This document shows, piece by piece, positions 1 to 64,000 of a stretch of 64,000 nucleotides of DNA; position 1 is the first letter of the stretch; the number at the start of each line of letters is the position of its first letter. The DNA lies in the NCBI RefSeq assembly GCF_002252635.1, contig NZ_NQKX01000006.1:186001-250000 (forward strand). The letters run 5' to 3'. The translations under genes and the position numbers were made by a program. The notes under the pieces were generated by a model. That model was not told the DNA's origin. It worked only from the letters and a program-made list of their open reading frames with translations, and made no database searches. This DNA comes from Synechococcus sp. MW101C3 (GTDB lineage: Bacteria > Cyanobacteriota > Cyanobacteriia > PCC-6307 > Cyanobiaceae).

Positions 1-2
1 CC

Positions 3-458
3 TTCTGGCTGATGAAGAGCGAGCCGGACGTCTACGGAATCGACCATCTCGCCAGCGAGGGCACCACCCTCTGGGATGGGATTCGCAATTACCAGGCGCG
101 CAATTACATGCGCAGCATGCAGGTGGGCGATCAGGCCTTCTTCTATCACTCGAATACCAAGCCCCCCGGGATCATCGGCCTGATGGAGGTGGTCGCCACC
201 GGGCTCACCGATCCCACCCAGTTCGATCCAACCTCCTCCTATTTCGACCCTGCCTCGAAGCCCGAGGCGCCGCGTTGGGATTGCGTACGGCTGGCTTATC
301 GCCGCACCTTCGATCAGCTGCTGAGCCTGGATGCCCTGCGGGAATCGTTCACGCCCGAAGAGCTGATGGTGGTGCGGCGCGGCAACCGGCTTTCGATCCT
401 GCCCGTTGCCGATGCCATCGCAGCGCGCCTGATGGCATTGCTGCTGCAGGCCCCATGA
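3..458 (+). CDS. EVE domain-containing protein (5' truncated by window edge)
   Basis: The reading frame is open from the window edge. The residues F-W-L-M-K-S-E-P at the very start match the usual N-terminus of EVE-domain proteins (YWLMKSEP), so only a few residues are probably missing, and the ATG at 12 is internal. Further family signatures are WDGIRNYQARN and FFYHSN. EVE domains belong to the PUA-like superfamily and are thought to bind modified bases in nucleic acids; the cellular role here is unknown. The stop overlaps the start of the next gene by 4 nt (ATGA), so the two are probably co-translated. Confidence 0.88.
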   Translation, partial: FWLMKSEPDVYGIDHLASEGTTLWDGIRNYQARNYMRSMQVGDQAFFYHSNTKPPGIIGLMEVVATGLTDPTQFDPTSSYFDPASKPEAPRWDCVRLAYRRTFDQLLSLDALRESFTPEELMVVRRGNRLSILPVADAIAARLMALLLQAP

Positions 459-1255
459 CAACCGCCGGCGGGTCCATGGCCCCGCTGGCGATCGGTTCCT
501 GCCTGCGGCGGGGCTGGCGCGCCTTTGGGCAGGCGCCGTTGCGGTTCATGGGTTTCACCTTGCTGGGCGGGGTGCTCAACCTGATCGGCCAGCTGGCGCA
601 GAACCGTGGCAGTGACGGGCTCCAGCAGGGCGGGCCGGCGGGTTATCTGTTCCTGGCTTTGGCCGGCCTGGCCGCTGGGGGGGCCAGCAACATCTGGCTG
701 AACGTGGGGCTCCTCCGCGGCAACCGGATCGCCCTGGCGGCAGGGCAACCAAGCTTCGCCGAGCTGGCTCGCTGGGAAGGTGCGGCCGTGCTACGCCTCC
801 TGGGCATGGCGGTGCTGATGCTGCTGGTCAACGCGCTGGTGCTGATCACCTGCGGGCTGGTGGCAGGGGTGCTGAGTCTGCTCACTCCAGTCCTGGGCAT
901 GCTGGCGCTGGTGCCGGGGGGCGCCGCCCTGCTGATCCTCAATGCCAGCCAGGTGTTTCAGCTGCCATTGTTGGTGGTGGAAGGGCTGGGGCCGGTACGG
1001 GCCTTTCAGCGCGGCTGGTCGAGGAAGACACGCCGCTGGGCGCCGCTGTATTTGCTGACGCTGGCCCTCCATGGCCTCCAGGTGGTGATGGTGCTGCTGG
1101 TGCCCACCCCCTTCGCCGCTCTGGCGGTGCTGCTGGCGGTGGGGCTGCTGATCGGTTGGCCGGTGATGATCGGCACCCTCATGGCCGGCTACAGCGACCT
1201 GTTCGGCCAAGGCTTCGTGCAGGGCGGGATCACCCGGACGCTCAGCGAGCGCTGA
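455..1255 (+). CDS. Multi-pass membrane protein of unknown function
   Basis: A 267-residue protein with several long hydrophobic segments (about residues 27-45, 60-90, 110-165 and 205-255), so an integral membrane protein. The ATG at 455 was chosen because it overlaps the stop of the upstream EVE gene as ATGA; the same frame is open further upstream, but that would run far into the EVE gene. The central run of Gly, Leu and Val with no polar catalytic motif gives no enzyme assignment. It loosely resembles the membrane regions of GPDPase_memb-like proteins, but I would not name it. Its 3' end overlaps the convergent DUF2811 gene by 14 nt. Confidence 0.75.
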   Translation: MTTAGGSMAPLAIGSCLRRGWRAFGQAPLRFMGFTLLGGVLNLIGQLAQNRGSDGLQQGGPAGYLFLALAGLAAGGASNIWLNVGLLRGNRIALAAGQPSFAELARWEGAAVLRLLGMAVLMLLVNALVLITCGLVAGVLSLLTPVLGMLALVPGGAALLILNASQVFQLPLLVVEGLGPVRAFQRGWSRKTRRWAPLYLLTLALHGLQVVMVLLVPTPFAALAVLLAVGLLIGWPVMIGTLMAGYSDLFGQGFVQGGITRTLSER

Positions 1256-1553
1256 AGCAGCCGTCCTCTGAGGCGTTCCAGTTGAACATGTTGCCGACGT
1301 AGCAACGGGTCACGGCGCGGCTGTTGACCCCGTTCTGCACCAGGAAGCCCGCCAGAGCGGCCTGGAACAGGCGGTACTGGTCCCAGTTGGGGTGAGCATC
1401 GATGAAGGTGCGCATCGAGCCCAGCAAGGCCTCCGGCACCTCTGCCCTGATGCTCACCACCCCGGCGGCACCATCGCTGCCCTCGGCAGCGTCAGACGGA
1501 CGGACGCGGGACGGGCAACGCGGGTAGCTGTCGACAACGGAGGCAGGATCCAT
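1242..1553 (-). CDS. DUF2811 family protein
   Basis: The C-terminal two thirds carry the cyanobacterial DUF2811 pattern: VSIRAEVPEALL, then AHPNWDQYRLFQAALAGFL and NGVNSRAV. The family has no assigned function. The first 30 residues are Ser/Asp/Pro-rich and unlike the family, so translation may really start at the GTG at 1460, immediately before VSIRAEV. The ATG at 1553 is the longest option and is reported here. The gene is tail-to-tail with the membrane protein and the 3' ends overlap by 14 nt. Confidence 0.78.
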   Translation of the reverse strand: MDPASVVDSYPRCPSRVRPSDAAEGSDGAAGVVSIRAEVPEALLGSMRTFIDAHPNWDQYRLFQAALAGFLVQNGVNSRAVTRCYVGNMFNWNASEDGCFSAR

Positions 1554-1875
1554 CGAGGCGCGGCAGGAGGGTGGTCGTCACCCAGTTCCCCACAAGCTTC
1601 CGATGGCGTCAAATCGAGGGCAGAGGGGCTGACATTGCCCATCCCAGCGTGAGATTGCGGGCCCAGCTGCGCTCCGGGGTGGTAACGAGCGCGTTAAGGC
1701 TTGCCCTTGAAGCGATCGACGCCGCGTGTCAAGGGGAGAACCTGCGGCGGGGCGGTTCTCCACAGGTGACTGCCAGGGCAGCCGGTCCGGGCAGTCCGGC
1801 CTGTGGAAAAGCTGGGCAAAACCCGCCGCGATCCGGGGGCTGGGCTGGGAACAGGTTGCTGATCAGCAGTGCTGA
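1554..1875. other. Intergenic region with two DnaA-box-like sites
   Basis: About 320 nt between two minus-strand genes. I see no credible gene; the open frames are high-GC artefacts. It holds TTCTCCACAGG at 1756-1766 and its near inverse CCTGTGGAAAA at 1800-1810. The latter reads TTTTCCACA on the minus strand, close to the cyanobacterial DnaA box. Two sites alone do not make an origin. Confidence 0.4.
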
Positions 1876-1880
1876 TCAGC
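1858..1880. repeat. Perfect 23-nt palindrome over the stop of the DUF1818 gene
   Basis: GCTGATCAGCA, a single G, then its exact reverse complement. It includes the stop codon (1876-1878) of the minus-strand DUF1818 gene. It would form an 11-bp hairpin in RNA but has no T-tract, so it may stabilise a 3' end or be a weak terminator. Confidence 0.6.
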
Positions 1881-2292
1881 CGCCCAATCCCTCCGTGGTC
1901 TCACACCCTGCCGGCTCCAGCACCAGGGGTGCCAAGGCCTGCGCCAGAGCGGCGCTGGCGGCAGGCGTCCAGCTCCCTTCCAGGCCCCGCTGCCCATCGC
2001 TGGGCGCCAGCACGAAGCGCAGCGCCCAACAGCGGCGATCGCCACAGAGGCCGAGCCACCAAGGGCCACGCTCCAGCTCCAGCTCCAGGCTCTCTTCTGC
2101 CATCAGCTGGCCGGCAATGGCGGTGTGTTGCTCGATCAGCTCGAGCAGGCCCCGGCGCAGTTCGGCCGCTTCGGCCAGGCTCAGCTCCGCTGCCCAGCCA
2201 TCACCGCCGATCAACACGCCAAAGGGATGGCGGCCAGCCTCAAGAGCCAGCCGCCATCCCTCCCCCTCAGTGGCAAATCCTGCCGGGTGCAT
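1876..2292 (-). CDS. DUF1818 family protein
   Basis: A 138-residue soluble protein matching the cyanobacterial DUF1818 family: GEGWRLALEAGRHPFGVLIGG near the N-terminus, an acidic helical centre (LAEAAELRRGLLELIEQH) and the WWLGLCGD and LRFVL strands. Family function is unknown. It lies downstream of rpoZ on the same strand with a 117-nt gap, so it may be read from the same promoter. The ATG at 2292 gives the usual family length. The stop lies inside a perfect palindrome. Confidence 0.8.
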   Translation of the reverse strand: MHPAGFATEGEGWRLALEAGRHPFGVLIGGDGWAAELSLAEAAELRRGLLELIEQHTAIAGQLMAEESLELELERGPWWLGLCGDRRCWALRFVLAPSDGQRGLEGSWTPAASAALAQALAPLVLEPAGCETTEGLGG

Positions 2293-2409
2293 CAGGTTGC
2301 AGGGGCCGCAATTGAGAGCACTGAACCAGCCGGCACGGCCAGCTCAGGTGCAACGACCCCAGCCGGCACTCCTGAGCCAGAAACAACGGCGCTGCCAGCG
2401 GCGGATCGA

Positions 2410-2640
2410 TCAGCCGGGCAGCAGATCGGGCTGATCCTGCTCATCGGAGAGCTCCACGATGGCCCGCTGGACTGGCTTGATCATCGAATCCTCCAGGAGC
2501 CCGTCGAAATCATCGAAACGGCGCTGCTTGGCCCGAAAGGCGATCTTCACCGTGGTGAGGTAGCGGTTGCTCGACTGACGAATCAGGCTTTCGGCACGCT
2601 GGGCCAGTTCCTTCGGGTTCACCGTGGCGCCGGAATACAT
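2410..2640 (-). CDS. rpoZ: DNA-directed RNA polymerase subunit omega
   Basis: A 76-residue protein with the cyanobacterial/plastid-type omega core: [17 protein letters not shown], the basic [12 protein letters not shown] segment and the [15 protein letters not shown] helix. Omega binds the beta' subunit, helps RNA polymerase assembly and in cyanobacteria supports primary sigma factor recruitment. Length is normal. It is divergent from the Hsp70-like gene, with 110 nt between the start codons where both promoters should lie. Confidence 0.93.
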
Positions 2641-2750
2641 AGGTCATGTTGATTTCCCTGACCTTAGGCCAGCTCGGGCGGAAGGGTCAGCCGCCAAGCG
2701 GATGCCGGCGGCCATCCGCCAAGCTGCGCGGAGCCCTTCGCCCGCTCACG

Positions 2751-4346
2751 ATGGCGACACCTGGCACCCTGGCGATTGACCTGGGCAGCACCACCACGGT
2801 GGTGGCCTTCCAGTCCGCCGAGGGCGGCGCGCCCCAGCTCGTGGAGATCCCCCCCTACAGCTGCGCTGACCCCTGCGTGGTCCCCAGCCTGCTGTGGCTT
2901 GCCAGCGCCACAGCGGAGCAGCCGTTGATCGGGCGCCAGGTGATCGAGGCCGGCCTCGCCGGCAGTGAAGGCCCTGAGCTCTGCCGCGATTTCAAGCGCG
3001 GCATCGGCGGCTGCGCCGATGCCGGCCGCGAAGAAGGAGCCGGTGGCGCCGCCGCTGCGTCTGTGCTGTCCCCGGAGCAGGCCGGAGCGATGCTGCTGCG
3101 CCAGCTCTGGCGCCACCTGCCAGCGCAGCTGGCCCCCACCCGTCTGGTGCTCACCGCGCCGATCGACGGCTACCGCGGCTATCGGGAATGGCTGCACGCC
3201 GTCAGCCAGGACCTGGCTGTTGAGGAGGTGGCCCTGGTGGATGAGCCCACCGCTGCGGCCATCGGCGCCGGACTGCCCCCCGGCAGCCGCGTGCTGGTGG
3301 TGGATCTTGGTGGCGGCACGATCGATCTTTCGCTGGTGGCGCTCGAAGGCGGCGAGGGGCGCGCCGCGCCGGTGGCCCAGCTGCTGCGCTTCGCCGGCCG
3401 CGACCTCAGAAACAGCAGCCAGAAACTGCGCTGCGCCAGGGTCGTGGGCAAGGCGGGCGTGGCCCTCGGCGGCCGGGACATCGACCGCTGGATCGCCGCG
3501 GCGCTCTGGGCGCAGGTAAACGGCCAGGGCCCGCCACCCGGCACCTTGCTGGAAGCTGCGGAATCCCTCAAGTGCCGGCTGAGCGACAGCGCCGCGGCGT
3601 CGGTGCTGACGATGCTGCCGGGGGGCACCAGCCGCCTGCTGCAGCTGAGCCGCCAGGAACTGGAAACCACTCTTCTGGAGCAGGGATTTCTCTCTCTGCT
3701 GGACGAGCTGCTGGAGCGGGTGCTCGCCGCCGCCAGGGCCGAGGGGCTGGCGTTGGCGGACGTGGAGGCCATCCTGCCGGTGGGGGGCAGCAGCCGGATT
3801 CCGCTCGTGCGCCGCTGGCTGCAGGAGCGATGCCCCGGTGTGCCCCTGCGCGACGAACGGCCGATCGAGGCGGTGGCCCTGGGGGCGCTGGCGCTCACCC
3901 CGGGCGTGCGGATCAAGGACGTGCTCGCCCGGGGCGTATCCCTGCGCTGCTGGGACCAGCGCAGCGGCAGCCATCGCTGGCATCCGCTGTTTGTCGAAGG
4001 GCAGAACTGGCCCACCACCCAGCCGCTGGAGCTGCTGCTCGCCTGCAGCGACGACGGCCAGGAGCAGATCGACCTGGTGCTGGGGGAGCCCCGCGACGAC
4101 GAACGCTCCGAGGTGGTGTTTCGCGATGGACTGCCCCAGCTGCGGCGGCGGCCCGCAGGGGAGGCGGAGGTGCAGCCCTGGGGGCAGCAACCCGCGCCGA
4201 TCAGTCTCGATACTCCCGGAAAACGTGGCAGCGATTGCCTGCGGCTCCACTTTCAGATCGATGGGCAGGGCCAGCTGGTGCTGGAAAGCGAAGACCTGAG
4301 CACGTCGCGGCGCTCACCCCCTCAGCCGCTTGGCCCCGTGCGTTGA
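2751..4346 (+). CDS. Hsp70/DnaK-like protein (short, divergent)
   Basis: A 531-residue actin-fold ATPase. Visible Hsp70 nucleotide-binding motifs in order are LAIDLGSTTTVVAF (phosphate 1, residues about 6-19), VDEPTAAAIG (about 163), LVVDLGGGTIDLS (phosphate 2, about 183) and ILPVGGSSRIPLVRRW (adenosine motif, about 342). A canonical DnaK has about 630 residues; here the part after the ATPase domain is short and not DnaK-like, and no EEVD-type tail is seen. It is therefore a specialised Hsp70 relative, not the main DnaK. The ATG at 2751 fits the family N-terminus. The following 4468-5334 gene may be its partner, which is inference from adjacency. Confidence 0.88.
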   Translation: MATPGTLAIDLGSTTTVVAFQSAEGGAPQLVEIPPYSCADPCVVPSLLWLASATAEQPLIGRQVIEAGLAGSEGPELCRDFKRGIGGCADAGREEGAGGAAAASVLSPEQAGAMLLRQLWRHLPAQLAPTRLVLTAPIDGYRGYREWLHAVSQDLAVEEVALVDEPTAAAIGAGLPPGSRVLVVDLGGGTIDLSLVALEGGEGRAAPVAQLLRFAGRDLRNSSQKLRCARVVGKAGVALGGRDIDRWIAAALWAQVNGQGPPPGTLLEAAESLKCRLSDSAAASVLTMLPGGTSRLLQLSRQELETTLLEQGFLSLLDELLERVLAAARAEGLALADVEAILPVGGSSRIPLVRRWLQERCPGVPLRDERPIEAVALGALALTPGVRIKDVLARGVSLRCWDQRSGSHRWHPLFVEGQNWPTTQPLELLLACSDDGQEQIDLVLGEPRDDERSEVVFRDGLPQLRRRPAGEAEVQPWGQQPAPISLDTPGKRGSDCLRLHFQIDGQGQLVLESEDLSTSRRSPPQPLGPVR

Positions 4347-4467
4347 GACCGCTCGCTTCCACTGAGACGAAGCGCTTCCGCTGGCCCCACCCGTGGTGAT
4401 CAATCAGCCCACGCGTAGGCAGTGGACGACAGCGCGGCTGACCCCGCCAGGCTGAAAGCCGCGGGTC

Positions 4468-5334
4468 GTGTTCATAGAAAGGGAGGATTGCCTGTTCCTT
4501 GCCTTGGCCATCCGCCGCCACAGGCTTCCGCGTTTCTGGTTGGCGCTCACTCTCGGCCTGGTGGCCGCTGTGATCGGTGCGGCACGCTGGTGGGAAGGCC
4601 AACTGCCTGGCCGGCTCGAGCGGGCGGCCAGCGAGGGGCGCTACGAGGCCTGCCTCGCCTACAGCGACCAGCTGGCTTCACTCCGCTGGATGACAGGGCG
4701 CGCACCGCGCGAACAAGGCCGCTGCCGCCGTGCGCGCGCCGAGCGGCTCTGGCAGGGGCAGCGCTGGCAGGAGGCACTTCAGCTGCAACTGCTGCTGGCC
4801 AATTCCGAAGCAGGCATCCACGCTGACCGAGACCGGTTGCGCTCCTGGCAGGAAGAGCTGCGCACCAAGGCGATGGCCCGTTTCGAGGCCGGAGATCTGG
4901 AGGGGGCGATGGTGTTCCTCAAACCGATGGGCGAAGACCGCCACCCCGCGGGTGACGCGCTCGGTGACAACCTCAGGGAGTTCTGGAGCCGTAACCGCTT
5001 TCAGCAGGAGAGGGCCACCCAGTTGGTGGAGCAGAAACGCTGGTGGGAAGCGCTTGAAGCCCTCAACCGGATCGATCATCCCTGGTGGAAATCGCAGTCA
5101 GCCGTGCTGCGCAGGCAGGTGGAAACCGCCATCTCCGGTCTGAAAACCCAGGAGCAGGAGCATCACAGCCATGGCGCTACGGCAGCCAACTCCGTGCCCG
5201 TGGCCGAGCTGGATGCGGCCATCAAGGGTCTGCTCGCCCAGGGGATCGACGACTGGTCGGCCTTCACCCGGGCCTGCCGGCAACTCGGCGGGAAGGTGGT
5301 GGAGAGCGGCCCCGAAACCACCTGTCAACGCTGA
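4468..5334 (+). CDS. Membrane-anchored protein of unknown function
   Basis: A 288-residue protein with one hydrophobic segment near the N-terminus (about residues 22-40, FWLALTLGLVAAVIGAA), followed by a long helical, Trp- and Arg-rich soluble part containing repeated helix pairs (for example the RLWQGQRWQEALQLQLLLA and KRWWEALEALNRID segments) that look TPR-like. The topology is probably a single anchor with a soluble domain. The start is unsure: GTG at 4468 is the longest; a GGGAGG at 4481-4486 could instead serve a CTG at 4492 or TTG at 4504. It sits between the Hsp70-like gene and ftrV, all on one strand. Confidence 0.72.
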   Translation: MFIEREDCLFLALAIRRHRLPRFWLALTLGLVAAVIGAARWWEGQLPGRLERAASEGRYEACLAYSDQLASLRWMTGRAPREQGRCRRARAERLWQGQRWQEALQLQLLLANSEAGIHADRDRLRSWQEELRTKAMARFEAGDLEGAMVFLKPMGEDRHPAGDALGDNLREFWSRNRFQQERATQLVEQKRWWEALEALNRIDHPWWKSQSAVLRRQVETAISGLKTQEQEHHSHGATAANSVPVAELDAAIKGLLAQGIDDWSAFTRACRQLGGKVVESGPETTCQR

Positions 5335-5343
5335 AGGGATGCC

Positions 5344-5601
5344 GTGACAGGATTGCCGCCGTCCGCCACCGCATCCTTCATGAAGCCGGGAGAACAGGTC
5401 AGGGTCTGCCAGAGCGTCGTGGTGTACACCCATCCAGAGCACCGCGGTCAGCCCTTCGACCTCCAGGGACTGGAAGGTGAGGTGTTCCAGGTGCTTGACG
5501 ACTGGAAAGGTCGTCCGATCAGCCCGACCCTGCCGGTGGTGGTGGCGTTCGGTCGCTATCGCGCCCATTTCCGCCCGGACGAGCTCGAGCCGGTGGCCTG
5601 A
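5344..5601 (+). CDS. ftrV: Ferredoxin-thioredoxin reductase, variable chain
   Basis: The core matches FtrV: VRVCQSVVVYTHPEHRGQ, FDLQGLEGEVFQVLDDWKGRPISPTLPV, and AHFRPDEL at the C-terminus. The variable chain pairs with the catalytic [4Fe-4S] chain FtrC to pass electrons from photosystem I-reduced ferredoxin to thioredoxins, controlling light-dependent enzyme activity. FtrC is not in this window. The GTG at 5344 gives 85 residues; the in-frame ATG at 5380 (MKPGEQVRV) would give about 73, which is also the usual family length. The gene starts 9 nt after the preceding stop. Confidence 0.9.
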   Translation: MTGLPPSATASFMKPGEQVRVCQSVVVYTHPEHRGQPFDLQGLEGEVFQVLDDWKGRPISPTLPVVVAFGRYRAHFRPDELEPVA

Positions 5602-5612
5602 AGAGACTTGCC

Positions 5613-6161
5613 TCAGGGCTTGAGCAGCACCACACCATCGCGCCCATCCACGGCCGCCAGCCAGAGCTGAATCGACTCCTGGCGGCTGGTGGGCACCACC
5701 CGACCACAGAAATCAGGCTGGATCGGCAGCTCCCGGTGCCCCCGGTCCACCATCACCAGCAAACGCACCACCGCCGGCCGGCCCCAGGCGTGCAACGCCT
5801 CCAGAGCGGCGCGCACCGTCCGTCCGGTGAAGATCACATCGTCCACCAGCACCACATGGCGGCCTTCGAGCGCTGCAGGCAGCTGGGTGGCCTGCACCAT
5901 GCGGGTGCCCACCCGGGCCAGGTCGTCGCGGTGGAAGGTGGGATCAAGGCTGCCCTGATCCACTGGATGACCGCAGCTGGCTTCGAGCTGGGCGGCCAGC
6001 ACCCGTGCCAGTTCCACGCCGCGGGTGGGGATGCCGAGCAGCAACAGCTGGCGGCTGTCCGGCGCACTCTCCAGCACCTGGGAGGCAAGGCGATGAACCG
6101 TGCGGGTCAGATCCTGGGCGGAGAGAATCTCCACGCAATGGTCACCGATTGACGACACCAT
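5613..6161 (-). CDS. pyrR: Bifunctional pyrimidine operon regulator / uracil phosphoribosyltransferase
   Basis: A 182-residue type I phosphoribosyltransferase. The PRPP-binding loop is VVLVDDVIFTGRTVRAAL (about residues 103-120), and LGIPTRGVELARVL and the C-terminal RVVPTSRQESIQLWL are typical of PyrR. In Firmicutes PyrR attenuates pyr operons and has weak uracil phosphoribosyltransferase activity; in cyanobacteria its regulatory targets are less clear and no pyr biosynthetic gene is adjacent. It is divergent from gpmI. Confidence 0.9.
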   Translation of the reverse strand: MVSSIGDHCVEILSAQDLTRTVHRLASQVLESAPDSRQLLLLGIPTRGVELARVLAAQLEASCGHPVDQGSLDPTFHRDDLARVGTRMVQATQLPAALEGRHVVLVDDVIFTGRTVRAALEALHAWGRPAVVRLLVMVDRGHRELPIQPDFCGRVVPTSRQESIQLWLAAVDGRDGVVLLKP

Positions 6162-6380
6162 GTGGGGATCCCGGGGGTGAAATGGTAAGGGAGTCTCCTT
6201 GCGCTTATGCCCATTAGCTGACGCTTACCGGCCTGCTTTCTGTGACGAAGAGATCACACTGTAATTTTGAGGGCGATCAGCCTGTATCAGGGCTTTGCGG
6301 AAGAATCGGTGACCGACATTCCTTCCACGAGCTCCAGCTCTCGCCCGAGCGGCTCTCTCCCCCCTCCCCCCTCCGGCCCC

Positions 6381-7985
6381 GTGGATCACCGCTACGTGCC
6401 ACCGGTGGTATTGGCCATTCTCGATGGCTGGGGATACCGCGAAGCCAGCGATAACAATGCGATCCGCGCGGCCAGCACCCCGGTGATGGATGCGCTGTGG
6501 GAGGCGTACCCCCACACGCTGATCCAGGCGAGCGGCGGCGACGTGGGCCTGCCCGACGGCCAGATGGGCAACTCGGAAGTGGGCCACCTCACCATCGGCT
6601 CCGGGCGGATCATCCGGCAGGAGCTGGTGCGGATCGGCAAAGCGGTGAAGGACGGCAGCCTTGCCGCCAATCCCGCCCTCAATGCCCTGGCCGACACCCT
6701 GCTGGTGAATGGCGGCGCACTCCACCTGATCGGCCTCTGCTCCGACGGCGGCGTGCACAGCCACATCGATCACCTGGGCGGGCTGTTGCAGTGGGCCGCA
6801 GGCCGCGGCCTCAGCGACGTCTGCATCCATGTGGTCACCGACGGGCGCGACACCCCGCCCCAGAGCGCGATCGCCTTCCTCGACCGCATCGATGCCCAGA
6901 TCACAGCCGCCGGCGTGGGGCGGATCAGCACGATCTGCGGCCGTTACTGGAGCATGGACCGCGACAACCGCTGGGACCGCACCGAGAAGGCCTACCGATT
7001 GCTCACCGAGGCCAGACCGGCCGACGGCCCGCTCACGGCCCAGCAGGTGGTCCTGGCGGCCTACGAGAACGGCATCAACGATGAGTTCCTTGAGCCCTAC
7101 CGCCTCAGCTCCGGCCACCTGAGCCCAGGCGATGGCCTGATCTGTTTCAACTTCCGCCCCGACCGGGTGCGTCAGTTGGTGCGCGCCCTTGTGCTCGAAG
7201 ACTTCAGCGGTTTCTCCCGGGAGCGCATCGAGCCTCTGCACCTGGTCACTTTCACCCAGTACGAGCAAGCCCTCGACGTGGCGGTGGCCTTCCCCCCCGA
7301 GTCACTCGATGGTCTGCTCGGCCAGGTGGTCTCCGAACACGGGCTGCGCCAGTTGCGCACCGCCGAAACGGAGAAGTATCCGCACGTCACCTATTTCCTC
7401 AACGGCGGCATCGAGCAGCCCTTCAACGGCGAAGACCGCCACCTGGTGCCCTCCCCGCGGGTGGCCACCTACGACCAGGCTCCCGAGATGTCCGCCGCTG
7501 CCCTCACCGACAGCTGCATCGCCTCCATCAACAAAGGCATCTACTCCCTGGTGGTGATCAACTACGCCAATCCCGACATGGTGGGCCATACGGGGCAGAT
7601 GGAGGCCACGGCCGCCGCCATCGCCACCGTGGATCATTGCGTGGGCCGACTGATGGAAGCCACCAATCGGCAGGGGGGCACCCTGCTGATCACCGCCGAT
7701 CACGGCAATGCCGAAGTGATGAAAGGGGAGGACGGGCGGCCCTGGACGGCCCACACCACCAACCCGGTTCCGGTGATCCTGGTGGAAGGGGAACGGCGCA
7801 AGCTGGCTGGCCACGGCACGGATGTGCGCCTGAGGGAAGGGGGCGGCCTGGCGGACATCGCCCCCACCCTGCTGGAGATCCTTGAGCTGCCTGTGCCCGC
7901 CAACATGACGGGGACCTCCCTGATCGAGCCATCGCCACTGCTGCCCACTCCTGAGCCCTTGCGGCCACGGGCGCTGCAGGTCTGA
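6381..7985 (+). CDS. gpmI: 2,3-bisphosphoglycerate-independent phosphoglycerate mutase
   Basis: Interconverts 3- and 2-phosphoglycerate in glycolysis using two Mn ions and a phosphoserine intermediate. Seen: [13 protein letters not shown] at the N-terminus, [10 protein letters not shown] containing the catalytic Ser, [20 protein letters not shown], and [13 protein letters not shown] with metal ligands near the C-terminus. The GTG at 6381 gives 534 residues, the normal length. Two longer in-frame starts exist (GTG 6309, TTG 6267), but they add a Ser/Pro-rich leader unlike the family. It is divergent from pyrR. Confidence 0.95.
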
Positions 7986-8077
7986 GCCCGGCGGGCCGTC
8001 AGGGCCGTCAGCCTGCCCGCACTCTGAAGGGCCGATCGGCCTGGCGTTCGGGCCTGGTGTTTGGGTAGGGTCTGAAG

Positions 8078-8308
8078 ATGATCACCACGGTTCTTTCCTG
8101 GATCTGGGCCGCTCTCGGCGTGCTCCTGATCGCCAGCGTGTTGCTGCACAGCCCCAAGGGCGATGGCATGGGAGGCCTGGCCAGCAGCGGCGGGTCGATG
8201 TTCAGCAGCGCCCGCAGCGCCGAAGCCACGCTCAACCGCGTCACCTGGACCCTGCTTGCCCTGTTTCTCGGCCTCGCCGTGGTGCTGAGCGCCGGCTGGC
8301 TGCGCTGA
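8078..8308 (+). CDS. secG: Protein translocase subunit SecG
   Basis: A 76-residue membrane protein with two hydrophobic helices (about residues 3-22 and 54-73) joined by a loop holding LHSPKGDGMGGL and the Ser/Gly-rich GGSMFSS segment, the SecG signature. SecG associates with SecYE in the plasma or thylakoid membrane and stimulates preprotein translocation. Linkage to gpmI upstream on the same strand is common. The next gene, msrB, starts 8 nt after its stop. Confidence 0.93.
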   Translation: MITTVLSWIWAALGVLLIASVLLHSPKGDGMGGLASSGGSMFSSARSAEATLNRVTWTLLALFLGLAVVLSAGWLR

Positions 8309-8315
8309 CCCTGCC

Positions 8316-8807
8316 GTGACACCAATCAAACGCCGTGGCTTGCTGGCCTCGCTGGCCCTCCTGCTCTCTCCCCTGTTGGGAGGCCGAAAAGCTGAGGCTG
8401 CGAGCAAGGCGGGCGATCCTGCCTGGCAACTCAGTGAGGCTGCCTGGAAGGAGCGCCTGAGTCCTGCCGCCTTTGCAGTGCTGCGCCGTGAGGGCACGGA
8501 GCGGCCGTTCTCCAGCCCGCTCAACAACGAAAAGCGAGCCGGCACCTACGTGTGTGCTGGCTGCCGTTTGCCGCTGTTCTCCTCCACCACGAAATTCGAC
8601 AGTGGCACCGGCTGGCCCAGCTTCTGGCAGCCCCTGCCGAATGCGGTGGTCACCCAGCTGGATTTCAAATTGATCGTGCCCCGCACGGAATACCACTGCC
8701 GCCGCTGCGGCGGGCATCAGGGCCATGTGTTCAACGATGGACCCAGGCCCACCGGCAAGCGTTACTGCAACAACGGCGTCGCGCTTGCCTTCGTGCCCGG
8801 CAAGTAG
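8316..8807 (+). CDS. msrB: Peptide-methionine (R)-S-oxide reductase with N-terminal export-like segment
   Basis: Reduces methionine-R-sulfoxide in proteins. The N-terminus has K-R-R followed by a hydrophobic run GLLASLALLLSPLLGG, which looks like a Tat- or Sec-type signal and would place the enzyme in the periplasm or thylakoid lumen (inference). The catalytic domain has the two Zn-binding CxxC pairs (CAGC and CRRC), the DSGTGWPSFW motif, HCRRCGGHQGHVFNDGP and the catalytic Cys in RYCNNGVAL. The GTG at 8316 is used; a start after the signal would remove it. Length is 163 residues. Confidence 0.92.
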   Translation: MTPIKRRGLLASLALLLSPLLGGRKAEAASKAGDPAWQLSEAAWKERLSPAAFAVLRREGTERPFSSPLNNEKRAGTYVCAGCRLPLFSSTTKFDSGTGWPSFWQPLPNAVVTQLDFKLIVPRTEYHCRRCGGHQGHVFNDGPRPTGKRYCNNGVALAFVPGK

Positions 8808-8905
8808 GAACTTACTGCGGCAGGGACGTTGAGCCCTTGCGCCGTTGCGGCATACCTCTGCGCATGCACCGTGGCGCCTCCCCGCCGGCCACATGGACAA
8901 AGGAC

Positions 8906-8934
8906 AAAAAAAAGAGCAGGAATTTGGCCTGCTC
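8906..8934 (-). terminator. Rho-independent terminator of groL
   Basis: On the minus strand GAGCAGG, a 7-nt loop and CCTGCTC are followed directly by eight T. It lies about 150 nt past the groL stop and is the strongest intrinsic terminator in this part of the window. Confidence 0.9.
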
Positions 8935-9049
8935 CGGTGATGCACTGATCGCTCGCAACTGATCTGCTGCTGGTTGGCAGCTGATCGCTCGAAGTTGGCG
9001 GTTCGAAGCTGCTGGCTTGAAGCAGTGACGGTTGATCGGAGCTGGATCC

Positions 9050-9064
9050 GCAGGGTGACCCTGC
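9050..9064. repeat. Hairpin just after the groL stop
   Basis: GCAGGGT, one base, ACCCTGC, extended outward by TGGAT/ATCCA (9043-9071). No T-tract follows, so it is more likely a 3'-end stabiliser than a terminator. The region between here and 8935 carries degenerate GAAGCTGCTGGCT-like short repeats also found near 24.6 kb. Confidence 0.55.
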
Positions 9065-9082
9065 GAATCCAGGGGCAGACGA

Positions 9083-10783
<1,701 letters not shown>

Positions 10784-10838
10784 GGACGTGATCAGTGAGG
10801 GCAGTTGAGGCTCACAGGAACCTCATGTGCCGGAGCGA

Positions 10839-11150
10839 TCAGTCGACGATGGCGAGAATGTCTTTTTCTGAGAGCAGCACGAACTCATCGGTGCCGAGCT
10901 TGATGTCAGTACCGGCGTACTTGCTGTAGAGCACCTTGTCGCCCACGCTCACTTCAGGAGCCTGGCGGGAGCCGTCCTCATTGCGCTTGCCGGGGCCCAC
11001 TTGGACCACTTCGCCCACCTGGGGCTTCTCCTTTGCAGTGTCGGGGAGCAGGATGCCGCCCGCGGTTTTTTCCTCCGATTCGGACACCTTGATGAAAATG
11101 CGATCTCCAAGGGGTTTGACAGTGGAGACGCTGAGGGAGACAGCAGCCAT
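10839..11150 (-). CDS. groES: Co-chaperonin GroES (10 kDa)
   Basis: A 103-residue protein with the GroES core: [12 protein letters not shown], the mobile loop [27 protein letters not shown] and [12 protein letters not shown]. It caps GroEL rings. The start at 11150 ([17 protein letters not shown]) is preferred over a start four codons upstream because it matches cyanobacterial GroES length. It precedes groL by 118 nt in one operon; the CIRCE element lies 55 nt before its start. Confidence 0.97.
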
Positions 11151-11204
11151 GGATCGTTTCAAATGCGGTGGTGCGGCGCCGTGGGCGCCACAGGGGAGAG
11201 CGAA

Positions 11205-12862
<1,658 letters not shown>

Positions 12863-12904
12863 TTTGCGACGGACTGCCTCTGATCTCCCTCTCACCTTCT
12901 CGCC

Positions 12905-13312
12905 ATGACTCTCAATCTCCGTGTTCTGGCACCTGACCAGAGCGTTTTCGACGGCAGCGCGGATGAGGTGATCCTGCCCAGCACCACTGGGCAGCTGGGG
13001 ATCCTCCCCGGACACGTCTCCTTGCTTACCGCTCTCGATGTGGGCGTGATGCGCCTGCGCAGCGGCAAAGACTGGACCTCCATTGCCTTGATGGGTGGTT
13101 TTGCCGAAGTCGAAGCCGACGAAGTCACTGTGCTTGTGAACACCGCAGAGCTCGGAGACAAAATTGATGCCGCCGCCGCCGAGCAGCAGGTGGAAGAAGC
13201 CCAGCTGCGTGCAGCCAGCTTCGAAGGCCAGCCGCCCAGCACGGAAAAGGTGAAAGCCGTCCAGAACCTGGCTCGGGCCCGGGCCCGGCTTCAGGCCACC
13301 CGCAAGGCCTGA
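12905..13312 (+). CDS. atpC: F1F0 ATP synthase subunit epsilon
   Basis: A 135-residue central-stalk subunit. The N-terminal beta-sandwich shows [33 protein letters not shown] and the C-terminal part is two helices (Ala/Glu-rich, then [17 protein letters not shown]). Epsilon inhibits ATP hydrolysis and connects the rotor to the c-ring. It follows atpD by 42 nt and is followed by a clear terminator. Confidence 0.97.
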
Positions 13313-13376
13313 TCCATCAACGGGGTCGTCCTTTCCGGGTAGCCCCAATCTTCATGGCCGCAATGCCATCAACAGT

Positions 13377-13414
13377 CTTGGATCGGCTCTACAAGCCCGG
13401 TCCAAGATTTTTTT
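13377..13414 (+). terminator. Terminator of atpD-atpC
   Basis: CTTGGATCGG, a 10-nt loop and CCGGTCCAAG form a 10-bp stem (one T-G pair), followed by A and seven T. Confidence 0.9.
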
Positions 13415-13513
13415 ATGAGGGCCCTGGATGTTTGCCAGCTGGCCCTTGAGCTCTGCCAGCTGGCCCTGGTTCTCGGCCAAGAGGCCTTGGATCTCCGCCA
13501 GCAGGCCCTGCAA
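13415..13513. repeat. 21-bp tandem repeat encoding heptads on both strands
   Basis: Between about 13421 and 13513 a 21-bp unit (consensus like GCCCTKGATCTCTGCCAGCTG) is repeated four times plus a partial unit. On the plus strand an ATG at 13415 opens 39 codons with a strict ALxLxQ heptad pattern. On the minus strand, a frame from TTG at 13513 to a stop at 13352 encodes 53 residues with repeats such as IQGLLAE, NQGQLAE and LKGQLAN, an ideal coiled coil with a core Asn. Neither frame has a convincing ribosome site. It may be the remnant of a coiled-coil gene. Confidence 0.6.
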
Positions 13514-13710
13514 CGCTCAGCGCCGGCTCACTAGCGCTGAATTCGGGCACTTCAACTTCCCACGAACGTCATTATCAACGTGGCGAAGTCAGAGTGGAGA
13601 ATCGCTGTCAATCGATCCATACCATTCGGCGATCAAGCCTGGTGAACTTGATCATGAATGCAATCTGATGGTGGCTGGAACTTTGCTGCGAATGACAATC
13701 GATGAAGGAT

Positions 13711-13795
13711 GCAGCTCGACCGCGGATGCAACCCGATAGCGGATTCAACTCGACCGTGGATGGAACTTGACCGTCGACCCAACTTGTTGACGAAT
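13711..13795. repeat. Five degenerate 17-bp tandem repeats
   Basis: Units at 13711, 13728, 13745, 13762 and 13779, each 17 nt. The first four share a core like CAACTCGACCGTGGAT, for example GCAGCTCGACCGCGGAT and TCAACTCGACCGTGGAT; the fifth is more diverged. The period is not a multiple of three across the array, so it is not a protein repeat. Confidence 0.7.
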
Positions 13796-13846
13796 TCGAG
13801 TTGGCCGAGGGCGAGTGTGGCAATCGAACGCTTGATCGACAGTATA

Positions 13847-13867
13847 AAGGCCCCTGCTCGGGGCCTT
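13847..13867 (-). terminator. Probable terminator of the PSRP-3 gene
   Basis: AAGGCCCC, 5-nt loop, GGGGCCTT. On the minus strand the stem ends in TTTATACT. It lies about 190 nt past the stop of the minus-strand gene at 14057. Confidence 0.6.
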
Positions 13868-14056
13868 CAACGTGCAAGACGTTCTAGTGAGAGTCCGTCA
13901 GCGATCAGCAGAAGAGCGGCACCCATCGACGGTTCGCTTCAGCAGACGTTGAGACATGATTGAACCTGGCCAGTGAAGACAAGCCAGGTCAAACGACGCG
14001 TGAACGGTCGTGGACTGCGCTGTAGGCCGTAGGCCAATGCAGCCCGCCGCTGAGGA

Positions 14057-14578
<522 letters not shown>

Positions 14579-14614
14579 TCAAACGAGTAACCTACCAGCC
14601 CCGGCCTCCCTGCC

Positions 14615-15391
14615 CTGAAGCCCCGCGCTGTTCTGCTGTTCGACATCGACGGGGTCATTCGCGACGTGAGCGGCAGCTACCGCCGCGCCCTGGCTGAAAC
14701 CGTTCACCACTACAGCGGTTGGCGGCCCGGACAGACCGAGGTGGACGCGCTCAAGAGCGAAGGTCTGTGGAACAACGACTGGGAGGCATCGCTGGAGCTG
14801 CTGCGGCGCCACGGGCATGACCCGCTACCCAGCTTTGGCGCCCTGGTGGAGGTGTTCAGCCAGCTCTATTTCGGAGGGGACCCGGAGGGCCCGCCAGAAG
14901 CGTGGCAGGGCTTCATCCGGGAAGAAACGCTGTTGGTACAGCCGCCTTTCTTCGAGCAGTTGAGCCAGCACGGCTTCGCCTGGGGGTTCGTGAGCGGCGC
15001 TGAACCGGCTTCCGCGCGCTTCGTGCTGCATCAGCGGCTCGGATTGCCGCAGCCTCCCCTGATCGCCATGGGCGACGCTCCGGACAAGCCCGATCCCACC
15101 GGCCTGCTCACGCTTGCCGCCCGCCTGGCCACCACCGACCTGGGCCATGAAGCCCCCTTGGTGGCCTATGTGGGCGACACCGTGGCGGATGTGGAAACGG
15201 TGCAGCGTGCTCGGGCGTGCCATCCCGATCAGGCCTTCGTCAGCCTGGCGGTGGCTCCGCCTCACCTGCAGGACGCGGGAGCCGTTGCGCAACGGCAGGT
15301 CTACGAACACCACCTGAGCCAGGCAGGCGCCGACCACATCCTGACCACCACGGCGGAGGCTCCCGCGCTGCTGAACCGCCTGCTCGGCTGA
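14615..15391 (+). CDS. HAD-superfamily hydrolase (TIGR01548-like), probable CTG start
   Basis: A haloacid dehalogenase-type phosphohydrolase. The HAD motif I, LLFDIDGVIRDV, with both catalytic Asp residues, begins at about residue 7 only if translation starts at the CTG at 14615. In that frame a stop lies at 14588 and there is no ATG, GTG or TTG between, and the first GTG (14666) lies just past motif I. Motif IV is VAYVGDTVADVETV and a lysine-containing GDAPDKPDPTGLL precedes it. The cyanobacterial TIGR01548 family fits; the substrate is unknown. It is divergent from PSRP-3 and convergent with pepP. Automatic callers would probably truncate it at 14666. Confidence 0.85.
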   Translation: MKPRAVLLFDIDGVIRDVSGSYRRALAETVHHYSGWRPGQTEVDALKSEGLWNNDWEASLELLRRHGHDPLPSFGALVEVFSQLYFGGDPEGPPEAWQGFIREETLLVQPPFFEQLSQHGFAWGFVSGAEPASARFVLHQRLGLPQPPLIAMGDAPDKPDPTGLLTLAARLATTDLGHEAPLVAYVGDTVADVETVQRARACHPDQAFVSLAVAPPHLQDAGAVAQRQVYEHHLSQAGADHILTTTAEAPALLNRLLG

Positions 15392-15419
15392 GCGAACGGC
15401 CCGGACCGTGCAGCCGGTT

Positions 15420-16739
15420 TCACCGCTCCATCGCGTCTGCTGATTTGAGAGCAGCGGCTGTGAGCACCTCGTGCCCGCTGGGGGTCACGGCCACGTCGTC
15501 CTCGATGCGGATGCCGATCCCCTTCCAGCGCGCGTCGATGGCGGGCTGGCCATCCGGCACGGGCAGCCGATCGCTCACATAGAGCCCAGGCTCCACTGTG
15601 AGCACCATGCCGGGCTCAAGCGGCACAGGATGCTCGCCGAGGCGGTAAGCACCCACGTCGTGGACATCGAGCCCCAGCCAGTGGCCGGTGCGGTGCATAT
15701 AGAGGTGGCGGTAGGCGCCCTGCTCGATCAGGCCATCCACCTCCCCCTGCAGCAGACCCAGCTCCACCAGTCCCTCCACCAGCACCCGCACCGCGGCCGC
15801 ATGCACCTGCTCGGCATCGGCCCCTGGCTTCACGCAGGCGATCGCCGCCTGCTGGGCAGCCAGCACCAGGTCGTAGAGGGCGCGCTGCTCCGCACTGAAG
15901 CGCCCGCCCACCGGGAAGGTGCGGGTGATGTCGCCGTTGTAGTAATCGCTGAGGCTGCAACCGGCGTCGATCAGCAGCAGATCGCCATCCAGCAAGGGTG
16001 CATTGTTGCTCGTGTAGTGCAGCACACAGGCGTTGTCGCCGCCGGCGACGATCGAGCCGTAGGCAGGACCACGGGCGCCCTGAAGCAGAAAGTGCTGCTC
16101 GATCGCAGCCTGCACCTGCCGCTCGTTCAGCCCGGGCCGCGCCACCTGCCGCGCCAGCTCATGGGCTTCGGCGGAGATCCGGGCGGCCTCGCGCAGGCGC
16201 TCCAGTTCGTCCTCGGTCTTGCGCAGGCGCAGCTGGTGCAGCAGCGGGCAGGGTGCCACCAGGCCAAGCGCCGCCTGACCGCTGCGCGGTGCCCGGTCGA
16301 GCTGGGCGGCCCAGGCGGAAAGCACCAGCGGCTCCACGCTCGGATGACGACCCACTCGGAACGCGATGCCTTCGGCCCCTTGGAGGTACTCCGCCAGCCG
16401 TTCGGCCAGTTCCGCCCGCGGATGGGCCAGGTCGGCGCCGAACTGGGACACCGCGCCTTCACACCCCCAGCGGAAGCCGTTCCAGACCTCGGCCGCAGGG
16501 TCCTTGGGTTCTACGAACAGCACGAACCTGTGCTCACTGCGGTGCGGCAGGAACAGGGCCACGGCCCCCGGCTCATCGAAACCCGTGAGGTACCAGAAAT
16601 CGCTGTGCTGGCGGAAGCCATGTTCCACATCGGCGTGATGGGTGACCAGTGGAGCAGCGGGAATCACGGCGGCCACGGCACCGAGCCGTTCCAGGAAAAG
16701 CGCGCGACGCTGCTGGAAGGTGGCAGCGGAAATCACCAT
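15420..16739 (-). CDS. pepP: Xaa-Pro aminopeptidase (aminopeptidase P)
   Basis: A 439-residue metallopeptidase that removes N-terminal residues preceding proline. The N-terminal domain shows HADVEHGFRQHSDFWYLTGF. The pita-bread catalytic domain has metal ligands in LLIDAGC, NGDITRTFP, HRTGHWLGLDVHD, TVEPGLY and IRIEDDV, all present. The ATG at 16739 gives normal length. It is convergent with the HAD gene and divergent from the CNNM gene. A short perfect hairpin (AGGGCAT-gga-ATGCCCT, 16785-16801) lies in the divergent intergenic region. Confidence 0.95.
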   Translation of the reverse strand: MVISAATFQQRRALFLERLGAVAAVIPAAPLVTHHADVEHGFRQHSDFWYLTGFDEPGAVALFLPHRSEHRFVLFVEPKDPAAEVWNGFRWGCEGAVSQFGADLAHPRAELAERLAEYLQGAEGIAFRVGRHPSVEPLVLSAWAAQLDRAPRSGQAALGLVAPCPLLHQLRLRKTEDELERLREAARISAEAHELARQVARPGLNERQVQAAIEQHFLLQGARGPAYGSIVAGGDNACVLHYTSNNAPLLDGDLLLIDAGCSLSDYYNGDITRTFPVGGRFSAEQRALYDLVLAAQQAAIACVKPGADAEQVHAAAVRVLVEGLVELGLLQGEVDGLIEQGAYRHLYMHRTGHWLGLDVHDVGAYRLGEHPVPLEPGMVLTVEPGLYVSDRLPVPDGQPAIDARWKGIGIRIEDDVAVTPSGHEVLTAAALKSADAMER

Positions 16740-16849
16740 GGAGGAACCACGAAACGGCGGGACAGAGACTTAGACGATTAAATAAGGGCATGGAATGCCC
16801 TGCCTTGATGAAGGCGCCGACATGAGCGAGCTGGGAAGGGCGCGCCACC

Positions 16850-17866
16850 ATGAATGAGCTGTTTGGCCTGGCAGCGCTGGTGGTGGTGATTCTGGCGGGA
16901 TCAGCGCTGTGCTCAGGCGTCGAGGCGGCCATCCTCACGGTCAATCCCCTCAAGGTGCACGAACTGGCGGGCCGTCCGGTGCCGCCGCGCGGTGCCAGGG
17001 CCCTGCAACGGCTGAAAAACCGTCTGGGCCGTGCCCTGGCGGTGCTGGTGATTCTCAACAACGGCTTCAACATCTTCGGCAGCCTGATGATCGGCAGCTA
17101 TGCCGGCTGGGTGTTCGCGCAGCTGGGCGTCTCCGGCATGGCCCTGCCCCTCTTTTCGTTCGGCCTCACCGTGCTGGTGATCCTGCTGGGGGAAATCCTG
17201 CCCAAATCGATCGGCAGCAGCATGGCCATGCCGGTGTCCCTGGCGAGCGCCGCCACGGTCAACGTGCTGCTGCGGCTGATGTTGCCGCTGGTGCTGGTGC
17301 TCGAACGGCTGATGCCGGCGATCACCGCCGAGAGCGAGCTCAGCACCGACGAGGAGGAGATCCGCCTGCTGGCCAGGCTTGGTTCCCGCACCGGCCAGAT
17401 CGAAGCCGACGAAGCCGCCATGATCGGCAAGGTGTTCCAACTCAACGACCTGACAGCGCGGGATCTGATGGTGCCCCGCGTGGCAGCCCCCACCCTGCCT
17501 GGGATGGCAAGCCTCCAGAGCGTGAAGCCTCAATTGCTTGCCCAGCACGCTCCGTGGTGGGTGGTGCTGGGCGAAGAGGTGGACGAAGTGCTGGGGGTGG
17601 CCAGCCAGGAAAGCCTTCTGCAGGCCCTGGTGGAAGGGCGCGGTGAGACCACGATCGAGAACCTCATCAGCCCGGTGGAGTTCGTGCCGGAGATGATCCG
17701 CGCTGACCGTCTGCTCACCGCCTTCCGGCGCAGCAGCCATTCCGTGCGCGTGGTGGTGGATGAATTCGGTGGCTTCGTCGGTGTGATCGGTGCCGACGCC
17801 GTACTGGCGGTGCTGGCCGGCTGGTGGCGGCGGCCGCAGTCGCCTGTGGAGGTCCCCGGCGAATGA
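16850..17866 (+). CDS. CNNM-domain membrane protein (hemolysin/CorC-like)
   Basis: A 338-residue protein with an N-terminal transmembrane CNNM (DUF21) domain: LCSGVEAAILTVNP near residue 20, ILNNGFNIFGSLMIG about residue 65 and LLGEILPKSIG about residue 118. After it come TDEEEIRLLARLGSRTGQIE and a CBS-pair-like region. Family members are implicated in Mg or Co efflux and membrane homeostasis. The CorC-HlyC C-terminal domain seen in longer members is missing. It overlaps the next gene by 4 nt (ATGA). Confidence 0.85.
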   Translation: MNELFGLAALVVVILAGSALCSGVEAAILTVNPLKVHELAGRPVPPRGARALQRLKNRLGRALAVLVILNNGFNIFGSLMIGSYAGWVFAQLGVSGMALPLFSFGLTVLVILLGEILPKSIGSSMAMPVSLASAATVNVLLRLMLPLVLVLERLMPAITAESELSTDEEEIRLLARLGSRTGQIEADEAAMIGKVFQLNDLTARDLMVPRVAAPTLPGMASLQSVKPQLLAQHAPWWVVLGEEVDEVLGVASQESLLQALVEGRGETTIENLISPVEFVPEMIRADRLLTAFRRSSHSVRVVVDEFGGFVGVIGADAVLAVLAGWWRRPQSPVEVPGE

Positions 17867-19179
17867 GGCCCACGCCCGACACCCACACCCGCTGCCGCCA
17901 GTTGCTCAGGCTTTGGCGCTCGGAGCTCAACCTCACCCCTCGCGAGTGTTCGGCCCTGGGTCCGGAGCTGGCGGCCCTGGATCGCCAGATTGAGCGGCTG
18001 GAGCAGGGGCGCCTGCGGCTGGCGGTGTTCGGCCGCGTGGGTGTGGGCAAATCCAGCCTGCTGAACGCCTTGCTCGGGCGTTCCCGCTTCGCCACCGACC
18101 TGGCCCACGGGAGCACCCGCCTGCAGGAACGAGAACGCTGGCAGCAGCCGATCGCGGGTCTGAACGGTGTGGAGCTGGTGGACACCCCCGGCATCGACGA
18201 GGTGGATGGCCCGGCCCGCCAGCGGCTGGCTGCCAGGGTGGCTCTTGGCGCCGACCTGCTGCTGTTTGTGCTCGACGGCGACCTCACCAGCCCGGAAGGC
18301 GAAGCCCTGGAGCAGGTGCTCGGCTGGGGCAAGCCCTTGCTGCTGGTGGTGAACCGGATCGACTGCTGGCCGGCCGGCGAACGCGTCCAGCTGCTCGACA
18401 GCATTCGCCGGCGGCTGCCGGCCGCCGCCGCCGGCCTGGATCTGGTGGCGGTGTCGGCGGCGCCAAGACAGGCCCAGCTGCTGGCTGACGGCCGTGTGCG
18501 CAGCGAAGCCCGGCCGCCCGCCATCGAGCCTCTGCAGGAGCGGCTGGTGGACCTGCTGACCAGTCACGGGGCCCTGTTCCTCGCCCTCAACAGCCTCAAG
18601 GCAGGGGATCGATTCGCTCAGCGTCTGCAGGCCCAGCGCCTGCACCAGCAGCAACGCCAGGCCCATGGGGTGATCGGGCGGTACGCCACCCTCAAAGCCG
18701 CCGGCGTTGCCGCCAATCCACTGGTGCTGCTGGATCTGGCTGGTTCGCTCGCCTGCGACACCGCCCTGGTGATGCAGCTCTGCCGGCTGTACGGACTCAC
18801 GATCAATGGCGCTCAGGCGCGGCGGATGCTGGCCCGGCTGTCAGGCCACAGCGCCTTGCTGGGCGGCACCCAGATCGGCATCCAGCTGCTGCTGGGGGCC
18901 CTGCGCCAGGCGCTGCTGGTGGCAGCGCCATTCACCGGCGGGCTCTCGCTGGCCCCTGCCGCGCCCGTGGCCCTGGCCCAGGCGGCGCTGGCTGTTCACA
19001 CCACCCGGCTCACCGGCCGGCTGACCGCCGCGGAACTGCTCAAAGCGGCCCATCAGGGCCCGGCCCGCCCCGGTGCCCTGCTGCGGCGCCTGGCCCGGCA
19101 GGATCCCCAGACCCAGGCCTGGCTGCAGCAATGGTCGCCGCGGGGCTGGGATCCGGCCCTGCAGGGGCTGCAGCCATGA
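17863..19179 (+). CDS. GTP-binding protein with DUF697-like C-terminus
   Basis: A 438-residue TRAFAC-class GTPase. G1 is FGRVGVGKSSLLNALLG (about residue 59), G3 is DTPGIDE (about 107) and G4 is NRID (about 165). The C-terminal part has long hydrophobic helices and the YGLTINGAQARRML pattern seen in DUF697/YcjF-type domains, suggesting membrane association. The start overlaps the previous stop as ATGA, and its own stop overlaps the nadD start. The function of this family in cyanobacteria is not known. Confidence 0.85.
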   Translation: MRPTPDTHTRCRQLLRLWRSELNLTPRECSALGPELAALDRQIERLEQGRLRLAVFGRVGVGKSSLLNALLGRSRFATDLAHGSTRLQERERWQQPIAGLNGVELVDTPGIDEVDGPARQRLAARVALGADLLLFVLDGDLTSPEGEALEQVLGWGKPLLLVVNRIDCWPAGERVQLLDSIRRRLPAAAAGLDLVAVSAAPRQAQLLADGRVRSEARPPAIEPLQERLVDLLTSHGALFLALNSLKAGDRFAQRLQAQRLHQQQRQAHGVIGRYATLKAAGVAANPLVLLDLAGSLACDTALVMQLCRLYGLTINGAQARRMLARLSGHSALLGGTQIGIQLLLGALRQALLVAAPFTGGLSLAPAAPVALAQAALAVHTTRLTGRLTAAELLKAAHQGPARPGALLRRLARQDPQTQAWLQQWSPRGWDPALQGLQP

Positions 19180-19790
19180 GCGCGCCCGACCAGGTGGCCC
19201 TGTTCGGCACGAGCGCCGATCCGCCCACCCTCGGGCACCGCGCTCTGCTGCAGGCCCTGGGAGAGCGCTACCCGCTGGTGCGCACCTGGGCCAGCGACAA
19301 CCCCTTCAAGCAGCATGGGGCCCCCATTGAGGTGCGCGCCGTACTGCTGCGGGCGCTGGTCGAGGGGATCGGCAATCCTCGTATTCAGGTGGACCAGAGC
19401 CTCAGTCACAGCCGCGCCCTCCACACCCTGGAGCAGGCCCGCCGGCTCTGGCCTGAAGCCGACCTGATCTTCGTGGTGGGCAGCGATCTGCTGCCGCAGA
19501 TTCCCCGCTGGTACGCGGCGGATGCCCTGCTCGCCGCCTGCCGGCTGGCCGTGGTGCCTCGCCTGGGCTGGCCGCTCGACGCGCTGCACATCGATGGCCT
19601 GGTGCAACGGGGAGGCCGGGTGGAGGTGCTGCCGCTGCAGATCCCGGCCACGGCCAGTTCCCAGTTGCGCCTCCATCCCGATCCCCAGCTGATCCCGGCG
19701 GAACTGTGGCCGGAGCTGCGCAAGCGCAACCTCTACGGCCTGGGCGACGTGGCGGCCAGCAGGCGGCCGGCCACCCCGCCGCTGCGCTGA
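19176..19790 (+). CDS. nadD: Nicotinate-nucleotide adenylyltransferase
   Basis: A 204-residue nucleotidyltransferase that makes deamido-NAD from nicotinate mononucleotide and ATP. The nucleotidyltransferase signature is FGTSADPPTLGH at the N-terminus (canonical GGxFDPxHxGH; Ser-Ala replaces Phe-Asp). The later ISSTxIR motif is degenerate, read here as ASSQLR. FVVGSDLLPQIPRWYAAD matches the family. Overlap with the GTPase gene (ATGA) and with nadE (TGATG) indicates translational coupling. The next gene catalyses the following step in NAD synthesis, which supports the assignment. Confidence 0.88.
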   Translation: MSAPDQVALFGTSADPPTLGHRALLQALGERYPLVRTWASDNPFKQHGAPIEVRAVLLRALVEGIGNPRIQVDQSLSHSRALHTLEQARRLWPEADLIFVVGSDLLPQIPRWYAADALLAACRLAVVPRLGWPLDALHIDGLVQRGGRVEVLPLQIPATASSQLRLHPDPQLIPAELWPELRKRNLYGLGDVAASRRPATPPLR

Positions 19791-21487
19791 TGCGGCTCGC
19801 CCTCGCCCAGATCGACCCGCTGGTGGGAGACCTGCGCGGCAACGGTGCCCTGCTTCTGGAACGTAGCCGTCAGGCCGCCGCTGCAGGGGCTGATCTGGTC
19901 GCCAGCCCCGAGCTGTCGCTGTGGGGGTACCCGCCACGGGATCTGCTGCTGCGGCCTGCGCTGCTGCGCCAGCAGGAGCAGGTGCTCGATGCGCTGGCCC
20001 ATGAGCTGCCCGGCGGGCTGGCTCTGTTGGTGGGCGTCGCCGAGCCGGTGGCTGGCAACGGGCTGCCGGCGCTTCACAACGCCGTGGCCCTGGTGGAGCA
20101 GGGCGGCTGGAGCATCGTCGCCCGTAAGCGCCTGCTCCCCAGCTACGACGTCTTTGATGAACGCCGCTACTTTCAGCCGGCCGACGCGGCCTGCCTGATC
20201 GAACGCCAGTGGGGCGGGCGCCCGTGGCGCATCGGCCTGACCATCTGCGAGGACCTCTGGGTGGAGGAACGCCTGCAGGGGCATCGTCTGCGCGGGGCGG
20301 ACCCGATCGCCGCCCTGATGCCGCTGCAGCCCGACCTGCTGCTCAACCTCTCGGCGTCCCCGTTCGTGCAGGGCAAAGGCGCAGTGCGCTGCCGGCTGGC
20401 CCAGGCGGCTGCCGCCCGGCTGCAGTGCCCGGTGGCGTACGTGAACCAGGTGGGCGGCAACGATGAGCTGGTGTTCGACGGCGGCAGCTTCGTGGTGGAC
20501 GCAGCCGGTGCCATGCGGCTTCAGTTGCCCTGCGCCGCCGAGAGCCTGGCGGTGTGGGACAGCGACCCAGGGGCTGAACCCACGGGCCCCGTCGCCCCAC
20601 CTCCGGATCCGATGGAGCAACTGTTCCGGGTGCTGGTGCTGGGGGTGCGCGACTACGCCGGCAAATGCGGCTTCCGGCAGGCGCTGCTCGGACTCAGCGG
20701 CGGCATCGATTCAGCGCTGGTGGCCGCCGTGGCCGTGGCGGCCCTGGGGGCTGACCAGCTGTTCGCGTTGCTGATGCCTTCCCCCTACAGCTCAGCAGGA
20801 TCCCGCACCGATGCGATCGCGCTGGCGGATCGCCTCGGCGTCGCCCACGGCTGCGTGGCGATCGAGCCGCTGATGCGGGGATTTGATCAGGCCCTGGAAG
20901 CGCCGATCGGAGCCGCACCCACAGGGCTGACGGCCGAGAACCTGCAATCCCGCATCCGCGGCACTCTGCTGATGGCCATGGCCAATACCCAGGGCCGGCT
21001 GTTGCTCTCCACCGGCAACAAATCGGAGCTGGCCGTGGGCTATTGCACCCTCTATGGCGACATGAACGGCGGCCTGGCGGTGATCGGCGACCTCTACAAG
21101 ACCACCGTGTTCCGCCTCTGCGCCTGGCTGGACAGCCCCGCCGCCGCCGACTGCCGCCGCAGTTGCGGGCTGCCGGCCAAGGGGGAGCTGATCGGCGCGG
21201 CGATCCGCGAGAAGCCACCAAGCGCTGAGTTGCGGCCTGATCAGCGCGACACCGATTCCCTGCCCGACTACGCCGTGCTGGACCCCCTGCTGCGGCAGTT
21301 CATCGAAGAGCTGCGCAGCCCGGAGGAACTGGTGGCCGCCGGCACGGATGCCCAGGTGGCCCAGCGTGTATACCGCCTGCTGCGCGGGGCCGAGTTCAAA
21401 CGGCGCCAGGCCGCGCCGCTGATCAAGGTGAGCGGCCGGGCCTTCGGCAGTGGCTGGCGCATGCCGATTGCTGCCGCCATCGACTGA
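19790..21487 (+). CDS. nadE: Glutamine-dependent NAD(+) synthetase
   Basis: A 565-residue two-domain enzyme converting deamido-NAD to NAD with glutamine as nitrogen donor. The N-terminal nitrilase-fold amidase has the catalytic triad in SPELSLWGYPPRDL (Glu), ARKRLLP (Lys) and LTICEDLW (Cys). The C-terminal ammonia-dependent synthetase has the ATP-pyrophosphatase loop LSGGIDSALVAAV and STGNKSELAVGYCTLYGD. The ATG at 19790 overlaps the nadD stop by one base. It is the last gene of the CNNM-GTPase-nadD-nadE chain. Confidence 0.96.
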   Translation: MRLALAQIDPLVGDLRGNGALLLERSRQAAAAGADLVASPELSLWGYPPRDLLLRPALLRQQEQVLDALAHELPGGLALLVGVAEPVAGNGLPALHNAVALVEQGGWSIVARKRLLPSYDVFDERRYFQPADAACLIERQWGGRPWRIGLTICEDLWVEERLQGHRLRGADPIAALMPLQPDLLLNLSASPFVQGKGAVRCRLAQAAAARLQCPVAYVNQVGGNDELVFDGGSFVVDAAGAMRLQLPCAAESLAVWDSDPGAEPTGPVAPPPDPMEQLFRVLVLGVRDYAGKCGFRQALLGLSGGIDSALVAAVAVAALGADQLFALLMPSPYSSAGSRTDAIALADRLGVAHGCVAIEPLMRGFDQALEAPIGAAPTGLTAENLQSRIRGTLLMAMANTQGRLLLSTGNKSELAVGYCTLYGDMNGGLAVIGDLYKTTVFRLCAWLDSPAAADCRRSCGLPAKGELIGAAIREKPPSAELRPDQRDTDSLPDYAVLDPLLRQFIEELRSPEELVAAGTDAQVAQRVYRLLRGAEFKRRQAAPLIKVSGRAFGSGWRMPIAAAID

Positions 21488-21562
21488 ATCGTCTGCCGAT
21501 GCGGACCAATTCCTGGCAGTGCGGCCCCGCCGCCGCCAGTGTGTAAGCAGATTGAGAGTTGC

Positions 21563-22702
21563 ATGGCCAGCCCCGGTCCCACCGCGCCGATCGCGAGCAT
21601 CGGCGTGCCCACGGAAATCAAGCGGGACGAACAACGCGTGGCCCTCACCCCCGATGGTGTCAGGGAGCTGGTGTCCCATGGCCTGGAGGTGCGGGTGCAG
21701 AGCGGCGCCGGCAATGGTGCGGGCATCGACGATTCCAGCTACGCCGAAGCCGGGGCGCAGCTGGTGAGCCAGGAAGAGGCCTGGGCGGCCCATCTGGTGG
21801 TGAAGGTGAAGGAGCCCCAGGCCGAAGAGTTCCGCTTTCTGCGCAGCGACCTGGTGCTGTTCACCTACCTACACCTGGCGGCTTACCCGGATGTGGGCAG
21901 GGCGCTGCTGGAGGCCGGCACCACCGGGGTGGCCTACGAAACCGTTCAGCTCGACAACGGCAACCTGCCGTTGCTGGCGCCGATGAGCGAAATCGCCGGC
22001 CGGCTCGCCGCCCAGGTGGGCGCGCACCTGCTCGAAAAGCCCCATGGCGGACGCGGGGTTCTGATCGGCGGTTGCACCGGCGTCAGGCCGGCGCGGGTCG
22101 TGGTGCTTGGGGCCGGCACGGTGGGGTGGAATGCGGCCCGCCTGGCGGCGGCGATGGATGCGGAGGTGTTCCTGCTCGATCACTCCCCTCAGCGTCTGCG
22201 CAGCCTGGAATCCGACCGAAGCGGCCGGCTGGTGAGCCTGGTGAGCAGCCGGGGCCTGATCGAGCGCATGGTGCCAGGCGCCGATCTGCTGATCGGAGCG
22301 GTGCTCACCCCCGGCGGCCGGGCGCCCACCCTCGTCGACGAAGATCTGGTCCGACGCATGAAGCCCGGCTCCGTGATCGTCGATGTGGCGATCGACCAGG
22401 GCGGCTGCATCGCCACCAGCCGCGAAACCACCCACACGGATCCAGTGGTCACGATCCATGGCGTGCAGCATTACGCCGTCGGCAACATGCCCGGCGCCGT
22501 GCCTTTCACCTCCACCGAAGCGCTGGTCAGCGTCACCCTGCCCTACATCGTCGGCATTGCCGGCCGGGGGCTGGTGGAGGCGGTCACCGAGCGGCCCGAA
22601 CTGCTCTCGGGACTGAACACGGTGGATGGCGCGGTGTGCCATCCCGGGGTGGCCAAGGCGCTGGGTGTGCCCACCCGCCACCCGATGGCCTGCCTGCGCT
22701 GA
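21563..22702 (+). CDS. ald: Alanine dehydrogenase
   Basis: A 379-residue NAD-dependent enzyme interconverting L-alanine and pyruvate plus ammonia. Seen: IGVPTEIKRDEQRVALTP at the N-terminus, the Rossmann loop VVLGAGTVGWNAARLAA (about residue 176), the VKVKEPQ substrate-site segment and the C-terminal GNMPGAVPFTSTEAL. The ATG at 21563 starts the conserved region after a 75-nt gap from nadE. It may connect to carbon-nitrogen balance. Confidence 0.94.
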   Translation: MASPGPTAPIASIGVPTEIKRDEQRVALTPDGVRELVSHGLEVRVQSGAGNGAGIDDSSYAEAGAQLVSQEEAWAAHLVVKVKEPQAEEFRFLRSDLVLFTYLHLAAYPDVGRALLEAGTTGVAYETVQLDNGNLPLLAPMSEIAGRLAAQVGAHLLEKPHGGRGVLIGGCTGVRPARVVVLGAGTVGWNAARLAAAMDAEVFLLDHSPQRLRSLESDRSGRLVSLVSSRGLIERMVPGADLLIGAVLTPGGRAPTLVDEDLVRRMKPGSVIVDVAIDQGGCIATSRETTHTDPVVTIHGVQHYAVGNMPGAVPFTSTEALVSVTLPYIVGIAGRGLVEAVTERPELLSGLNTVDGAVCHPGVAKALGVPTRHPMACLR

Positions 22703-22730
22703 TCGGGATCACTGCCAGCGCTGATCCGGA

Positions 22731-23831
22731 TCAATCCACCGCCGCGCCAACAGCCAGCGAGGGGAGAGGGCGTACCAGCGCTGACGGTGCGATCCCCTCG
22801 CGCAGAGCCAGCACCAAACCCGCCGCCTCGGCATAGGTGGCGGCCGGAAGCACCGGAATCCCGAGGGCGTCGCCGCTGACCTCGAGCACACAGGCATTGC
22901 TCTGAACGGCGATCACCGGCAGGCCGCGGGCGGCGCAGCGCAGCACCGCCTCCCCCCCCAGCGCGCCGGCGGGAGCCACCACGGCGCCAATCCGGGCGGG
23001 GTGGATCAGCTCGGCGGGCAGCGCCGCACCGACCAGGGGGGATGCCGGCTGCAGCGGCACCAGATCAGGGGCGCGGCTCAGGCCCACGAGCACGCAGGGC
23101 AGAAACGTGTGCCCCAGTTCTTCAGCTGCGGCGCGTGGATCAAGGCCCACCTCCAGCGGCAGTGGCGCCAGGGCGGGCGCGTGGGCGCAGGGGATCCCCA
23201 GGTGGCGTCCCAGCAGGTGACTGATCACCGCCTCGGCACCGGCCAGCCCGTCGACGCCAGCGCCGCCGCGGTAGGCCGCAAGCTCCTGCGGGCCGTTGTC
23301 GTCCGGGAAGCGGGTCACGATCGCAATGGCTGTGGCCCCCGCCTCTCGCAGGCGTTCCCCGGCCCGCAGCAGCTCGGCTGGATGCTCAAGCCCACCACCG
23401 CTCGCTCCGCTGCTGCTGCGGCTCAACGCCACCCCCAGGGGCCGCTCGGTGGTGAGCACCGGGCCAACGGCAAGGCCGAGCGTGGCCCTGCAGGCATCCG
23501 CCACCTGCAGGTGCCGCTGACGCAGTTCCGGCTCGATGCCGGCATCCAGCAACAGTCCCACCTGGCGCTGACGCACGGGTGCGAGCGCCAGATCCCCGGC
23601 GGCGAAGCGGTTCAACGCCCAGCCCTCCACGTAGTGGATCCTCGGGTCGCTCCAGTAGAGAGCGGCACCATTCATCACGTTCGGGTGGGTGATCAGGCAG
23701 CCGCTGGCCGCCGCCAGCAGGCGCGCGGCAGGCAGACCATCACCGGCATAGCCGCCGATGCAGCATCCGATCCCGGTCGGGATCACCAGCAGGAGCGGCA
23801 AAGGCGCCGCTGGGCCGATGGCAGGGGTCAT
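22731..23831 (-). CDS. DUF3326 family protein
   Basis: A 366-residue protein matching the cyanobacterial/plant DUF3326 family: LLLVIPTGIGCCIGGYAGDGLPAARLLAA, LITHPNVMNGAALYWSD, and a Gly/Ala-rich C-terminal part with LPVIAVQSN. No catalytic assignment is known. The ATG at 23831 overlaps the stop of the preceding small gene as ATGA, so that start is favoured over far longer frames. It is convergent with ald. Confidence 0.85.
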   Translation of the reverse strand: MTPAIGPAAPLPLLLVIPTGIGCCIGGYAGDGLPAARLLAAASGCLITHPNVMNGAALYWSDPRIHYVEGWALNRFAAGDLALAPVRQRQVGLLLDAGIEPELRQRHLQVADACRATLGLAVGPVLTTERPLGVALSRSSSGASGGGLEHPAELLRAGERLREAGATAIAIVTRFPDDNGPQELAAYRGGAGVDGLAGAEAVISHLLGRHLGIPCAHAPALAPLPLEVGLDPRAAAEELGHTFLPCVLVGLSRAPDLVPLQPASPLVGAALPAELIHPARIGAVVAPAGALGGEAVLRCAARGLPVIAVQSNACVLEVSGDALGIPVLPAATYAEAAGLVLALREGIAPSALVRPLPSLAVGAAVD

Positions 23832-24055
23832 GGCTCCACCAGCAGCACTGCTTCCAGCCGTGCGCGCCTGGCCCCGTGCTCCGCGCTCTCGACGGCCGTG
23901 ATCGCCCAGCGCAGCGGCACGCCCTCTTCGCGATCGAGAGCCGCCAACACAGCGGCCAGTACCGAAGCGGAGGACGATGGCGCGACTGGTGCTGGGGTTG
24001 GCGACGACGCAGCGACTGGAAGCGGCACCCACACCTCCCTGGCGATCAACCGCAC
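23828..24055 (-). CDS. Small protein upstream of DUF3326
   Basis: At least 75 residues: an amphipathic start (VRLIAREVWVPLPV), a Ser/Pro/Ala linker and a helical C-terminus ending in ARRARLEAVLLVEP. The stop overlaps the DUF3326 start by 4 nt, arguing for a real co-translated gene. The GTG at 24055 is the only usual start; the frame stays open upstream through SERLAREARDA into the ferredoxin stop, so a non-canonical earlier start is possible. I do not recognise the family. Confidence 0.6.
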   Translation of the reverse strand: MRLIAREVWVPLPVAASSPTPAPVAPSSSASVLAAVLAALDREEGVPLRWAITAVESAEHGARRARLEAVLLVEP

Positions 24056-24083
24056 GGCATCTCTGGCTTCACGGGCCAGGCGC

Positions 24084-24407
24084 TCACTTCTGATACTGCC
24101 CGAACTGGGCTACGTACAACGCGTCTTCCTGGCCCGCCTTCAGCTGCAGATCACTGCGCGGATAGGCCACACAGAGCAGGGCATAGCCCTGAGTCTGCAG
24201 GTCGGCCTTGACACCCATGGCGTCGGGCTGATGCACCGTTCCCTCTGTGATCACAGCCGCACAGGTGGTGCAGACCCCCGAGCAGCAGGAACTGGGCAGT
24301 GGCACGCCAGCGGCTTCCGCCGCCGACAGCACCGTCTGATCGGCCGAGCAGGAAAAGGTATGGGTCGCGCCGTCGAGCGCAGCGACGATGGTGAAGGTTT
24401 CACTCAT
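24084..24407 (-). CDS. [2Fe-2S] plant-type ferredoxin
   Basis: A 107-residue ferredoxin. Cluster ligands are arranged as C-x4-C-x2-C within SSCCSGVCTTC, with the fourth Cys in YALLCVAYP. An extra Cys sits next to the first ligand. It differs from the main photosynthetic PetF (longer C-terminus ending QYQK), so it is likely a minor ferredoxin with a dedicated partner. The ATG at 24407 is chosen over a longer frame. It heads the minus-strand group with the small ORF and DUF3326, suggesting a shared process (inference). Confidence 0.9.
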   Translation of the reverse strand: MSETFTIVAALDGATHTFSCSADQTVLSAAEAAGVPLPSSCCSGVCTTCAAVITEGTVHQPDAMGVKADLQTQGYALLCVAYPRSDLQLKAGQEDALYVAQFGQYQK

Positions 24408-24625
24408 GGCAGAGGATGCAAGCAGCGGAGCAACTCCGCTCAGGGAGGGCAGCGGCCCCATCTTCCCGGACGGAGGGCCAGCACGGAGCTCTCAGTCATC
24501 ACCGAAGGACCCGAAGCAGGGAGCGAAGCCCGTTGGCAAAGGAATCGGGGAAACGCCGCTGTTTGGCGCCGGGCGAAACCATACGGGGAGCGAGGCAGAG
24601 GGAGGGAAGCTGCTGGCTGAATGGT

Positions 24626-24667
24626 GCTTCCTGAAAGCTGCTTCCTGAAAGCTGCTGGCTGGAAGCT
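24626..24667. repeat. Three 14-bp tandem repeats
   Basis: GCTTCCTGAAAGCT at 24626 and 24640 (identical), then GCTGGCTGGAAGCT at 24654. Similar AAGCTGCTGGCT sequences occur at 24606 and at 9005-9023, suggesting a dispersed intergenic repeat. The 24408-24681 spacer otherwise holds no gene I can support. Confidence 0.7.
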
Positions 24668-24681
24668 GTTGGTTCGGACGC

Positions 24682-25407
24682 TCAGGCCGTGCGCGCAAAC
24701 GGTGTCCACGCGCCGGGGTGGGGAGCGAGAAACTCAGGGGGATGGCTGCTGGAGGACCGGGCCGAGAGGAAAAGGTCAAAGCTCACCGAGCAGCGCCGCT
24801 CGTCGTCCTCATTGGGCAGCACCGCGTGATCGGTGCTCGCAGGAAAAAGCACCAGAAGACCAGCCTGAGGAGCCACGTCCTGCCAGGGGGCGTTGAGGGG
24901 GTGATCAGGGGTGATCGGCCCGCTGTGACCGACGGCCAGGCCCGGCACCAGCTCGTTCATCTGACGGTGCGGGAAGAGCCGCAGGCAGCCGCAGCGACCA
25001 CTGCCATCCCCCGTGATGTAGTACACCGCACTGAGATGGGCGTTGGGGTGATGGTGGCGGCCGACGGCTTGACCCGGCTCGCTCACCACGGGCCAGGCAC
25101 GCTGCAGGTGCAAGTCAATCTGCTCGGTGTCAAAACCGAGCGCTCGGAGATAGGCCGGCGCAGCAAGTTCAAGCTGCGTCACGAGCCAGCCAAAAGCAGG
25201 GCGGCGATGCACCTGCCAGGCGTCATTCAGGTCGCCCGTCCAGGCGCAACCTTCGGACGGATTGCCATTGGCTGCACCGCGAAGCTGCAGGGCCTCCTGC
25301 AGCATCAAGGCTGAGTCGAGCGGGTCGGGGCGCAGTTGCTGGCGGCCGAGCGCCAGCGGGAACAGTGGCTGGATCTCGATGATGGCCTCAGCCCATCGCC
25401 GAGCCAC
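24682..25407 (-). CDS. Putative 2OG-Fe(II) oxygenase (TIGR02466-like)
   Basis: A 241-residue protein with the double-stranded beta-helix pattern of this oxygenase family: an iron-site His cluster in [17 protein letters not shown], then [15 protein letters not shown] and a distal Arg before CSVSFDLFL. Members are found mainly in cyanobacteria and marine phages; substrate unknown. The GTG at 25407 lies 20 nt inside the end of atpG in another frame. It may be co-transcribed with the ATP synthase operon; the overlap makes this likely but not proven. Confidence 0.8.
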
Positions 25408-26341
25408 CCACGATTTCCAGGATTTCCTGGGTGATCGCAGCCTGGCGGGCCTTGTTGTAATCGAGAGTGAGCGACTTGGCGAGCTCCTTGGCGTTGTCGC
25501 TGGCGCTGTTCATGGCCGTCATGCGGCTGGCCAGCTCACTCGCGGCGGCTTCCTGGAGGGAACGAAGCAGTTGGTTGTCGAGGTAAAGCGGCAGCAGGGC
25601 ATTGAGCAGCTGATCCGGGCTCTGCTCAAACACGAACTCCGACTCCAAAGGCGGAACGCTGTTGCCGGAAGGCACGCCCCGTTCAACCGCCAGCCGACCT
25701 TCCCGTGTGGTGAGACGGAAAATCTCATCATCCTGGGCGGCAATGCCCTGGGGGTCGAGCGGCAGCAGGGTCTGGGAGACAGGGCCGCTGCTCACGAGGT
25801 TGATGAACTTGGTGTAGATCATCTCCACCCGGTCTGTGCTGCCGGAGAGGAAGGCCGCCAGCACTTCGTCGCCGATCTTGCCCGCCTCATCCGCTGTAGG
25901 CACCTGCTCAAGGCCGGTGAACGTGGTGAGGATCGGATAGGAACGGTTCTTGAAGTATCCGGCGGCCTTGCGTCCGATCAGCACCAGTTCCACCGTGAAA
26001 CCCTGGCCCTTGAGCTCAGCGAAACGCTGTTCCGTGCGCTTGATGATGTTGGCGTTGTAGCCACCACAGAGGCCACGGTCAGCACTCACCACCACAAGGG
26101 TGATGTGACGCACAGGCCGGGTCTGTTCAAGCAGCGGGGTGTTGGCCACATCCTCGAAACGCAGACGGGTCTGCAGGTTTTCGAGCATCCGGGCCAGGCG
26201 GTCGGCAAACGGCCTCGACCGCAGCACCTGTTCCTGGGCACGCCGCACCTTGGCTGCCGCGACCATCCCCATGGCCTCGGTGATCTTGCGGGTGTTCTTA
26301 ACCGAACTGATGCGGTCGCGGGTTTCCTTGAGGTTGGCCAT
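25388..26341 (-). CDS. atpG: F1F0 ATP synthase subunit gamma
   Basis: A 317-residue rotor subunit. N-terminal helix [31 protein letters not shown] and C-terminal [29 protein letters not shown] are the coiled-coil shaft. The central part has the [14 protein letters not shown] block and, as in cyanobacteria and chloroplasts, an extended insertion region; the chloroplast redox Cys pair is not seen. It is the last ATP synthase gene in the operon. Cyanobacterial literature often calls it atpC. Confidence 0.97.
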
Positions 26342-26367
26342 GGTTCAGGTGCTTCGCTTCAGGGAGA

Positions 26368-28512
<2,145 letters not shown>

Positions 28513-28513
<1 letters not shown>

Positions 28514-29055
28514 CAGACTTCACCCAGCGATTCGATGGAACGGTCGATCAGTGCGAGCTGGGCACCGGCATCAAGCTTAGAGGGGAGAGCTGCAAGAGCC
28601 TTTTCAACCGCCAGCCTGGCCGCCTCGCGGCGGAGCTTTTCGCTCACCCTGTCGGCTTCTGATTGAAGATCGTTGCTTGAGCCCTGTTTCAGCAGCGCCA
28701 TGGCTTCCACCGTGCGACGCTCGCTTTCGAGCCGGATGGACTCAGCGCGCACTTTGCCGTCGGCCCTGATCTGATCCGCCTTGATCTGAGCCTCGGCCAG
28801 ATCCTTCTGGGCAGTGGCAAGGGCGGCTGTGGCTGCACCAAGCCGCTCCTCGGCGTCCTGGAGATCGCTCAGGATCACTTCGCGCCTTCGCTCCAAAGCG
28901 CTGCCGAGAACCTTGGGCAGAAACCACACCAGCGCGGCGATCACGATCGCCAGGTTGATGACGTTGGTTTCGAAAAGATTGAGATTGAGCCCGAAATGTC
29001 CCTCGCTGGCGAACAGCGGGGAATGGGGCGCCATCAGAAAGAGGGAAGGAGTCAT
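28513..29055 (-). CDS. atpF: F1F0 ATP synthase subunit b
   Basis: A 180-residue stator subunit with a short N-terminal leader, one membrane helix (about residues 30-48, [19 protein letters not shown]) and a long charged helical dimerisation region rich in Glu, Arg and Ala. The start overlaps the end of the b' gene by 4 nt and its stop overlaps the atpH start. Confidence 0.96.
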
Positions 29056-29522
29056 TTCGCAGCCAGCAGACGGTTGACGATCAGTTCGCTGAGAAGATCG
29101 GATTCGCCTTCAAGGTGCTCCATGGCCTTCTGCCGTTCAGCCTCGATGGTGCGGCGTGCGCTTTCCATGCTGGCGTTGACATCGGCCTGTGCAGCAGCAA
29201 GGGCCGAGCGATACAGCCGGTCCATCTCCTCCTCGGCTTCCACGATCAGCGTCTGGGACTTCTGTCGAGCGTCCTTCAGCTGGGCGGTGAGATCGGCGGC
29301 GAGGCGCTCGGCTTGTGCAAGCTTCTGCTTGGCATCCGCACGGCTCAGAGTGATGTAGCTGTCGCGCTCTTCAACCGTGCGACCAATTGGCCGGAAGAAC
29401 AGCAGGTTGAGAACGTAGGTGAGGAGCACCACCTGCACCGCCATGAGCGGCAGGGTGGCATCGAGGTCGAAGAGACCTCCCTCTGGAGCACCGGCTGCGG
29501 CGAGCAGAAGCCAGCTGGTCAT
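29052..29522 (-). CDS. atpF2: F1F0 ATP synthase subunit b'
   Basis: A 156-residue second stator subunit, found in photosynthetic organisms where b and b' form a heterodimer. It has the b' N-terminus [33 protein letters not shown] (one membrane helix), then a charged helix. It is also named atpG in cyanobacterial nomenclature. The C-terminus overlaps the start of the b gene by 4 nt. Confidence 0.95.
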
Positions 29523-29663
29523 GGGGCAGGGACGCTGGAAGGATCAGGTACGGCTGCCGTGCAAAGCACGGCAGATGGGTCTGGACGGTTCAAACGAAGC
29601 CAGGGTCTGGATCGGGGCCGCACCAAATGAATGGGCTGGTCTCCCGATCCCGACGGACGGCGA

Positions 29664-30790
<1,127 letters not shown>

Positions 30791-30862
30791 CGGTGTGCTG
30801 GGGTGACGCAGAAGCGACGAGAAAGGACAGGAGGCCCGGATCGACGGGACGGTGGCCGGGAA

Positions 30863-31456
30863 TCAGCGGTCGGTGAGAGCCTGAAGAATCAAGGCCGGCT
30901 TGTAGAGAAGAAACCCAACAAGCGAAGGCACGATCTCCAGATATGGCAACCGGGAGGCTGCCAGCACAAGCACGATCGGCACAAGCAACTGGGACTTGCC
31001 GACCGCGCGTTTGTCGCCGCCGATGCGAGCGACACTGCGGGCAAGCATCCGCATGTAGAGCATGCCGGCCAGTGCGCCTACAGCGAGGCTCAAAGCCGTG
31101 GAACGATCGAACAGGAGGGCAGCAAAAACAACGGCAAACGCGGAAAGAATCAGCGTGGCCAGCTGAATGCGGCGCTGCAACCTGGCGTAGTCGTCCATAC
31201 CGTTGGCCAAGGGGGCCTCGGTTGGGAGCGTTGCGTCAGGTTGAACCGGTTGGATCAGAAGCGGAACTTCCGAGGAACGCCCGGAGAGATCGCGCAGGAG
31301 CGCTGCCCGCAGATCATTGATTTCCTGAGGAGGAAAAACGTCTGTGGTGGGCTCGAGGCTCAGGGCCTGACGGGAGCCGCCCGAAACACCCCCGGCAGGC
31401 ATGCCGGATGTGATCTTGGACGCGTCGGGAAGAGCCTGCAAACGCTCCAAATCCAT
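30863..31456 (-). CDS. atp1: ATP synthase protein I-type (Atp1), N-terminally extended frame
   Basis: The first gene of the atp operon. The C-terminal 110 residues (from DDYARLQRRIQLATLIL) have four hydrophobic helices and match Atp1/UncI-like proteins, which help c-ring assembly. The first 86 residues are soluble, Pro/Ser-rich and not typical; an internal in-frame ATG at 31198 would give a normal-length protein of 111 residues. The longer frame is reported because the upstream part keeps coding-like composition, but the start is uncertain. Confidence 0.82.
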   Translation of the reverse strand: MDLERLQALPDASKITSGMPAGGVSGGSRQALSLEPTTDVFPPQEINDLRAALLRDLSGRSSEVPLLIQPVQPDATLPTEAPLANGMDDYARLQRRIQLATLILSAFAVVFAALLFDRSTALSLAVGALAGMLYMRMLARSVARIGGDKRAVGKSQLLVPIVLVLAASRLPYLEIVPSLVGFLLYKPALILQALTDR

Positions 31457-31507
31457 TGGAAAGGCGGCCGGAATCTATCACGGAGCCCGCACAGCTCCCT
31501 TGACGTT

Positions 31508-32755
31508 TCAGGCTGGCACTGGTGCGCTCAGCAACAGCAAACGGTGCTGCCAGAGCCAGCGGGCAGTACCGGCGATGCGGGCGGGCTCCCAGTCGAGCGG
31601 CAGTGCCCTGAGCGCTGTGTCCGGTGGCGCCTGCTCGATCTGAGTGAGCAGCTCCACGGCATCCGGGGTGAGATCGCGTGGCCGCAGATCGGGGTCCAGC
31701 AGGCTGGCACCGGGCCAGCCCCAGAGGCAGGGGTTGCGGCAGCCGTGCGCAGCCAGCAGCGTGGAGTCGTCCTCCCAGGTCTGCCTGGGCAGCTCGCCAC
31801 GGCTGAGGAAGAACTCGAAATGGCTGATGTCCGGGTCGAGGGCCTCCACCAACGCCCAACGCTCCCGCTCGGGCAGGGCACGAGCGCGTTCGAGCAGTTC
31901 TCCTGACAACAGCCGGGCCGGATCCCAGACCTGGGGATTGGAGAAGCCAGCGAAACTCAGGTCGGCCTGATCGACGAAATCGAAGAGACGCTTGATGTCG
32001 TAACTGGTCTCCTGCGGGTGGAGATACATGTCCGCGAAGTTGACGTCGGCCGCCGTATCGAGCGCCCAACGCTGCTCATGGTGGAGACGCAGGCGGTTGG
32101 CTGGCGGCAGAGCATCGAACAGCTGGCGCCCCAGGCGCAGTCCTTCGCCATCGCCATTGACCCCCATCAGAGAGAGGGCGGCCTGAACACGGTGAATCTC
32201 CCAGCGCCCTCCATCGGCATAGAGGAAAAGGTGCAGGAGCCCGCCTGGGCGCAGCAACGCTGCCAGGGCCTTCAGGCCAGCTTCCGGTTGCCGCAGGTGG
32301 TGCAGCACTCCCACGGAATTGATCAGGTCGAAGGGGCCTTCGCCCTGGAGGTCCAGCAGGCTGCGTTGCTCGATCCGCAAGGAGCCGGCCACCCTGGTGC
32401 CGCCCGAGCGCTCCAACCGCCGGCGGGCCACCTCCAGCGTGCCAGGGCTGATGTCCACCGCGAGGATCTCGGCCCCAGGGTTGAGATGGGCGAGATAGTC
32501 GGTGCTCACGCCCGTACCGCAGCCGGCATCAAGCAGGCGCAGGGGCCCCGCCTGTTCCGGGAGCATCCCCGTGCAGGCGCTCACCACGCAGGGGTAGCAC
32601 CAGCGCCAGTTGTACCCGGGCGGGGGGCCGTCCTGCAGGGGATCGCCGGGATAAGGGAAGCGGTCGTAGAAGGAGCGCACCGCCGGTGTGGCGGCATCGG
32701 CGACTGGCTCGGACACAGGCAAAGGAACGGAGAAGGGGAAAGGCGAGCTTTTCAT
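31508..32755 (-). CDS. Class I SAM-dependent methyltransferase, possibly CpcM-like
   Basis: A 415-residue methyltransferase. It begins with the FYDRFPYPGDPL and PPPGYNWRWCYP signature; the SAM-binding site is LRLLDAGCGTGVSTDYLA (about residue 73), followed by AVDISPGTLEVARRRL and VGVLHHL. The C-terminal 200 residues form a helical extension. It is divergent from apcE, and cyanobacteria have an Asn methyltransferase (CpcM) acting on beta-type phycobiliproteins including ApcB. Size, N-terminus and position fit, so CpcM is plausible; I recognise this from memory, not from a search. Confidence 0.75.
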   Translation of the reverse strand: MKSSPFPFSVPLPVSEPVADAATPAVRSFYDRFPYPGDPLQDGPPPGYNWRWCYPCVVSACTGMLPEQAGPLRLLDAGCGTGVSTDYLAHLNPGAEILAVDISPGTLEVARRRLERSGGTRVAGSLRIEQRSLLDLQGEGPFDLINSVGVLHHLRQPEAGLKALAALLRPGGLLHLFLYADGGRWEIHRVQAALSLMGVNGDGEGLRLGRQLFDALPPANRLRLHHEQRWALDTAADVNFADMYLHPQETSYDIKRLFDFVDQADLSFAGFSNPQVWDPARLLSGELLERARALPERERWALVEALDPDISHFEFFLSRGELPRQTWEDDSTLLAAHGCRNPCLWGWPGASLLDPDLRPRDLTPDAVELLTQIEQAPPDTALRALPLDWEPARIAGTARWLWQHRLLLLSAPVPA

Positions 32756-32871
32756 GGCCGGGCCCAGCCTGTGCCCCTCGTGCCCTCAGGGCTGCAAACA
32801 TTTGTCTATGGCGTTCAAAAGGGCCGGAAGCTGAGCCGTACCCTGGCCAGGCCTGGTACACGCCCCTCTCC

Positions 32872-35800
32872 ATGACCGTGACCGCCAGCAGCGGCAGCAA
32901 CAGGGTCAGCCCTCAGCGCTACGACACCCTGCCGCTCTCCAGCGTCCGTCAGGCGGAGCAGCAGGATCGCTTTCCCGAAAAGGGGGAGCTCGACACGCTC
33001 CTCACCTTCTTTCAGAGCGGCGCCACCCGCATGGAAGCGGCCCGCAGACTCTCGGCCAATGCGGATGCCATCGTCGCCAAGGCGGCCAACCGCATCTTCG
33101 CCGGCGGCACACCGCTCTCCTATCTCGATGAGCCGCTGACGCCCTTTGCGGTCACCGTGCCTGAAGAGGCCGTACTTGCCGCCGACCAGGCCGCCTTCAG
33201 CCGTTCGGTGCGCACCTTCGCCCAGGGAACCGGCGGAAGTGGCCTGCTCGGGCGGGTGCTCGAGGGTCTGCAAGCCGACGCCGACGTACGGGTGGTGCTG
33301 CCCACGGGCTTCACGCCGATCAGCGTGGCTCGCTACGGCACTGAGCGGATGCGCAAGTCCCTGCGGGACATGGGCTGGTTCCTGCGCTACGTGGGATACG
33401 CCGTCGTGGCGGGGGATCCCAGCATCCTGGCGGTGAACACCCGGGGCCTCCGCGATGTCCTGGAGAAAGCCTGTTCCCTGGCCGCCACCAATGTGGCGCT
33501 GCAGGAAATGCGTGCAGCAGCGGCCAATCTTTTCCGGCAGGAATCAGAGGCCCGTCAGCTGGTGATCGACTGCTTCAACGTCCTGCTCAAGGAACTGGAC
33601 GTTCCCACGCCTTCACCGCGCCAGCGCCTCGGCAGCCCGGAGAACCAGGGCCTGCAGCTGCCGGCGATCTACGCCCTCGCAGCCGAATCCCCCCAGCGCT
33701 TCGTGATGAAGCCAGGCCTCTCCGGGCGTGAGAAGGCCGAGGTGATCCGTGCCGCCTACCGCCAGGTCTTCGAACGCGACATTGTCAAGGGCTACTCCCA
33801 GGTGGTGTGCCCGGTGGAAGCCACCCAGCTGCGACAGGGCCAGCTGGCGATGCGCGATTTCATCCGCGCCCTCGGTCGCAGCAAGGAATACCGCCGCCAG
33901 TTTTACGGCAGATTCTCCAACAGCCGGGTGGTGGAGCTGGCCTTCCGTCATTTCCTCGGACGCGGTGTCAGTTCGATTGAGGAGTTCCGCCGCTACTTCG
34001 CGATTGTCAGCGCCCAGGGCCTGGCCGGCCTGGTCGACTCCCTGATCAATTCCATGGAGTACGCCCAGGTGTTCGGGGAGGAAACGGTTCCTTACCTGCG
34101 CGATCTCGGTGAAGAAGCTCAGGAGAGTGCCGGCTGGGGTTCCAACCGCAAACTCTTCCGGTTCGGCGCCCCGTTCGAAGGCGCGCCTCAATACATCACC
34201 CTCTACGCCGCTTACAGGCAGCCTCTGCCCGACCAGCACGTCTACGGCGGCGGCAACGACCCTCTGGGCCTCACGTACGGGGCAATCTTTCCGTCGTCCA
34301 CGGCCTCGGTGGCCACCCGGCCAGCGCCCTTCGGCTACGACACCCGCCGCATCCTGGTGGGCAACGGCATGAAGCAGCCGGGTCAGATGGACAGCCCCCA
34401 ATTCCGCGCGTCCACTCCGCGACGGGTGGGGCCGAAGGTGGTTCGCCTCCAGCAGATTTCCACCGGTGGCGCCTCCGTGCCCCGCCGCGGTGGAGAACCC
34501 AGCATTCGTGGCACCGAATCCAGCACCCAGGCGGTGATTCGTGCCGTCTACGTCCAGGTGCTCGGCACCGCTGGCTACCAGGGCGAACGACTCACTGTCG
34601 AAGAGATCAAGCTGGAGAACGGTGACATCTCCCTGAGGGAGTTCATCCGTCTGGTGGCGCGTTCGAATCCCTTCCGCCGCCGCTACTGGTCGGGTCTGTA
34701 CATCACCAAAGCGATTGAGGTGATCCATCGACGTCTGCTCGGCCGGCCTACCTTCGGCCGCTGGGAGATCAACAGCTACTTCGACACAGCTGCTCGCAAG
34801 GGCTTCTACGGCGTCATCGACGCGATCCTTGAAAGCGCCGAATACAGCCAGTCCTTCGGTGAGGACACCGTTCCCTACGAGCGGTTTGTCACGCCGGCCG
34901 ATCTCAACGCCCGTCGGGTGCCGAAGCTGAAGGTGCCTTACAACGCGGCAGCGGTTGTGGAGCTCACCCCTGTGCGCCGCCCCGAAACTGCCCGTAACGA
35001 GTCGTTCCGCGGTAGCGGCGACCTCACCCAACGCAACCTGCCAGACCGTCGCCTGCAGCGCGTTGTGGGCGGCTGGAGCCCCAAGATCGCCGATGGCGAG
35101 CAGCCTGCTGCCCGTCCTTCGGTGGAGGGACCCCAGAGCATCAAGCAGCCGCCGGAGCCCACCCGGCGCTGGAGTGCTGCACGTCAGCGCTTTGGCTACG
35201 CGGCTCCTGCCTGGTCACCCGCTCCCGCCCAGACCACGCGCCAGCTTTCTTCCCCGCCGGTGGGGGGCTGGTCTGCCCGCCTGAGCGGCAATGGCGCCAG
35301 CTTCACCCAGGTTCGCGAACCCCAGGCCGCGATGGCGAACGCCCTCCAGGGTGCCCGTCCCCAGGGCTTCAGCCGCCGACGTGGCATCGGCGCGCCGATC
35401 ACCTGGCGGCCCGGAGCCAGCGAGTCTTCACTTCAGGCTGTGATTGCAGCCACCTACCGGCAACTGCTGAATCGCATGCCATTGGCAGCTGAACGGCTCG
35501 GCGACGCCGAATCCCAACTGCGTGATGGGCAGATCTCCCTGTCCGAGTTTGTCGGGATCGTCGCGTCCAGTGACCTGTTCCAGCAGCGCCTCAACCGCAT
35601 GGCCCCGCTTCGCGCCGCCTCTGCGGCCTATCTCGCCCTGATGGGGCGGGCCGGTCAACCCAAAGAGGTGAGTGATTTCCTGGCCGTGCGCGGCAAGCAG
35701 GGCCAGACGACCGCCCTGAGCGCTCTGCTCACCAGCGAGGAGTATGCCGCCCGCTTCGGCCGCGACACCGTTCCTTATCTCTGGGGCCTCAACACCGAGG

Positions 35801-35889
35801 ACGGCATCCCATTGCCCACTGTGAACCGAACCGCTGCGCTCTACGCCGGCAACGCCGGACTCACCCCACCCACCCGGGGCGCCATCTGA
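32872..35889 (+). CDS. apcE: Phycobilisome core-membrane linker ApcE (LCM)
   Basis: A 1005-residue protein that anchors the phycobilisome to photosystem II and is a terminal energy emitter. Residues about 20-235 form the phycobilin domain, with the likely chromophore Cys at 201 (EKACSLAATNVALQ). Then come three linker (REP/Pfam PBS_linker) domains: near residues 285-430 (EVIRAAYRQVFERD), 555-695 (AVIRAVYVQVLG) and 855-985 (AVIAATYRQLLNR), joined by Pro/Arg-rich arms. Three linker domains predict a tricylindrical core. The ATG at 32872 follows a 116-nt divergent spacer. It is followed by a strong terminator. Confidence 0.97.
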   Translation: MTVTASSGSNRVSPQRYDTLPLSSVRQAEQQDRFPEKGELDTLLTFFQSGATRMEAARRLSANADAIVAKAANRIFAGGTPLSYLDEPLTPFAVTVPEEAVLAADQAAFSRSVRTFAQGTGGSGLLGRVLEGLQADADVRVVLPTGFTPISVARYGTERMRKSLRDMGWFLRYVGYAVVAGDPSILAVNTRGLRDVLEKACSLAATNVALQEMRAAAANLFRQESEARQLVIDCFNVLLKELDVPTPSPRQRLGSPENQGLQLPAIYALAAESPQRFVMKPGLSGREKAEVIRAAYRQVFERDIVKGYSQVVCPVEATQLRQGQLAMRDFIRALGRSKEYRRQFYGRFSNSRVVELAFRHFLGRGVSSIEEFRRYFAIVSAQGLAGLVDSLINSMEYAQVFGEETVPYLRDLGEEAQESAGWGSNRKLFRFGAPFEGAPQYITLYAAYRQPLPDQHVYGGGNDPLGLTYGAIFPSSTASVATRPAPFGYDTRRILVGNGMKQPGQMDSPQFRASTPRRVGPKVVRLQQISTGGASVPRRGGEPSIRGTESSTQAVIRAVYVQVLGTAGYQGERLTVEEIKLENGDISLREFIRLVARSNPFRRRYWSGLYITKAIEVIHRRLLGRPTFGRWEINSYFDTAARKGFYGVIDAILESAEYSQSFGEDTVPYERFVTPADLNARRVPKLKVPYNAAAVVELTPVRRPETARNESFRGSGDLTQRNLPDRRLQRVVGGWSPKIADGEQPAARPSVEGPQSIKQPPEPTRRWSAARQRFGYAAPAWSPAPAQTTRQLSSPPVGGWSARLSGNGASFTQVREPQAAMANALQGARPQGFSRRRGIGAPITWRPGASESSLQAVIAATYRQLLNRMPLAAERLGDAESQLRDGQISLSEFVGIVASSDLFQQRLNRMAPLRAASAAYLALMGRAGQPKEVSDFLAVRGKQGQTTALSALLTSEEYAARFGRDTVPYLWGLNTEDGIPLPTVNRTAALYAGNAGLTPPTRGAI

Positions 35890-35934
35890 GCATCAAGCCC
35901 AGACACTGATTCAATCGCATCTGCGCCACCCTGC

Positions 35935-35965
35935 ACCTCCTGGATCTCAATCCAGGAGGTTTTTT
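35935..35965 (+). terminator. Terminator after apcE
   Basis: ACCTCCTGGAT, 4-nt loop, ATCCAGGAGGT (11-bp perfect stem) followed by five T. It separates apcE from apcA, so apcABC probably has its own promoter. Confidence 0.93.
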
Positions 35966-36390
35966 GTGCTTGGGTATCAATCTGGCCCAACCAAGTGCGC
36001 AGATCGAAGTGAAACCTTGGTCAAACTTCAGGGGAGACCTCGCATGATCCTGACAAGTTGGGCGATCAACGTCCAACGGCAGCCAATGTTTTCCATGGAG
36101 TTTCCTGACAATGACCCCCAGGAACACGGCGTGATGGATCGGCGAAAATCGTTGCCCCACCTGGGATTTCGCGGTTCGCTCGCCGTGAAGAACTGTTACC
36201 GGGCCCAGGCCTGCGGTGGGTCTTGCCGCAGAATGATTCGGCGATCGGCAAGCACGATCGTCAGCCCACGCTTGCAACACCATTCGCTCTGGCCCTCAAA
36301 GCCATCGGACGTCGCAGGTCAGGGGGGCATCCCTTACCCACCGGATATCGGTCTCCATAACGGCGACCGCTTGTTTCGAGGCAGAACTGC
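35966..36390. promoter_or_regulatory. apcABC promoter and leader region
   Basis: About 425 nt without a supportable gene; short frames here have no homology I recognise. As it follows a strong terminator and precedes a highly expressed operon, it must hold the apcA promoter and probably a long 5' leader. I cannot place the -10 box with confidence. Confidence 0.5.
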
Positions 36391-36876
36391 ATGAGCATCG
36401 TCTCCAACTCGATCATCAACGCGGACGCCGAAGCCCGCTATCTCAGCCCTGGCGAACTCGACCAGATCAAGTCTTTCGTAGCCGGCGGGCAGCGCCGTCT
36501 GCGGGTGGCTCAGGTCTTGAGCGAGAGCCGCGAGCGCATTGTGAAGCAGGCCGGCGGCGCCCTCTTTCAAAAGCGTCCCGACATCATCTCCCCGGGCGGC
36601 AACGCCTACGGAGAAGAGATGACAGCCACCTGTCTTCGGGACATCGACTACTACCTCCGTCTCGTGACCTACGGAATGGTCGCGGGAGACGTGACGCCCA
36701 TCGAAGAGATCGGCATCATCGGTGCCCGCGAGATGTACAAGGCACTGGGCACACCGCTTGAGGCCATGGCCGAAGCCGTGCGGGAGCTCAAGAACGCCTC
36801 TCTCGGAATTCTCACGGGAGCCGATGCCGAAGAAGCTGGCTTCTACTTCGACTACGTCATCGGCGCCCTTTCCTGA
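36391..36876 (+). CDS. apcA: Allophycocyanin alpha subunit
   Basis: A 161-residue globin-like phycobiliprotein starting [23 protein letters not shown]. The phycocyanobilin attachment Cys is residue 81, in [18 protein letters not shown]. It pairs with ApcB to form the trimeric discs of the phycobilisome core, absorbing near 650 nm. Followed by apcB after 42 nt. Confidence 0.98.
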
Positions 36877-36918
36877 GCGTTCGCCACACCCCCTGCCCAC
36901 CGCCTCTTCCCCGGACAC

Positions 36919-37407
36919 ATGCAAGACGCGATCACCAACGTCATCAATCAGTCCGACGTTCAGGGCCTTTACCTGGACGATTCCTCCATCGGACGCCTTG
37001 AGCAGTATTTCGCCAGTGGCGAACTGCGTGTGAGGGCTGCTGCCACCATCAGCGCCAACGCCTCAGCGATCATCAAAGAAGCTGTGGCCAAGACGCTGCT
37101 GTATTCGGACATCACCCGTCCGGGCGGCAACATGTACACCACTCGGAGGTACGCCGCTTGCATCCGCGATCTCGACTACTACCTCCGTTACGCCACCTAC
37201 GCCATGCTGGCTGGTGACACCTCCATCCTTGATGAGCGTGTCCTCAACGGCCTGAAGGAGACATACAACTCTCTGGGTGTGCCCATCGGTGCCACGGTGC
37301 AGTCGATCCAGGCGATGAAGGAAACGGCAGCTTCTCTGGTCGGCGCTGATGCCGGTCGCGAGCTCGGCACCTACCTCGACTACATCAGTTCCGGCCTGGG
37401 CAACTGA
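36919..37407 (+). CDS. apcB: Allophycocyanin beta subunit
   Basis: A 162-residue phycobiliprotein starting [20 protein letters not shown]. The chromophore Cys is residue 81 ([18 protein letters not shown]). The Asn at 71 ([10 protein letters not shown]) is the position that is gamma-N-methylated in beta-type phycobiliproteins; a candidate methyltransferase lies beside apcE. Forms the core heterodimer with ApcA. Confidence 0.98.
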
Positions 37408-37440
37408 TCACCTCCCAAGGAACTCAGCGAGGGCTTCTTC

Positions 37441-37641
37441 ATGCGTCTGTTCAAAATCACGGCCTGCATTCCATGCCCAGAAAAGGTGCGGAGTCAGAGG
37501 GAGTTGCAAAACACTTTCTTCACCAAGTGGGTGCCGTATGAAAGCTGGTTTGCTGAACAACAGCGAATCATGAAGCAGGGAGGCAAGATCCTCAAAGTCG
37601 AACTGGCTACCGGCCGTCGTCAGGTCAACGTCGGCAACTAA
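37441..37641 (+). CDS. apcC: Allophycocyanin core linker (LC 7.8)
   Basis: A 66-residue small linker of the phycobilisome core, with the CpcD-type linker fold: MRLFKITACIPCP, TFFTKWVPYESWFAEQQRIMKQGGKIL and the terminal TGRRQVNVGN. It caps and stabilises allophycocyanin trimers. The gene starts 33 nt after apcB and ends the operon before a strong terminator. Confidence 0.97.
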   Translation: MRLFKITACIPCPEKVRSQRELQNTFFTKWVPYESWFAEQQRIMKQGGKILKVELATGRRQVNVGN

Positions 37642-37693
37642 GCCTGAGTTTTGCTTCATCTGTAGTGGTCTTCACTGATCATTACCGTCACGT

Positions 37694-37717
37694 CCCGGCC
37701 CAGCCGGGCTTTTTTTT
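37694..37717 (+). terminator. Terminator of apcA-apcB-apcC
   Basis: CCCGGC, 3-nt loop, GCCGGG, one C, then eight T. Confidence 0.92.
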
Positions 37718-37783
37718 GTCCCTGCTGCACTGAAAAAGTCGCAGCGACACGGCTGAATAGGGAATGGTTTTCCCTTTCCACCC

Positions 37784-39034
37784 GTGCCAGGTTCTCTGAC
37801 ACCTCGCGCTAGGTCTGGCGCCCATGCGGCGGGATCCAAGGAGGGGACCCAGCGAACCGCTGGTTTCACCTGGGAACAGTGGCCTGCCGAAGCCCGTCTG
37901 CTGCTCGGCATGGTGGCGATCTGGAGCCTGGCGGGCCTGGTGATCCTGTCGTCTGCCAGTTGGTGGGTGGCGGAGCGTGAGATGGGCGACCCGGCCTTCT
38001 ACCTCAAACGCCAGGCACTGTGGATGCTGGCGAGCTGGGTTCTGCTCTGGTTGTCGATTCGCACCCAGCTGAGACGCTGGTTGAGGCTGGCTGCCCCGGC
38101 CGTACTGATCGGTGGTGTGTTGATTTTCGCCACGCTGGTGGCGGGCAGCACCGTCAATGGGGCTAGTCGATGGTTGGTGTTGGGTCCCGTTCAGATCCAG
38201 CCATCTGAACTGATCAAACCGTTCATCGTGCTGCAGGGGGCCTCACTCTTCGCTCACTGGAGCCGCATCGGCAACGACCAGAAGATGTTCTGGCTGGGCA
38301 TTTTCAGCGTGATTCTGTTCCTGATCCTTCGGCAGCCCAACCTCAGCACCGCGGCACTCACTGGGTTGTTGCTCTGGCTGATGGCCCTGGCGGCGGGGCT
38401 CCCGTTGCTGGGATTGCTGGCCACCGCAGCAGCCGGCGGCATCACGGGTGTAGCGAGCATCCTGATCAACGAGTACCAGCGAGTCCGCGTGGTGTCGTTC
38501 CTGGACCCCTGGCGGGATGCTCAAGGCGATGGCTATCAATTGGTGCAGAGCCTGCTGGCCATCGGCTCTGGCGGTGTTCTCGGCGAAGGATTCGGTCTCT
38601 CCACCCAGAAGCTCCAATACCTTCCGATCCAGTCCACCGATTTCATCTTCGCCGTCTTTGCTGAGGAATTCGGCTATGTGGGGTCGGTGGTGATGCTGCT
38701 GTTCCTGTTGCTGTTCGGCTTCGTGGGGCTGAGGGTGGCCCTGGGCTGCCGCAGCAACCAGCAGCGCCTCGTGGCGATTGGTGCCACCACCTTGCTGGTC
38801 GGTCAATCCATCCTCAACATCGCCGTGGCCAGTGGCTCGATGCCCACCACCGGCCTGCCGTTGCCAATGATCAGCTACGGCGGCAACTCACTGCTGGCCA
38901 GCTTGTTGACAGCCGGATTGTTGATCCGCTGTTCCCTGGAATCAGCCGGCTTGGACCAACCCACTGGCCGGCGGCGACGCCAGGGGACGGACCGGTCGGC
39001 TGGCGACCTGGCCCACCATGCCCCGATAGGCTGA
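37784..39034 (+). CDS. ftsW: FtsW/RodA/SpoVE-family peptidoglycan polymerase, FtsW-like
   Basis: A 416-residue multi-pass SEDS glycosyltransferase for septal peptidoglycan. Key motifs: ILSSASWWVAERE in the first helix loop, NGASRWLVLGPVQIQPSELIKPF, DPWRDAQGDGYQLVQSLLAIGSGGVLGEGFGLSTQK, QSTDFIFAVFAEEFG and the C-terminal GLPLPMISYGGNSLLASL. About nine or ten hydrophobic segments. The GTG at 37784 is the longest start; the first 25 residues are polar and could be shortened. It is 67 nt after the apc terminator. Confidence 0.92.
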   Translation: MPGSLTPRARSGAHAAGSKEGTQRTAGFTWEQWPAEARLLLGMVAIWSLAGLVILSSASWWVAEREMGDPAFYLKRQALWMLASWVLLWLSIRTQLRRWLRLAAPAVLIGGVLIFATLVAGSTVNGASRWLVLGPVQIQPSELIKPFIVLQGASLFAHWSRIGNDQKMFWLGIFSVILFLILRQPNLSTAALTGLLLWLMALAAGLPLLGLLATAAAGGITGVASILINEYQRVRVVSFLDPWRDAQGDGYQLVQSLLAIGSGGVLGEGFGLSTQKLQYLPIQSTDFIFAVFAEEFGYVGSVVMLLFLLLFGFVGLRVALGCRSNQQRLVAIGATTLLVGQSILNIAVASGSMPTTGLPLPMISYGGNSLLASLLTAGLLIRCSLESAGLDQPTGRRRRQGTDRSAGDLAHHAPIG

Positions 39035-39082
39035 CCATCCTTATCAGTGCCAGGCCAACCCCCTGGCCTTGCCAGCAAACGG

Positions 39083-39805
39083 ATGGATGCGGTGGGGTTC
39101 CAAGTCGCAGATCTGGCCCGCTGGGCGGAGGATCTGATCATCGGTTCGCTCAACGCACCAGGCCCTTCCACCCTGGTTCTGATCTTCGCCGCTGGTTTGC
39201 TCACAAGCCTGGGGCCCTGCTCCCTTTCGTTGCTGCCGGTCACGGTCGCCTACATGGCGGGGTTTTCAAGCAAAACCTCCAAGCCATGGCTGCTGAGTGC
39301 CTGCTTTGCCGGGGGGATCGTGCTCTCCCTCGTGATGCTGGGTCTCGCCAGTGCCGTTCTGGGGCGTCTCTATGGGCAGGTGCCAGGCTTCATCCCCACC
39401 GTGGTGGCTGTGCTCGCGGTGGTGATGGGGCTCAACCTGCTGGGCCTGCTGCGCCTTCCCCTGCCGGCTGGTCCTGACCCGGAACGTTGGCGCGGGCGCG
39501 TCCCGGCGCCGCTTGGCCCGGTGGCGGCCGGTGCGGCCTTTGGTCTGGCGGCCAGCCCCTGCACCACCCCTGTGTTGGCGGTGTTGCTGGGCTGGATGGC
39601 CCAGCAGGGCCGTCCGTTGGTGGGGATGGTGCTGCTCACCTGTTTTGGTGCCGGCCAGGTGCTCCCGTTGGTGCTGGCCGGCAGTGCCGCCGCCTCAATG
39701 CAGCGCCTGCTGGCGCTGCGCGCGCTCAGCCGTTGGGTGCCTCCGATCAGCGGCGTGGTGTTGATCACCAGCGGTGGACTGGCATTGTTGGCGCAGCTCT
39801 CGTGA
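39083..39805 (+). CDS. ccdA: Cytochrome c biogenesis thiol-disulfide transporter CcdA
   Basis: A 240-residue membrane protein with six hydrophobic segments. The paired redox Cys residues are in [21 protein letters not shown] and [16 protein letters not shown], the CcdA hallmark. It moves reducing power across the thylakoid or plasma membrane to keep apocytochrome c haem-binding Cys reduced. The ATG at 39083 is chosen; a GTG at 39047 would add 12 residues. It overlaps the Ccs1 gene by 4 nt, and the two proteins act in the same System II pathway. Confidence 0.93.
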
Positions 39806-41166
39806 CTCCTTCTCCCGTTCAAACCCGCACACCGACCTGGCGGCGACTGCTCGCGTGGCTCTCCGACCTTCGCCTCGCCATCGGGCTGCTGCTGGTGATC
39901 GCCGCCACCAGCGCCATCGGCACGCTGATTCCCCAGCGTGAGGCCAGTGAGGCCTATCACCAGCTCTACGACCGCAAGCCCTGGTTGGGCGTGGTCACCG
40001 GCGACTGGATCCTGAAGCTGCAGCTCGACCACGTCTACGCCAGCAGCTGGTTCCTCGCTCTCCTGGCCTTGCTGGGCCTCTCGCTTGTGCTGTGCAGTTG
40101 GCGGAGACAATGGCCCGCCCTGCAGGCAGCGCTGCGCTGGGTTGACTATCACTCCCCGCGGCAGCTCAGCAAGCTCAGCCTGGCGGAAACCATCCCCAGC
40201 GCAGACCCGGACACCGACCTGCAGAACCTGCAACACCTGTTGCATACCAAGGGCTGGCAGTTGCAGGCGGCCAACGGTCGCCTGGCCGCCCGCAAAGGGG
40301 TGCTGGGCCGGGTGGGGCCCCTTCTGGTGCACGCCGGCTTGGTGGTGCTGATGGTGGGTTCGGCCTGGGGCGCACTGGCGGGCCAGCGGCTGGAGCGCTA
40401 TCTGGCGCCTGGCCGCGAGCTCGAGCTGCTCAACTCCAGAGGGGATAACCAGCTGACCGTGGCGCTCGAGCATTTCGAGATTGATCGTGATTCGGTCGGC
40501 CGCCCGGAGCAGTTCCGCTCCCAGCTCAAGCTGCTGGATTCCACCGGGGCGCCTGTGGAAGAAACCGAGATCAGCGTCAACCACCCGCTGCGCTTTCGGG
40601 GCATGACCGTCTATCAGGCCGACTGGTCACTGGCGGCGATCACGATTCAGCTGGGTCGCAGCCCCCTGCTGCAATTTCCGCTGCGCGCACTGCCCGAACT
40701 GGGCGAGCAGGTCTGGGGCCTGGCCGTCCCGACCCGCCCGGATGGCAGCGAACCGGTCCTGCTCACCCTCAGCAGCGAGCAGGGCCCCGTGGAGGTTTAC
40801 GCAGCTAACGCTCAACCCATCGGCCGGCTGAGCCCCGGCGGCGCTCCGATCGACATCAACGGGTTATCCCTGCGCGTGGCCGAGGTGATGCCTGCAAGCG
40901 GCCTGTTGCTCAAGAAAGATCCAGGTGTGCCACTGGTCTACGGCGGTTTTGCGATTGCCCTCGCCGGCGGCGCGCTGAGCCTGATCGCCACACGCCAGCT
41001 TTGGGGCATCTCCGACCCGGCACACGATCAGTTGCACGTGGGTGGCCTCTGCAACCGCAATCTCACGGCGCTGGCCGGGGAGCTGCCTGCCTTGCTCCTG
41101 GAGATTCGTCAGCTGCGCCCTTCCACCGGCGAAGCCAAGGAGCAGGGGCAACCGCAAACGGTCTGA
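39802..41166 (+). CDS. ccs1: Cytochrome c biogenesis protein Ccs1 (ResB/CcsB)
   Basis: A 454-residue ResB-type protein working with CcsA in haem ligation to c-type cytochromes. N-terminal membrane helices start [26 protein letters not shown]; a second at [13 protein letters not shown] and a third at [22 protein letters not shown] (with the conserved His). A large lumenal domain follows, then a last helix near residue 380 ([17 protein letters not shown]). The GTG at 39802 overlaps the ccdA stop (GTGA). Confidence 0.92.
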
Positions 41167-41243
41167 AACTCAGGGCCGGGGGACGCCCAGGAGCTGGCCC
41201 TCAGGGCCGGCTCCGGATGAGAGCAGCGCTTCCAGCCGTCGGG

Positions 41244-41654
41244 TCAGCAGGGCAGCCGAACGCCGTGGCTGACCCGGATCACAGTGTGGACATTGCCTCG
41301 GGGATTGAAATCGGCTTCCAGCTGCATCCAAAGCGGATCGCTGGCAGCCACGAGGTCGTCAAGGATGCGGTTGGCCACTTCCTCATGGGAAATGCTGCGG
41401 TCACGCCAGCTGTTGACGTAGAGCTTGAGCGCCTTGAGCTCCAGCACCTTGGCGCCCGGCTGGTACAGCAGGCGCAGCACAGCGAAGTCGGGGTACCCGG
41501 AAAAGGGGCACTTGCAGGTGAACTCGGGCAGCTCGATCGCCACTTCGTAGGCGCGACCGGGCCGGGGATTGTCAAAACCGATCAACTGGGACTCGGCGAT
41601 CACCCGCTCGCCGTAATGCGGAGTGGTGGTGGCCGGTGGGGTGGGCAGGGTCAC
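41244..41654 (-). CDS. queF: NADPH-dependent 7-cyano-7-deazaguanine reductase
   Basis: Reduces preQ0 to preQ1 in queuosine synthesis. The catalytic Cys is in [15 protein letters not shown]; other hallmarks are [44 protein letters not shown] and NPRGNVHT. The GTG at 41654 gives 136 residues, the normal unimodular QueF length; a GTG at 41711 would add 19 residues. Convergent with ccs1. Confidence 0.92.
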
Positions 41655-41998
41655 GGCAGCAGGGCTGGGGAAAGGCCTGTCCCGGCTTTGCTTTAGGCAG
41701 CGCGGGCCCACCGGTAGGGGAGCACAGGGCCTGCAGGCATGGGGGAGCGGGTTGTGGGGGAATGCTACAAAGACAGACCGTTCGCAACGATTTACGAAGA
41801 TGAAAGGAAAATGTTCGTCACGAACAGCGCGAACTTGCTAGAAAGGCATCGAAGGACAAACCGTTGACCAGGTGAGGGGCGATCCGCTCTCCACCCCTGT
41901 CGGAAGTAGCCCCACCGCGAGGCGAAGCAACGCTCCTTCCCACGAAGCGGCACCAGCCAGCGGGCTGGTGATCCCCACCCTCTTCGAGGCCATCCATC
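41655..41998. other. Intergenic region with palindromes and an 18-codon leader frame
   Basis: No long gene supported. A short frame at 41811-41867 (18 codons, [18 protein letters not shown]) has an AAAGGAAA just before its ATG. A perfect palindrome TGTTCGT-c-ACGAACA (41812-41826) lies over its start, and an 8-bp hairpin CACCAGCC/GGCTGGTG is at 41951-41970, about 30 nt before the DUF4278 gene. Either could be regulatory. Confidence 0.5.
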
Positions 41999-42220
41999 AT
42001 GACCAAGACCCAACTCGTCTACCGCGGCGTCGCCTACGACGGCACCCAACACGCTGAACTCCCGGCCCAGCCCGTTGAGCACGTCTATAGAGGCGTTCAC
42101 TACCGCGAGGCCCTGCGTCACGAGCCCACCCAGCCCGACGAAGCACTTGAGCTTCACTACCGCGGCCATGCCTATCACCACAGGCGCGCCGAAGCCGCCC
42201 GCCAGGTGAACGCCGGCTGA
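41999..42220 (+). CDS. DUF4278 family small protein
   Basis: A 73-residue protein with three copies of a YRGxxY-type element (LVYRGVAYDGT, HVYRGVHYREA, LHYRGHAYHH) separated by 16-18 residues. That pattern is DUF4278, a cyanobacterial family of unknown function; these small His-rich members are probably soluble. A GAGG lies 11 nt before the ATG. It is followed by the NtcA-type site. Confidence 0.8.
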   Translation: MTKTQLVYRGVAYDGTQHAELPAQPVEHVYRGVHYREALRHEPTQPDEALELHYRGHAYHHRRAEAARQVNAG

Positions 42221-42242
42221 ACGCTGACACGGGGATCTCCCC

Positions 42243-42256
42243 GTAGCAACTGCTAC
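42243..42256 (+). promoter_or_regulatory. NtcA binding site
   Basis: GTAGCAACTGCTAC: an exact GTA-N8-TAC and a perfect palindrome. NtcA is the global nitrogen regulator of cyanobacteria and glnB is a known target. A TAATGG 24 nt downstream (42281-42286) could be the -10 box, which would put transcription start near 42293 and make the downstream small gene and glnB one NtcA-activated unit. Confidence 0.75.
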
Positions 42257-42263
42257 ACCGGAG

Positions 42264-42307
42264 CCCTGCAGGCTCGGGCCTAATGGCCTGAGTTGCAGGG
42301 TCTTTTC
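42264..42307 (+). promoter_or_regulatory. Long hairpin before the small gene and glnB
   Basis: CCCTGCA and CTCGGGCC pair with GGCCTGAG and TGCAGGG (15 bp with a small internal loop), then TCTTTTC and the ATG at 42308. It could terminate the DUF4278 transcript. It also contains the only ribosome-site candidate (AGGG, 42297-42300) for the 42308 gene. Confidence 0.6.
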
Positions 42308-42544
42308 ATGGATCTCGCTCTTACGTCCACCAGCGATGGGGGCTTCAGGCTGGGCCCTCAATCGGCCATCGGTATGTTGTGGTTGCAAACCCACTTCGAA
42401 ATCGAGCACTGGTCGCTGTTGGCCGCTGGTCAAATCCAAGTGGACGGATCCTCTGCGGATCTTCTCTGCGAGGATGCCAGGGCCGCTGGGTTGCTTGTCT
42501 GTCGCACCCCTATCCTGCCTGTCTCGATCCAATCTTCAAACTAA
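42308..42544 (+). CDS. Small protein of unknown function upstream of glnB
   Basis: A 78-residue protein starting MDLALTSTSDGGFRLGPQSAIGMLWLQTHFE. It has a hydrophobic/aromatic core and one polar C-terminal tail with two Cys residues; no signal peptide or membrane helix. I believe relatives occur in marine Synechococcus, but there is no named family I can state. It ends 30 nt before glnB and probably shares its NtcA-controlled promoter. A start five codons upstream is possible. Confidence 0.68.
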   Translation: MDLALTSTSDGGFRLGPQSAIGMLWLQTHFEIEHWSLLAAGQIQVDGSSADLLCEDARAAGLLVCRTPILPVSIQSSN

Positions 42545-42913
<369 letters not shown>

Positions 42914-42938
42914 AGCATCGCTTCAGCTGTTGGATTCA

Positions 42939-42967
42939 GCTGACCTGAAGCTCACCTTCAGGTCAGC
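42939..42967. terminator. Long perfect hairpin between glnB and tlyA
   Basis: GCTGACCTGAAG, 5-nt loop, CTTCAGGTCAGC: 12 perfect pairs, between convergent genes. There is no T-tract, so a bidirectional 3' hairpin is likely rather than a classical terminator. A second small hairpin CTGAAGC-atc-GCTTCAG (42910-42926) covers the glnB stop. Confidence 0.65.
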
Positions 42968-42991
42968 ACCGATGAAGGGCAAGCACTGAGT

Positions 42992-44248
42992 TCAGTGCAG
43001 TGTCGATTTCACGATCCTTTCAATAGCGGCAGCCTCAAGTGTTCCACCTGCCGCTGCGAGTTCCCTTTGCTGGCCAATCGCATCATCTGAGGGAGCATTC
43101 ATCTGAGAGCTCTCACCATGGCGCGTAAGCCAGGCGTCTGATGTCCGCTCAGCGTCGGGTGATTGCTCATCAACGGATGACTGTTCACCGCCATGCGGCG
43201 CTTCAGCAGCGTTTGGAGACTCTGCCGTGGAAACAAGCTGAGTCTCCCATCCACTCGCAGCCGAATTTACACCCGCAGCCAGCTTTGCACTCTCAGCGAG
43301 CTCTGCAATCTCGGCGGCCCTTGCACGCTCAGCGGGCACTGCATTCCCAGCCTTGATCCTTGGCTCTCCGTGTTCTGAGCGCTCTGGGTGCTGTGGGTGA
43401 CCACACTCTTCTGAGAGCACGCCCGTTTGTGAGCACTCGGCAGTTCCCATCAGCCCAGTGTTCCTGAGGGGTTCGTCCCCTGCAGCGCTGCTCCCGAGGG
43501 ATTGAGGGCGAAGCCAGAGCAGGTATTCGTGATTGCCGGCGGGCCCCGTGAGCGGCGAGGCCACCAGCCCCGCTGCCCTCCACCCACAGGGGAGCGCCGC
43601 CGCAATCACCGCTGAAATTGCATCCACGTGGGCGCGGGGATCGCGTACCACCCCACCTTTGCCGACCCGCTCACGCCCCACTTCGAACTGGGGTTTCACC
43701 AGCACCACCGCTTCAGCCGCATCGCTGCGCAGCAAGCCGCGCAGTGCGGGCAGCACCCGCGCCAACGCAATAAAGGAAAGATCCGCCACACCCAGGTCGG
43801 GCCAGGGATCCTCCGGTCGATAGAGGTCGGCGGGATCGAGGTGCCTCAGGTTTGTGCGCTCCCGCAGCACCACGCGTTCATCGCTGCGCAGCGACCAGGC
43901 GGTCTGTCCGTAGCCCACATCGATGCCGTAGACCCTGGCGGCACCGTTCTGCAGCAAGCAATCGGTGAAACCACCTGTGGAGATGCCTGCATCGAGGCAG
44001 ATGCGGCCACGCAATGCCAGCGGGAAAGCCTGGAGCGCCGCTGCCAGCTTCTCGCCGCCGCGGGACACAAAGCGGGGCGGGGCTTCGAGCTCAGGCACCA
44101 GCTCCTTGTCGACTTCCTGCCCCGGCTTGTCGAGCACGTGGCCCTGCAGCCGCACCCGGCCGGCGCGGATCAGCTGCTGGGCCTGATGGCGGCTGGTCAC
44201 CAGACCCAGCTCGACCAGCAGCAGATCAAGGCGTTGTTTTCTGCCCAT
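42992..44248 (-). CDS. TlyA-family RNA methyltransferase with large C-terminal insertion
   Basis: The N-terminal 250 residues are TlyA/hemolysin-A: an S4 RNA-binding domain (RLDLLLVELGLVTSRHQAQQLIRAGRV) followed by an FtsJ-like Rossmann domain with ICLDAGISTGGFTDCLL and LVKPQFEVGRE, ending at GPAGNHEYLLWLR. TlyA 2'-O-methylates rRNA. Normal length is about 270; this frame continues through about 160 Ala/Glu/Ser-rich residues and then ends in IERIVKSTLH, which resembles the normal TlyA C-terminal helix. The ATG at 44248 is chosen. The insert is low-complexity and probably disordered. Confidence 0.87.
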   Translation of the reverse strand: MGRKQRLDLLLVELGLVTSRHQAQQLIRAGRVRLQGHVLDKPGQEVDKELVPELEAPPRFVSRGGEKLAAALQAFPLALRGRICLDAGISTGGFTDCLLQNGAARVYGIDVGYGQTAWSLRSDERVVLRERTNLRHLDPADLYRPEDPWPDLGVADLSFIALARVLPALRGLLRSDAAEAVVLVKPQFEVGRERVGKGGVVRDPRAHVDAISAVIAAALPCGWRAAGLVASPLTGPAGNHEYLLWLRPQSLGSSAAGDEPLRNTGLMGTAECSQTGVLSEECGHPQHPERSEHGEPRIKAGNAVPAERARAAEIAELAESAKLAAGVNSAASGWETQLVSTAESPNAAEAPHGGEQSSVDEQSPDAERTSDAWLTRHGESSQMNAPSDDAIGQQRELAAAGGTLEAAAIERIVKSTLH

Positions 44249-44424
44249 GACGCCTTGGCTCTGGGTATATCCGACTGGGATCCCCGGCGGATCTGAGGCC
44301 ATCCAACCACGCCGGGACCAGCTGGCCAGCGCCCGCAAGTGTGTTGAAGCGCCACCGGACGCTGCGCCACGGAGGCCAGAGGACTGCCCCATAGATTGGC
44401 CAGGTGTGCCTGCGCCGTGGAGCC

Positions 44425-45726
44425 TTGATCGAGCGTTACACCCTGCCCGAAATGGGCGCTCTGTGGAGCGAAGAGGCCAAGTTCCAGGGATGGCTGGATG
44501 TGGAGCTGGCCGCCTGCGAAGCCAACTGCACCCTCGGCCGGGTGCCCGCTGAGGCCATGGCCGAAATCCGTGCCAAGGCCCGCTTTGAGGTGCCGCGCAT
44601 CCTGGAGATCGAGGCAGAGGTGCGTCACGACGTGATCGCCTTTCTCACCAACGTGAATGAGCACGTGGGGCCTGCGGGGCGCTACATCCACGTGGGCATG
44701 ACCAGCTCGGACGTGCTTGATACCGGGCTCGCCCTGCAGATGAAGCGCTCGGTACGCGTGCTGCTGCAAGAGATGGAGGCCTTGGTGGAAGCGCTGCGGC
44801 AGCTGGCGAGCGCTCATAAGGACACCGTGATGATCGGGCGCTCCCATGCCATCCACGGCGAACCGATCACCTTCGGCTTCAAGGTGGCGGGTTGGCTGGC
44901 CGAAAGCCTGCGCAACCGCCAGCGCCTGCAGCAGCTCGAGACCACGGTGTCCGTGGGCCAGGTGAGCGGGGCGATGGGCACTTACGCCAACACTGATCCC
45001 CAGGTGGAGGCTCTGGCCTGCGCCAGCCTGGGGCTGGAGCCGGATACGGCCAGCACGCAGGTGATCAGCCGGGATCGCCATGCGGAGTATGTGCAGACCC
45101 TGGCACTGGTGGGGGCTTCCCTGGAGCGCTTCAGCACCGAGATCAGGAATCTGCAGCGCACTGATGTGCTTGAGGTGGAAGAGAACTTCGCCAAGGGGCA
45201 GAAAGGCAGTTCAGCGATGCCCCATAAGCGCAACCCGATTCGCAGCGAACGCATCAGCGGGCTGGCCCGCGTGCTGAGGAGCTACACGGTGGCGGCGTTG
45301 GAAAACGTGGCGCTTTGGCATGAACGTGACATCAGTCATAGCTCTGTGGAGCGAATGATGCTGCCGGATTGTTCCTGCACCCTGCATTTCATGTTGCGTG
45401 AAATGACGGAGGTAGTCCAAGGGCTGGGTGTCTATCCCGACAACATGACCCGCAATCTTCACATCTACGGAGGTGTCGTGTTCAGCCAACGGGTGCTGCT
45501 GGCACTGGTGGAGCATGGGCTCAGCCGTGAGCAGGCCTATCAGCTGGTGCAGCGCCACGCCCACAGCGCCTGGAACACCGAGGGCGGGAATTTTCGCGCC
45601 AACCTGCTGGCCGACCCCGAGGTGACAGGCGTATTGAGCACTGCCGAACTGGACATGTGCTTCTCCACCGATCTGCACCGCGCCCAGCTTGGGGTGATCT
45701 GGGCCCGACTAGGCCTGGACGACTGA
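44425..45726 (+). CDS. purB: Adenylosuccinate lyase
   Basis: Purine biosynthesis enzyme that releases fumarate from SAICAR and adenylosuccinate. It starts IERYTLPEMGALWSEEAKFQGWLDVE in the TTG (44425) frame; a GTG at 44404 would add seven unrelated residues. Seen: HVGMTSSDVLDTGLALQM, RSHAIHGEPITFGFKVAGW and the fumarase/aspartase signature GSSAMPHKRNPIRSE. Length 433. It is divergent from tlyA. Confidence 0.95.
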   Translation: MIERYTLPEMGALWSEEAKFQGWLDVELAACEANCTLGRVPAEAMAEIRAKARFEVPRILEIEAEVRHDVIAFLTNVNEHVGPAGRYIHVGMTSSDVLDTGLALQMKRSVRVLLQEMEALVEALRQLASAHKDTVMIGRSHAIHGEPITFGFKVAGWLAESLRNRQRLQQLETTVSVGQVSGAMGTYANTDPQVEALACASLGLEPDTASTQVISRDRHAEYVQTLALVGASLERFSTEIRNLQRTDVLEVEENFAKGQKGSSAMPHKRNPIRSERISGLARVLRSYTVAALENVALWHERDISHSSVERMMLPDCSCTLHFMLREMTEVVQGLGVYPDNMTRNLHIYGGVVFSQRVLLALVEHGLSREQAYQLVQRHAHSAWNTEGGNFRANLLADPEVTGVLSTAELDMCFSTDLHRAQLGVIWARLGLDD

Positions 45727-45727
45727 G

Positions 45728-45758
45728 GTGTGCGCCCGTTCTTGCAAGCGGGCCACAC
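45728..45758 (+). terminator. Hairpin after purB
   Basis: GTGTG-C-GCCCG, 10-nt loop, CGGGC-C-ACAC. It starts 2 nt after the purB stop. The T-tract is missing; a second hairpin with T-run (TTGCTGG, 6-nt loop, CCAGCAA, TTTTG, 45891-45914) lies 130 nt further and may be the actual end. Confidence 0.6.
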
Positions 45759-45887
45759 ACGCAGAATTGCTCACGGAAACCGAAAAGGAGACGCCCGGAC
45801 GTCGGTATCGTTGTATTGGCGTCGTAGTATTGCTCCCCTGACGACCAATCAACTACTATGTGTCAACGCTTTATCTCAATGACTTCG

Positions 45888-46079
45888 CTATTGCTGGTTT
45901 CCGCCAGCAATTTTGTTGACCGCGGGGATGCATTCAGCAACTGATCGGGCGACCAGTCGCCCGGGATTGAGGTGGAGACCACAGTCGCTCATGTTCATGA
46001 CCTCATGCCAGCGCCTGAGTTGCGCCAAGCTAAGCCAGATGCTGCCGATACCGGCGATGGTAAGCAAGGCATTGAACAT
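45888..46079 (-). CDS. Possible small membrane protein
   Basis: A 63-residue frame starting MFNALLTIAGIGSIWLSLAQLRRWHEV, with a hydrophobic N-terminal helix and a polar C-terminus. AGGA precedes the ATG by a few bases. GC is lower than the neighbours. Its 3' end overlaps the plus-strand hairpin with T-run. I do not recognise the family. It may be real because its composition is protein-like, but it could be chance. Confidence 0.35.
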   Translation of the reverse strand: MFNALLTIAGIGSIWLSLAQLRRWHEVMNMSDCGLHLNPGRLVARSVAECIPAVNKIAGGNQQ

Positions 46080-46591
46080 CGTCCTGATTTGAGGGCAGGT
46101 TCATCCCCTTCCGAGCACTCCTGAGACTAAGCAGGTGGCGCGGCCTGCCATTGCTGTGGATGGACCATTGGATGATCCAGGTTGGCTGCGCCAAGTCGTA
46201 GGCGCCTGCCTATAACCGTCTCACTTCCTGCTAAAGGGTGAACATCCTTTTCGCGCAATCAAGTAGTCGTTCGGCTTTGGGAGGATCTACGTGCGGTTGC
46301 TCAAAACCAGCTGCCAGTTGAGCGCGTTGGCCGCCTTGATCAATCTGCGTTTGGTGCGTCCCAGGTTTCTGGGCAGGTCATTCTCGGCCAAATGGTGTGT
46401 CCATCAGTGCTGATAATGGCAAGAAAAAAGGAGCATTCGTTCGAAGAGGCTGGCATCACTACAGTCAACTCTTGGCCTGCAACGTGAAGGGCCGCCGCGA
46501 GCATTGTTGGGTTACAAGCATTGCTTGCAGACTTGATTGCCTGGATTGTTCTTGGCAGGTGCCTTGATTGCCACTCTCAAAGCCGCGCGTG
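46080..46591. other. Long lower-GC spacer, possible relic of a gene
   Basis: No supported gene. On the minus strand, about 46275-46400 reads an open stretch THHLAENDLPRNLGRTKRR LIKAANALNWQ-type between stops, with a protein-like basic sequence, so it might be a decayed fragment. No IS ends or target duplications are visible. Nothing else seen. Confidence 0.35.
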
Positions 46592-48016
46592 TCAGTCAGT
46601 ATTTGCCTGCTGTGCCAGAACGAGCCCCAGAGCGATCCAGAGCAGCACAAGCACCAGGCAGAGGGAGGTCCAGGCCGGCAGTCCCCAGCCCACCACCACC
46701 AGCGGGGCCACCACGGTGATCACGCCGCCGGCCAGCAGGGGCTGCAGCAGCAACTGCTTGATCGAAAAGGCCGTCACCGCTTCGCTGCGATCGTCCGGGT
46801 CGGCCATGCGCAGCAGCAACAGGCCGCTGGCGGCCACGCCGGTGGCCTGGCCGAATTCCAGAATCGCCCGCTCGAACCAGTCGGCCGGCAGGATCCGCGG
46901 GGCCAGCAGCAGCACCACCGCCAGGTTCCAGAGCAGGCCCGCCAGCGCCAGCACCGTCAGCGGCAGCCAGTCGGCGGCCAGCAGCCGCAGGTCGAGGCAG
47001 GCCGTGGCCGCTGTGATCAGCAGATCTGCCGCCAGCGTGCCGGTCTGGCTCTGGATCGGTGTGGACACCCAGCGCTCCTGGCCGCTTTTCTCCAAAGCCA
47101 GCCGCACCAGCAGCGACCCCACCAGCGCCAGCGGGAACACCGGCAGCGCGTCGATCACCATGGCGAACACCCCACCGCTGCGATCGGCGCCCCAGCGCAG
47201 TGCTGCCAGCAGACCGCAGCCGATCGCCACGGCGATGCCCGCCAGGGCCATGTTCACCGCCCAGTCCGCCCCCTGCCGCCACCAGGCCGGCAGTTCCAAC
47301 GTGCCTTCCTCAAGGGGTTGGTCGGCAGGGATCGCCTCCAGCGGTGGGGTCTGCTCCACCACGATCTCCATCGCCTCCTGCAACGGGATCGCGGCGCCGA
47401 AGCTGAGCCAGCCCCGTGCCCGCGCCAGCACCACCACCAGCCCGCCGACCACGGTGGAGGCCAGCAGCCCCACCGTGGCCATCGCCAGCCCCAAGGCCTG
47501 GCCGCCCTCCAGCCCCAGGCGCTCGTAGGTGGGGCCCATCGCCGCCGCCGAGCCATGCCCACCCTCGTAGGCCACTTCGATCAGCAGGGCCATCACCGGA
47601 CTCGTGCCCAGCAGGGGCTGCAGCACCAGCAGCACCGCCAGCCCGCCCACCAGGAACTGGCCGAAGGCGAGCGTGAGGGCCATCAGCACCTGCCCGGAAA
47701 GCGGCCGCCACAGCCCACCCAGCTTTGGCAACGGCTTGCCCAGCAGCAGGCTGGCGAACACCAGCGTGAGCAGTGGCAGCGGCAACTGGTTCCAGAGGTC
47801 GATCACCGGCTGTGGCACCAGCGGCAGCAGCCCTGCCGGGGCCACCAGCAGCCCGAGGCCGCCGGCCAGCAGCGCCTCCGGCAGACCCCAGCGCTTCATC
47901 CCGAGCCGGTTGCCGATCAGGCGCCCCAGCAGCAGCAGCACCACCAGCACCACCAACGCCAGCAACGGCCAGTGCCAGCCCCGCAGCAGCGATTCCACAG
48001 CGTCCGGAAGCCTCAC
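46592..48016 (-). CDS. gltS: Sodium/glutamate symporter (GltS, ESS family)
   Basis: A 474-residue transporter with about 12 hydrophobic helices. Hallmarks: WNQLPLPLLTLVFASLLLG, VAYEGGHGSAAAMGPTYERLGLEGGQALGLAMATVG in the first reentrant region, and ILEFGQATGVAASGLLLLRMADP in the second. It imports glutamate with sodium. The GTG start at 48016 overlaps the stop of the upstream S9 peptidase gene (GTGA), so peptide breakdown and amino acid uptake may be co-expressed. Confidence 0.88.
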   Translation of the reverse strand: MRLPDAVESLLRGWHWPLLALVVLVVLLLLGRLIGNRLGMKRWGLPEALLAGGLGLLVAPAGLLPLVPQPVIDLWNQLPLPLLTLVFASLLLGKPLPKLGGLWRPLSGQVLMALTLAFGQFLVGGLAVLLVLQPLLGTSPVMALLIEVAYEGGHGSAAAMGPTYERLGLEGGQALGLAMATVGLLASTVVGGLVVVLARARGWLSFGAAIPLQEAMEIVVEQTPPLEAIPADQPLEEGTLELPAWWRQGADWAVNMALAGIAVAIGCGLLAALRWGADRSGGVFAMVIDALPVFPLALVGSLLVRLALEKSGQERWVSTPIQSQTGTLAADLLITAATACLDLRLLAADWLPLTVLALAGLLWNLAVVLLLAPRILPADWFERAILEFGQATGVAASGLLLLRMADPDDRSEAVTAFSIKQLLLQPLLAGGVITVVAPLVVVGWGLPAWTSLCLVLVLLWIALGLVLAQQANTD

Positions 48017-50052
48017 AGGCCGAACTGCCGGCGAAAGAAGGCCTCGGTGGCCTCCAGCACCTCGATGCGCACCTCCGGGCGGCGAAAGCCATGGCCTTCA
48101 CCGGCGAACCGACGCACCTCCACCGCCAGGCCGTTGGCCGCGAGGGCCGCAGCCATGGCGTCGGTCTGCTCGGGTGGCACCACCTCGTCGTCGAGGCCCT
48201 GGAAAAAGATCACCGGGCAGCGCATCCGGCCGGCATGGTGCAACGGCGAGCGCTGCGCATAGAGCGCCTGGGCCGCCGGCCACGGGCCCACCAGGCCCTC
48301 GAGATAGCCGGCCTCGAAGCGATGGGTGCTGCGCACCAGCGCCGCCAGATCGGCCACCCCGTAGCGGCAGGCCCCGGCGCGGAACACGTCGGTGAAGCAG
48401 AGCGCCGCCAGGGTGGTGAATCCGCCGGCGCTGCCGCCCTCGATCGCGAGGCGCTCCGGGCTCGCCGCACCCGCCGCCACCAGCGCGGTGGCCGCCGCGG
48501 CGCAGTCGCTCACGTCCACCACACCCCATTGGCCGGCGAGACGATCGCGGTAGGCCCTGCCGAAGCCCGTGGACCCGCCGTAGTTCACGTCCACCACGCC
48601 CCAGCCGCGGCTGGTCCAGAACTGAACCGCCAGATTCAGCCCCGTGCCGGCCATGGCGGTGGGCCCGCTGTGACTCTTCACAAGCAAGGGGGCCAGCGGG
48701 TGGGCGCCGCCGATCGGCGGGTAGTACCAGGCGTGGGTGGGCAGGCCGCCGTGCCCCTTGAACCAGAGCGCCTGCGGGGTGCTGATCGCTTCCGCCGTCA
48801 GGGGTGTCGTCCTCGCCGGCGCTCCTGCTGATCCGGCCCCACCCGCCGGGGTGTGGCTCCAGCTGCCGTGGCGCAGATCGATCTCCAGCAGGCCCTGTGG
48901 GGTGACGGCATCGGCGGCCACGGCCACCACCCGGCCGCCGCCGGCACTCAGACCATCCAGGGCGTCAAAGGGCTGGGCGAGCGGCTGCCAGCGCCCCTCG
49001 GCGGCGCCTGGCTCCGGCAGAGCGATGGTGCCGAGTTCCCAGCGGCCGGCCCGGCAGACCGCCGCCACCAGTTGCTGGCCATCCCAGCCCGTGGTGTGCC
49101 GCCCGTACACCCAGGCCGGGAGACCGAATTCCGCCTCCATCGGCAACAGCGGCTGCCAGTGCAAGGCAGTGGTGGGGGGTAGGGAGGCCACTCTTAGGGG
49201 CAGCGGCCCGGCCGCCACCGAGGGCTCCACCGCCGCCAGGCGCTCCAGGTTCCACCAGCCGCTGCGGTCCGTGGCCACCACCAGGTCGCCAGTCGGCAGC
49301 CAGAGCGGTTGCACCACCGACACATCGGCGGCGGTGGGCCCGGTGGCGGCGCCCCCGGCCAGCGGCCTGCAGTCGTGCAACACCCCGCGGGCGTCAAAGC
49401 GGCCCAGCCACAGCTGACTGCGGTCCCAGGGCATGAACGGCTGCTGCCATTCCACCCAGGCCAGGTGGCTGCCATGGGGGCTGAGCACGGCGCTGCCGCA
49501 GAAGTCGGTGGGCTGGTGCAGGAGCACGGGCTCTCCGCCCGCCAGCGGCACGGCCACCAGTTGATCGACGCCATCGCACTCCATGACGCCGATCCAGCGC
49601 CGGCGCGGGCCGTCGATCAGGCCGTCGGCGAAAGCCCGGGCCGCTGGTGCGGTGAGCCGCCTCGGCTCCGGCAAGGGCGGCTGCGGCAGGGACGGCTCCG
49701 GCATCACGGGGGCCTCCGCCGGCAACTCCAGCGCCCACAGGCAGCGGTCGCCGTCATTGACGAACACCACGGTGGTGCCGCCGGCCACGCTTCCCACCGC
49801 CACCACGCCGCCGCCATAGGTGTGCACCCGGCTGCGCAGGTTCCAGGGGGCGGGGGTGAGCTCCTGGCTGGGGCCACCGGGCCGCTGGCGCCACAGCAGG
49901 GTGACGCGGCCCTGCTCCAGGGGCCGTTGCTCCAGCCAGAACAGCTCCTGTCCGTGCAGCAGCGGCTCCTTCACCGTGGGTGCCGCCTCCACCGCCACCC
50001 GGGCCGGCAACGCTGCGGGCTCGGCCGGGCTCCAGTTCCCCCCCACACGCAC
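48013..50052 (-). CDS. S9-family prolyl oligopeptidase-like peptidase
   Basis: A 679-residue serine peptidase. The N-terminal 400 residues form a beta-propeller-like region; the C-terminal alpha/beta-hydrolase has the nucleophile in IEGGSAGGFTTLAAL (about residue 530), Asp in FQGLDDEVVPPEQTD and His in GEGHGFRRPE. Acyl-aminoacyl or dipeptidyl activity is likely, with cytoplasmic location as no signal is seen. The GTG at 50052 is the annotated start but may be a few codons short. Operon with gltS by overlap. Confidence 0.9.
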   Translation of the reverse strand: MRVGGNWSPAEPAALPARVAVEAAPTVKEPLLHGQELFWLEQRPLEQGRVTLLWRQRPGGPSQELTPAPWNLRSRVHTYGGGVVAVGSVAGGTTVVFVNDGDRCLWALELPAEAPVMPEPSLPQPPLPEPRRLTAPAARAFADGLIDGPRRRWIGVMECDGVDQLVAVPLAGGEPVLLHQPTDFCGSAVLSPHGSHLAWVEWQQPFMPWDRSQLWLGRFDARGVLHDCRPLAGGAATGPTAADVSVVQPLWLPTGDLVVATDRSGWWNLERLAAVEPSVAAGPLPLRVASLPPTTALHWQPLLPMEAEFGLPAWVYGRHTTGWDGQQLVAAVCRAGRWELGTIALPEPGAAEGRWQPLAQPFDALDGLSAGGGRVVAVAADAVTPQGLLEIDLRHGSWSHTPAGGAGSAGAPARTTPLTAEAISTPQALWFKGHGGLPTHAWYYPPIGGAHPLAPLLVKSHSGPTAMAGTGLNLAVQFWTSRGWGVVDVNYGGSTGFGRAYRDRLAGQWGVVDVSDCAAAATALVAAGAASPERLAIEGGSAGGFTTLAALCFTDVFRAGACRYGVADLAALVRSTHRFEAGYLEGLVGPWPAAQALYAQRSPLHHAGRMRCPVIFFQGLDDEVVPPEQTDAMAAALAANGLAVEVRRFAGEGHGFRRPEVRIEVLEATEAFFRRQFGL

Positions 50053-50086
50053 CTTCTAGAATTCACCCATCGTTTCAGGTGATGCC

Positions 50087-50692
50087 TTGGCCAGCAGCTT
50101 CGCCAAAATGGCCCGCCAGGCGGAGCTCACCAGCCGTGGGGTTCACGTCTCCAAGGAGGTGCTGGATCACCCCCCGCTGACCATTCACACCCTCGGCGAT
50201 GCCGCGCTGCGCCAACCGGCCAAACGCATCAGCAAGGTGGATGAAGCGGTGCGGGATCTCGCCCGCGACATGCTCCGCAGCATGTATGCCGCCCATGGCA
50301 TCGGCCTGGCCGCGCCCCAGGTGGGTGTCCACAAGCAGCTCGTGGTGATCGATCTCGATCCCGAGAACCCGGCCACCCCGCCCCAGGTGTTCATCAACCC
50401 CGAGATTGGCGCCACCAGCGGCTCGCTCACCACCTATGAAGAAGGTTGCCTGAGCATTCCCGGCGTGTATCTGCAGGTGGTTCGTCCCACCACCGCCGAG
50501 GTGAGCTTCCGTGACGAGCACGGCAGGCCCCGGCGGATCAAGGCCGATGGCCTGCTGGCCCGCTGCCTGCTCCATGAGATGGACCATCTCCATGGAGTGC
50601 TGTTCGTCGACCGCGTCACCGATGAACTGAGCCTCAACGATGGGCTCAAGGAGCATGGGTTCGAGCGCGCCGCCGTCCACTCCCTGCGCTGA
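50087..50692 (+). CDS. def: Peptide deformylase
   Basis: A 201-residue metalloenzyme removing formyl groups from nascent proteins. The three motifs are GIGLAAPQVG, EEGCLSIPG and LLHEMDHLHG, containing the metal ligands. The N-terminal 30 residues (ASSFAKMARQAEL) resemble other cyanobacterial deformylases, favouring the TTG at 50087; an ATG at 50108 is the alternative. Confidence 0.95.
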   Translation: MASSFAKMARQAELTSRGVHVSKEVLDHPPLTIHTLGDAALRQPAKRISKVDEAVRDLARDMLRSMYAAHGIGLAAPQVGVHKQLVVIDLDPENPATPPQVFINPEIGATSGSLTTYEEGCLSIPGVYLQVVRPTTAEVSFRDEHGRPRRIKADGLLARCLLHEMDHLHGVLFVDRVTDELSLNDGLKEHGFERAAVHSLR

Positions 50693-50698
50693 CGCCCA

Positions 50699-50896
50699 AT
50701 GCCGATGAAACCGTTTGCCGGGGTGTTCCTGGCGCTCGCCTGCCTGCTGGGCATCGCCGCCACAGGCTCAGTGTTTGAGCTCTCCTATGGCGACCCAGAT
50801 CTCGGGATCGCCACCACCCGTCTGATCCTGGCGGCCTGCCTGCCCGGCACGGTCCTCAGCCTGCTGGTCGCAATTCGTCTCAACAAGCCGGCCTAA
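50699..50896 (+). CDS. Small two-helix membrane protein
   Basis: A 65-residue protein with two hydrophobic segments (about residues 5-22 and 42-60, FAGVFLALACLLGIAATGS and LILAACLPGTVLSLLVAI), joined by a polar loop. It starts 6 nt after the def stop, so probably co-transcribed. I do not recognise a family; the protein-like amphipathic pattern supports it. Confidence 0.65.
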   Translation: MPMKPFAGVFLALACLLGIAATGSVFELSYGDPDLGIATTRLILAACLPGTVLSLLVAIRLNKPA

Positions 50897-50959
50897 GGGG
50901 GGCTGGCACCCTCGGGCCTCACTTCTACCATCGGCACCTCCTGCCGCTGGGCACCTCCG

Positions 50960-51949
50960 ATGCGACATCTCCGGCCGATCCGCGCCCTGCCATTCCTGTC
51001 CGCGCTCGGCGTCGTTGCGGTGGGCGGGTCCCTTGCACCTCTCCATGCCCAAGGGGCGCTGTTCGGTGCCCGAGATGTGGCGCAGGAGCGCTTCGTGCTG
51101 GTGGCCGCGCCGATCGGGGACGGCAGTCGCGCCCAGCTCAACATCTATGAACAGGTCACCAACCGCCGTCCCTGCTTCGCTGTGTCCGGCGCCAATCCGG
51201 CCCGCGTCGATCCGTTGCTGGGCACCTTCGACTTCACCGGCATCTGCACCCGCTACATCGACGCCAACGGCTATTCGCTGCGGGTGGGTGACAACGATCT
51301 GGCCACCGTGTATCGGATCAGTGTGGTGCGCAGCGGCAACGACAACATCCTGCTGGCCACGCCGCACCGTGGCAAAACCGGCCCCGAGATGATCCTGGCT
51401 CGCACCAACGGCCAGGCCGCCGGCTTCCTTCAGTTCACACCGGAGCCGGGGTGGCGCCTGAAGCGCCGTCACTTCGGCACCCGTGCCCTCGGCCACGTCT
51501 ACATCTATCGCGATAACTGGCCGGGCGAAACAACGGCCGCCCCGGCCGGATCGGGTGCACCAGGGGGCACAGCTCCTGGCAGCACCGCTCCCGCCCCTGC
51601 GGGCCGTGGAACACCAGGGGCCACAACACCACAGCCCACGACCCCAGCCGCCCGCCCCACTTCCGCGCCTGCGGTCCCCGGCAGCAGCACTCCTCGAAGC
51701 ACTACCCCCAGCGCCACCGCTCCACGCACGGCGGTTCCCGGTGCAACGGCACCCGGTACCACGGCCCCTGCCACCACCGGGCCCAGCACCACAGCGCCCC
51801 GCACCACCGTCCCGCGTCCCTCATCGCCAGCGGGTGCTGCAGCACCGACCGGCTCAGCGCCCGCTACCGGTGCCACGCGCACCGCTGTTCCCCTGTCGCC
51901 GCCCCCGGTGGTTCCGCCGGCGCCAACCTCAGCACCGCGCACTCGGTGA
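50960..51949 (+). CDS. Secreted DUF3747 protein with Pro/Thr-rich tail
   Basis: A 329-residue protein. A signal peptide with Ala-rich core ends near residue 31 (LAPLHAQG). Residues about 35-185 match the cyanobacterial DUF3747 domain: FGARDVAQERFVLVAAP, CFAVSGANPARVDPLLGTFDFTGICTRYIDANGYSLRVG. Residues 190-329 are almost only Pro, Thr, Ala, Ser and Gly, a mucin-like disordered tail. It is likely exported to the periplasm or surface. Function unknown. Confidence 0.85.
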   Translation: MRHLRPIRALPFLSALGVVAVGGSLAPLHAQGALFGARDVAQERFVLVAAPIGDGSRAQLNIYEQVTNRRPCFAVSGANPARVDPLLGTFDFTGICTRYIDANGYSLRVGDNDLATVYRISVVRSGNDNILLATPHRGKTGPEMILARTNGQAAGFLQFTPEPGWRLKRRHFGTRALGHVYIYRDNWPGETTAAPAGSGAPGGTAPGSTAPAPAGRGTPGATTPQPTTPAARPTSAPAVPGSSTPRSTTPSATAPRTAVPGATAPGTTAPATTGPSTTAPRTTVPRPSSPAGAAAPTGSAPATGATRTAVPLSPPPVVPPAPTSAPRTR

Positions 51950-52005
51950 AGCCAGGGCGGAGGCAGTTGCTACATTGAGCAATCTCCAGCCCCACTGCGT
52001 GGTTC

Positions 52006-52176
52006 ATGACCCAGGTCACCGTCGGCGAAAATGAAGGCATCGAATCGGCGCTGCGCCGGTTCAAGCGTCAGGTGTCCAAGGCAGGGATCTTTGCCGACCT
52101 CAAGCGCCTGCGTCACCACGAAACCCCCACCGAGAAGTACAAGCGCAAGGCCCAGCAGCGCCGCCGCCGCCGCTGA
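52006..52176 (+). CDS. rpsU: 30S ribosomal protein S21
   Basis: A 56-residue basic protein, [20 protein letters not shown]..., with [33 protein letters not shown] and a poly-Arg tail, the S21 hallmark. The gene is too short for a usual 60-codon cutoff but the match is clear. It is followed by a terminator. Confidence 0.97.
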
Positions 52177-52230
52177 TCCAGCCGACCGCTCGGAACGCTC
52201 ACTGCCGCATTCCCAGCACCACGCCGGCTC

Positions 52231-52264
52231 AACCCTGCGGAACCTCTGTTCCGTGGGGTTTTCG
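52231..52264 (+). terminator. Terminator of rpsU
   Basis: AACCCTGCGGAAC, 4-nt loop, GTTCCGTGGGGTT then TTTCG. Stem of about 10 pairs with a short T-run. Confidence 0.75.
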
Positions 52265-52549
52265 TGTTTCCAGGAAACCTGGCCATCGGCTCGGTAGGTC
52301 CGGCTTCGTCGGTCCCGCGTCCTCAGCCCTGTGTCGTCAGCCCGGCTTTGTCAGCCGTGTGTTGTCCGTTCGGCGGCAGGTCCTATCCGGTCTCCGTCCC
52401 ATCCGCCCCGCGGCGGGGGCAGGGGTTCAGCCCGTTGGCCCGCTGAACCGGCTGGCCCGCTCCTCTCTGACTCGCCGCCTCATCCAGCCGATCGCCTGGC
52501 TGCCTGCGCTTGAGCGGGTAGTCCGCGGCGCTTTCCGACTGTCCATGGT
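52265..52549. other. Spacer with degenerate direct repeats
   Basis: Between the rpsU terminator and comM. No gene seen. Short words such as GTCGTCAGCC/TTTGTCAGCC and CGGCTTCGTC/CGGCTTTGTC recur, but irregularly. Confidence 0.5.
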
Positions 52550-54178
52550 TCAACCCGTGTCTCCCCGGACCTGCTGCTTGCCCCCACTCAGCAGCTGGTT
52601 GCCTCCACTCAGCAGCTGGTCGGCGCCGGTTTGTAGCTGATCGAAGGAGCGATAGGTGAGGGCTTCCGCCAGGTGGGAGGCCTGCACCTCGTTGCTGGCT
52701 TCGAGATCAGCGATCGTGCGCGCCACCCGCACCAGCCGTTCGGCTGAACGGGCCGAGAGCCGCCGCTGCCGGATCGCGCCGCGCCAGCGCTCCAGCGCCG
52801 CCGCCGACAACGCCAGATGCTGCCGAAGAGTCTCGCCCGTCAAGGCGCTGTTCGCTTGCCCTGCCGGGTTTCGCCGCGTCATCCGTTCGCGCGCCTGCCG
52901 CACCCGCTCCGCCACCGCCCCGCTGCTGGGCGGTGGGCTATGGCCGCCGCCCTCGCCGCTGGCGGCGGGGAGCCCCACCAGCTCATCAGCCTCCAGGCGC
53001 CGCATCACCACCTGAAGATCGATCCGATCCAGCAGTGGCCCCGACAGGCGCGCCCAGTAACGCTGGCGCACCCCTTCCGGGCATTGGCAGCTGCGCAGCG
53101 GATCGCCGAACCAGCCGCACGGGCAGGGATTGGTGGCCGCCACCAGCGCTATCCGGCAGGGGAAGCGGGTTCGCTGGCGCTGGCGGCTGATCCAGACCTC
53201 CCCCTCCTCCAGCGGCTCGCGCAGCTGATCGAGCACGGCCCGCTGGAATTCAGCCAGCTCGTCGAGAAACAGCACGCCGTGATGGGCCAGCGACAGTTCA
53301 CCCGGCCGCGGCAACGCCCCGCCTCCCACCAGGGCCGTGGCGGTGCAGCTGTGGTGGGGGGCGCGGAAGGGCCGCTGGCGGATCAGGCCCGCCTCGCCGC
53401 TCAGCAGACCTGCCACGGAGACCACCTGGGTGAGCTCGAGTGCTTCCTCCGGCGGCAGCGGTGGCAGCAGTCCCGGCAGGCGGCGGGCCAGCATCGTCTT
53501 GCCGCTGCCCGGAGGGCCCACCAGCAGCAGGTGATGGTGTCCGGCTGCGGCGATCTCCAGCGCCCGCCGGCCGTGGTGCTGCCCCCGCACATCGGCCAGA
53601 TCCGCCGCTGCCCCCTCGCCTGCCCCTACCGGCTTACCTGCGGCGGGCCGGCAGGGGCAGGCGAGGGCTGGATCCAAGAGCAGCTGGGCCACCTGCTGCA
53701 GCGTTTCGGCCGGCCACACCGTGAGCCCCTCCACCAGGGACGCCTCAGCGCCGTTGGCGGCCGGCACCACCAGGGCCCGCGCGCCGGCCTGCCTGGCGGC
53801 CAGGGCCAGGGCCAGCGTCCCGCGCCCAGGCCGCAGGGTGCCATCGAGGCCCAGCTCGCCGGTGCTCCAGACGCCGATCAGCCGCTGGGGATCAAGCTGG
53901 CCGCTGGCCAGCAGCACGCCCAGGGCGATCGGCAGATCGAAGGCGGGCCCCTCCTTGCGCAGGTCGGCTGGAGCCAGGCTCACGATCACCCGGGTGAGCG
54001 GGGGCCGGAAGCCGCTGTTGCGCAGCGCCGCCCGCACCCGCTCGCGGGATTCGCGGCCGGCGGTGTCGGAGAGGCCCACCAGCTGCAGGGCCGGCAGGCC
54101 CGGGGCGATGTCCACCTCCACCACCACCGGCGCCGCCTCCAGTCCCAGCAGGGCGGCGCTGTTGCAGCGTGCCAACAT
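52550..54178 (-). CDS. comM: YifB/ComM-family Mg-chelatase-like AAA ATPase
   Basis: A 542-residue protein. An N-terminal Lon-protease-like fold domain begins MLARCNSAALLGLEAAPVVVEVDIAPGLPALQLVGL; Walker A is LLVGPPGSGKTMLARRLPGLL (about residue 222), Walker B is GVLFLDELAEF, and NPCPCGWFGDP with clustered Cys follows. The homologue ComM is a branch-migration helicase for transformation in Vibrio and Acinetobacter; the function in cyanobacteria is unproven. The last 30 residues contain a repeated QLLSGGN/K unit, an unusual tail. Confidence 0.93.
   Translation of the reverse strand: MLARCNSAALLGLEAAPVVVEVDIAPGLPALQLVGLSDTAGRESRERVRAALRNSGFRPPLTRVIVSLAPADLRKEGPAFDLPIALGVLLASGQLDPQRLIGVWSTGELGLDGTLRPGRGTLALALAARQAGARALVVPAANGAEASLVEGLTVWPAETLQQVAQLLLDPALACPCRPAAGKPVGAGEGAAADLADVRGQHHGRRALEIAAAGHHHLLLVGPPGSGKTMLARRLPGLLPPLPPEEALELTQVVSVAGLLSGEAGLIRQRPFRAPHHSCTATALVGGGALPRPGELSLAHHGVLFLDELAEFQRAVLDQLREPLEEGEVWISRQRQRTRFPCRIALVAATNPCPCGWFGDPLRSCQCPEGVRQRYWARLSGPLLDRIDLQVVMRRLEADELVGLPAASGEGGGHSPPPSSGAVAERVRQARERMTRRNPAGQANSALTGETLRQHLALSAAALERWRGAIRQRRLSARSAERLVRVARTIADLEASNEVQASHLAEALTYRSFDQLQTGADQLLSGGNQLLSGGKQQVRGDTG
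52578..52619. repeat. Two 21-bp tandem repeats at the comM 3' end
   Basis: Units at 52578-52598 and 52599-52619 differ by one base (TTGCCCCCACTCAGCAGCTGG versus TTGCCTCCACTCAGCAGCTGG). They encode QLLSGG-type repeats in the ComM tail. Confidence 0.8.
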
Positions 54179-54234
54179 CGATCGGAAACCAGGGTCACCT
54201 CACCGGTTCCCGCCCTGTTCTGCCCTGTGGCGTC

Positions 54235-54594
54235 ATGGCCTCCAGCACCCCACCTGCGGCCGACACGATCTTCGGGCGGATCCTGCGCGGTGAGATCCCC
54301 TGCGATCAGGTCCACGCCGACGACCTCTGCCTGGCCTTCCGCGATGTGAACCCCCAGGCGCCGGTGCACGTGCTGGTGATCCCACGTGAACCCCTGGTGA
54401 ATCTCAATGCCGCAGGGGAGGAACACGAGGCCCTGCTGGGGCATCTGCTGCTGGTGGCCGCCAGGGTGGCCCGCCAGGAGGGGCTCACGGGGTGGCGCAC
54501 CGTCATCAACAACGGCGCCGAAGCCGGCCAGACCGTCTTTCACCTGCATGTGCATGTGATCGGTGGGCGTCCATTGCACTGGCCACCGGGCTGA
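54235..54594 (+). CDS. HIT-family nucleotide hydrolase
   Basis: A 119-residue HINT-type histidine triad protein: DTIFGRILRGEIPCDQVHADD, RDVNPQAPVHVLVIPREP and the catalytic VFHLHVHVIGGRPLHWPPG. Such proteins hydrolyse AMP-linked substrates such as adenosine phosphoramidate. The ATG at 54235 fits the family start. It is divergent from comM and 57 nt before the ABC transporter. Confidence 0.95.
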   Translation: MASSTPPAADTIFGRILRGEIPCDQVHADDLCLAFRDVNPQAPVHVLVIPREPLVNLNAAGEEHEALLGHLLLVAARVARQEGLTGWRTVINNGAEAGQTVFHLHVHVIGGRPLHWPPG

Positions 54595-54651
54595 CCGCCC
54601 CCTCCCACCGCTCCCTGCCAGCGGCGACAATGGGCGGACCTGTCACGGTCC

Positions 54652-56637
54652 ATGAGCTTCTTCAAGGCGTTCCGCGAGCAGCTCGGCAAGCTGCAGCGCC
54701 TGGCCCAGCCTTACTTCCTCCCGCTGGAGGAGAGCAGTTCCTGGCAATTCCTGCTGCTGGTGCTGTCCCTGCTTGCGGTGGTGGTGGGCGTCACCCTGCT
54801 GCTGCTCACCGGCTCGGTGGCCGCCGCGGGTGTGCTCATTCCCGATCTGCGCAGCCGCTTCTTGCCAGGGGTGCCCGAGCAGGTGGCCGCGCTCTGGACC
54901 GGCCCGATCGGTCCGGTAGTGATGGCCCTGTTCGCCGGCGGCCTGGCGGTGTTCAGCAGCTTCCGGGCGAAGCTGCGCCAGGGCCGCTGGCTTCCCTGGC
55001 TGTTGATCGGCGTGATCACGCTGTTGATCCTGGTGATCAACGGCATCAACGTGGGCATCAGCTTTGTGGCCCGCAACGTTGATAACGCCCTGGTGGCCTA
55101 CGACCAGGACGGCTTCTGGAAGATCGTGGCGATTTATGCCTTCTGCCTGGTGCTGGCTCTGCCGATCCGCGCCACGCAGAGCTACCTGATCCCCAAGCTT
55201 GGCCTGCTGTGGCGCGAGTGGTTGAGCGGTCGACTGCTCACCCGCTACCTCTCGAACCGCGCCTATTACATCCTCAATCCCAACGACGAATCCCTGCAGG
55301 AGATCGATAACCCTGACCAGCGGATTTCTCAGGACACTGCCAGCTTCACTGGCACCAGCTTGAGCGTCACGGTGGAGATCCTCTCCGCGCTGCTCACCTT
55401 CGTGAGCTTCATCATTGTGCTGTGGAGCATCAGCGTGAACCTCGCGCTGCTCCTGCTGGCCTATTCATTGGGGGGCACCGCACTGATCGTGTTCGCCAGC
55501 CGCAAGCTGGTGGCGTTGAACTATCAGCAGCTGAAGCTGGAGGCCGATTTCCGCTATGGCCTCGTTCACATCCGCGACAACGCCGAGTCGATTGCCTTCT
55601 ATCGCGGTGAGCAGCAGGAAGGCAAAGAGGCGGAGCGCCGGCTGAGTGGCGCGATCGTGAACTACAACAAGCTGATCGTGTGGGAGGCGCTGATCCAGGT
55701 GATCCAGCGCTCCTACGACTACTTCTCGCGCTTTCTGCCCTGGCTGGTGATCGCTCCGGTCTATTTCGCAAAGGAAGTTGATTTCGGCGTGTTCGGGCAG
55801 GCGAGCATCGCCTTCAGTCAGGTGTTGTTCTCGGTCAGTTACATCGTCAACAACATCGATCGCCTGGCGGCCTTTTCCGCGAGCATCAGCCGCCTGGAGG
55901 GCTTCCAGCTCAAGGTGGATGAGATCGGCAGCCAGGCCCGCGAACGCAGCTACCAGGATTCACTGCTGGCAGATGCCTCACACCAGACCATCCTCGTGAA
56001 GCATGCGGATCTGGTGCCACCCCACACCGACCGCCGCCTGATTCACGACATCAGCCTGGAGGTGGGCCCTGCTCAGCGGTTGCTGGTGGTGGGCCCCAGC
56101 GGCTGCGGCAAAACCTCGTTTCTGCGCATGGTGAGTGGCCTGTGGCCGGCTGCGGCCGGCACGGTGGAGCGGCCACCGCTGGCGGAGTTGTTGTTCATTC
56201 CCCAGAAGCCCTACATGATCCTGGGCAGCCTGCGGGAACAGCTCTGCTACCCCCAGCAGCCTGAGCGCTTCAGCGACGACCACCTGCGCAGCGTCCTGGA
56301 AGAGGTGCGCCTGCCGGAGCTGGTGCGCCGCTACCCCGACCTTGACATCAAGCAGGACTGGCCCCGCCTCCTCTCCCTCGGCGAGCAGCAGCGCCTGGCC
56401 TTCGCCCGGTTGCTGCTCAACTCGCCGCGGTTCGTGGTGCTCGATGAGGCCACCAGCGCCCTCGATGTGAACACCGAGAAGCATCTCTACAAGTTGCTCA
56501 CCGAGCGGGACATGGCCTTTGTGAGCGTGGGCCACCGCCCCACCCTGGCCGCCTTCCACGACACCGTGCTCGAACTGGATGGCCAGGGCGGCTGGCGCCT
56601 GCTGCCGGCCACCGGCTATGACTTCACTCGAACCTGA
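54652..56637 (+). CDS. ABC transporter, fused permease and ATPase (ABC_membrane_2/SbmA-type)
   Basis: A 661-residue half transporter. The N-terminal half has about six hydrophobic helices (first near residues 33-50) and the NPDQRISQD motif typical of the SbmA/BacA-like ABC_membrane_2 class. The C-terminal ATPase has Walker A VGPSGCGKTSFLR (about residue 482), signature LSLGEQQRLAFAR and Walker B RFVVLDEATSALD. Relatives transport peptides, acyl compounds or vitamin B12. The substrate here is unknown. Confidence 0.9.
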   Translation: MSFFKAFREQLGKLQRLAQPYFLPLEESSSWQFLLLVLSLLAVVVGVTLLLLTGSVAAAGVLIPDLRSRFLPGVPEQVAALWTGPIGPVVMALFAGGLAVFSSFRAKLRQGRWLPWLLIGVITLLILVINGINVGISFVARNVDNALVAYDQDGFWKIVAIYAFCLVLALPIRATQSYLIPKLGLLWREWLSGRLLTRYLSNRAYYILNPNDESLQEIDNPDQRISQDTASFTGTSLSVTVEILSALLTFVSFIIVLWSISVNLALLLLAYSLGGTALIVFASRKLVALNYQQLKLEADFRYGLVHIRDNAESIAFYRGEQQEGKEAERRLSGAIVNYNKLIVWEALIQVIQRSYDYFSRFLPWLVIAPVYFAKEVDFGVFGQASIAFSQVLFSVSYIVNNIDRLAAFSASISRLEGFQLKVDEIGSQARERSYQDSLLADASHQTILVKHADLVPPHTDRRLIHDISLEVGPAQRLLVVGPSGCGKTSFLRMVSGLWPAAAGTVERPPLAELLFIPQKPYMILGSLREQLCYPQQPERFSDDHLRSVLEEVRLPELVRRYPDLDIKQDWPRLLSLGEQQRLAFARLLLNSPRFVVLDEATSALDVNTEKHLYKLLTERDMAFVSVGHRPTLAAFHDTVLELDGQGGWRLLPATGYDFTRT

Positions 56638-56644
56638 ACGCCCC

Positions 56645-56872
56645 ATGCCCACCGATCCGGAACCCGCCACCGACCAGGCCACTGCTCAAGCGGCAGATCC
56701 CGCCGTGCCAGCTCCCACAAGCGCCACCACGGCCGATGCCCCTGCCTTCGGCTGGAGCGGTTATGCCGAACGGGTCAATGGCCGCTTCGCGATGATCGGC
56801 TTTGCCTCCGTGCTGCTGATCGAAGCCCTCAGCGGTGACACCTTCCTGCACTGGGCTGGCCTGGTGCCCTGA
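56645..56872 (+). CDS. High-light-inducible protein (Hlip)
   Basis: A 75-residue one-helix LHC-like protein. The chlorophyll-binding segment YAERVNGRFAMIGFASVLLIEALSG has the ExxNGRxAMIGF motif. The first 35 residues are a disordered Pro/Ala/Thr-rich extension. Hlips protect photosystem II assembly and bind chlorophyll and beta-carotene. It starts 7 nt after the ABC transporter stop. Confidence 0.93.
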   Translation: MPTDPEPATDQATAQAADPAVPAPTSATTADAPAFGWSGYAERVNGRFAMIGFASVLLIEALSGDTFLHWAGLVP

Positions 56873-56893
56873 GCCTGGCTTGGGGCAGGGTTC

Positions 56894-58399
56894 TCATGAG
56901 AACACATCCACCGATTTGAGCACCGATGGGGACCAGGGCAGGGGGTGATTGGTGCGAAAGAGCATGAAATCAGGAGATTGGTAGATCATGCGGAAGGATT
57001 GATCGGCCTTGAGTCGCCGTTGCAGCACGCGATCCTTCTTCGAATCGGAGCCATTCAGCAGAATGTAGTCGTAGTGCTGCAGGAACTTTGATGTCATGTA
57101 TCGCTCGCCATCACTGTGCAGGCGCTTGCTGATCACTCTTCGATGGGAGAGGTGGGGAGCGATGTCGATGGGAGCCAGAACTGCCGAGTCTGGCTGAATC
57201 AACGACACAACGCGATGGGCCTCTTCAATCCGCTCAAAAGACGAATGGTTCGTCATGATCCTGATGAACTTCGTTAACCCGAACATGCACAGGACAGCCC
57301 ACACAAGCAAAAGGCTGGATCGGATCTTCGGAAAGCCGTAGGTTCGCGAGGAAATCGCAAACAGAATGATGAACGGAACGATCGGCAAACTGTAATGGAG
57401 CATGAGCCCCTTGTGATTGGGGTGATCGCTCAGCAGATTCAGCAACAGCGCAGGAGTGGCACCCATCAGTTCGGGAAATGCCTTGATGTTGCTGGTGAAG
57501 ATGACAGGGAGAATCAGCAGGAACAGGTAGAAGGCATTCTCAACGGAGAACAGATGGCGAATCAGAACCATCGGGTTGAACAGGATGGTTGTGACCACCT
57601 CTTGGTGGGAATTACCGAGATAGCTGAAAAACCGGCCAATCCAGTCGTGCTTTATCACCCCACCCCCGAATGATGGGGTAACGACCGAAATGATCAGGGC
57701 AAGGTAGAGGGTGGACAGGCCCATCACCAACAGGCCTGTCCTGCGGTCCCGCCTGATCAGGAAGTAGGCACCAAGCCCGATGCATGTGAGCGCCAGGGCC
57801 TGCTTGCAGGCCAACACCACTCCGATCGCCAGAAGGGTCATCCAGAGATGGCCTCTCCGCTGGCTGTAGATGGCCAAGAAGAGAAATGGAATGGCAATGA
57901 TTTCGGGATGGAAGTCGGAAACACTTGCATTGATCACCACCGGATAGAGGAAGTAGATGAAGGCCATCAGCCTTGCGTCCTGATCGCTCAGTCGAAAATC
58001 TTTCGCGATCAGATAGACGATTGGCCCACTGATTGCCAGGCTGAATGCCTGAACGGCGAACAGCCACTGAACCGATGGATGAATCCTGTACAGCAAACTC
58101 AGGGGGTAGAAGATCCACGAGGCATGATCGCCAAGAATGTGAAAGCCCAGGTAAGAGGAGATCGGTGGCAATCCCTGGCTGATCAGGTACACAGCCTGAT
58201 CAAAGATGCCGAGGTCGAAGGCACTGGAAGAAAGGGTGTAATGGCGGTAGGAGGCGCTCAGGAAGAACACCACGAAGAGGGCCAGAGAGGCCAGCCACAG
58301 GCCACGCGGAACCTTCCGATCGGCACCGTTGACGCCAGCGGTGGTTCCGGCCCTGTTGCCCGGCGAGGGCGTTGATTCCATTCTTCTTGATTCGGTCAT
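56894..58399 (-). CDS. DUF2079 multi-pass membrane protein
   Basis: A 501-residue protein with about ten hydrophobic helices, matching DUF2079: YRHYTLSSSAFDLGIFDQAVYLIS, GFHILGDHASWIFYPLSLLYRI and SDFHPEIIAIPFLFLAIY. Such proteins resemble membrane glycosyltransferases of the GT-C type, with the acidic ALDLGIFDQ-like loop. The ATG at 58399 is chosen over an upstream start. GC is visibly lower than in the flanks, which suggests later acquisition (inference). A palindrome GTTCTCATGAGAAC covers its stop. Confidence 0.85.
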   Translation of the reverse strand: MTESRRMESTPSPGNRAGTTAGVNGADRKVPRGLWLASLALFVVFFLSASYRHYTLSSSAFDLGIFDQAVYLISQGLPPISSYLGFHILGDHASWIFYPLSLLYRIHPSVQWLFAVQAFSLAISGPIVYLIAKDFRLSDQDARLMAFIYFLYPVVINASVSDFHPEIIAIPFLFLAIYSQRRGHLWMTLLAIGVVLACKQALALTCIGLGAYFLIRRDRRTGLLVMGLSTLYLALIISVVTPSFGGGVIKHDWIGRFFSYLGNSHQEVVTTILFNPMVLIRHLFSVENAFYLFLLILPVIFTSNIKAFPELMGATPALLLNLLSDHPNHKGLMLHYSLPIVPFIILFAISSRTYGFPKIRSSLLLVWAVLCMFGLTKFIRIMTNHSSFERIEEAHRVVSLIQPDSAVLAPIDIAPHLSHRRVISKRLHSDGERYMTSKFLQHYDYILLNGSDSKKDRVLQRRLKADQSFRMIYQSPDFMLFRTNHPLPWSPSVLKSVDVFS

Positions 58400-58517
58400 G
58401 CCGTGCCCATCTCCTGCCTCAGCCATGCTTCCACAGCAGGTTGTGAGGGCCCCCACTCCGCCGTCGCACCTGCCTGATGACCCATGCCGGGGCCGGCCAT
58501 CGCGCCGGGTTTTCGGT

Positions 58518-59003
58518 TCATGGCAGCTCCAGCAGGTCCACCTGCCAGATCCCGCCGCGGCTCACCTCCACCGCCAGCTGGCGCCCATCGCTGCTGAGGC
58601 TCACCTGGCGCGGCACCCCCGCTGGATCCAGCGGCAGAGGCTGAAACCCCTGGATCGAGCGCCGGTACAGCCCCAGCTCGGTGCGGCCGTCCCGCTGCCG
58701 CACCACCGCCAGCCGCTCACCGCTCCCATCCACGCTGGCGCTCACCGGTTGGGCATCGGGGCGGTTCAGTCCCGGCACGGGAACCGGCCGGTTGGTCCGC
58801 AGATCGACCAGAACCACCTGCTCCCGGCCCTGGCGGCCGCTGATCAGGGCCAGCCACCCGCTGGCCAGGGACGGCTCACGCCCAGTGGCGCCGGCTTGCT
58901 CCAGGGCCTGGTTGATCGGTACCAGCGGCCGCAGGGGGGAGGCACTGCAGCCGGCCAGACCGACCAGCAGCAATCCAACAACCAGGGTCGGCGGCTTCCT
59001 CAT
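58518..59003 (-). CDS. TolB-like lipoprotein, copy 2
   Basis: A 161-residue protein with a lipobox, LLVGLAGC, at residues 12-19. After it come beta-propeller-like strands: GWLALISGRQGREQVVLVDL and VSLSSDGRQLAVEVSRGG (TolB-type SPDG repeats). Only about half a propeller is present. It overlaps the upstream paralogue gene by 4 nt (ATGA). Confidence 0.82.
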   Translation of the reverse strand: MRKPPTLVVGLLLVGLAGCSASPLRPLVPINQALEQAGATGREPSLASGWLALISGRQGREQVVLVDLRTNRPVPVPGLNRPDAQPVSASVDGSGERLAVVRQRDGRTELGLYRRSIQGFQPLPLDPAGVPRQVSLSSDGRQLAVEVSRGGIWQVDLLELP

Positions 59004-59560
59004 CGCCCCGGCACTGCCAGCCCGGGCGGCAGATCGGGTTCGAGCAGACCACTGAGATCGAACAGTTCCACCTGCCGCTGGCCGCCTCGCACCAACTGCA
59101 TGGCGAGGCGCCGGCCGTCCGGGGCCAGGCTGAGTCGCTCGGGCTCCTGGCCTCCCGGCAGGGGCAGGGGAATGCCACGGCCGTTGGCACGGTCCTCGAT
59201 CACCGCCAGGCGCCGCTCACCCCGCTGCACGATCACGGCCAGGTAGCGACCGTTCCAGCTCAACGACGGGGAGCTGTGGGGCTGCTGCCGCTGCAGGTGG
59301 CGCAGGGGAATCACTCTGCCGCTGAGCCGCTCCTGGAGCAGCACGGTGGTGCGCCCGCCGCGCTCCACCAGGCTGGCCAGCAGCCGGCCATCCCCGCTCA
59401 ATGCCGGCTCCTGGCGCGCCTCGGGTCCGAGGCCGGTGGAGGGGGCCGGCCGGCTGCTCGGGCCCAGCCCGCAGCCTGAGAGCCAGACCACCAGCTGCAG
59501 GGCCAATAGCCAGGGCACCCAGCGCAGGGGGCATGGCTGGCCCCAGCCCAGAGCTCTCAC
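59000..59560 (-). CDS. TolB-like lipoprotein, copy 1
   Basis: A 186-residue paralogue of the next gene. Its signal has VVWLSGC as lipobox (about residue 29) and strands with SPDG-like repeats: ALSGDGRLLASLVERGG, LSWNGRYLAVIVQRGERRLAVIEDR and LAPDGRRLAMQLVRGG. The GTG at 59560 was chosen from the frame; the long open frame upstream lies antisense-like over ycf66 and is not coding. The two lipoproteins look like a tandem duplication, co-translated. Confidence 0.8.
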   Translation of the reverse strand: MRALGWGQPCPLRWVPWLLALQLVVWLSGCGLGPSSRPAPSTGLGPEARQEPALSGDGRLLASLVERGGRTTVLLQERLSGRVIPLRHLQRQQPHSSPSLSWNGRYLAVIVQRGERRLAVIEDRANGRGIPLPLPGGQEPERLSLAPDGRRLAMQLVRGGQRQVELFDLSGLLEPDLPPGLAVPGR

Positions 59561-59573
59561 CGGTGGCTGGAGG

Positions 59574-60587
59574 TCAGTCGTCGAAACGGGAGCTGTTGTC
59601 GCGGCTGGAGCCAGGGCGAGCGCTGCTGGAGGCACTGCGGGCACCGGCAGCACCGGACGCATTTCGAGCACTGGCGCTGCTGCTGGAGCGCAACGGTGTG
59701 TAATCCGCGTCGCTGGCCGGATCAGGGGTGCTGCCGGAGGCTGGTGCACCGCCAAGACCGCCGCGCAGCGGTGAACCCATGGGTACCCCGGCTGCGGGCC
59801 GTGACGAGGGCTCAGCGCCGCCGGGTAGTGGACCGGCACCCTGAACAGGGGCGTTGCCGGTGCGCCGGCTGGAGCGGGGAACAGACTCGCCGCTGGCGGT
59901 AGGGCGGGTGCCTCGGCGCGGCTCCGCAGCCACATCCCGATCACGACGGCGAGCGCCGAAGGCGGGGCCTGAGCTGGGGGCTGCAGTGCTGCGGGGGGAT
60001 GAGCCTGCGCGGAAGCCGGGATCCACAGCGGCCGGGCGGTCGTCGACGCGGGGGGAGCGGGGGGCAGGATCCCAGTCGTCGGTGTCGGCGGGGCGGCGGC
60101 TGGCGGCCCGCTCGGGGATGGCAGGGCGGGCGGTGCGGCGCGGACGGTAGAAGTCGTCGTCTTCGGGTTCCGCTTCGCGTGAACGGATCCTGCGGCGCAG
60201 GGGCTGGGGTTCTTCCAGGCGGTCGACATCGGGGTTCCAGTCGCCGCCACCCATGCGGCCACGGGCGGGAGGTGGCAGGGGTTCGTCGTCGTCGAAGAAG
60301 GAGGAGCGCCGGGCCTGCTCGGTGGTGACGCCCCTCAGGCGCACGCTCTCGTAGGCGAAAAAGACGGTGGTGCCGGCCAGCAGAAACTGACCGAACTGGA
60401 GGATCGGATCGAGGCGCCAGCCCTGGAAGAAGAGGATCCCACCGCAGAGGAGGCCGATCGCCGCGAAGAAAACGTCGTAGTCGCGAGCGAGGGCGGGCTT
60501 GAAGCTCCTCATGAAATAGAGAAAGGCTCCGCCGACGGCCAACACGATGCCGACGATGCTCGCCCAGTTCAGGCTGGCATTAACCAC
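59574..60587 (-). CDS. ycf66: Ycf66 family protein with long disordered C-terminus
   Basis: The first 90 residues match Ycf66: VGIVLAVGGAFLYFMRSFKPALARDYDVFFAAIGLLCGGILFFQGWRLDPILQFGQFLLAG, with about three hydrophobic helices. Residues 95-337 are Arg/Ser/Pro/Asp-rich, low-complexity and probably disordered. Ycf66 is conserved in cyanobacteria and some plastids; function unknown. It lies downstream of psbX on the same strand. Confidence 0.88.
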   Translation of the reverse strand: MVNASLNWASIVGIVLAVGGAFLYFMRSFKPALARDYDVFFAAIGLLCGGILFFQGWRLDPILQFGQFLLAGTTVFFAYESVRLRGVTTEQARRSSFFDDDEPLPPPARGRMGGGDWNPDVDRLEEPQPLRRRIRSREAEPEDDDFYRPRRTARPAIPERAASRRPADTDDWDPAPRSPRVDDRPAAVDPGFRAGSSPRSTAAPSSGPAFGARRRDRDVAAEPRRGTRPTASGESVPRSSRRTGNAPVQGAGPLPGGAEPSSRPAAGVPMGSPLRGGLGGAPASGSTPDPASDADYTPLRSSSSASARNASGAAGARSASSSARPGSSRDNSSRFDD

Positions 60588-60688
60588 GTCTGGAAGACCT
60601 CAGGCAGAACGGACGTCCGCATCCTCCGACTGGAGAACCCGTTCAAGCACTTTAGGGACATGTCCAGAGCGCGGCCGGGAAGACCCAT

Positions 60689-60712
60689 TCACCGTTGCCG
60701 CACCAACGGTGA
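60689..60712. repeat. Inverted repeat between psbX and ycf66
   Basis: TCACCGTTG, 6-nt loop, CAACGGTGA. A perfect 9-bp hairpin in the psbX-ycf66 spacer (60588-60899), where no other gene is visible. Confidence 0.7.
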
Positions 60713-60800
60713 GCAGCAATCAAGCCAGTGACGGGAGCCTGCCGGTTGCGTTCTGCAGGCCGATCCTGCGGAGCTCTGCGGCGGATCTTTGCAACGCACT

Positions 60801-60831
60801 GCTACTGGAGACCGGCGTGGCCTCCAGTAGC
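60801..60831. repeat. Second inverted repeat between psbX and ycf66
   Basis: GCTACTGGAG, 11-nt loop, CTCCAGTAGC. Perfect 10-bp stem about 70 nt past the psbX stop. No T-tract follows on either strand. Confidence 0.75.
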
Positions 60832-60899
60832 TCAAGGCCGGGCTGCTTCTCGACGCTTGGGTCTGCCTGTGCGAGCGCTGGCCGTGTTGGTCAAGCGGA

Positions 60900-61022
60900 T
60901 CAGAGCTTGCGGTCGACCTGGTCGGTTTGGCTGATCAGCACGAGCGCGATGCTGATGGGGATCACCACAATCACCGCTCCCCACACGAGGCTGCTCAGGA
61001 AGTTGGCGAGGGAAGGGGTCAT
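60900..61022 (-). CDS. psbX: Photosystem II protein PsbX
   Basis: A 40-residue one-helix membrane protein, [20 protein letters not shown] then [20 protein letters not shown]. The MTPSLANFL start and the ISQ-D-positive tail are PsbX hallmarks. It sits at the periphery of photosystem II near cytochrome b559 and affects quinone turnover. It is too short for a 60-codon ORF cutoff. psbX next to ycf66 is a common cyanobacterial order. Confidence 0.95.
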
Positions 61023-61100
61023 GGTGGCGCTGGTGGAGGCTGGGATCCTAGTCAAGGGCCACCGCTTCCTACGATCAATGGCCTTTCTGCTTAGAGCTTT

Positions 61101-61430
61101 GTGACGGCTGCAACCTTGCTGCGTTCGCTGCCGGCGCTGAACCTGCTGCTGGGTCTGGTGCTGGGCGCCTGGACCCTGCTGTTTCTGTTCCGCATCGTGC
61201 TCACCTGGTACCCCCAGATCGATCTGCAGCGGGGCGCCATGCGGTTGATCGGCTGGCCCACGGAGTCGCTGCTGGCCACCACCCGCCGCGTGGTGCCGCC
61301 GATCGGTGGCGTCGACGTGACACCGGTGATCTGGGTGGGGTTGATCAGCCTGGTGCGCGAGTTGCTGCTGGGCCAGCAGGGCCTGCTCACCCTTGTGGCG
61401 CGGCATGGATCCACCCTGGGGGCAGGCTGA
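61101..61430 (+). CDS. YggT family membrane protein
   Basis: A 109-residue protein with two main hydrophobic segments and the YggT/Ycf19 pattern: [49 protein letters not shown]. In cyanobacteria and chloroplasts YggT-type proteins affect nucleoid and thylakoid organisation. GTG start at 61101. It is divergent from psbX (78 nt). Confidence 0.9.
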
Positions 61431-61584
61431 ACCGGTTCGCCCGGGGCGAAAAGGAGACATCCTCAGAGTGCTGGCCGAACCACCACCGACAAGCCGCCCG
61501 TCACAGAGTGGTGGCTGAACGCCGCCGGCCCCGAACCAGCAGCCAGAACTGCCAGCCGGCAAACCACTGGCTGATCTGCCGGCA

Positions 61585-62934
<1,350 letters not shown>

Positions 62935-63122
62935 CCCATATGCATCTAGGCGCAGCGGACTGTATCAGCGCTCAATCAAGCGCCTGCCGCCCGGTGCCAT
63001 CCCGGCAGCCGGCCCGGTGGAAGCGGCCCACCAGTTAAGCGCTGATGGTTGGTGCTGACCCATCTGCGCTGTGCCATCGCGCGAGGTGTGGGGCGCAGCG
63101 GAAGGGTGGGCCGGGCGATCGG

Positions 63123-63128
63123 TATATT
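63123..63128 (+). promoter_or_regulatory. Candidate -10 box for tRNA-Leu
   Basis: TATATT about 35 nt before the tRNA, in an otherwise GC-rich stretch. No clear -35. A GGGG-TTCG-CCCC hairpin lies between. Confidence 0.4.
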
Positions 63129-63162
63129 GACGAGTCGAAGGGGGTTCGCCCCTGACGGCCAC

Positions 63163-63244
63163 GCGGATGTGGTGGAATTGGTAGACACGCACGTTTGAGG
63201 GGCGTGTGGCTTCGGCCTTGCGAGTTCAAGTCTCGCCATCCGCA
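63163..63244 (+). tRNA. tRNA-Leu (anticodon GAG)
   Basis: Acceptor GCGGATG pairs with CATCCGC plus discriminator A. The anticodon stem CACGT/GCGTG flanks loop TTGAGGG, giving anticodon GAG. The class II variable arm is GGC-TTCG-GCC, and the T arm is GCGAG-TTCAAGT-CTCGC. CCA is not encoded. Confidence 0.96.
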
Positions 63245-63259
63245 TTTCTCTTCCCCAAC

Positions 63260-64000
63260 TTGACCGGCCCGCCGTCCGCCACAGCGATCGTGCTGGTCTG
63301 CAACGGCCCCGGTGAACTCACCACCTGGGTGCGGCCTCTGGCCGAACGGCTGCATGCGTCCCTGGCCTTGCGTCCCCGCCAGCCTCAGGCGGCCACCGAG
63401 CTGCGGCTGGTGCTGGTTCCCTGCCCGAATGCCACCGGCCATGAGCGCCAGGCCGCCGAAAGGCTTGGCCTGTTCAACTCGATAGTGCCAGCCGACAGGT
63501 TCTGGAAGCTGCTGCTGCGTCCCCGCCGCTATGGCCCTTGGCCGGCCAGGGGTGTGGTGGTGTTCCTGGGCGGCGACCAGTTCTGGACGGTGCTGCTCAA
63601 GGCCCGCCTCGGCTATCGCCACCTCACCTACGCGGAGTGGGTGGCGCGCTGGCCTCGCTGGAACGACCGGATTGCTGCGATGGGTACGGAGGCTGAGCGC
63701 CGCCTGCCCGCCCGCTGGCGCCACCGCTGCACCATCGTGGGCGATCTGATGGCTGACCTCTCCGAGACGGCCCGTGCTGAGGCGCCCTTGCCGGCCGGCC
63801 AGTGGGTGGCCCTGCTGCCAGGTTCGAAGCGCGCCAAGTTGCTGGTGGGGGTGCCCTTTCTGCTCGACACCGCCGACCGGCTCGCCGCTCTGCGGCCCGA
63901 CTGCCGCTTTCTGTTACCCGTGGCACCCACCACCACCGTGGCCGAACTGCTCGCACTGGCCGGACCCGCCAATCCGCTGCAACGGCACTACGGCAGCAGC
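63260..64000 (+). CDS. Lipid-A-disaccharide-synthase-like glycosyltransferase (3' truncated)
   Basis: An open frame running off the window edge, 247 codons visible. It begins AIVLVCNGPGELTTWVRPLAERL and later has VVVFLGGDQFWTVLLKARLGYRHLTYAEWVARWPRWNDR and ALLPGSKRAKLLVGVPFLL, the GPG-E and LLPGSR-type motifs of LpxB-like glycosyltransferases. The TTG at 63260, 15 nt after the tRNA, is the first usable start. The family is common in cyanobacteria; its substrate is unknown. Because it has no stop in the window it is easy to miss. Confidence 0.85.
   Translation, partial: MTGPPSATAIVLVCNGPGELTTWVRPLAERLHASLALRPRQPQAATELRLVLVPCPNATGHERQAAERLGLFNSIVPADRFWKLLLRPRRYGPWPARGVVVFLGGDQFWTVLLKARLGYRHLTYAEWVARWPRWNDRIAAMGTEAERRLPARWRHRCTIVGDLMADLSETARAEAPLPAGQWVALLPGSKRAKLLVGVPFLLDTADRLAALRPDCRFLLPVAPTTTVAELLALAGPANPLQRHYGSS

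Follow-up and report, generated by a model that had tools for sequence, protein, structure and literature searches.

A conserved CTG in place of the ATG start codon of a HAD hydrolase gene beside psrp-3 in picocyanobacteria

Background

Where does translation of a HAD hydrolase gene begin when its reading frame holds no ATG, GTG or TTG ahead of the catalytic motif? This question is raised by a gene in a 64,000-nucleotide stretch of contig NZ_NQKX01000006.1 of Synechococcus sp. MW101C3 (the window, meaning the whole stretch of DNA analysed), for which a first-pass annotation, made from the letters of the window, had proposed a CTG start. CUG starts are hardly ever annotated in bacteria. According to PMC9845219, a cited survey of 69 bacterial genomes gives 20 such ORFs, or 0.024% of the annotated ORFs, and a CUG reporter had no detectable activity in tobacco chloroplasts or Escherichia coli, a silence that counts against efficient use of the codon. 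Initiation complexes formed by E. coli on CUG are described in PMC11497404 as less stable than those on AUG, GUG or UUG. On an evolutionary scale, PMC5622118 reports that 2 of 61,358 ancestral AUG starts became CUG and that, between close relatives, AUG had replaced 4.0% of the ancestral starts at GUG and 1.7% of those at UUG. Among the matches listed in a search of the open-licence literature, none described a CUG start in cyanobacteria, from which we claim no absence from print; searches of the same literature for a CUG start codon together with cyanobacteria, and for CUG starts together with ribosome profiling in Synechocystis, returned nothing.

The locus and the predicted enzyme

The HAD hydrolase gene, of the TIGR01548 family, occupies positions 14615..15391 on the + strand and would encode 258 aa if started at the CTG at 14615..14617, a codon assigned from the sequence, the all-frame scan and the ATG count presented below. 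Its frame is closed upstream by an in-frame TAA at 14588..14590, just as the first-pass annotation had read it. The TAA is followed by 16 sense codons, PTSPGLPALKPRAVLL, and then by the HAD motif I, FDIDGVIRDV (14639..14668), with the first Asp at 14642-14644 and the second at 14648-14650. The further claim that no ATG, GTG or TTG lies between stop and motif also agrees with the sequence, there being none among the 16 codons that separate the TAA from the catalytic DxD; additional CTG codons lie in frame at 14633 and 14636. The first codon of the ATG/GTG/TTG type in the frame is a GTG at 14666..14668, which had been placed just past the motif. It is in fact the last codon (V) of the motif, but it does lie downstream of both Asp, so that a start here would lose both catalytic residues. 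The predicted peptide from the CTG at 14615 begins MKPRAVLLFDIDG.

Divergent from this gene, on the - strand, lies psrp-3 (14057..14554), encoding the 30S ribosomal protein PSRP-3/Ycf65 (NF002740, 219 bits against a cut-off of 135; PF04839), with a probable ATG at 14554 chosen by inspection. The gap of 60 bases between the two genes contains a conserved leader element of 21 bases (14580..14600, no strand assigned; family consensus CAAACAACTAACCTACCAGCC), of which the window holds one copy, followed on the + strand by a short C-rich spacer (14601..14614) that runs from the element to the start and is without a Shine-Dalgarno-like site.

We found that the identification of the product as a HAD hydrolase, likewise made at first pass, is upheld by a score of 170 bits against NCBIfam TIGR01548 (HAD-SF-IA-hyp1), above the curated cut-off of 140.2, by a match to Pfam Hydrolase and by the DxD motif. 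An AlphaFold2 model of the CTG-start product has a mean pLDDT of 93.4 and a confident HAD fold, in which residues 5-9 are predicted to form the first strand, with D10 and D12 of the DxD directly after it. Phosphonoacetaldehyde hydrolase, a Thermococcus phosphatase, CbbY and phosphoglycolate phosphatase were among the closest solved folds, at 16-22% identity; phosphonoacetaldehyde hydrolase, CbbY and phosphoglycolate phosphatase (1rql, 4uat, 2yy6) share the HAD fold with a Foldseek probability of 1.00 but are only 16-19% identical to the HAD protein. The product is best described as a putative phosphatase-like enzyme, with fold matches too distant to name a substrate. The TIGR01548 model is itself named as hypothetical, and in the open-licence literature one unrelated paper names it. 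While the protein resembles TIGR01548 in score, motif and predicted fold, most members from this cyanobacterial family differ in having a CTG or TTG start instead of ATG.

That the missing start arose from a sequencing error, or from decay of the gene in this genome, is barely credible. The same 16 codons are present in G001 and G002, the sole two congeneric genomes compared, whose proteins are 90 and 89% identical to that of the window, and 43 further distinct family loci are likewise without a canonical start. In addition, the protein is intact, with a mean column identity of 68% among 25 aligned relatives. The assembly error that had been named as a possible source of the missing start is therefore not borne out, given the codons shared with the congeners.

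A leader element and the codon behind it

Within the family, an orthologue was present in 362 of the 400 genomes searched, which had been drawn from a larger group. The upstream regions of 136 loci (L001-L136, 80 of them named records) were read, and the motif was located in 134; the other two, L014 and L088, were missed by the first pattern and found later with a looser one. With identical upstream sequences counted once, 113 loci had distinct upstream sequence, and after 20 further loci had been added the set comprised 129 distinct family loci, whose sequences are related, so that counts of loci are not independent. No ATG, GTG or TTG was present between stop and motif in 46 of the 113; in 23 the only canonical codons were far upstream (>25 codons) or no more than three codons from the motif; and 44 had one at 4-25 codons from the motif, 16 of these being a TTG at -6 to -9, with hardly any of the 16 outside the Prochlorococcus-type branch.

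A near-invariant form of the leader element (CAAACNACTAACCTACCAGCC) lies between the HAD gene and the divergent psrp-3 in 108 of the 129 loci; the 21 loci that have no element at the HAD gene were left out of the codon counts that follow. Three forms of the element core, 11-12 bases long, had no exact copy in 40 stretches of 20 kb (0.8 Mb) sampled elsewhere in the window's own genome, and the 21 bases may serve as the promoter of psrp-3 or as a site in its leader that controls the ribosomal protein. Behind the element, 89 of the 108 loci have an in-frame CTG at 24-33 nt, mostly at 26-31 nt. At 24-38 nt, the in-frame codons were CTG only (83 loci), TTG only (12), CTG and TTG (5), GTG (1), CTG and GTG (1) or none of the NTG type (6), with ATG in no locus. 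The comparison with start codons of orthologues proposed at first pass thus gave an in-frame ATG at 24-38 nt in 0 of 108 element-bearing loci, and the upstream ATG in orthologues that had been feared as a refutation is absent where the gene keeps this position. In the sequences compared, CTG (TTG in the Prochlorococcus-type branch) is what replaces ATG in most of the family when the gene lies directly behind the element, and the CTG start is kept over at least 16 genus groups.

The exceptions are varied. Six loci lack an NTG codon at 24-38 nt: ATC stands at 27 nt in two of them, CTG at 16 nt together with GTG at 61 nt in another two, CTG at 48 nt in one, and ATG at both 15 and 48 nt in the last. 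A looser count, which admitted any canonical codon from element to motif in the 107 loci with the element and a close psrp-3, gave GTG or TTG in 32, ATG in 2, CTG only in 71 and neither in 2, part of the 32 being TTG starts at 27-38 nt. In 13 of 99 loci a GTG or TTG lies just 10-16 nt behind the element besides the CTG; we took these codons for chance or leader sequence, though they could be usable as starts. Several loci have a GTG at codon -3 or -2 that could serve as start instead, and L172 has CTGs plus an ATG at -6.

Where coding begins

The strongest evidence on the start comes from the lengths on either side of the CTG. In an all-frame scan for CTG at 24-33 nt behind the element core in 99 loci, 83 were in the HAD frame, and 0 and 1 in the other two frames. 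The distance from element to motif in the 99 loci, taken modulo 3, was 34/34/31, as even as expected of non-coding DNA. Because the frame bias is 83:0:1 while the distance from element to motif is random modulo 3, coding begins at the CTG. In the 108 loci, the distance from CTG to motif ranges over 7-29 codons, and 29 combinations of the two spacings keep the frame; ahead of the CTG the length may change by single bases, whereas beyond it whole codons alone are gained or lost, which is the signature of a start codon. The codons downstream of the CTG behave as coding. Both Asp of the motif are invariant in 129/129 family loci, with exchange between GAC and GAT; many leucine codons are used for the leucines at -1 and -2; and the valine at the position of the GTG at 14666 is encoded by GTG in 76, GTA in 24, GTC in 20 and GTT in 9 of the 129.

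These data bear on the possibility that translation starts elsewhere, at a CTG at -2 or -1, at the GTG at 14666, or at an upstream start followed by a frameshift. The CTG codons at 14633 and 14636 and the other frames, which are open upstream, lend it some plausibility, but we consider it very improbable. The leucine codons at -2 and -1 and the GTG were rejected as starts, since at all three positions codon usage varies across the 129 loci as it does at internal codons, and a start at the GTG would, in the predicted structure, remove strand 1 as well as both Asp. An upstream start with a frameshift was rejected in turn, because upstream distances are random modulo 3 and the in-frame stop closes the frame. 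Translation of the HAD gene from the CTG at 14615, as first proposed for the window, is supported as the most likely start and is, on this comparative evidence, very probable; for the CTG start beyond this one gene, the comparison provides good support.

To place the case within the genome, we set 0.85 Mb of the window's own genome (28%) against 1.2 Mb, or half, of G011, which belongs to another genus. In 41 of 424 orthologue-like pairs, the alignment reached 8 or more residues upstream of the first canonical codon of each member. When these were ranked by likeness of the peptide, 11 of 12 residues were alike for a tRNA-Val gene, a tRNA-His gene and the HAD gene; 10 of 12 were alike in three cases, the tmRNA and two that overlap other aligned frames; and 9 of 12 in three cases, all overlapping other frames. 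Overlap with another aligned frame was enough to set a pair aside, and a pair on the minus strand of C6 without such overlap had 7 of 12 residues alike. Among the 424 pairs, which sample 28% of the genome, nothing else that lacked an explanation equalled the HAD gene in strength. A looser control with a different overlap rule flagged 53 of 404 pairs at 5 residues, chiefly chance alignments, RNA genes and overlapping frames, and the comparison given here stands in its place.

Outgroups and a rearranged lineage

Twenty-three genomes of the class from other families were searched as outgroups; three had no orthologue match, 20 stretches were fetched, and one of these (L156) had no match to the motif, leaving 19 of 20 readable. 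An ATG lies within 25 codons in 17 of the 19, and GTG or TTG only in the other two. The leader element was in none of the 19, and 14 of them have a divergent psrp-3 no more than 350 bases away. Judged from these sequences, ATG appears to be the ancestral start and CTG/TTG a state tied to the family; since 17 of 19 outgroup orthologues have ATG, CTG is a lineage-wide state and not a fresh mutation in this genome. In a quick tree of 148 proteins, which has many weak branches, at least 14 label changes are required to account for the 85 rows labelled CTG, and the genus of the window is placed among CTG lineages; TTG takes the place of CTG in the Prochlorococcus-type branch.

A change of gene order offers an internal comparison. 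A transaldolase-like gene (fsa/talC related), which is related to TIGR00875 but scores below its cut-off (108.9 vs 245.95 bits), was tested for in 16 loci, of which 14 were family loci with the gene and the other two were outgroups. In the 14 family loci (L010, L020, L068, L070, L083, L092, L094, L101, L103, L112, L118, L163, L167 and L169), it directly precedes the HAD gene, and the element now stands before the transaldolase-like gene. The latter has ATG behind the element in 14/14, at 25-43 nt and in five of them at 25-31 nt, and the HAD gene behind it has an ATG within 25 codons in 13/14. The element is 155-218 nt from the start of the psrp-3 domain in 12 of the 13 rearranged loci that have psrp-3 in view, and 134-264 nt from it in the usual gene order; from its position, it seems to belong with psrp-3 and to stay beside it when the gene order changes. 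The ATG of the transaldolase-like gene in all 14 indicates that the site behind the element does not forbid ATG, and the rearranged loci suggest that the weak start belongs to the HAD gene when it occupies that place. Ten other genomes have the transaldolase-like gene on the strand of the HAD gene and 0.57-0.79 kb upstream of it; by the usual order psrp-3 would stand between the two, and we therefore read the arrangement in the 14 loci as a local rearrangement. The window's own genome has just a distant match to the transaldolase-like protein. The neighbourhood of the two genes suggests a link in sugar-phosphate metabolism.

Initiation at CUG

The window's genome encodes an initiator-type tRNA whose anticodon is CAT and whose stem is the usual GGG/CCC. 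A variant initiator tRNA was rejected as the cause, the anticodon stem-loop being of the usual kind, and with a normal CAT the CUG would be read by a C-U mismatch at the first position. An SD-like 4-mer is present upstream in just 8 of the 89 CTG loci and absent in 81, and C makes up 48% of the 20 bases that precede the CTG; together, the C-rich leader and the missing SD-like site point to slow initiation. Predicted pairing around the CTG was unremarkable (mean unpaired probability 0.52). A consensus scan detected no sigma-70 promoter, and Rfam gave one match, of 17.2 bits against a gathering score of 63. In being an NTG codon decoded by the initiator tRNA with a mismatch at the first position, the CTG resembles ordinary GUG and UUG starts. 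However, a small share of the latter had changed to AUG between close relatives, as counted in PMC5622118, whereas the HAD gene has no ATG at 24-38 nt in 108 loci despite a far more divergent family.

Why a weak start might be kept

The explanation that we favour is that the HAD transcript would rise from, or next to, the promoter of the ribosomal-protein gene psrp-3, a promoter that we presume to be strong. On a short, C-rich leader that has no Shine-Dalgarno site, the initiator tRNA would read CUG with its first-position mismatch, and such initiation should give a low rate of translation. The weak start may then be kept to hold down the dose of the phosphatase, a purpose that we infer from the HAD gene sharing the control region of a ribosomal-protein gene; where the HAD gene follows the transaldolase-like gene instead, it carries an ATG once more. 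This account as a whole, in which translation initiates at CUG and the weak start is retained to restrict the amount of enzyme next to a ribosomal-protein promoter, appears to us moderately likely. The more general proposition, that the picocyanobacterial family keeps CUG or UUG in place of an ancestral AUG, under selection against AUG, as a damper beside the psrp-3 promoter, with AUG restored upon leaving this position, we hold at slightly better than even.

Two alternatives accept the CTG as start and differ in why it is retained. One is a conditional switch, in which initiation follows the state of initiation factors or ribosomes and so ties the enzyme, together with psrp-3, to translation status. 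A precedent is infC, whose AUU start responds to the state of initiation factors or the ribosome, and the conservation of the HAD start beside a ribosomal-protein gene and a shared element would suit such a role; however, a start that is simply weak would agree equally well with the replacement of CTG by TTG in the Prochlorococcus-type branch, and we rate a switch as unlikely, though deserving consideration. The other is that the first base of the codon is held at the level of DNA, for example by overlap with a psrp-3 promoter box, and not by initiation strength. This reading, less likely again, could draw on the narrow spacing from the element, mostly 26-31 nt, near a possible -35 box of psrp-3, but the spacing varies by single bases while the frame is kept, and the transaldolase-like gene has ATG behind the same element, at 25-31 nt in 5 of 14 loci.

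Conserved non-canonical weak starts are known from infC (AUU) and pcnB (AUU) of enterobacteria, where they are thought to limit or regulate dose. The HAD gene is alike in that a rare start codon is kept across species, but differs in having CUG, in encoding a HAD hydrolase and in its link to a leader element beside psrp-3. The CUG start appears to be conserved in both marine and freshwater picocyanobacteria, and internal controls are at hand, since ATG is the codon in outgroups, in a rearranged lineage and in a second gene that lies behind the same leader. Selection on weak start codons thereby becomes directly testable by a one-base swap. Start callers limited to ATG, GTG and TTG would be expected to truncate or drop the HAD enzyme.

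Single loci showed further variation. The related loci L011 and L109 have ATC at codon -8, 27 nt behind the element, in place of CTG, and their sole GTG codons are those at -3 and -2, close to the motif, so that an ATC start or a shift to GTG is possible. The HAD orthologues of G313 and G325 have one in-frame TGA each inside the match, perhaps marking a broken copy or an assembly fault. At the junction before the HAD gene of L068, ATA stands where its sister L169 has ATG (codon -17), with the same GAGG-containing stretch upstream, and an ATA start is possible for the HAD gene of this locus.
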